Positions 1 through 24,231 of a stretch of 24,231 bases of DNA are shown here, one piece after another. The translations under genes and the position numbers were made by a program. Numbering within the stretch: position 1 is the stretch's first letter; every line of letters starts with the position of its first letter. Origin of the DNA: a virus; the IMG/VR virus record IMGVR_UViG_3300030104_000853, positions 12,871-37,101 of that record, one strand, 5' to 3'. The notes beneath the pieces were generated by a model. That model saw only the letters and a program-made list of their open reading frames with translations, had not been told where the DNA came from and did no database searches.

Positions 1-865
1 CGTTAGTAGCTCCTTGTATTTTCTTTGAGTTACGACCTACTGTCAAGTTATTGGAATCAAAAGATGCAGTTGCATCAAGTACATGAACTTCATCACCAGC
101 ACTAGGACTGGCAGGAAGTGTAATTGTAAATGCACCACCTGAAGTATCACACAATATTTTATCACCAGCAACAGCAGTATAGTTTGCTGTCTTAGTTAAA
201 TTATAATTAATATGTGCTTTAGTATTTAGCTGTGTTTGAATAGCTGATGTTACTCCACTTACATAACCTAGTTCTGTGTCTGTAGTAGCAGATACTGCAA
301 TTTTTTGTGAACCATTAGATATAACTGCTCTACTTGCAGTTAAAGATTCTGTATCAATAGTTGTTGCAGATCCAGTTATAGTAGCTTGTTTTGCATCAAG
401 TTGAGTTTGGATGGCACTAGTAACACCATCAACATAATTTAATTCAGTAGTAGAAAGAGTAGCTCCATCTAATATTTCTAATTCTGTCTCGTCAATAGAT
501 GCACTACCAATTATAAATCCTGTAGCAGTAACTGTAGAATTAAATGCAGCAGCTCCAGCTTCTGACATATCTAATGTTAATGCTGTAATATCTGATGAAC
601 TATCTGTTCCTTTAAATATAATATCAGTATCACCAGCTTGCGCGTCAATAGTAATGTTTCCAGAACTTGTTGCTATAGTAACAGCAGCATCACCAGTTGT
701 TATATTATCAGCAGCAATACTTGTAGCAACAGCTGATACAGATGAATTTAAATTAGAAAATGTTATTCGTTTTGTTGTACCAGCATCAGTATCAACTATT
801 ACAAATTCATCATCATTGGCAGGACTAGTTAATGCACTCAACTCTGAAATTTTACTATCAGCCAT
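1..865 (-). CDS. Tail fibre-like protein, partial (C-terminus off the left edge)
   Basis: An open frame starting at ATG 865 stays open to the window edge (288 codons visible). The protein is rich in Ala, Thr, Ser and Asp. It opens with MADSKISELSAL, followed by a NDDEFVIVD stretch typical of the N-terminus of marine-phage fibre proteins. Two copies of a TELxYVxGVTSAIQTQLxxK repeat lie at residues 140-159 and 197-216, and a third, shorter ETELEILDGATLS unit precedes them. After residue 220 comes a segment with NYTAVAGDKILCDTSGG and FTITLP, typical of fibre domains in trimeric beta structures. Such repeats are common in phage tail fibre or fibre-like structural proteins, so receptor contact is a reasonable inference. 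It is the last visible gene of the late operon and overlaps the preceding small gene by 8 bases. Confidence 0.8.
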   Translation of the reverse strand, partial: MADSKISELSALTSPANDDEFVIVDTDAGTTKRITFSNLNSSVSAVATSIAADNITTGDAAVTIATSSGNITIDAQAGDTDIIFKGTDSSSDITALTLDMSEAGAAAFNSTVTATGFIIGSASIDETELEILDGATLSTTELNYVDGVTSAIQTQLDAKQATITGSATTIDTESLTASRAVISNGSQKIAVSATTDTELGYVSGVTSAIQTQLNTKAHINYNLTKTANYTAVAGDKILCDTSGGAFTITLPASPSAGDEVHVLDATASFDSNNLTVGRNSKKIQGATN

Positions 866-971
866 TCTTTACTCTCTTTCTTAAAACTTTGTTTCTTTCT
901 TTATTCTTAGATTGTTGTTGAAAAGATTTCTCTTTTTCTTTTAATAATTTTACAAGCTCGTCAAATTTCAT
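858..971 (-). CDS. Tiny Lys/Glu/Gln-rich protein (37 aa)
   Basis: This short frame begins MKFDELVKLLKEKEKSF, is highly charged, and is predicted to be one amphipathic or coiled-coil helix. The start ATG is three bases after the stop region of the 56-aa gene and the stop overlaps the fibre start by 8 bases, which fits the tight translational coupling seen across this operon. No family is recognised. Its reality rests on spacing and continuity rather than homology. Confidence 0.5.
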   Translation of the reverse strand: MKFDELVKLLKEKEKSFQQQSKNKERNKVLRKRVKNG

Positions 972-1142
972 TTATCTTATTGGTGTACCACTAAATACAG
1001 TACCTACAGCTTGTTCTAATCTAAGATTAGATCCTTCTTCCATTAATAAATATGTTCTATCTTCTAATTGCAAGACATCATTAGGTACATCTGTTCTACG
1101 ATCTCGATAACGGTCTTGTCCTCGAAATGAAAATCTTTTCAT
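972..1142 (-). CDS. Small protein of unknown function (56 aa)
   Basis: The frame begins MKRFSFRGQDRYRDRR and ends SGTPIR, filling the space between the 98-aa gene and the 37-aa gene with no gap. The N-terminal third is strongly basic, with several Arg, and the middle is acidic (LEDRTYLLMEEGSN). It lies in the head/tail part of the late operon, so a minor structural or assembly role is possible, but no family is recognised. Confidence 0.6.
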   Translation of the reverse strand: MKRFSFRGQDRYRDRRTDVPNDVLQLEDRTYLLMEEGSNLRLEQAVGTVFSGTPIR

Positions 1143-1439
1143 TTACTGTGTAAGTTCAGTAATTCTTGCAGTTCCAGTAACAGATCCTACTCTTAAAAAT
1201 GCTACTTTAGTACCAGGTGCAACTCTAAAATATTCAGGCGTATATGCAGGTACAATTAAACTTGATGATGCAGCGGTTGGTGCAGATCCAAATTCTACAT
1301 AAGCATCTACTGTGCATACAACTCTAACTTCTCTAGTTTCACTTTGAAATGCTGAACTGTTGGCAGCGGATGAGTCAGCAACAGCTACTGTGTGATTAAT
1401 ATTAACTTTAAATGTAGTTGGGCTTTTTGATGTTGTCAT
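1143..1439 (-). CDS. Putative capsid decoration-like protein, paralogue 2 (98 aa)
   Basis: This Ala/Ser/Thr/Val-rich small protein has predicted beta strands throughout. Residues around EVRVVCTVDAYVEFG and the C-terminal RVGSVTGTARITELTQ match the pattern of the upstream 90-aa protein (VRYVRLYATTDCFVTI and ASSDGSLYISELTE), so the two look like tandem paralogues. Both also contain an APGxxxxxxR segment before the C-terminus. The position directly downstream of the major capsid gene suggests a head decoration or head-fibre role; that is inference from position and fold-like composition. The start follows a GGAGTAAGT ribosome site. Confidence 0.75.
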   Translation of the reverse strand: MTTSKSPTTFKVNINHTVAVADSSAANSSAFQSETREVRVVCTVDAYVEFGSAPTAASSSLIVPAYTPEYFRVAPGTKVAFLRVGSVTGTARITELTQ

Positions 1440-1441
1440 AC

Positions 1442-1714
1442 TTACTCCGTTAGTTCTGAAATATACAATGAGCCATCACTTGATGCTCTGATAGCAGATA
1501 TGATGTTACCAGGTGCAACTTTCATAATTTCATAATCTTTTGCAGCCAATGGTGTTGCAGCGTTAGTTGCTGTAACAGCTGGATTGTTAATAGTAACGAA
1601 ACAATCGGTTGTCGCATATAATCTGACATATCTTACTTGTGCTGAAATAGCAGAACTATTTGCAGCAGTTCCTGTGTAGTCAACTTTTTTAACTACTCCA
1701 CTTAATCTATACAT
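1442..1714 (-). CDS. Putative capsid decoration-like protein, paralogue 1 (90 aa)
   Basis: This beta-rich small protein begins MYRLSGVVKKVDYTGTA. It shares the order AANSSA, a VRYVR strand, a 'TDCFVTI' strand, a KVAPGN turn and an I(S/T)ELT(E/Q) end with the next gene, suggesting a duplicated single-domain beta fold. It is the first gene after the hairpin behind the major capsid gene and has its own clear AAAGGAAAG ribosome site. A capsid-surface function is plausible from position; no family name is certain. Confidence 0.75.
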   Translation of the reverse strand: MYRLSGVVKKVDYTGTAANSSAISAQVRYVRLYATTDCFVTINNPAVTATNAATPLAAKDYEIMKVAPGNIISAIRASSDGSLYISELTE

Positions 1715-1732
1715 AATACTTTCCTTTATAAA

Positions 1733-1754
1733 GGGGGAGGGATTAACCTCCCCC
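1733..1754 (-). terminator. G-rich hairpin after the major capsid gene
   Basis: On the minus strand GGGGGAGG pairs perfectly with CCTCCCCC across a 6-base loop (8 bp, nearly all GC). It is followed only by TTTATAAAG, so the U-tract is weak. It may be a partial terminator or a 3' stabiliser setting capsid expression above that of the downstream genes. Confidence 0.6.
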
Positions 1755-1761
1755 GTTTATA

Positions 1762-2709
1762 TTATTGGTTGATGTCTAAAATGATACCATGTGCGGCTTC
1801 ATTTCTCATCTCAAGAGTGTACTCAACTAAAAGTTGTTTCTTTTCAGAGTCACCTGTTTTTGCAAGGTCTCCTACTTGGAAGTCTCTTAGGTAAGCAGTA
1901 GCAGCCATATCAGACTGTAGTAAGAAGCATAAGCTCTCACTTGTCGTAGCCATAACTCTATTTGGAACCACCTGAATGTCTCCAAAGTCTGAGCTATAAA
2001 CGTCAATAGCAGCATACTCTACTTTGCTTTCTGCTGGACCAAAACGAGTTGTGTTCGCATTAAATCCAGAGATTACTTGTTTTACTGTAGGTGGAACTAC
2101 CAATAGATCCAAATCACCACCAGAAGCATAAACTTCTTGGATAACAGTTTTTAGGATTGTTTCAGTAAGGTCTCTGTCTGTACCTGAATTAGGTAAGTCA
2201 GCTCCAGCACCAGTAGAAAGTGATCCACTAGTACCTGCGTCACCGTTAGTAGCAAGCCATGTAGGAATAGATCCCAATGCTCTAGCAGCAGTAGCAGAAC
2301 CTACAGCTTGAACTTGTCCTTTAATAAGAGCAAATTCCATGTCTTTTTTCAGTTCTTTTGATTTTTTAGCAATTTGATATGCCATTTCATCAGCTCTACC
2401 AGCAGCGTCAACAGCACTTTGAGTTCCTGATAAAGCAATTACTTTGTCAGAAATTTGTGTCATGTTGCTAGCTCTAGTTGTAGCACTCATAGCATCTATA
2501 GTTGCATCATCACCTTCGATAACTGAGTTAGCAGCAGGTGCAGCTAATGCGTCTAGTTGCCATTCGTGTTTTGTAGCTTTAGCAGCGGTTCTAGGAATCG
2601 CTGAAAGTATAGGAGTATCTTCAGGGCTGATATTGTAAATAACATCCACTAAATCTTCTCTTATACCAGTAGTATCGTACGTATCGTACAAGTTGGTTGG
2701 TTGTGCCAT
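1762..2709 (-). CDS. Major capsid protein, SU10/DUF5309 type
   Basis: The 315-aa protein begins MAQPTNLYDTYDTTGIREDL and continues with IYNISPEDTPILSAI, the signature N-terminus of the SU10-type major capsid proteins (formerly DUF5309; HK97 fold expected). It also has the long helix with AKKSKELKKDMEFALIKGQ and a C-terminal half with strand motifs (DLLVVPPTVK, QVVPNRVM). It forms the shell of the phage head. The gene follows the scaffold with an 18-base gap and has one of the best ribosome sites in the window, AAGGAGGCCTT, consistent with very high expression. No separate maturation protease gene is seen next to it, so assembly probably uses the separate scaffold protein. Confidence 0.93.
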   Translation of the reverse strand: MAQPTNLYDTYDTTGIREDLVDVIYNISPEDTPILSAIPRTAAKATKHEWQLDALAAPAANSVIEGDDATIDAMSATTRASNMTQISDKVIALSGTQSAVDAAGRADEMAYQIAKKSKELKKDMEFALIKGQVQAVGSATAARALGSIPTWLATNGDAGTSGSLSTGAGADLPNSGTDRDLTETILKTVIQEVYASGGDLDLLVVPPTVKQVISGFNANTTRFGPAESKVEYAAIDVYSSDFGDIQVVPNRVMATTSESLCFLLQSDMAATAYLRDFQVGDLAKTGDSEKKQLLVEYTLEMRNEAAHGIILDINQ

Positions 2710-2727
2710 AAGGCCTCCTTATTTTAA

Positions 2728-3726
2728 TTAGAGAAAGTCTTTAAAAATCTTGGCAGCATCTTTTACTTGACCAGACTTTTTAAGACGACTTAGTTTATCT
2801 CGTCTAAGTCTTGAAGCTTCATCAGCTTTTGATTTAGCAACACCAGGCTTAACAACTCTAGGAGCTTTAGCAACTTTCTTTGTAACTTTAGGATTTGCTT
2901 TTCTTAACTTATCATAAGTCATAGCATCTTTAATTAACAAGACTTGTCTTGAATCATAAATACTATTGATCTCTTGATCGCTATAACCAACACCTGATAA
3001 ATATCTTCTCATATCAGATTTAATTTTAGTTGCTTTAGCAGGATCAGCAAAGTCAGGTATCAAGGTAGCAATTTTATTTTGTTGCTCCTGAATATACTTT
3101 TGAAACTCTTGCATTTGATTAGCTCTAGTTTCTTCCTGGATCATGTTTAAGTTTTCAGCACGCTTCCGCATTTTATGCTCTTGTCGTGCAGCTTCAACAG
3201 GATCATCTTCATAAAGTTTTTCAAAGTCTATATTACTATATTCTCTTTGAAGTTCTTGTTGTGCCATAGTTGTTAACTCAGTTAACTTAGACAATTTTTG
3301 GTTAATCTCAGATTGAGATTGTTGCAATAGATCGTTGTACTTTGATTTCTCTAAAGACAATTCTGATGTCTTGCGTGTATAATCAGCTTCTCGTTGATAC
3401 CCTCGAAGTAGTTCATTAAGGGTGACCTCCATTTCGCTGCCATCTACTTTGACAACATATGCAGGCTCCTCTGAAGTTTCATCAATATCTTCTTGAGCTT
3501 CTTGTTCCACAGCTTGTTCTGTAACTTCTTCAGTTTCCTGATCTATATACGGAACATCACTTGGATTAACTGTTTCTTCAACAGCTTCTTGTTCGACTGT
3601 TTCAGTTGCTTCTTCAGCTACTTCAGTCGGTTGTTCTTCTTTTGTTTCAGCAGGTTTATCTTCACCAGACATTAGTCCAGCAATAGCTTTGCCTGCATCA
3701 ATTACATTAATAGCTTCATTAGCCAT
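2728..3726 (-). CDS. Capsid scaffolding protein
   Basis: The 332-aa protein lies directly upstream of the capsid gene. Residues about 20-90 are extremely Glu-rich, with repeated EE/VEQEA stretches. A conserved segment near residues 90-125 (VVKVDGSEMEVTLNELLRGY followed by QREADYTRKT) is typical of scaffold proteins of marine podovirus-like phages. A long coiled coil covers about 120-230, and the C-terminus is very basic (KVTKKVAKAPRVVKPG onwards), as expected for a capsid-binding tail. It would guide prohead assembly and then leave the head. The AAAGGAGTGTACT ribosome site is strong. Confidence 0.88.
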   Translation of the reverse strand: MANEAINVIDAGKAIAGLMSGEDKPAETKEEQPTEVAEEATETVEQEAVEETVNPSDVPYIDQETEEVTEQAVEQEAQEDIDETSEEPAYVVKVDGSEMEVTLNELLRGYQREADYTRKTSELSLEKSKYNDLLQQSQSEINQKLSKLTELTTMAQQELQREYSNIDFEKLYEDDPVEAARQEHKMRKRAENLNMIQEETRANQMQEFQKYIQEQQNKIATLIPDFADPAKATKIKSDMRRYLSGVGYSDQEINSIYDSRQVLLIKDAMTYDKLRKANPKVTKKVAKAPRVVKPGVAKSKADEASRLRRDKLSRLKKSGQVKDAAKIFKDFL

Positions 3727-3777
3727 AGTACACTCCTTTGTGGTTAGTGTTATATAAGCACTCCAGGATGGGTGGTG

Positions 3778-4038
3778 CTATTTTTTGCGGAGATCCAGTA
3801 ATTGTTTCTCAGCAAGTTTACCAGTTTCCATAATAGTACGGAAATGGTTTTCAAACTTACCTAAAATTTGATAAGCAAGGTAGATCTTTGTCCTTGCTAG
3901 TTCATCATTTGGTCCTGTTTGAAATATTGCTTCAGTATAAGATTGTTTTAAAGTTTCTAATGTTTCTTTAAACAACTCATCTTCTAAAATTGTTTTAGCT
4001 CTTACGCCTCTATTTGCTTCTATTTCCAGGTTCGACAT
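3778..4038 (-). CDS. Small helical protein between portal and scaffold (86 aa)
   Basis: The protein is almost entirely predicted alpha-helix (DELFKETLETLKQSYTEAIF, ARTKIYLAYQILGKFENHF) and ends LRKK. Its start lies inside the end of the portal gene (29-base overlap), so the two are translationally coupled. Small helical proteins occur at this position in many phages, but this one has no function I can name; head assembly is a guess from position. Confidence 0.7.
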   Translation of the reverse strand: MSNLEIEANRGVRAKTILEDELFKETLETLKQSYTEAIFQTGPNDELARTKIYLAYQILGKFENHFRTIMETGKLAEKQLLDLRKK

Positions 4039-6214
4039 CTATTTCTACACTCATTCCTTGTGGTCGTTGTGGTTGTAATAGTTCTTTAGTAGCAGCATCT
4101 AGCATTGCTTTATTGGATTCTGAAATACCTTTCATCTCCATAGCTTCACGCTTAATAGCTTTCTCGTCTATATCAGACTCATACTTCATTTCAAGTTCTT
4201 TGATTTTAGCCTCGAAGTCAAGCATCATTTTTTGATACCTTAGTTCAATCTCTCGCATTCTATTCTCATATTGCATTTGAGCTTCAGCTGCTTTTTGTTG
4301 AGTTTGAATTTGTGATACCTTTTCAAATTCTGATGGTGGTTTAGGTTGTTGAGGTGGCATATTTTGCATACCAGTTTGTGGATCTGTAAAGTATGAACCA
4401 ACATCTTTCAGTCCAGCATTCTCAATAATACGAGCTAGTGTATTGTATATATTATTTAAATTAACTATTGGACCAGCTGGTGAGCCTTGTAATTTAATAG
4501 CTTCAACTTGTTGTTTAAGTATTGCATTCAATATACCAAGTTGTTGATCTCTAGATCCAGTACCTAATCCTACATGAATAGTAACATTGCATCTGTTTCT
4601 CCATTCCATAGGATTCATAGGAACAAAGTTATTTCTAATTTTAATGATGCGTTGTTTGTCTTGATACTTAACAACTAATTCAAATATCTTTTTAAACATA
4701 TCCTTAACACCAGTCTCAGCAAATACTCTAGCAATTAATTCTAATCTCATTTGTGATTGTGATAGAATAGTATTTATACCTGATGCAGTTTTATTTAATG
4801 TATCGGTGTCCATACCTTGATTGTATTTAGTAATACCACTTCGTTCTTCTTTAATGGTATCAAGATATGATAATAATGGAAACGCCTGGTTAGTTAATGT
4901 TTGATTTTGTAATGGCATCATAACCTGACTAGGTGCTGATTTAGTTCTTACAATTCCACCAGGTCTATTTGTTAGTAGATCATCAAGATTAACTTGACCA
5001 TCCATAACAGCAACTCTGTTATTGTTTGTTAAGTACATATTGTCTAGTACTTGTCTCATAACAGTAGATTTAATTAATTGAATATCTTCTACTAACTCAG
5101 ATACTGATCTACCATAGAATCTATGTGGAACAATAATAGGTGTAACAGAACAGAAAGGATGAGAATCAACAGGAACATTATCAAGAATAGTATAACCATT
5201 ATCGCCTGCGCTTGTAATCTTTCTTAACTCTGCAATACCATCACCATCAACATCCATTCTAATATAAGATTCATAAACAATTATTTCTTCTGTAGATGCA
5301 TCACCTACTGTACGATCATAATCATCATCTAAATTTCTATATCTACTGCTGCGTTCTGAATTGTATTGTTCTTTATTTTCAACAGGCATATTATAAATTT
5401 TATCATAATCAAAACCCATCTCAATTAATTGACTACGAGTTGTTGGTACTCTATGACAAACAAAGTTTGCATCCTTTAAAGATTTAGCCTGGCGTTCAAT
5501 TAAAAATTCTTCAGGTGGTATTGGTTCTATTTTTACTTTACCAAATTTTTCTGTTCTTGAAATTACAACATCATGTATCATAGGAATCTTAACTTTGTTA
5601 AGTTCCTCTTGCATCATTAAAGTTTGTGGTACATCAGGAAGTTCATTAATTTGTTCTTCCTGTTTTTGTTTTGCTTTAATAAATGTTTCATCTTCGTACT
5701 CAGTATGTTCTAAAACTTCAACACCTTCTTCTTCAATCAACATAGTGAACTCATCTTCTGATAACTTCTCGTATGTTTCTCTTTCTACTCTAGTAGAGTC
5801 ATCCCAATAAACTTTACATACTCCATTCTTTTGAAGTAATGCATCTTTAAACATTGTATATAATGCAGTAAACCCATCATTATCTTTATTGAATATATGA
5901 TTTAGATAATCAGTTGCTTGTTCTGCAACAGCTACATCTTCTTGAGATACTGGTTCTACTCTTACAATATTATCTGATGCAGTAAATATTCTAAGTAGTG
6001 GTGGTAATATAGATTCAATAGTATCAGCTACATCAGTTGAAACAACTTGTGATCTACCTTCTACTTCATTACCAAAGCCTTCACCGAAATAGTATTCGTT
6101 TGCTTTGCGTCTTGAATCTGTAAGCTCTGATTCATAAAAACCATAACTGTTCTTAATGTGGTCACCAAGAATACCTGATATGTTATAATCGTCTAGTGGT
6201 TTACCTTTTGCCAT
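4010..6214 (-). CDS. Portal protein, P22-like
   Basis: The 734-aa protein has the size of P22-family portals. N-terminal residues 1-60 (SYGFYESELTDSRRKANEYY, then SDNIVRVEP) fit the clip/wing entry of this family. The middle contains PFCSVTPIIVPHRFYGRSV, QLIKSTVMRQVLDNMYLTNN and MDTDTLNKTASGIN, all typical of P22-like portals. After about residue 600 the chain is Gln/Pro-rich and then forms a long charged coiled coil (about 635-700), consistent with an extended C-terminal barrel. It forms the ring through which DNA is packaged and ejected. It sits between terminase and scaffold in the usual order, with an AAGGAAATAT ribosome site. Confidence 0.93.
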   Translation of the reverse strand: MAKGKPLDDYNISGILGDHIKNSYGFYESELTDSRRKANEYYFGEGFGNEVEGRSQVVSTDVADTIESILPPLLRIFTASDNIVRVEPVSQEDVAVAEQATDYLNHIFNKDNDGFTALYTMFKDALLQKNGVCKVYWDDSTRVERETYEKLSEDEFTMLIEEEGVEVLEHTEYEDETFIKAKQKQEEQINELPDVPQTLMMQEELNKVKIPMIHDVVISRTEKFGKVKIEPIPPEEFLIERQAKSLKDANFVCHRVPTTRSQLIEMGFDYDKIYNMPVENKEQYNSERSSRYRNLDDDYDRTVGDASTEEIIVYESYIRMDVDGDGIAELRKITSAGDNGYTILDNVPVDSHPFCSVTPIIVPHRFYGRSVSELVEDIQLIKSTVMRQVLDNMYLTNNNRVAVMDGQVNLDDLLTNRPGGIVRTKSAPSQVMMPLQNQTLTNQAFPLLSYLDTIKEERSGITKYNQGMDTDTLNKTASGINTILSQSQMRLELIARVFAETGVKDMFKKIFELVVKYQDKQRIIKIRNNFVPMNPMEWRNRCNVTIHVGLGTGSRDQQLGILNAILKQQVEAIKLQGSPAGPIVNLNNIYNTLARIIENAGLKDVGSYFTDPQTGMQNMPPQQPKPPSEFEKVSQIQTQQKAAEAQMQYENRMREIELRYQKMMLDFEAKIKELEMKYESDIDEKAIKREAMEMKGISESNKAMLDAATKELLQPQRPQGMSVEIDVEPGNRSK

Positions 6215-6222
6215 ATATTTCC

Positions 6223-7482
6223 TTAAACTATATATCTTGTATCTACACTCATTGGTTTAGTCCAGTCTGTTCTTGTTGGTCCATCAACAGAACAACCATA
6301 CCTAAAAGCATCAGCTGCGTGTGATGCCCAATCGTGTAGGGGTTTATTTTTAAATGTTTGCATACGATCATCAAACTGTTTACGGTATTGTCGCAAACAA
6401 TCAATACCATATTTACATTTATTTTTATCAAACCAACAGTTATCTAAATTATTTCTTACAGCCTCTATGCCATGATCTACAGCTAGTCGAGGACATACTT
6501 CAAAATCTAATCCTAATTCATAAGCAACTTCTAGCCTGGACTTACCAGTACCAAGTTCTCTTGTTGTTATATCATGTGGTCCAACATGACGACCATAGTT
6601 ATAACCTTTTTCTTCTAATGCATTTGCATAGTAAGCTAATGATTCACCATCAGCTTCTAAGTAATCTATTAATCTTATTTCGTTTCCAACTCTTTGTGCA
6701 AACCAAATAGAAGTAGAATCACCTATACCTAAATCCCACCAAGTTTCAACTTCAACAGTCGGATCATATTCAACATCAGTAATTCTATTTTCTTTTTCAG
6801 CCTTCTGAATTTGTTTTCCGTAATATGCTCCTGAGACAGCAGCTTGAAAGCTACATTCAAATTCCTGCTCGTATTGATCGTTTGGCATTGTAAGCCTAGC
6901 TTCTTCTAATTCATAGTCAGGTATGATATCAGTTTCAGAAGCTCTATATAATTGTCCGTACCATTCTCCACCTCTGCGCACAGCGAGATCATATACATCC
7001 CAGAATTGATTATGCCCCATTGGTGTTCCAATAAAGATTACATATCCAAGTTTGTCTGACACAGCTGGTCTAACAACTTCAGTCCATACTCTAGGAGACA
7101 TGAGAGCAAACTCATCCATGCATACACCATCAAAGCCTAAACCTCTAAGTGCATCTGGATTGTCCGAGCCGAAGATTTGTATACGAGATCCATTCCATAG
7201 ATCAACCTTCAGTTCGGTCTCATGACGCTTGCCACCAAGTTTCATTAAGGGTTCAGTATATTCTTTTAAATAGTCGTAAGCGACTGCCTTACCCTGGCGA
7301 TAGGTTGGTGCGATATACGCCAATCTTGCATTTGGTATTTCACAGGCGGTCATAATTAAATGGTTCACTGCAAATACAGTTTTTCCAAAACGCCTATGGC
7401 AACAAATTACATTAAATCTTTTTAGTTCGTTATGAATCTTTTCCTGTAAAGGCCGAGGTTCATACGGTATGGTAACTTCCAT
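6223..7482 (-). CDS. terL: Terminase large subunit
   Basis: This DNA-packaging motor has an N-terminal ATPase and a C-terminal nuclease. The Walker A variant HRRFGKT is at residues 29-35. Walker B, GVCMDE, is at 119-124 with the catalytic Glu, followed by coupling motif IFIGTPMGH near 150. The RNase H-like nuclease residues are visible as WWDLG (Asp250), GPHD (Asp304) and HDWASHAADAFRY (Asp384 and Asp391). At 419 aa it is on the short side but complete. Its ATG overlaps the stop of the small terminase gene. A P22-like portal next to it suggests headful packaging, which is inference. Confidence 0.95.
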   Translation of the reverse strand: MEVTIPYEPRPLQEKIHNELKRFNVICCHRRFGKTVFAVNHLIMTACEIPNARLAYIAPTYRQGKAVAYDYLKEYTEPLMKLGGKRHETELKVDLWNGSRIQIFGSDNPDALRGLGFDGVCMDEFALMSPRVWTEVVRPAVSDKLGYVIFIGTPMGHNQFWDVYDLAVRRGGEWYGQLYRASETDIIPDYELEEARLTMPNDQYEQEFECSFQAAVSGAYYGKQIQKAEKENRITDVEYDPTVEVETWWDLGIGDSTSIWFAQRVGNEIRLIDYLEADGESLAYYANALEEKGYNYGRHVGPHDITTRELGTGKSRLEVAYELGLDFEVCPRLAVDHGIEAVRNNLDNCWFDKNKCKYGIDCLRQYRKQFDDRMQTFKNKPLHDWASHAADAFRYGCSVDGPTRTDWTKPMSVDTRYIV

Positions 7483-7772
7483 TAACTCTTTTTCTTACGC
7501 CATCCTATTTGAACAGTAATTGGTTTATCATCATTTCCAGATAGAGTCTGATTAACAGACGATAACTTTGAATGAACAAATGGTGCAGCTTCTTTAGCAG
7601 CCCACATCTTCTTTTCTACAGATACTTGTGGGTTATTCAATAGGTTTAACATATATTTTAAAGGAGTAGTTTGTCCTTTACCTAATTTAGCAGCTAATCG
7701 TTCTGCCTTTGTTCCTGCCTCAATACCTTTTGGTCTGCCAGCTCCTGCTCTTTTTCCACCTCGTTGAGCCAT
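7482..7772 (-). CDS. Terminase small subunit-like protein
   Basis: The 96-aa protein starts with a basic GGKRAGAGRPKG segment, an AT-hook-like N-terminus common in phage small terminase subunits. It then has a helical region (ERLAAKLGKGQTTPLKYML, EKKMWAAKEAAPFVHSKL) and a basic end. It lies immediately before the large terminase and overlaps it as TAATG. It would recognise the packaging start site on phage DNA. Identification rests on motif and position; the protein is shorter than many small terminases. Confidence 0.75.
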   Translation of the reverse strand: MAQRGGKRAGAGRPKGIEAGTKAERLAAKLGKGQTTPLKYMLNLLNNPQVSVEKKMWAAKEAAPFVHSKLSSVNQTLSGNDDKPITVQIGWRKKKS

Positions 7773-8272
7773 TATATTAACCCTAACTTTCCTAGCATTG
7801 CCATATTCATTAACTGTTGTCTTTGTCCTTTATTAACAACAGATGGTGAGCTGTTAGTATTAGCCATCATTGTATTTTGATTCATAGGTTGTTCTGGTCT
7901 TTGCATTACAGGTGCAGTTTGAGAGTTATTACTGACTTTTAATAAATTATCTAATTTAATAAATTCTTGTTGTTCTTTTGGATTTAAAGAGTTTCTTCTA
8001 TCATAAAGAGATCTATATCTTTCCATAGCAGAAAAACCAGTACCCTGTCTTAATCCTAATGAACCTAATGCAAAATCTGAAAAATCACCTGCTACCTTTT
8101 TATAATTATTTAAGTTAGTAGGTTTAGATCCTGATTTATCAATAGCTTTCATTAAATTAGATTCAGATGCTTTCATTCCATCAAACTTTGATCCAGGTGC
8201 AACTATAACTCCATCCTGTATGAATGCATTCTTAGTTCCATCTTTTAATAATAATCGTAGTGGTGATACCAT
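7772..8272 (-). CDS. Unknown late-operon protein (166 aa)
   Basis: The protein has a folded-looking N-terminal two thirds (APGSKFDGMKASESNLMKAI, SLYDRRNSLNPKEQQEFIKL) and a low-complexity, Met/Asn/Gln-rich C-terminus from about residue 120. It has a good AAAGGAAAG ribosome site and its stop overlaps the start of the small terminase. No family is recognised. The position suggests a packaging or virion accessory protein, but nothing in the sequence confirms it. Confidence 0.7.
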   Translation of the reverse strand: MVSPLRLLLKDGTKNAFIQDGVIVAPGSKFDGMKASESNLMKAIDKSGSKPTNLNNYKKVAGDFSDFALGSLGLRQGTGFSAMERYRSLYDRRNSLNPKEQQEFIKLDNLLKVSNNSQTAPVMQRPEQPMNQNTMMANTNSSPSVVNKGQRQQLMNMAMLGKLGLI

Positions 8273-8286
8273 AATCTTTCCTTTGG

Positions 8287-8553
8287 TTAGCAGTTCCAGG
8301 CTCTAAGAGATTTATTAATTCTAGAGTTTGGATCTCTTGCTGTTTTCTTTGAAGTTAATTTCTTTTTCATACCTTTCATTCTAGCACAGAAGGATGCTCT
8401 TCTTGGGTTGCCTACCTTCTTACTAGGAGCTTTCAGGTTCCGTTTTTTACCAGTCTTTGTTTTTCCTTTATTGTAAGATGCACGACCTTTGGCATTCAAA
8501 CCCCCCTTAGGATTCTTGCCTTCTTTTCTAGTCCATGCAGGAGACTTAGCCAT
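8287..8553 (-). CDS. Small basic protein, DUF6321-like
   Basis: The 88-aa protein begins MAKSPAWTRKEGKNPKGGLN and continues ASYNKGKTKTGKKRNLKAP, then RASFCARMKGMKKKLTS and SRINKSLRAWNC. These are the hallmark segments of the DUF6321 family seen in marine phages and some bacteria. It is very rich in Lys/Arg and has two Cys (in SFCARM and the C-terminal residue). The function is not known; nucleic-acid binding is suggested only by charge. It is one of a run of tiny basic genes joined by TAATG overlaps. Confidence 0.8.
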   Translation of the reverse strand: MAKSPAWTRKEGKNPKGGLNAKGRASYNKGKTKTGKKRNLKAPSKKVGNPRRASFCARMKGMKKKLTSKKTARDPNSRINKSLRAWNC

Positions 8554-8705
8554 TACTTACCTACTTTTTTCTGAGCCATTTTGTGTGCTTGAGTAAATGT
8601 TTTACCAGCAAGCATAGCCTTCTTCATCATAGACATATGTTTTGCAGTATGATGTACCTTATGCTTCTTCATAAGAGCTTTTTGTTTTGGTGTTAGCATT
8701 TTCAT
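8553..8705 (-). CDS. Tiny basic protein (50 aa)
   Basis: The frame begins MKMLTPKQKALMKKHKVHHT and ends AHKMAQKKVGK. It is rich in Lys, His and Met and predicted to form two short helices. The pattern (KHKxHHTxKHM followed by GKTFxxAHxxAxKKVGK) is one I recognise from small unnamed proteins of marine phages. Its start overlaps the stop of the upstream gene as ATGA, and its stop overlaps the DUF6321-like start as TAATG. The function is unknown. Confidence 0.7.
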   Translation of the reverse strand: MKMLTPKQKALMKKHKVHHTAKHMSMMKKAMLAGKTFTQAHKMAQKKVGK

Positions 8706-8932
8706 TTCTGTTTTCTCCTCTTACCAGATGCAGTAACAGACCAGCTTACTCTTTTCGGTCCAGTCTTTTTAGCTGCTTCTTTCTTTGTTATTCGTTTAGC
8801 TACCTTCTTAGGTCTACAAGCAGGGTATGGTCGGCCTTTATCCTTCTTTCCGCTACGACCACACTTCTTTCCTGTCTTAACATCACGCCAGTCCTCTTTA
8901 AACCACTTGCGTAAACCGCCCTTGTAAGCCAT
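8702..8932 (-). CDS. Small basic protein, DUF5872-like
   Basis: The 76-aa protein begins MAYKGGLRKWFKEDWRDVKT, then GKKCGRSGKKDKGRPYPACR and a Lys-rich tail. The GGLRKWFKExWxDVKTGKxCGR...YPxCRP pattern is that of DUF5872, found in phages and large eukaryotic viruses. The two Cys, in KKCGR and PACRP, may form a metal or disulfide site, which is inference. The start follows directly on the stop of the 46-aa gene (TAA then ATG). Confidence 0.8.
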   Translation of the reverse strand: MAYKGGLRKWFKEDWRDVKTGKKCGRSGKKDKGRPYPACRPKKVAKRITKKEAAKKTGPKRVSWSVTASGKRRKQK

Positions 8933-9073
8933 TTAGTACTTGCCACCACGCTTCTTATAGGTTTTAACAAGCCATGCGTTAGCATAAGCACTAGGATATA
9001 CCTTGAACTTACGCTTTGCTTCTGCTTTGACTCTAGAGTATAGAGCTTTGTTTTTAGGTTTTGGTGATGCCAT
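8933..9073 (-). CDS. Tiny conserved basic protein (46 aa)
   Basis: The frame reads MASPKPKNKALYSRVKAEAK, then RKFKVYPSAYANAWLVKTYK and KRGGKY. The KAEAKxKFxVYPSAYANAWLVKxYKKRGGKY pattern is a recurrent short protein in marine phages and large DNA viruses, often beside DUF5872. ATG 9073 overlaps the preceding stop (TAATG). The function is unknown; a compact basic helix suggests nucleic-acid binding. Confidence 0.8.
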   Translation of the reverse strand: MASPKPKNKALYSRVKAEAKRKFKVYPSAYANAWLVKTYKKRGGKY

Positions 9074-9249
9074 TAAAATAATCCAAAGAACTTCTTGTTC
9101 TCTGCCTGTATTTGTTTTTCTTTGTTCTGCATTTGTTGCTTATTGTAGTAGTTTAAAAACTTAGTGTGCATAGGGTGTACAGATGCTGCGTCAGGACTTT
9201 TTTCAAAGATACCTACCCATGCATTATACTGCTTCATGACATCACTCAT
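9073..9249 (-). CDS. Small helical protein (58 aa)
   Basis: The frame begins MSDVMKQYNAWVGIFEKSPD and ends with a Gln/Lys-rich helix, NKEKQIQAENKKFFGLF. Both ends overlap neighbouring genes by TAATG, which is strong evidence that it is translated. It is less basic than its neighbours. No family is recognised. Confidence 0.65.
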   Translation of the reverse strand: MSDVMKQYNAWVGIFEKSPDAASVHPMHTKFLNYYNKQQMQNKEKQIQAENKKFFGLF

Positions 9250-9431
9250 TAGTTCATGAACTTTCCATTAGATTCTTCAATGCGTTTCATAAGCTTCTTC
9301 CATTCTTCAAACGTCATACCTTCTTTAAAGTTTTCAAACAACGGATTGCCTGGAGTATTTTTTAAAACTCTTATTTTTCTACCCATTCTTACTTTAGGAT
9401 CTGGTCTACCGCTTCCAGCTTTAGTACCCAT
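9249..9431 (-). CDS. Small basic protein (60 aa)
   Basis: The protein begins MGTKAGSGRPDPKVRMGRKI, with an AT-hook-like GSGRPDPKVR segment, and continues with a helix EEWKKLMKRIEESNGKF. It overlaps both neighbours as TAATG. The N-terminus suggests minor-groove DNA contact, which is inference. No family is recognised. Confidence 0.65.
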   Translation of the reverse strand: MGTKAGSGRPDPKVRMGRKIRVLKNTPGNPLFENFKEGMTFEEWKKLMKRIEESNGKFMN

Positions 9432-9547
9432 TAGTATAACAATCCCTTCTTCATAGACTTCTTAGTTTTCTTTTTCATCTTTTTCTTTTTATTCTTTTTA
9501 GGTGGTCTACCTTTAGTAGAACCATATGTACCTTTACCTGATGGCAT
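9431..9547 (-). CDS. Tiny lysine-rich protein (38 aa)
   Basis: The frame begins MPSGKGTYGSTKGRPPKKNK, followed by a nearly pure Lys/Met run and GLLY. About 45% of residues are Lys. Proteins of this MPSGKGTYGSKxGRPPKK form recur in marine phages without a known role. It has a good AAAGGAGAGATAACT ribosome site and its stop overlaps the next start. Charge neutralisation of DNA, for example in the capsid, is possible but untested. Confidence 0.7.
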   Translation of the reverse strand: MPSGKGTYGSTKGRPPKKNKKKKMKKKTKKSMKKGLLY

Positions 9548-9591
9548 AGTTATCTCTCCTTTGAAATAGTGTTTAAATTGATTTTAAGGTA

Positions 9592-10290
9592 TCAAACAGA
9601 CGAATCTGAGTTGATTAGGTCTGTATCTACCATGTTAAGGTTCCCTGCTACTGTACGCCTCTCTCCGTCACCCTCGAATGGGTACACACAATGCTGTGTC
9701 CAGGATGGAAACATCAGTAGTTTACCAACTTCGGGCTTGATAGTCCGTGAGAATGGTGGTCTTAGCTCCTCCAAACCCCGTATCCCTGTCTGTCCGAAGT
9801 GAAATTGCAGGAATCCGTCTGCGATCCCACTAGAATTGTAGAGATCTGACGCTTTATAGCCATCTTTCTCTGCAATCTGTGGTGGTATCTTAGTCCATGT
9901 GGTGAATGATAAGCCCATAATCGTATCAACCCCGTGGTCATGAACTGGATTATAGTCTCTTTCGTATGAATGAACAGACCATAGGCTGTGAACATGGGGA
10001 GTTCTTTTTAATTCGCCAACTCCGATAGTCCTGCAAAACTGTTTTATGTACTCCTGTGACATATACGCCACAATATTAACAAATGGGGTTATCAATGGAT
10101 CCTCGGAGTCGATCTTTAACTGCTCCCCGTGGGATATTTGGCCCACCAGTTTATTTCCGAAATCCTCTCCACCCTTATTGTGTCGTGCATCGAGGTATTC
10201 GTTCAAACCCCCTATGACCTTTTCAGGTAACTGTGTCTCTAAAAAGAGTACAGCTGGCGCAACTGAGAACTTCATTGTTATTTCTGTCAT
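9592..10290 (-). CDS. 2-oxoglutarate/Fe(II)-dependent oxygenase
   Basis: The 232-aa protein resembles the 2OG-FeII_Oxy_5 (TIGR02466-like) family. The metal-binding segment YNPVHDHG is at residues 113-120, followed by TIMGLSFT. The second half has VGKLLMFPSWTQHCVYPFEG with the distal metal His at 200, then GERRT, whose Arg would bind 2-oxoglutarate. Such enzymes hydroxylate proteins, nucleic acids or small molecules; the substrate here is unknown. It is the first gene of the late operon. Its base composition is much richer in GC than the structural genes (31 of 60 bases in 9721-9780 versus 16 of 60 in 4741-4800), a sign of separate origin. No good Shine-Dalgarno site precedes ATG 10290; an in-frame ATG at 10275 is an alternative. 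Confidence 0.85.
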   Translation of the reverse strand: MTEITMKFSVAPAVLFLETQLPEKVIGGLNEYLDARHNKGGEDFGNKLVGQISHGEQLKIDSEDPLITPFVNIVAYMSQEYIKQFCRTIGVGELKRTPHVHSLWSVHSYERDYNPVHDHGVDTIMGLSFTTWTKIPPQIAEKDGYKASDLYNSSGIADGFLQFHFGQTGIRGLEELRPPFSRTIKPEVGKLLMFPSWTQHCVYPFEGDGERRTVAGNLNMVDTDLINSDSSV

Positions 10291-10291
10291 A

Positions 10292-10326
10292 ATATCGTGT
10301 GGGAGTCGAAAGGATTAAACCCCCAC
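10292..10326 (-). promoter_or_regulatory. Leader inverted repeat just before the oxygenase start
   Basis: CGTGTGGG at 10292-10299 and CCCCCACG at 10319-10326 are inverted repeats with one mismatch in eight. In the late-operon transcript this would form a hairpin ending one base before the start codon, where a ribosome site would normally be. It could mask translation initiation or serve as a protein-binding site; both are inference. Confidence 0.5.
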
Positions 10327-10332
10327 GCCTTG

Positions 10333-10361
10333 AATATAGCTGTGTGTTGTTAGTGTGTCAA
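10333..10361 (-). promoter_or_regulatory. Sigma70-type promoter for the late (structural) operon
   Basis: On the minus strand a perfect TTGACA (10361-10356) is followed by exactly 17 bases and TATATT (10338-10333), five of six matches to the -10 consensus. Initiation about 7 bases downstream would give a leader of about 35 bases before the oxygenase ATG. It is the best promoter-like site I see in the window and lies in the divergent hub. It implies use of the host RNA polymerase. Confidence 0.75.
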
Positions 10362-10467
10362 TACTCGTAACTTATCTTTGTTACCTCCTTTCTTTGTCTC
10401 TCACTCCCCAATATATTATTACGCATGGTGTCTTCTATAAAACCCCCTATCTGGCTAACCGCCACTC

Positions 10468-11064
10468 CACGACCTGCGCGCGGATGTCGTGATATGGTAC
10501 AGCCTTCGGCTGCCCATCTCCTCCGCTTGCCGATTTGAATTAAGACTAGGGTATCTTTAAGTTATCTCCCCTCATCTTTCTCTTTGTGCGAAGCACACAC
10601 GCTATGAGACATGTCGTCTCCGAACGACAGTCGGCTGACGGGACGAACTCCCTTCAGACTTCCCTTAGTATACCTCTAAGTATAAGTAATAATATCAATC
10701 AATGATTGTTAATTGGGCAATATTCATTTGGGCGTTGAGCGTTCCTTCGCAGGCTCGTCACTAACGCTTTCTCCTCATGTCTAGCTAAAGCTGACATTCG
10801 GATAATACTGCTCATCTATACGAGCAGTACCAAATGATGCTGGAGGAAGGCACTCTCGCCGAGTGCTAGGCTATATCAATACTCATTATACATTACCACG
10901 CAAGGATTGCATCTCTTTTGCTCGGCATTCTGCCTCGCTTATTCTTTTCGACCCTTCGAGTTCCCAGAGCTAAAGCTCTGTGACTGGTTTGTTTCAGTCA
11001 TCTTTAACGAATCGTAAACGATTCGAACGGATTATTCTCATTGTTTAATGGGAAGAAATAATCC
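10468..11064. repeat. Array of about 15 different short hairpins in a GC-rich gene-free stretch
   Basis: This stretch has no convincing gene but an unusual density of perfect inverted repeats. Arm positions: 10468/10486 (CACGAC), 10500/10508 (CAGCC, TTC loop), 10585/10593 (TGTGC, GAA loop), 10606/10616 (GAGAC), 10664/10676 (CTTAG), 10696/10703 (CAATCA), 10738/10763 (AGCGTT), 10777/10793 (ATGTC plus AGC, TAAA loop), 10806/10822 (TACTGCTC), 10850/10861 (GCACTC), 10924/10931 (GGCA, TTC loop), 10965/10975 (CAGAGC, TAAA loop), 10981/10995 (TGACTG), 11008/11019 (CGAATCG, TAAA loop) and 11029/11057 (GGATTATT). None is followed by a T-run, so they are not ordinary terminators. GC reaches 36 of 60 in 10441-10500. 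It could be a structured RNA, a replication or packaging site, or a cluster of palindromic elements. Confidence 0.8.
10696..10720. promoter_or_regulatory. Paired ATTG/CAAT palindromes, possible operators
   Basis: A 13-base palindrome CAATCA-A-TGATTG (10696-10708) is followed after three bases by ATTG-GG-CAAT (10711-10720 region). The single-base centre makes the first a poor RNA hairpin but a typical dimeric repressor site. The position midway between the divergent operons fits an operator. The binding protein is unknown; the ribbon-helix-helix protein at 13300 is one candidate. Confidence 0.4.
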
Positions 11065-11099
11065 TAAAAGATTCCTTACACAAACGCTGTGGTATGTAT

Positions 11100-11170
11100 G
11101 AAGAAATGAGTAAGATATATTATTTATATAATAAGTAAGTAAATAATTAGTAAGTAATATATTATAATAA
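11100..11170. other. Very AT-rich tract with TAAGTAAG direct repeats
   Basis: Only 8 of 60 bases in 11101-11160 are G or C. AAGTAAGTAA and AGTAAGTAA recur within 25 bases, and TATAAT occurs at 11127-11132 and 11163-11168, without a recognisable -35 box at the right distance. It may hold the early rightward promoter or a DNA-unwinding element beside the hairpin array. Confidence 0.4.
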
Positions 11171-11201
11171 CTTTAATAACTCTCTAACGAAAGGAAAAAT
11201 T

Positions 11202-11708
11202 ATGTTACATGAGAAATTAAAATCACTACTAAGTCCTGTATTCGAGTATTATGCTGAATTACATAAAGCTTGTAAAGAGGTTAACCCTGATTCTAAATGG
11301 ACATTAGGTCAACAAAGATTTGCTAAATATCTTAATGGTATTAAGTATGATATCATATCTAAACAGACTTACATTGATTATTTAGTTAAGGGTAATCCTG
11401 AAGATAAATGGGAAAACAATCGTATGTCATTAGATCAGCTTGAAAAAGAAGCAAATGATAATGATACATTTTCTGATACTTTATCTTACAGACAAAGAAC
11501 TTTAGAAACTTTACATCAAGATTTGGTTGATTTAAAACCTGAATTAGATGTAGCTGAAGACTTTGAAGAAAAAATGGAATGGGACATTGAATTCAATTAT
11601 AGAAAACAATCCAAAGTTCATAGTAAAAAAGCTGTTCAAGAATTAGTAACTTATACTAGAAACACAGCTAATTCTGCTATTGAACTAGCTAAATCTATAA
11701 ACATCTAA
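11202..11708 (+). CDS. Unknown early protein (168 aa)
   Basis: This is the first rightward gene after the hub, preceded by AAAGGAAAAATT as ribosome site and followed by its own strong terminator, so it is probably transcribed alone and early. The protein is hydrophilic and mainly helical, with an N-terminal EYYAELHKACKEVNP region, a central acidic coiled segment (QLEKEANDNDTFSDTLSYRQ) and a Lys/Ser-rich end. It has no membrane segment and no Cys pairs. I recognise no family; host takeover is possible from position only. Confidence 0.75.
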   Translation: MLHEKLKSLLSPVFEYYAELHKACKEVNPDSKWTLGQQRFAKYLNGIKYDIISKQTYIDYLVKGNPEDKWENNRMSLDQLEKEANDNDTFSDTLSYRQRTLETLHQDLVDLKPELDVAEDFEEKMEWDIEFNYRKQSKVHSKKAVQELVTYTRNTANSAIELAKSINI

Positions 11709-11715
11709 ATAAATT

Positions 11716-11750
11716 AAGCCCTGACTCTAACTTGAGTTGGGGCTTTTTTT
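11716..11750 (+). terminator. Rho-independent terminator
   Basis: AAGCCC pairs with GGGCTT and ACTC with GAGT around a TAACTT loop, followed by a run of seven T. It is placed 8 bases after the stop of the first early gene, making that gene a separate transcription unit unless read-through occurs. Confidence 0.85.
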
Positions 11751-11820
11751 CTATCTAGGTTAATAAAACAAGAACAAAAAAATTTCGGCTCGGCTCCGCC
11801 TCGCTAGGAATTAGATAGAC
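11751..11820. repeat. Inverted repeat enclosing a GC-rich GCTCGGC/GCCTCGCT unit
   Basis: CTATCTA right after the terminator is repeated inverted as TAGATAG about 55 bases later. Between them, 11788-11805 reads GCTCGGC-TCC-GCCTCGCT, nearly the same as 10920-10939 in the hub, GCTCGGC-ATTCT-GCCTCGCT. The shared flanks with different loops suggest a recurring element rather than chance. The function is unknown. Confidence 0.45.
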
Positions 11821-11837
11821 CTGAGAAAGGAAATGAT

Positions 11838-12173
11838 ATGAATCACACTATACACTTTAAAGGTGAAGAACTTAAATTAGAATTTGGTAGATACAAAGAT
11901 ACTAATTTAATATCATTACAACTGTATGACTATGAGGGCTTTCCATATATGACAGCTTCATTCAATTTAGATATGGACCCAATGGTTAAGTCAGCAGTAG
12001 CTCCTTGTATTTTCATGGAACCTATGATGGCAGTTAAGAATTGGTCAGAGAATGAAGGTATTGAACAAGCTTTAGTAGATCATGGTATTATAACAAAGTG
12101 TGTTGGTACAATACAACAAGAATTTATTGAGGCAAATCTTTATGAAGTAAATAAAGAGTTAGTACCTGATTGA
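11838..12173 (+). CDS. Unknown early protein (111 aa)
   Basis: The protein begins MNHTIHFKGEELKLEFGRYK and has strands such as NLISLQLYDYEGFPYMTASF and a helical NWSENEGIEQALVDHGII segment. The pattern 'LQLYDxEGxPxxTASxNL ... NEGIExAL' resembles small phage and plasmid proteins of the DUF4313 sort, but I cannot confirm this. The ribosome site is AAAGGA. It is probably cytoplasmic, with no signal peptide. Confidence 0.7.
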   Translation: MNHTIHFKGEELKLEFGRYKDTNLISLQLYDYEGFPYMTASFNLDMDPMVKSAVAPCIFMEPMMAVKNWSENEGIEQALVDHGIITKCVGTIQQEFIEANLYEVNKELVPD

Positions 12174-12206
12174 TCTACATGTCATTACTAACAGAAAGGG
12201 AAACAT

Positions 12207-12563
12207 ATGAAAGCAATTATAATAATTACTTCAGTGCTAATGCTTATGGCAATGGAGAAGATAGCACTAGCAGAATCAGAACATTATGCTGGTCCAGGTT
12301 GGATAGGATACAACTGTGATAACATAGTGGATCCAGACCAAGCAGTGCTGTGTAATACGATAGCTATGGAACAATTAGTACACAGTGAGAATGATTGGGA
12401 AGTATGGGAGTTTGATGATTCATATATCATACTAGAAAACAGAGAAGAAGTATTTACTTGGGATTGTTTGATAGATGAGAACACAGACAAAGCTAATCAA
12501 TTCTTCTGTGAAGTAATGATGGGGTATAATTATGATAGAATAGAAAGTTATACTAATGAGTAA
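12207..12563 (+). CDS. Exported small protein with signal peptide (118 aa)
   Basis: The N-terminus MKAIIIITSVLMLMAMEKIA followed by LAESEHYAGPG is a classic signal peptide, with cleavage expected after ALA near residue 22. The mature part is acidic and contains four Cys (NCDN, LCNT, DCLID, FCEVM), suited to two disulfides in the periplasm. No family is recognised. The leader is very similar to that of the 85-aa gene at 12720. A role in the host envelope, such as blocking superinfection, is inference. Confidence 0.8.
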   Translation: MKAIIIITSVLMLMAMEKIALAESEHYAGPGWIGYNCDNIVDPDQAVLCNTIAMEQLVHSENDWEVWEFDDSYIILENREEVFTWDCLIDENTDKANQFFCEVMMGYNYDRIESYTNE

Positions 12564-12708
12564 TATATATAGAGTAATTATAATAATTCTGTTAGTATAT
12601 ATAGCGTGGGTAAACCATGCTTATGTACAAGTAGGATGGTGTGAAACAGAGATAGAAATATTAAGATTTCAAATTGATGATATTCATACAACACTAACAA
12701 CACAATAG
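12556..12708 (+). CDS. Small membrane-anchored protein (50 aa)
   Basis: ATG 12556 overlaps the end of the upstream gene by 8 bases. The protein begins MSNIYRVIIIILLVYIAWVN, a single N-terminal membrane anchor, then has a short external tail VQVGWCETEIEILRFQIDD that may be a short coiled coil. The overlap and the run of exported neighbours support its reality. The function is unknown. Confidence 0.65.
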   Translation: MSNIYRVIIIILLVYIAWVNHAYVQVGWCETEIEILRFQIDDIHTTLTTQ

Positions 12709-12719
12709 AAAGGATAGCT

Positions 12720-12977
12720 ATGAAAACTATAATTGTTGTAACACTTGTAATGCTATTTTCATTTGCAGCTTTAGCTGAATCTGAATATGCACCAAGTTCA
12801 AATGATAGAATCATCTTGTATAAAGTTACAAGTGATAATGAGAATGCTCCAATGTATTCAGGTTACTATAGAGATAGTGATGGGAAAGTACATCAGGTAG
12901 CAGTATGGTCTGGTCGTTCAGATAAATATCTGGAAGGTCCAGTTACTGCAATGAAAGAAGTTGCTAGTAGCGAATAA
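12720..12977 (+). CDS. Exported small protein with signal peptide (85 aa)
   Basis: MKTIIVVTLVMLFSFAALAE is a clear signal peptide with cleavage after ALA. The mature protein (about 65 aa) is strand-like, with no Cys and a YYRDSDGKVHQVAVWSG segment. The leader and first mature residues (ALAESEYA) closely match the gene at 12207 (ALAESEHYA), suggesting a shared or duplicated export module. The ribosome site is AGAAAGGATAGCT. Periplasmic location is inferred; the function is unknown. Confidence 0.8.
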   Translation: MKTIIVVTLVMLFSFAALAESEYAPSSNDRIILYKVTSDNENAPMYSGYYRDSDGKVHQVAVWSGRSDKYLEGPVTAMKEVASSE

Positions 12978-12985
12978 CATATATG

Positions 12986-13036
12986 GGTAGAGGTAGGTAG
13001 CATACCGATAAGTAGGCTTTAACTTCCTACCTCACC
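12986..13036 (+). repeat. Long intercistronic hairpin, GGTAGG type
   Basis: GGT-A-GAGGTAGG (12986-12997) pairs with CCTACCTCACC (13026-13036) over 11 bp with one bulged A. An inner GGTA-GCA-TACC hairpin lies just after the left arm. No T-run follows, so it is more likely an RNA processing or stability element than a terminator. A second hairpin with the same GGTAGG/CCTACC core occurs at 15462. Confidence 0.6.
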
Positions 13037-13057
13037 TATTTACATAAAGGAAAAATT

Positions 13058-13267
13058 ATGAATACACAAAAAGAAATGTATGGTCAAACAGAAAAGCAAG
13101 TGATAGCTGCTTGGAAACAAGTAAGACCATTCTATAAAAAGAATCCAGAGTTATACATTGCAGCTATATTATCAGATGCACAGCATGTGTTAAGCATGGG
13201 TGATTTTGATAGAGCTAATAAATATATAAACAAAGCCAAGTTATTATTGTTCAAGCGTATTAAGTGA
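13058..13267 (+). CDS. Unknown small protein (69 aa)
   Basis: The protein begins MNTQKEMYGQTEKQVIAAWK and is all-helical and basic, with two helix-turn segments (KQVRPFYKKNPELYIAAILS and DFDRANKYINKAKLLLFKR), a TPR-like pattern too short to call. The start has an AAAGGAAAAATT ribosome site identical to that of the first early gene. The function is unknown. Confidence 0.7.
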   Translation: MNTQKEMYGQTEKQVIAAWKQVRPFYKKNPELYIAAILSDAQHVLSMGDFDRANKYINKAKLLLFKRIK

Positions 13268-13299
13268 GCGAATACTTGGAGCGAACGGAAAGGATAGAC

Positions 13300-13488
13300 A
13301 TGTCATTAGATAGTATAAAAAATACAAGGTCTGTTAAGCCGAAGGCTTATCGACCTGTTAATATCAAAACAGAAACTTACTCTAAGATGAAACAAGTCTG
13401 TATTGAGTTACAATCTACACATAATGCATTCTTAGAATTAGCAATCAATAACTTAATAGAAGAATACGAAAGGAGAACAGCAGAATGA
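13300..13488 (+). CDS. Ribbon-helix-helix-like DNA-binding protein (62 aa)
   Basis: I chose ATG 13300 because GAAAGGATAGAC precedes it; an upstream GTG at 13264 would overlap the previous gene and lacks a ribosome site. The chain has a strand RPVNIKTETYSKMKQV followed by two helices (CIELQSTHNAFLELAINNLI), the pattern of Arc/MetJ-type ribbon-helix-helix repressors. These act as dimers on palindromic or repeated operators. Two GAGCGAA direct repeats, 13 bases apart in start spacing, lie just before the start, and a hairpin TAAGCC-GAA-GGCTTA (13335-13349) lies early in the gene; either could be a control site. Confidence 0.65.
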   Translation: MSLDSIKNTRSVKPKAYRPVNIKTETYSKMKQVCIELQSTHNAFLELAINNLIEEYERRTAE

Positions 13489-13958
13489 TAGAACTAAATG
13501 TATATCATAGAGTTAATATAATTAGACAAAATGGTATAGTAGAGTGTGATATTATAGAAGGTACATGGAATGAAGAAGGATCAGGTGGTGTTTCATTCAA
13601 ACCATTATATGAGAAACTTAATTGTAATATGATTGAGATAGCATATGGTATAGAAAAAGGAGATACAAAAGAGAGATCTATGTTCTTAGATGAAGAAGGT
13701 AGATTCAATATGAATAATCAAGTCAATGTACTAGCAACTGAAATGCAACAAAGATGGTGCGCATTGAATGGTCGTATGCAACTAAGTACAATCGTTGGTG
13801 ATGTAGCAGTAGACTTAGGATTAGATAAAGATTCATTAGACAAAGTATCAGTACAAATGGAATTGATAGATGAAAAAGAAAAAGAGAATCAACAGAAACA
13901 AAACTTTTATGAAGGAGGTCTTGAGTATTCAAGATACTTAGAAAATAAATATGAATGA
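13485..13958 (+). CDS. Unknown early protein (157 aa)
   Basis: The protein has a strand-rich N-terminal half (ELNYHRVNI-type start, GIVECDIIEGTWNEEGSGGV) and a helical, acidic, Lys/Gln-rich C-terminus (QMELIDEKEKENQQKQNFYE). The start overlaps the ribbon-helix-helix gene by ATGA and has AAAGGAGAACAGCAGA as ribosome site. No catalytic motif or membrane segment is seen. Confidence 0.7.
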   Translation: MIELNVYHRVNIIRQNGIVECDIIEGTWNEEGSGGVSFKPLYEKLNCNMIEIAYGIEKGDTKERSMFLDEEGRFNMNNQVNVLATEMQQRWCALNGRMQLSTIVGDVAVDLGLDKDSLDKVSVQMELIDEKEKENQQKQNFYEGGLEYSRYLENKYE

Positions 13959-14163
13959 TAAGATAACACAGCTTAAGCCTAAGAAAAAAGTAGCAATGTA
14001 TTATATTATATGTGAGGGTAATAGAAATCCTATAGCACAAACTTATAATATTGATGCAGCTAGAGGTATCAGAGATCAGCTTGAAGATCTATGGAATGAG
14101 TATTGGAATGATGAGTTTGGTTGTAAACCATTAACCAACAGATACACTATACATGTTAACTAG
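13951..14163 (+). CDS. Unknown small protein (70 aa)
   Basis: The protein begins MNDKITQLKPKKKVAMYYII and includes GNRNPIAQTYNIDAARGIRD, a strand-helix layout. It overlaps the previous gene by 8 bases. It contains three aromatic residues around EDLWNEYWNDEFG and two Cys. No family is recognised. Confidence 0.65.
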   Translation: MNDKITQLKPKKKVAMYYIICEGNRNPIAQTYNIDAARGIRDQLEDLWNEYWNDEFGCKPLTNRYTIHVN

Positions 14164-14171
14164 GAGGATGA

Positions 14172-14357
14172 ATGAACTTAGTATGTAGAAATTGTAATTG
14201 GGAAACTGATTCAAAATACTTTGGCTTTATTCAAAGCGAAGAAGATACAAAGAAACATGGAGCTAATCACTTGTGTATGATATGTTATTATGGTCATACA
14301 GATAGGATTAGAAACACAGTAATACATAACAGAGAGGAATTAAACAATGCCAAATGA
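14172..14357 (+). CDS. Small zinc-ribbon-like protein (61 aa)
   Basis: CRNC at residues 5-8 and CMIC at 35-38 form two CxxC pairs 26 residues apart, the layout of a zinc ribbon. His30 and His33 lie near the second pair. The ribosome site AGGAGG is strong, though an ATG four bases upstream opens only a short frame, so the start at 14172 is preferred. It might bind nucleic acid or a host protein, for example RNA polymerase; no family is certain. Confidence 0.7.
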   Translation: MNLVCRNCNWETDSKYFGFIQSEEDTKKHGANHLCMICYYGHTDRIRNTVIHNREELNNAK

Positions 14358-14538
14358 ATGGATGGATGAGATCAATAAGATCTTAGATGATTACTATGAT
14401 GCTAAGATAGATAAAGATAAAACAATTAGCAAGATCACATCATTGAATGCTGACTATCAAGATCAGTTTAAATTATGGGAACAATCTGTAACTGATGAGA
14501 TGAATGAGTCAGAGAATAAAGAGCCAGTCTATGAATGA
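14347..14538 (+). CDS. Unknown acidic helical protein (63 aa)
   Basis: The protein begins MPNEWMDEINKILDDYYDAK and is strongly acidic and helical, a possible DNA mimic or adaptor by charge only. It overlaps the zinc-ribbon gene by 11 bases and has GAGAGGAATTAAACA before the start. The function is unknown. Confidence 0.6.
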   Translation: MPNEWMDEINKILDDYYDAKIDKDKTISKITSLNADYQDQFKLWEQSVTDEMNESENKEPVYE

Positions 14539-14749
14539 TCAAGATGCTTATGACTTAGCTGAACAATTAATAGATGAGTCTATCTTTAGAGTATCAAAAG
14601 GATCTAATCAAGCAGAAGAAATAGATATGCTAATGAAAGAATCAGTTGTTCAAATTAATTTCGAGAAGGAAGAACTTGAAATTATATTCAAGTTCGAATT
14701 ACAAGATCATAGAATGTATACTAATATAAAAACTAGAAAGATACACTAA
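14531..14749 (+). CDS. Unknown acidic protein (72 aa)
   Basis: I chose ATG 14531, which overlaps the upstream stop by 8 bases; an ATG at 14504 is in frame but has no ribosome site and a larger overlap. The protein begins MNDQDAYDLAEQLIDESIFR and has a strand-like end (QINFEKEELEIIFKFELQDH). It is acidic overall. No family is recognised. Confidence 0.6.
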   Translation: MNDQDAYDLAEQLIDESIFRVSKGSNQAEEIDMLMKESVVQINFEKEELEIIFKFELQDHRMYTNIKTRKIH

Positions 14750-15015
14750 TGGATGATGAAACAGAAAGATTATGGATGCAAGAAATTAAATGGCGAGATC
14801 AAGAAGTCAAAAGATTAAAAGATCAGTTGTTTGAAACAAGAAAGAAAATTGTAGATGCATCAACACCAACAGATTACACAGGTACATTTTTCATAGGAGC
14901 ATTTGTAATGTTAATTATGTGGTTACCTGTATGGGGTTATGGTCGTAACTCCTGGCAACAAATACTGTATTGGATAAATAATCTAATATGGTCTAACAAA
15001 GAATGGTGGTACTAA
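14749..15015 (+). CDS. Coiled-coil membrane protein (88 aa)
   Basis: Residues 1-38 form a charged coiled coil (WRDQEVKRLKDQLFETRKKI). Residues about 45-62 (TFFIGAFVMLIMWLPVWGYG) form one membrane segment, followed by a Trp-rich tail ending EWWY. The likely location is the inner membrane with the coil in the cytoplasm. The function is unknown; the gene sits in the early cluster, not the lysis cassette. Confidence 0.65.
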   Translation: MDDETERLWMQEIKWRDQEVKRLKDQLFETRKKIVDASTPTDYTGTFFIGAFVMLIMWLPVWGYGRNSWQQILYWINNLIWSNKEWWY

Positions 15016-15263
15016 TGAATGACATAATAAAAAAAATAACAGAAATAATATCAGCTATACATGATAGACAATATCAACACAGTACAGAGATATTAAAAGC
15101 TAGGTATGAAGTATTAGAATTGATAAAAGTATTACAAGATTCTGGTATAATTACAGTAGATGATATCAATAGAGTTTACAAGAAAGGAGAAGAGTATGAA
15201 CAATCCAGCAATGAATCCAGAGGATCATCAGGAGATATACATCAAAGCGTATCCAAAAGTTAA
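15015..15263 (+). CDS. Unknown small helical protein (82 aa)
   Basis: ATG 15015 overlaps the upstream TAA (TAATG) and has GGTGG five bases before it; an ATG at 15003 is less likely because it lies inside the upstream gene without a ribosome site. The protein has helices (KKITEIISAIHDRQYQHSTE, RYEVLELIKVLQDSGI) and a polar Ser/Glu-rich tail. The function is unknown. Confidence 0.6.
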   Translation: MNDIIKKITEIISAIHDRQYQHSTEILKARYEVLELIKVLQDSGIITVDDINRVYKKGEEYEQSSNESRGSSGDIHQSVSKS

Positions 15264-15444
15264 ATGGTTAAACCAAGATGGTAAGTATGTACCTGATGGT
15301 ATTGAAGGTTATGTACCTATACAGGTAACTAATAGCTTGATGATTGAGATCAATAAATTAATTGATTATGAATCAGCACAAGCATTGGTTGATAATCCAA
15401 GAGTTGCGTTTAGTGTAGTAGCTAAACCATCTTATATAAAATAG
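15196..15444 (+). CDS. Unknown small protein (82 aa)
   Basis: ATG 15196 has a strong AAAGGAGAAGAGT ribosome site within the end of the upstream gene, so I prefer it to the in-frame ATG at 15160. The protein includes PKVKWLNQDGKYVPDGIEGY and a SLMIEINKLIDYESAQALVD helix. It overlaps the previous gene by 68 bases in another frame. It is the last gene before a structured 220-base gap. No family is recognised. Confidence 0.6.
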   Translation: MNNPAMNPEDHQEIYIKAYPKVKWLNQDGKYVPDGIEGYVPIQVTNSLMIEINKLIDYESAQALVDNPRVAFSVVAKPSYIK

Positions 15445-15497
15445 ATTCCGTTAGAGGAATGGGTGGTAGGTTTTCCCTTCATTATTTTCCTACCGCC
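15445..15497 (+). terminator. Two stacked hairpins after the 82-aa gene
   Basis: ATTCC/GGAAT (15445-15460) is directly followed by GGTGGTAGG (15462-15470) pairing with CCTACCGCC (15489-15497, one G-U pair) and then TTTAAATATTT. The short T-run allows a terminator reading, but the GGTAGG/CCTACC core shared with the 12986 hairpin hints at a common processing or stability element. Confidence 0.5.
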
Positions 15498-15541
15498 TTT
15501 AAATATTTGAGTAAGTAGCCTAACTGTTGCAATAGTACTAG

Positions 15542-15641
15542 TTGAGCTAACAAGCTTACCGCTGCTCAATAGGTAGAGAGAGATAAGTGTAAGGATTCAA
15601 AATCTAGAATAAAAATGTACACCTCTAGTGTTTCTCTCTAC
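15542..15641 (+). ncRNA. Structured gene-free segment, possible small RNA or leader
   Basis: TTGAGC/GCTCAA (15542-15547 with 15564-15569) is followed by a 69-base nested fold: outer arms GTAGAGAGA (15573) and TCTCTCTAC (15633), middle arms GTGTA (15587) and TACAC (15618), and an inner GATT-CAA-AATC. I tested it for a tRNA cloverleaf and it fails (no proper D or T arm on either strand). It could be a leader of the 15667 gene or a small RNA. The rest of the gap (15498-15541) shows nothing recognisable. Confidence 0.45.
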
Positions 15642-15666
15642 TGCTACATTAGAAAGGTTCTAAACT

Positions 15667-15855
15667 ATGAGTTTTAAATTAGATCAGTTCATGGATTACA
15701 TGGCGCAAGTAAAAGATAAAGATTGGTTGGATGAACATCTAATCATTGATGGCGTTGATAATGAAACAGCTAAACATATCAAGGATGAAGTCAGAAAGAG
15801 ATTGAAAGATGAACGATTACCAAGAACAGAAAGCAATGAGAAACGGAACTTATAA
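15667..15855 (+). CDS. Unknown small protein (62 aa)
   Basis: The protein begins MSFKLDQFMDYMAQVKDKDW and has an acidic first half and a basic end (EVRKRLKDERLPRTESNEKR). It is preceded by an AGAAAGG ribosome site and by the structured gap. The function is unknown. Confidence 0.65.
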   Translation: MSFKLDQFMDYMAQVKDKDWLDEHLIIDGVDNETAKHIKDEVRKRLKDERLPRTESNEKRNL

Positions 15856-16054
15856 AGCATTCTATGTAAGCAACGAACAGCGTGTAGAAGTAGATAATAT
15901 ATTAAAAGAATGCCAGGAACTAACACTACAACAAATCAATGAGTTATATCCTGCTACAAAAAAAGTAATAATTAATATTACTGAAAAAGATATAATGATA
16001 CTTGCTTTGAAAAGATATCTTCAACACTTAAAAGAAAGGAAAAGCAATGGCTAA
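15836..16054 (+). CDS. Unknown small helical protein (72 aa)
   Basis: ATG 15836 is preferred (ACAGAAAGCA before it, 20-base overlap); an ATG at 15809 is in frame and would add nine residues. The protein begins MRNGTYKAFYVSNEQRVEVD and has a helix-turn-helix-like LTLQQINELYPATKKVIINI segment. No family is recognised. Confidence 0.6.
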   Translation: MRNGTYKAFYVSNEQRVEVDNILKECQELTLQQINELYPATKKVIINITEKDIMILALKRYLQHLKERKSNG

Positions 16055-16562
16055 AATGAGTGAAAGACAACGAGAGTATTTCTTACAAAGAGTTAATGAT
16101 GAGATATACAATCACAAGAGATCATTAGAATTAAAAGAATCTAATGCTAAAGAAAAAATGATTAAGAAACTATATCCTAAATATGTAGAAGAAGTAGGTC
16201 TTAAGAAAGAACTAGCAGAGTTACAATCATTAGAAAATAAATACAATAAACTTCTTAGTCACATGGGAAGTACAATAACTAGAATGCTTGAAGTTGAAGG
16301 TATGTATTCTGATTACAATAGAAATTATAATGAGATAGTATCTAATCTAACTAAGTTAGCTAAGGCAACACTTGATCGTGAGTTTATTAAATCATCTGAA
16401 GGTAAGGCTTTGTTGCAATTAGATCAAGCACATCAACGAGCTAAAGATATTATATGGTCAGCAGGTTCTGATTCTAATATCATGCAAGTAGTAGGTAATG
16501 TATTAAGTAAAGAAGCTGGTATCAGTCTTGATTACAATCCATTACAGATAGAAAGTAAATAA
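16047..16562 (+). CDS. Unknown coiled-coil protein (171 aa)
   Basis: The protein is nearly all helix and highly charged (MSERQREYFLQRVNDEIYNH, KELAELQSLENKYNKLLSHM), with a long coiled coil across about 15-110 and a folded-looking C-terminus. The ribosome site is AAAGGAAAAGCA. It is the last gene of the first rightward cluster. There is no membrane segment or catalytic motif. Confidence 0.7.
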   Translation: MAKMSERQREYFLQRVNDEIYNHKRSLELKESNAKEKMIKKLYPKYVEEVGLKKELAELQSLENKYNKLLSHMGSTITRMLEVEGMYSDYNRNYNEIVSNLTKLAKATLDREFIKSSEGKALLQLDQAHQRAKDIIWSAGSDSNIMQVVGNVLSKEAGISLDYNPLQIESK

Positions 16563-16787
16563 ATATTTGGTATCAGGATAGGCTATACCTAGATCTTAAA
16601 TGATCGAACCTGAGAAGCCTGAGTAAATTTATTCCAGGTACAGGTATAGATGAGAACAAAGCCAATAGAGAGAGTATGGGAGTCGACAATAAACCAAGAT
16701 CTGCTTTACTCTCTCGTTAAAATATTCTCAAGAGAACAGAGAGCCGAAGTCGTATCAGGCTCGCTACCTGGTGGCGTTAGGCTCTCG
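16563..16787. repeat. Convergent gap with several long inverted repeats
   Basis: This 225-base gap separates converging genes. It contains GGTAT/ATACC (16569/16585), a direct repeat CCTGAG-AAG-CCTGAG, GAGAGAGTA/TACTCTCTC (16668-16676 with 16707-16715, 9 bp), and GAGAGCC/GGCTCTC (16739-16745 with 16780-16786), the last ending beside the stop of the zincin gene. None has a T-run on either strand. They may stop colliding transcription or be processed. I see no gene here. Confidence 0.6.
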
Positions 16788-17147
16788 CTATAATTTTTCT
16801 TTGAAGTAATCAAGCAACCATTTATTCTCACGGAAGATACCGATCCAATAGTTGCTGAAGTTGTTGACGATTCTTTCTTCAACATCATCTTTATCTAATG
16901 CACCGCCTTCATTAGTCTCACAGGTAAGCCAGGCTATAGAGTGCATGAGTTCGTGGAATACTGTATTGGCCTCATCAATATCTGATAGACCTGCTTGTAT
17001 TTGAATAAGGTTTTTGCGTTTAAGATAGTGTCCGTAACAATCTGTAAGATTATCTTCACCAAAATCTGGTGATCCTAGTTCAATCTTTATATCGGTACAA
17101 TGTACTTTGATAGACTTATCGTTAATGGATTGTTTGGTCTTTGGCAT
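16788..17147 (-). CDS. Zincin-like metalloprotease (HExxH), ImmA-type candidate
   Basis: The 119-aa protein has HELMH at residues 65-69, within VFHELMHSIAW, the zinc site and catalytic Glu of gluzincin-like proteases. A downstream helix with DVEERIVNNFSNYW could supply the third ligand (Glu90 or Glu91). The N-terminal half is strand-rich with YGHYLKRKNLIQIQAGL, typical of small phage and prophage zincins. ImmA/IrrE proteases with this layout cleave repressors, but family membership is not certain and no substrate is known. It is the last gene of the inverted island and overlaps the 81-aa gene by 26 bases. Confidence 0.75.
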   Translation of the reverse strand: MPKTKQSINDKSIKVHCTDIKIELGSPDFGEDNLTDCYGHYLKRKNLIQIQAGLSDIDEANTVFHELMHSIAWLTCETNEGGALDKDDVEERIVNNFSNYWIGIFRENKWLLDYFKEKL

Positions 17148-17367
17148 AATGTGTATGAAACTGATCCTCTAGATTCTCAATATACTCTTGCATATCTTCT
17201 TCTTCGCATACGATCTCAAGATAGATCTTAGCAGATATAAGTTTCCCTATAGCATTAGCAACTTTGTAAGGGCAATCAAGGCTTTCTTGAATACCACTAA
17301 CTAGTCTCTCCATATCAAGATCTTTGAGATACTTATCTGATTTAGAAAGTTGTTTGTTATCAGACAT
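17122..17367 (-). CDS. Unknown protein between HNH and zincin genes (81 aa)
   Basis: The protein begins MSDNKQLSKSDKYLKDLDME, is helical and strongly acidic in its C-terminal half (EIVCEEEDMQEYIENLEDQF), with two Cys. It overlaps the zincin start. It might be the partner or substrate of the protease, an inference from position only. The ribosome site AGAGGTGTATCTAA is weak. Confidence 0.65.
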   Translation of the reverse strand: MSDNKQLSKSDKYLKDLDMERLVSGIQESLDCPYKVANAIGKLISAKIYLEIVCEEEDMQEYIENLEDQFHTHYAKDQTIH

Positions 17368-17415
17368 TTAGATACACCTCTGGTTATTCTAATTAGATTA
17401 GTAGGTTATGGTAAA

Positions 17416-17685
17416 TCATAAGTCAAGAGATATCTTGTATAAGATAGCTGCATAGATACCTGGTTCAAGGTTACGTTCTCTCCAGAATCTACGCTCTCCG
17501 TAATGATGTAGTTTGTGATGACACATAGGACATAAAGGTACAGTCCAGCAATCATCAGACTTCATAGACATACCATTAGGTTTGATATGAGTAAGATGGT
17601 GCGCGCAGATATCTATATCAGTCTTGCAATAACAGCAAGGATACTGCCTGACATTCTTTAAATGTTTAGCGTTTCTTATTGCCAC
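17416..17685 (-). CDS. HNH endonuclease (DUF968-like)
   Basis: The protein (89 aa from GTG 17685) has NAKHLKNVRQYPCCYC at the start, with zinc ligands Cys17/Cys20 and Cys52/Cys55. The catalytic His pair in CAHHLTHIKP lies near 29, and a second metal segment LCPMCHHKLHHYGERRFW follows. The order matches small phage HNH nucleases (DUF968-like) that nick or cut DNA. I chose GTG 17685 because the longer ATG at 17733 would overlap the upstream gene by 68 bases; the exact start is uncertain. In phages such genes can be homing nucleases or act in recombination or packaging. Confidence 0.8.
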   Translation of the reverse strand: MAIRNAKHLKNVRQYPCCYCKTDIDICAHHLTHIKPNGMSMKSDDCWTVPLCPMCHHKLHHYGERRFWRERNLEPGIYAAILYKISLDL

Positions 17686-18151
17686 GAATAGTATTACCTT
17701 TATCTTTAAGTCCGTAGAAGATAGAAGTTTCATCTAAAGCTTCTCGGAATCTGTGACCTCCATACGCTTTAGGAAACTTATAAGCTAAGTTCATCTGACG
17801 AATACTGTGGCCAAAACCACACACATATTCTAATAGATCATAAGACTTCTGTCCTATGACACCATGTAAACGATTTAGTTCATCCATGGCATCAAGCTTG
17901 TGATCTCCAATGGAAGTGTTCAATGAGTTGTCTACTCGTACACCTATCTCTGGTTTAGATATAAGTTGGGAGGTTTCCCATTTACGTCTAAAGATAGAGC
18001 CAGCTGTATATTGTAGAGCATCAATCTGTCTACGGTAATACATGGTTTCAATAGTAGATTCTCTAATGTTACGAATACTAGCAGGTTTATCTTTGTTAGG
18101 TTGATAAATTAATAGTTCTCTATTGTAAGAGATTATGGTATCATCAGACAT
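17666..18151 (-). CDS. DUF6456-like protein, possible DNA-binding regulator (161 aa)
   Basis: Residues about 40-70 (IDALQYTAGSIFRRKWETSQ) and 95-155 (MDELNRLHGVIGQKSYDLLE, then CGFGHSIRQMNLAYKFPKAY and a HRFREALDETSIFYGL end) follow the pattern of DUF6456, a family mainly of alphaproteobacteria and their phages, thought to have a helix-turn-helix-like end. It is the first gene of the inverted island, with its start only 34 bases from the divergent exonuclease. No Shine-Dalgarno site precedes ATG 18151 (TTGTTTTTAT), so leaderless translation or a later start is possible. Confidence 0.65.
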   Translation of the reverse strand: MSDDTIISYNRELLIYQPNKDKPASIRNIRESTIETMYYRRQIDALQYTAGSIFRRKWETSQLISKPEIGVRVDNSLNTSIGDHKLDAMDELNRLHGVIGQKSYDLLEYVCGFGHSIRQMNLAYKFPKAYGGHRFREALDETSIFYGLKDKGNTIRGNKKR

Positions 18152-18185
18152 ATAAAAACAATAAGTGATTTGAGAAAGGATTGCA

Positions 18186-18914
18186 ATGAAGATTAATGAT
18201 TATAGACATAGTGCCAGTAAAGGTAATGATTGGTACAATAATCCATCACAATGGATCTATCGACATCTACTAGGTAATAGATCTGAGACTACACCTCGTA
18301 TGGGTATGGGTAACTCAGCAGAATTTGGTTGTGCAATTAGTTTATTCTATAATAGATCAGATGCTCAAGTAGTTGAACACTCTACAAATCATATGGTTAA
18401 TCAATTTAATGGTGAATGGTTTGATGAGACAGATAAGGTTGGCAGCATATCCGTTAACTTAGCCAACGCAATCAAAGAACATTTCCCTGATGCTGGTATA
18501 CCACATTTATTTCAGAGTTATAAACGCCATACACTAAGCAGTTTAGAGTATCCTATTACTACAGTAACAGATTTTGAATATGAGAATATGATAGTAGATA
18601 CCAAGGCTACATTAGCAGTACCAAGTAAACCAAGAGAAGATCATGTTAGGCAACAATCATTGTACTCAGTTCTATTGGGTAAGCCTGCAACACTAGTCTA
18701 TGCCTCACATAAAAAGTCAGCAGTATTTGAATTAGATGAAAAAACTATTAACACAAATTATGAAACTATGGTAAATTCGTTTGAGTCTTTGGAGACCTTT
18801 ATGCGTAATGTACCTAACACAGAAACATTTAAACAAATGATACCATTGAATACAGATGGATTCAAATGGAGTGAAGAGGATCGTGAAAATGCGAAAACGC
18901 TTTGGAACAACTAA
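18186..18914 (+). CDS. PD-(D/E)XK exonuclease (Cas4/RecB/YqaJ-like)
   Basis: The 242-aa protein has the nuclease core in order: GMGNSAEFGCAI helix near 40-50, VTDF with Asp129, IVDTK with Asp138 and Lys140, and HVRQQSLYSVLLG with Gln156 and Tyr160. This is the D-x(n)-DxK-QxxxY pattern of phage recombination exonucleases. It probably degrades or resects DNA for recombination, replication or host DNA breakdown. An SSB-like protein follows, the usual partner. The ribosome site is GAGAAAGGATTGCA. Confidence 0.85.
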   Translation: MKINDYRHSASKGNDWYNNPSQWIYRHLLGNRSETTPRMGMGNSAEFGCAISLFYNRSDAQVVEHSTNHMVNQFNGEWFDETDKVGSISVNLANAIKEHFPDAGIPHLFQSYKRHTLSSLEYPITTVTDFEYENMIVDTKATLAVPSKPREDHVRQQSLYSVLLGKPATLVYASHKKSAVFELDEKTINTNYETMVNSFESLETFMRNVPNTETFKQMIPLNTDGFKWSEEDRENAKTLWNN

Positions 18915-18960
18915 TGGTGCTACAAAGATAGGATTAACTAACATAGCAAGGAGAATACAA

Positions 18961-19488
18961 ATGGAACTAAATAAATCAGTAGGTACAGTGGATTATATAT
19001 CTGCACCTAAACCAGGTAAGGATCAATGGTTCATGCCTGTTGTACTAAATCAAAGTGGAACCAAGATAAAGTTCTACTGTAAGTTTGATCCACAAGTATC
19101 AGTGGGTGATCAAGTCATGGTACATTATGGACAAGAACGAAATGGAAATGCTACTGCATTCAAAGTAGAAAGACCTGATAAAGATGTGAACGAAACAGAA
19201 ACATCAAGCGGTGGAGCGAAAGCGACACCGAATAGTTCTAAGGCTTTACCACAAGATATGATAGCAGTAGGATTGGCTGGTCGAATAACTGAAGTACTTA
19301 TGACGTTACATCATGAGAAAGGTATCCAACTAAAAGATCCAGCAGGTGAAGTAGCTAAATGGATTACAATAGGTCAACAAGGATACAACAAAGCAACTAC
19401 TAATGTAGTAGATGAAATCAAAGATGCATTCCCTGGTGCAACTGTAGAGAATGCTGATGATGATATTGATGACGAAGTACCATTCTAG
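18961..19488 (+). CDS. Single-stranded DNA-binding-like protein
   Basis: The 175-aa protein starts at ATG 18961 (AAGGAGAATACAA before it); an open frame from 18856 overlaps the exonuclease and is not needed. The N-terminal 75 residues are strand-rich with an OB-fold-like run (DQWFMPVVLNQSGTKIKFYC, VSVGDQVMVHYGQE). A Ser/Gly-rich linker and a helical region follow, and the end is DDDIDDEVPF, the acidic tail with terminal Phe typical of SSB proteins that recruit partners. It would protect ssDNA in recombination or replication. Sequence-level SSB identity is not certain. Confidence 0.75.
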   Translation: MELNKSVGTVDYISAPKPGKDQWFMPVVLNQSGTKIKFYCKFDPQVSVGDQVMVHYGQERNGNATAFKVERPDKDVNETETSSGGAKATPNSSKALPQDMIAVGLAGRITEVLMTLHHEKGIQLKDPAGEVAKWITIGQQGYNKATTNVVDEIKDAFPGATVENADDDIDDEVPF

Positions 19489-19499
19489 AAAGGAGTAAC

Positions 19500-19823
19500 A
19501 TGACAATCATTACAAGAGAAGGTATGGAGAAAGCTCTCCAACAAAACTATGATAACGAAGATACTGAAGCAGAACATGTAGCTCAAGCTAGTTATGTTAA
19601 GGAGTATCTAAGAACTGTATTGGCTGAACAAGTATTCAAAGCTCCAGCTGATTTATCAGGTGCAATGAAAGAACATTGGGCCAGACAAAGTGATGAATAC
19701 AAACAACATCTATTAGCTATGAAAGAATCTATAAGACTCAAAGAGAAAGATAACTTCCGTAGAAAAGATAATGATATGTATTGTTCTCAGTTTCAATCAC
19801 TAACTAAAGCTGGTGCTATATGA
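19500..19823 (+). CDS. Unknown helical protein (107 aa)
   Basis: The protein begins MTIITREGMEKALQQNYDNE and is almost all helix, acidic, with EHWARQSDEYKQHLLAMKES in the middle. It follows the SSB gene by 11 bases with AAAGGAGTAAC as a very good ribosome site. It overlaps the next gene as ATGA. No family is recognised; replication-accessory function is a guess from position. Confidence 0.7.
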   Translation: MTIITREGMEKALQQNYDNEDTEAEHVAQASYVKEYLRTVLAEQVFKAPADLSGAMKEHWARQSDEYKQHLLAMKESIRLKEKDNFRRKDNDMYCSQFQSLTKAGAI

Positions 19824-20005
19824 CAGATCCTTTAGTTGATAAGGTATGCGAGAAGATGAAACAAAGAGCAGCCGAAGGTATTCTTAAATATGGTGATACA
19901 ATGCGTACTGCTAATAAACCTTTTTTACAATGGATCGAAGATGCACAAGAAGAAGCAATGGACTTCATTGTATATCTAGAAAAGATTAAGGAAGGAATAG
20001 AATGA
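19820..20005 (+). CDS. Small MazG-like motif protein (61 aa)
   Basis: The protein has GILKYGDTMRTAN, then WIEDAQEEAMDFIVYLEKI. The 'KYG ... W..hAQEEamD...YLe' pattern is common in short phage proteins that resemble the helical metal-binding core of MazG-type nucleotide pyrophosphohydrolases (EExxD). At 61 aa it is much shorter than a full enzyme, so activity is doubtful. It overlaps the upstream gene as ATGA. Confidence 0.6.
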   Translation: MTDPLVDKVCEKMKQRAAEGILKYGDTMRTANKPFLQWIEDAQEEAMDFIVYLEKIKEGIE

Positions 20006-20008
20006 TCT

Positions 20009-20287
20009 ATGATACCAGAACAAAATTTATGGGTAGCTGTAATTGCAGCAGCAATACAAGAAGCATTAAAGAATGTTACTCGTAAAGATAGTAATGGTGA
20101 AATTAAAAAACATATAGATCACACACACATCCTAAATGCTAGAGAATGGTTATCAAGTAATAGTGATGACTTTAAGTTAACTTGTCATCTTGCTGGTTTA
20201 GAACCAGAATATGTACAACGCAAATGGTTTAAGATACAAAAAGGAATGTTAAATCCTAAGAGTTACTTTACAGATAGAACTTACTAA
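20009..20287 (+). CDS. Conserved phage protein of unknown function (92 aa)
   Basis: The C-terminal two thirds contain AREWLSSNSDDFKLTCHLAG and LEPEYVQRKW, a pattern I recognise from small phage and prophage proteins of alphaproteobacteria (WL-x(n)-F-x(2)-(T/V)C-x-LAGL(D/E)P-x-(Y/A)V). The function is unknown. It is the last rightward gene; its stop codon overlaps the stop of the converging gene by 4 bases with no terminator between. Confidence 0.7.
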   Translation: MIPEQNLWVAVIAAAIQEALKNVTRKDSNGEIKKHIDHTHILNAREWLSSNSDDFKLTCHLAGLEPEYVQRKWFKIQKGMLNPKSYFTDRTY

Positions 20288-20502
20288 TCAATTATTTTAA
20301 GGATTCTTTTTCTGTCGCCCATGTCGATTTCAATTTCCGCTGTAACTTGTTTACATTGGATTGAGACACCAGCTTGATCCTCACCAATCTGTCTTGTAAC
20401 AATGCGTTTCTGTTCCAGGCAGTCAGCCATACCGCTTGTAGGCACATACTCTATAACCTTTCCGTTGCTTATCATTAATATTGCAAACACTACTTCAATC
20501 AT
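20284..20502 (-). CDS. Small exported or lipoprotein-like protein at the end of the lysis cassette (72 aa)
   Basis: The N-terminus MIEVVFAILMISNGKVIEYV is a short hydrophobic segment, and the rest contains two Cys (DCLEQ, IQCKQ) and an acidic-basic end IEIDMGDRKRILKIID. The sequence resembles small late proteins of marine phages. It may be a spanin-type outer component, but no lipobox is visible. It overlaps the upstream gene by ATGA. Confidence 0.55.
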   Translation of the reverse strand: MIEVVFAILMISNGKVIEYVPTSGMADCLEQKRIVTRQIGEDQAGVSIQCKQVTAEIEIDMGDRKRILKIID

Positions 20503-20851
20503 GTCCGTTCCTTAATTTGTCTGTTATAGTTTCAAGATCTATTACTCTTTCTTCTAAGAACTGAGAGTGCATATCTACCTTATCAATCATAGGTAGTTTA
20601 TCTTCTACATCTGTTTTAAGTTTGTCATGTTCTTTAGTTAAGAACTCTAATAACATAAACTGTTCTTGATCTATTGGAGTTTGCTCGGCAGCTTTCAGTA
20701 AGTCAGCTTGCATTAGCTTTAGTTCTGTTTCTATAATATTAAGTCGCTCAATGACTCCAAACCCGAACCAAGCACCCACAACAACAGCCCCAATAATGCT
20801 AATAAGATTACGAGCTGGCATTGAGATGGAGGTGTTTTCACTTACTTTCAT
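20495..20851 (-). CDS. Membrane coiled-coil protein, possible spanin (118 aa)
   Basis: Residues about 14-32 (LISIIGAVVVGAWFGFGVIE) form an N-terminal membrane anchor. The rest is a coiled coil (ETELKLMQADLLKAAEQ, EERVIDLETITDKLRNG). That layout, together with the neighbouring holin and lysozyme, fits an inner-membrane spanin-like component. This is inferred from topology and location; no sequence family is certain. Confidence 0.6.
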   Translation of the reverse strand: MKVSENTSISMPARNLISIIGAVVVGAWFGFGVIERLNIIETELKLMQADLLKAAEQTPIDQEQFMLLEFLTKEHDKLKTDVEDKLPMIDKVDMHSQFLEERVIDLETITDKLRNGHD

Positions 20852-21078
20852 ACCTCATCCAACTGTACAAATTTACCTTCACAAAAATATTCAAATGATT
20901 GCATATTCATTCCATCTATGTTTCTAAACTTTTCTAATAAACTATCTACCAGGATTACTTTATTATCAAAAAGATATTGTTGACATGCATCCTCAGATAT
21001 AAATTCCATATCTTGGAGATGAGTGTTTCTAGTTTGTTCTCCCTCATACCACATCATTACTGTAAGAACCCAAATCAT
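20848..21078 (-). CDS. Small late protein with hydrophobic N-terminus (76 aa)
   Basis: The protein begins MIWVLTVMMWYEGEQTRNTH, a short hydrophobic leader, then contains EFISEDACQQYLFDNKVI and a FCEGKF segment, giving two Cys. ATGA overlaps on both sides place it firmly in the lysis operon. It may be exported. The function is unknown. Confidence 0.6.
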   Translation of the reverse strand: MIWVLTVMMWYEGEQTRNTHLQDMEFISEDACQQYLFDNKVILVDSLLEKFRNIDGMNMQSFEYFCEGKFVQLDEV

Positions 21079-21458
21079 TTTTTACCAAAGAATTTTGATG
21101 CACCTTTAATTCCGAATGAGGCACTCACGATCACTCCCAAGGTGTACTTGTACCAGTCAGGGGTCATTGCTAAAGCTGCGAAACCTCGTTCTACATACTC
21201 TACAGTAAATGGTAAGAAACAGAGCAATAAAGGGATTGAAAAAAGTATGGTTAAATATTCGTCTTTCCATGAATCCTTACTACCTTTGATTGCTTCTAGA
21301 TCCCAGTCTACTTCACCTTTAATTTGTTGTTTAACAATCTCTGTTTCAGCTTCTATCTTAACTAATTTCTGTTTAGCTTTTGCTTTTTTGGTTTCCATGT
21401 ATCCACCAATAGCATCACTAGCCACTCCTAAGAGAGGCTTGATTAACATTTGTAACAT
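21075..21458 (-). CDS. Holin, GTA/3TM family
   Basis: The 127-aa protein has an amphipathic N-terminus (LLGVASDAIGGYMETKKAKA), a charged middle, and two clear membrane segments near 69-88 (ILFSIPLLLCFLPFTVEYV) and 104-120 (YTLGVIVSASFGIKGASKF), with WYKYTLGVIVSASFGI typical of the 3TM holin family known from gene transfer agents and alphaproteobacterial phages. It would open the inner membrane to release or activate the lysozyme. It follows the lysozyme by 9 bases. Confidence 0.85.
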   Translation of the reverse strand: MLQMLIKPLLGVASDAIGGYMETKKAKAKQKLVKIEAETEIVKQQIKGEVDWDLEAIKGSKDSWKDEYLTILFSIPLLLCFLPFTVEYVERGFAALAMTPDWYKYTLGVIVSASFGIKGASKFFGKK

Positions 21459-21467
21459 ATAATATCC

Positions 21468-21911
21468 TTATAAATTTTGTATGATAGTACTAAGTTCTAA
21501 ACATCTTTCAGGAGTTTGTTGTCTCCATCTTGAGTCTTTCATTTGTACAGATGCTTCTTCAAAGTTACATTCAGACATAGCTTTAAACATCTTTTTAAAC
21601 TTACTAACACCAGCTTCACCAAGTTGGAAACACATCTCAATTAAAATACCTTGTACGATATTTCTTTTGTGATCTTCTAAATCTATCCAACTAGTATTTT
21701 CTAAATGTTGTTCAATAAGATTGTTAGCTCCTGTTAGTGCTTTGTTAAAATCTTTATCAAATAAATCTGACCAACCTTCTTTTGTAGTTGGTACTTCTTC
21801 ACCATCTAAAATTTTATGTCCCCAACCACCAGTTAGAAATCCTTCAGTACAATGATATGGTTCTAGTCTATAACCTTCATGTGCTTTAATTCTAGATTTT
21901 ACTTCTTCCAT
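21468..21911 (-). CDS. T4-type lysozyme (endolysin, GH24) with Cys at the usual Asp site
   Basis: The 147-aa protein has HEGYRLEPYHCTEGFLTGGW at residues 11-30. Glu12 aligns with T4 Glu11 and Thr27 with T4 Thr26, while Cys21 replaces T4 Asp20, in an E-x8-C-x5-T triad. The C-terminal half has IEMCFQLGEAGVSKFKKM and DSRWRQQTPERCLELSTI, typical of the family. It cleaves peptidoglycan. There is no signal peptide, so it needs the holin. Its start overlaps the stop of a tiny membrane protein (TAATG). Confidence 0.9.
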   Translation of the reverse strand: MEEVKSRIKAHEGYRLEPYHCTEGFLTGGWGHKILDGEEVPTTKEGWSDLFDKDFNKALTGANNLIEQHLENTSWIDLEDHKRNIVQGILIEMCFQLGEAGVSKFKKMFKAMSECNFEEASVQMKDSRWRQQTPERCLELSTIIQNL

Positions 21912-22021
21912 TATGCAATAATGATAGCAACAATAATAATCACTCCAACAGCAGCAATCATTTTATTTCTTTTAGATAGCGCATTCCAATTATCAACTAT
22001 CATATCTTTTATATCTTTCAT
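21911..22021 (-). CDS. Tiny membrane protein upstream of lysozyme (36 aa)
   Basis: The frame begins MKDIKDMIVDNWNALSKRNK, followed by a single membrane helix MIAAVGVIIIVAIIIA at the C-terminus. It has a strong GGAGGGTTAAT ribosome site, and its stop overlaps the lysozyme start. Small proteins of this WNGLSKKNK-plus-helix form occur at this place in other marine phages. A lysis-timing role is possible, unproven. Confidence 0.7.
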   Translation of the reverse strand: MKDIKDMIVDNWNALSKRNKMIAAVGVIIIVAIIIA

Positions 22022-22022
22022 A

Positions 22023-22355
22023 TTAACCCTCCAGGTAGTAAGATTTAATTAATTCATCTATAACTAAACCTTGTATTGTTGATGCAGTACCATCACCTCT
22101 ACGAGGTGCAGCAGCTGCCATTCGTTTTAAAGACTTGTCTAAGTTTTTTCTTAATTGTAATCGTTCAGTAATATCATCAGATAGATCAATCAACATATCA
22201 CTAAACACAGTTCCTATTTTCATATCACTCCAGATACGAACTACTCTAGGCATCATATCTTTAGGATCATATCCTATATTTACATAGAACTTATGATTAT
22301 CCATTTCATATTTTCTAGTTACTCCAGGTCGTCTATTGCTTTCAGGCTCATACAT
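22023..22355 (-). CDS. Unknown late protein (110 aa)
   Basis: I chose ATG 22355, which has TGAGGAGCCACAT directly before it and begins just after the upstream stop; the frame is open further (to 22493) but this would overlap the 60-aa gene completely. The protein begins MYEPESNRRPGVTRKYEMDN and has strand-like VRIWSDMKIGTVFSDML and a basic helix RKNLDKSLKRMAAAAPRRGD. No family is recognised. Confidence 0.65.
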   Translation of the reverse strand: MYEPESNRRPGVTRKYEMDNHKFYVNIGYDPKDMMPRVVRIWSDMKIGTVFSDMLIDLSDDITERLQLRKNLDKSLKRMAAAAPRRGDGTASTIQGLVIDELIKSYYLEG

Positions 22356-22365
22356 ATGTGGCTCC

Positions 22366-22548
22366 TCAGTTAAGTTGGTTTGCTCCATTGAGTAGTTGTC
22401 TTGCGAGATTAATTGCATCTTCGCTTGTGAGTCTGTTTTCTGCATAGATTCCCCTTGTTGAATTGATATATAAATAAAGTTTTTTCTTAACAATCTTTAC
22501 TCCTTGTTTAGGAGTTGTCAAATATTCTAAGTCAGTTCTTTGTTCCAT
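22366..22548 (-). CDS. Unknown small protein (60 aa)
   Basis: The protein begins MEQRTDLEYLTTPKQGVKIV and ends with a helix TSEDAINLARQLLNGANQLN. It overlaps the end of the metallophosphoesterase gene by 22 bases and has AAAGGTGGAAG before the start, a good ribosome site. The function is unknown. Confidence 0.6.
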   Translation of the reverse strand: MEQRTDLEYLTTPKQGVKIVKKKLYLYINSTRGIYAENRLTSEDAINLARQLLNGANQLN

Positions 22549-23228
22549 CTTCCACCTTTATTTAAAACCATAGGTATCAATTTTGGGAGTCCATTTAATA
22601 TAACGCCACATCCAATTATTGGTCTAGATTTTTGTGTTTTCATGTACTCGAATGCTAGAGACTTAGCATCTATTAAGCATCCGACTTGCATACCCCAGTT
22701 TAGACTGTTGGGATTACCCCAGTATTGAATAGAATAAGAGCTATGGTAGTGTCCTTGAACTGTAGGGCAACCATATTGTTGTGCTACCTTTAATACATTA
22801 GCAGCTTTACCATGACAGAAATATACTTGCTGTCCATTAGACATAGTAATAATTAAATCATCATGCCATTTCCAACCAGGACCAACTTCTAAAAATTCAT
22901 TGTAAGATTTCATTGCAGCTCTTGGTAGACCTGATGCTTTCTGTCTACGATATACCAGGCTACCATGATTAGAATCCATAAGATCCATTTTAGGAAATAG
23001 TTTTTCCATTTGATGGATAGTAACTAATGATGCTTGATGTTCATCTCCTGCACTATATAGATCAGGATCAGAGTCATGGAATGATATAGCATGAGAGTCA
23101 ACCTCATCCCCTATATGTATAATACGATCTGGTTTATATTTCTTTTTGATAGCAGAAAGAAATGCTATTAAATCTGGATGATGATACGGACAATGCGTAT
23201 CAGATATAATCAAGATTGATTTGTTCAT
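22527..23228 (-). CDS. Calcineurin-like metallophosphoesterase
   Basis: The 233-aa protein has all motifs of the family in order: DTHCPYHH (Asp10, His12), GDEVD (40-44), SNH (Asn87, His88; usually GNH), CHGK (His139) and GHYH (159-162). It binds two metal ions and hydrolyses phosphodiesters or phosphomonoesters. Its substrate in phages is unknown; nucleotide, RNA or ppGpp-like second-messenger cleavage are possibilities. No good ribosome site precedes ATG 23228 (CATTTCGAT), suggesting leaderless or coupled translation. Confidence 0.88.
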   Translation of the reverse strand: MNKSILIISDTHCPYHHPDLIAFLSAIKKKYKPDRIIHIGDEVDSHAISFHDSDPDLYSAGDEHQASLVTIHQMEKLFPKMDLMDSNHGSLVYRRQKASGLPRAAMKSYNEFLEVGPGWKWHDDLIITMSNGQQVYFCHGKAANVLKVAQQYGCPTVQGHYHSSYSIQYWGNPNSLNWGMQVGCLIDAKSLAFEYMKTQKSRPIIGCGVILNGLPKLIPMVLNKGGRWNKELT

Positions 23229-23233
23229 ATCGA

Positions 23234-23263
23234 AATGTAGACCGATTTGATCTATATTGTCAA
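23234..23263 (-). promoter_or_regulatory. Possible promoter for the metallophosphoesterase-lysis unit
   Basis: A perfect TTGACA (23263-23258, minus strand) is followed after 18 bases by TACATT (four of six -10 matches), ending six bases before the ATG. That distance would give a transcript starting at about the ATG, matching the lack of a ribosome site. This is weaker than the promoter at 10333-10361. Confidence 0.35.
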
Positions 23264-23457
23264 ATCAAGGTTCTTACTATTAAATAACACATTTGTAGGA
23301 ATACTGTAGTACCAATAAACCACACTAGAGCTTTGAGTTGACGCATATCTTTTTCGACATGATAGAGATGATTATCCTTGAGGGTGTTGAGCTTATTATC
23401 CATTAGCTCTAGTTTACCCTCAATACGGATAATTGCTTCTCTATTGTCCTGTTCCAT
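23260..23457 (-). CDS. Coiled-coil plus C-terminal membrane helix protein, XhlA-like (65 aa)
   Basis: I chose ATG 23457, near the end of the upstream gene, with GAAGAAAAAGAAA before it; a longer frame reaches 23514. The protein has a coiled coil (IIRIEGKLELMDNKLNTLKD) and a C-terminal membrane segment (ALVWFIGTTVFLQMCYLIVR). This layout resembles XhlA-type haemolysin/holin-associated proteins. It could be part of lysis, but the lysozyme is three genes further on. Similarity is by topology only. Confidence 0.6.
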   Translation of the reverse strand: MEQDNREAIIRIEGKLELMDNKLNTLKDNHLYHVEKDMRQLKALVWFIGTTVFLQMCYLIVRTLI

Positions 23458-23626
23458 TTTCTTTTTCTTCTTTAGGTAACTCTGCCTGTAGAAGAGTCGT
23501 GTAATGGTTTGCAAGAATATCTAGATCAAATTTATCAGCACCTATCTTCATTAGTTTTTGATAGAGTGCTTTACCTTTGTCAGATAATTTAGTCTCGTCA
23601 TATTCTTTTTCGTTTAATTTAAACAT
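23441..23626 (-). CDS. Small protein, DUF6447-like (61 aa)
   Basis: The protein begins MFKLNEKEYDETKLSDKGKA, the conserved 'LNxKEYDxxKLSDxxK' start of a small marine-phage family (DUF6447-like), and has a helical C-terminal half. The AGGAGATACA ribosome site is good. The function is unknown; it is often found near tail genes. Confidence 0.7.
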   Translation of the reverse strand: MFKLNEKEYDETKLSDKGKALYQKLMKIGADKFDLDILANHYTTLLQAELPKEEKENGTGQ

Positions 23627-23634
23627 TGTATCTC

Positions 23635-23937
23635 CTAGACATCTTGTACGTTTGATAATTGGCTGTTTGTTTTCAAATCAGCATAAGCTAATTTAACAGG
23701 ATTATCAGAACTATCAAGGTCATAGTCAATTTTAAAATGATCTACATGTCTGTTAGATATACGCATAGATTGTTCTTTTGCTTGGTCATCACGTGTTGCT
23801 TTATCTTTATAGATTAAAACATCGTATACTAGCTTCCAATCACTATCCATTTTTTTTACATATGTAGAGGTTACTCTAATGTACGCATCTGTTATATCTA
23901 TGCCTTCGTGAGTTGTCATATTTGCTGTTATTGCCAT
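23635..23937 (-). CDS. Unknown late protein, probable structural accessory (100 aa)
   Basis: The protein begins MAITANMTTHEGIDITDAYI and is strand-rich (RVTSTYVKKMDSDWKLVYDV, DHFKIDYDLDSSDNPVKLAY). The alternating strand pattern resembles small tail-associated proteins, but no family is certain. The AAGGAGAAAACA ribosome site is strong. It follows the partial gene at the right edge. Confidence 0.65.
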   Translation of the reverse strand: MAITANMTTHEGIDITDAYIRVTSTYVKKMDSDWKLVYDVLIYKDKATRDDQAKEQSMRISNRHVDHFKIDYDLDSSDNPVKLAYADLKTNSQLSNVQDV

Positions 23938-23947
23938 TGTTTTCTCC

Positions 23948-24231
23948 TTAGTTTAATAATTGTATTTCTTCATCAGTAAGAAGTTTATCAGCTTCTTCTT
24001 TACCAATAGTTTTTTCTGCTAGTTTGTAAAATGCACTGGCAAGTCTTTGGTGTTTTTCATACTGCTGCCAGATAGCTCCATTATGAAGTCTCTGCATAGC
24101 AGTACTATTTAAAAGCCCATATGATTCTGTTCCATCTTCATTTTCTTTTTTATCAGGAACTCCAATTATACCAGCTTCTACTAAACTATCATGGTTATAA
24201 TTTATAAACTTATCAAATTTAGAATTTATTA
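23948..24231 (-). CDS. Unknown protein, partial (N-terminus off the right edge)
   Basis: The frame is open from the window edge to a TAA at 23948 (94 codons visible) and contains SYGLLNSTAMQRLHNGAIWQ, QYEKHQRLASAFYKLAEKTI and an acidic C-terminal helix EEADKLLTDEEIQLLN. No internal Met would make a plausible start near the edge, so the true start is outside. No family is recognised; a tail or virion accessory role is possible by position. Confidence 0.7.
   Translation of the reverse strand, partial: INSKFDKFINYNHDSLVEAGIIGVPDKKENEDGTESYGLLNSTAMQRLHNGAIWQQYEKHQRLASAFYKLAEKTIGKEEADKLLTDEEIQLLN

Follow-up and report, generated by a model that had tools for sequence, protein, structure and literature searches.

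The gap between the late and early operons of the virus considered here very probably encodes a folded RNA of approximately 650 bases, whose building blocks have been swapped among related viruses. The window, that is, the whole stretch of 24,231 nucleotides under analysis, is contained in a 37.1-kb IMG/VR virus record. Judging from its TerL, which is 49% identical to that of the Pelagibacter phage HTVC106P and 49% identical to that of the Methylophilales phage Venkman, the source phage can be assigned to an uncultivated group of marine podovirus-like phages.

The gap and its excess of inverted repeats

The late genes run leftwards from position 10290 and encode a 2OG-Fe(II) oxygenase, small basic proteins, TerS, TerL, portal, scaffold, and capsid, with the last three being assigned from their position and from annotated relatives. 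The small terminase, TerS, is encoded at 7482–7772. The early genes run rightwards from position 11202. A preliminary description of this DNA had placed a gene-free, hairpin-rich region (referred to here as the hub) between these divergent operons, and both its position and its lack of genes are borne out, given that no open reading frame of at least 60 amino acids was found in the gap. Relatives were sought for the early protein adjoining the hub (11202–11708), and none were found. A little further into the early region (12207–12977), there are two small genes, of 118 and 85 amino acids, with signal-peptide-like N-termini and relatives in L070 and L195, which may possibly encode envelope or superinfection proteins.

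The features of the hub and its late side are as follows, in the order in which they would be read on the late strand, with the copies of the G motif last:

11124–11201, no strand: AT-rich tract from the early gene start to the structured region, marked by a sharp drop in GC
10872–11123, minus strand: domain D1, multibranched, with covariation between the window and L070 and a third member in L195
10850–10866, minus strand: linker hairpin GCACUCGGCGAGAGUGC, with a compensatory difference from L041 and L039
10725–10836, minus strand: domain D2, in which three arms and a closing helix, CAUUUGG/CCAAAUG, meet in a four-way junction
10613–10660, minus strand: domain D3, the hairpin AGUCUGA..UCAG..GACU and, after it, a stem with a pseudoknot
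10613–10634, minus strand: H-type pseudoknot NNGAYUG NNNGUUCNN..ACNNNC, the last 22 nt of D3
10585–10597, minus strand: hairpin UGUGCUUCGCACA, conserved with its flank in L018
10466–10512, minus strand: 3' hairpins CAGCCGAAGGCUG (10500–10512) and CACGAC..GUCGUG (10467–10490), identified as inverted repeats
10412–10424, minus strand: block GCGTAATAATATA, flanked by the G motif and the late promoter, conserved in an alignment of 26 relatives
10333–10361, minus strand: late promoter TTGACA-N17-TATATT, with 11 of 12 consensus matches, conserved in relatives
10299–10326, minus strand: late-mRNA 5' hairpin GUGGGGG..CUCCCAC, which holds the second GGGGGTTT, found in approximately 30 relatives
8498–8505, 10205–10212, 10317–10324, and 10440–10447, minus strand: the four copies of the G motif GGGGGTTT, with 0.13 copies expected in the window

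Non-overlapping perfect inverted repeats with loops of 3–8 bases were counted between positions 10468 and 11064, and compared with 300 dinucleotide shuffles. With arms of at least 4 bp, there are 16 repeats, against a shuffle mean of 9.1 (one of the 300 shuffles had as many), whereas the counts for arms of at least 5 bp (10 against a mean of 2.6) and at least 6 bp (6 against 0.76) were not reached by any shuffle. In the other 597-nt windows of the sequence, repeats with arms of at least 5 bp average 3.9, with a maximum of 8. The approximately fifteen hairpins described initially can be recovered when 4-bp arms are included, but some nine of these are expected by chance, and the true excess lies in the longer arms, which shuffled sequences of the same composition do not reproduce. 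The loop classes proposed in the same description survive in part, with the TAAA loops standing at 10965 and 11008 (plus strand), while that at 10783 is a related GCTAAAGC. Similarly, the GAA/TTC triloops hold at 10500 and 10585, while that at 10924 belongs, according to its homologs, to a longer, variable hairpin.

The reported jump in GC content is real, at 36 of 60 bases in 10441–10500, and 45% in the region, compared with 35% in the window. Folding of a 770-nt region gave z scores of -6.3 (plus strand) and -7.3 (minus strand) relative to shuffled sequences, and a similar excess was found in most of approximately 30 related hubs. The structure outreaches the interval first delimited (10468–11064), given that D1 continues to 11118, and the conserved 3' block and late promoter extend to around 10333.

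Covariation in the domains of the hub

The most convincing helix is the closing helix of D1, a 24-bp, interrupted pairing of 11089–11118 with 10873–10899, which spans approximately 245 nt and cannot, therefore, be explained as a simple palindrome or cruciform. The D1 sequences of the window and L070 are 80% identical, and their 70 pairs include nine two-sided compensatory changes and none that are broken (100% of the cells paired), compared with 31–42% paired and no double changes in the controls with slid partners. The closing helix is also kept in the third member, L195, in which one hairpin has been replaced by a perfect hairpin with a GCAA cap. In the linker that follows, the stem is GCACUC/GAGUGC in the window and GCCCUC/GAGGGC in L041 and L039.

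The D2 four-way junction is present in the window, L054, L099, L041, and L039. In an alignment of four sequences, 98.3% of the cells are paired and the covariation score is 0.218, as against 0.087 in the shuffles (none of 500 reach the observed value) and at most 0.029 in the slid versions, while the count of pairs with two-sided changes does not exceed that of the shuffles (188 of 500 reach it). A covariance model of D2 matched hubs only. A 78-nt insertion inside arm 4, in L041 (where D2 is at L041:50-239) and in L039/L085, is a natural case of the gain of a domain in an RNA, and is typical of structured RNAs. The D2 pattern is absent from 84,980 bacterial and archaeal genomes, which thus provide no evidence for the mimicry of a host RNA.

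In D3, six pairs have two-sided changes, a number reached by none of 500 shuffles, and the covariance model R2 recovered this domain in additional, otherwise dissimilar hubs, with E values of 6e-18 to 1e-3. In the pseudoknot, the first four bases of the motif pair with the UUCGG region of the loop, and its nine distinct sequences are fully (100%) paired, four of the pairs having changed on both sides, with a covariation score reached by none of 500 shuffles. The pseudoknot pairs are of the types CG/UA/GC, and those of the stem of the types UA/CG and CG/AU/GC. All the matches to the degenerate motif in the loci examined are in hubs and in the late orientation. A pattern search for the pseudoknot recovered L194 and L195 as true members, while the matches in L196 and L198 were discarded as GC-rich chance matches. 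The slid controls for covariation are near zero in D1, D2, D3, and the pseudoknot; these analyses are based on two to four sequences each for D1 and D2, and nine for the pseudoknot.

Covarying secondary structure extends, then, over hundreds of nucleotides of a gene-free gap, as expected of a large structured noncoding RNA of a phage, and the structured RNA, one of several options raised initially for the hub, is backed by the covariation in all three domains, including the pseudoknot. A second option, the nest of palindromic repeats, whether functionless at a recombination hot spot or forming cruciforms in the DNA, would account for the perfect arms, the similar excess of folding on the two strands, and the mosaic structure. 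It would not account for the compensatory changes in the ~245-nt helix and the pseudoknot, nor for the defined junctions with insertions, and cruciforms in particular leave the long-range and pseudoknot pairs unexplained. Given that the best helix is long-range and the hairpins form part of defined junctions, this option finds no support, and can be considered largely refuted, and highly improbable. The conservation of the structured locus in approximately 40 related contigs (see below) leads to the same conclusion.

The late strand is proposed as the transcribed strand, with moderate confidence, given its purine-loaded linkers, the switch in skew near 11000 (up to which this strand is G- and A-rich), the presence of G-U cells in the covarying helices of D1, D2, and D3 when read in this direction, and the better consensus folding energy of all three domains. 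Single-sequence folds score similarly on both strands, with some groups of hubs folding better on the early strand, and the count of G-U against A-C mismatches in the conserved stems singled out neither strand. A purine-rich linker (approximately 10545–10584) follows the UGUGCUUCGCACA hairpin and occurs across hubs, while the 3' hairpins at 10466–10512 are the part that varies most among them.

Distribution of the hub and the signals of its late side

TerL and the oxygenase served as queries in protein searches, which yielded approximately 150 loci. A structured region occupies the equivalent position between the operons in approximately 40 related IMG/VR contigs, and a comparison of the locus in these relatives revealed conserved structure, including covariation. 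The carriers are a group with TerL at least 85% identical, together with L126 and the members of a distant clade (TerL 71%; L145, L151, L153, and L154), in which both of the hubs tested have z scores of around -5, and compensatory changes separate the hubs of L145 and L154. Pairwise comparisons revealed that individual domains are common to hubs in differing combinations, with modules being common even to hubs that are otherwise unalignable. The D1 domain, for example, is found in both the window and L070, yet the adjoining early genes differ. A blastn search of the hub against sequenced phages returned nothing beyond a match of 35 nt in T4-like phages, which was attributed to chance, as were the matches to the pattern AAAAGARATGCAATCCTTG in L163 and L164, inside the coding sequence of other phages.

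In an intermediate clade (TerL 78–84%), the gene order is the same and the G motif GGGGGTTT is mostly kept, while the upstream region, where available, is AT-rich and mostly has no excess of folding (n = 4, with one marginal case, z of around -2). The structure is also absent in isolates. Because this clade does without the structure despite having the same gene order, the hub element is probably accessory, and, for the same reason, the origin and packaging site also put forward initially are disfavored as the core function of the hub.

The late side of nearly all hubs has a constant order, with AGGGGG(G)TTTT being followed by GCGTAATAATATA, the TTGACA-N17-TATATT promoter, and the late-mRNA 5' hairpin. 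The pattern of GCGTAATAATATA matched in this phage group only, and the promoter is the sole such site in the window. The 5' hairpin is conserved with changing sequence in approximately 30 relatives; most have AUCCUUUC in its loop, and it presumably lies at the 5' end of the mRNA. This arrangement bears on the possibility that the hub controls the late operon in cis, as a structured leader or control region, with a transcript from upstream running through the hub into the late genes and the RNA serving as an antitermination or timing element. The hub is on the strand of the late genes, directly upstream of the conserved late promoter, and the G motif and GCGTAATAATATA block are conserved at its 3' border. 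However, the late mRNA need not contain the hub, given that the strong promoter is downstream of it, and relatives with no hub retain the late genes as well as the G motif. Together with the strong turnover in sequence between close relatives, this makes a leader function quite improbable.

The four copies of GGGGGTTT in the whole 37.1-kb genome are all on the late strand, within 8498–10447, with the first copy (10440–10447) forming the 3' border of the hub. In nearly all the hub-bearing relatives, the motif has a position of -76 to -86 relative to the late -35 element, and in nearly all relatives its copies have a single orientation and cluster upstream of the terminase genes. The sites are found in intergenic DNA and also in unrelated coding sequences, as Gly-Gly codons, and occur in hub-less phages. 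The motif is thus a candidate packaging (terminase-binding), R-loop, or late-region regulatory signal, independent of the RNA. A pac or cos site would be bound by the small terminase, and would be expected in all members and on the terminase side, a distribution that is found for GGGGGTTT and not for the hub, and the motif would be the better packaging or regulatory candidate of the two. It is not a feature of the pelagiphages as a whole, given that the HTVC010P copy is in a terminator-like stem and most isolates have no motif near terL. In HTVC010P-type pelagiphages (L186–L190 and L192), the late strand has a different, C-rich doublet, CTACCCC..TATACCCC, which precedes terL by some 300–350 nt and is possibly an analogue of the G motif.

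A role for the hub in replication or packaging, as a primer RNA similar to ColE1 RNAII, single-stranded DNA hairpins by the AT-rich tract, or a region of terminase recognition, would be consistent with the adjoining AT-rich tract, the G run at the 3' border (which recalls that of RNAII), the copies of GGGGGTTT upstream of the terminase genes, and the fact that no DNA polymerase was recognized among the predicted proteins, part of which were profiled. Such a role is unlikely, however, as the G motif persists in relatives that share the gene order but have no such structure, and the sequence of the hub does not have the conservation expected of a core cis site. The GC skew was discarded as evidence of an origin, given that its minimum coincides with the switch in gene orientation and is, therefore, uninformative.

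At the other end of the hub, the AT-rich tract at 11124–11201 is tentatively presumed to be the site of the promoter of the RNA, and L070 and L195 have a TATAAT-like hexamer that precedes D1 by approximately 14 nt. Scans of the tract for promoters returned no consensus -35 element and no conserved -35/-10 pair. No strong promoter and no terminator were found for the hub RNA, and its hairpins, as noted originally, are not followed by T-runs. Repeated AGTAAGTAA units are found at 11115–11173, beside the early gene start, and this AT-rich stretch may be a promoter or an unwinding region.

Proposed role and known systems

We consider it reasonably probable that the hub is a stand-alone, modular RNA of approximately 0.65 kb, transcribed from the late strand and acting in trans as an accessory factor, rather than a core origin or packaging site. 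This RNA would run leftwards on the minus strand, from around 11120 to around 10450, ending just upstream of the conserved late promoter, and would fold as a chain of independent domains, with the D1 multibranch being followed by the D2 four-way junction, the D3 hairpin and pseudoknot, and the terminal hairpins. The domains would be exchanged between phages as cassettes. We infer an accessory role in trans during infection from the dispensability of the hub, the rapid turnover of its domains at a fixed slot, and its independence from the neighboring gene. The most likely action would be the presentation of the domains to macromolecules of the host or of competitors, as a decoy or scaffold. It is possible, rather than probable, that the slot between the early and late genes holds an RNA gene in which close relatives differ through the swapping, insertion, and loss of domains, as the RNA counterpart of the modular proteins involved in anti-host action and competition between phages.

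Large structured RNAs of phages are few and their functions are unknown, and the hub adds a family from marine phages that is absent from Rfam, includes a pseudoknot motif, and is represented by many natural variants at a single fixed locus. The natural pairs of sister phages with and without the hub would permit its function to be tested by comparison, and an RNA gene built by the swapping of domains would be out of the ordinary.

Like the hub, ColE1 RNAII, a primer RNA that is cut by RNase H where replication begins, is a structured RNA with a G run on its 3' side and an AT-rich tract nearby. However, no homology is apparent between the two, the hub is dispensable in related phages, and further copies of its G motif are found far downstream, in coding regions. 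The pRNA of phi29, part of the phi29-type packaging motor, is also a structured RNA encoded by a phage, and packaging is one option raised for the hub, although the pRNA has only approximately 174 nt and the hub has no match in Rfam.

A term search of the pelagiphage transcriptome paper PMC12753301 returned nothing on noncoding RNA. In the phage ICP1, a gap with no ORF, next to a gene cluster, gives rise to an abundant noncoding RNA of approximately 800 nt (PMC7567579). The two cases have in common a gap of approximately 1 kb, free of ORFs, where a gene cluster begins in a lytic phage, as well as a similar length and no assigned function. ICP1 is a different phage with a different host, however, and its RNA has been shown to be expressed, whereas the hub RNA is predicted from sequence and is likened to that of ICP1 by description.

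At the gathering threshold, no Rfam family, including GOLLD and ROOL, matched the window or 13 relatives, and the permissive threshold returned only a chance match of the hub to snoZ178 (E 1.2), so that the hub RNA is not a member of a known family. It differs from GOLLD and ROOL in having no match to their models and a domain content that varies between related hubs, and while GOLLD is frequently found near tRNA genes, the window has no tRNA gene. The hub RNA would, nevertheless, be like GOLLD and ROOL in kind, as a large (0.6–0.8 kb) structured RNA with multiple domains that occupies a gap without ORFs in phage genomes.
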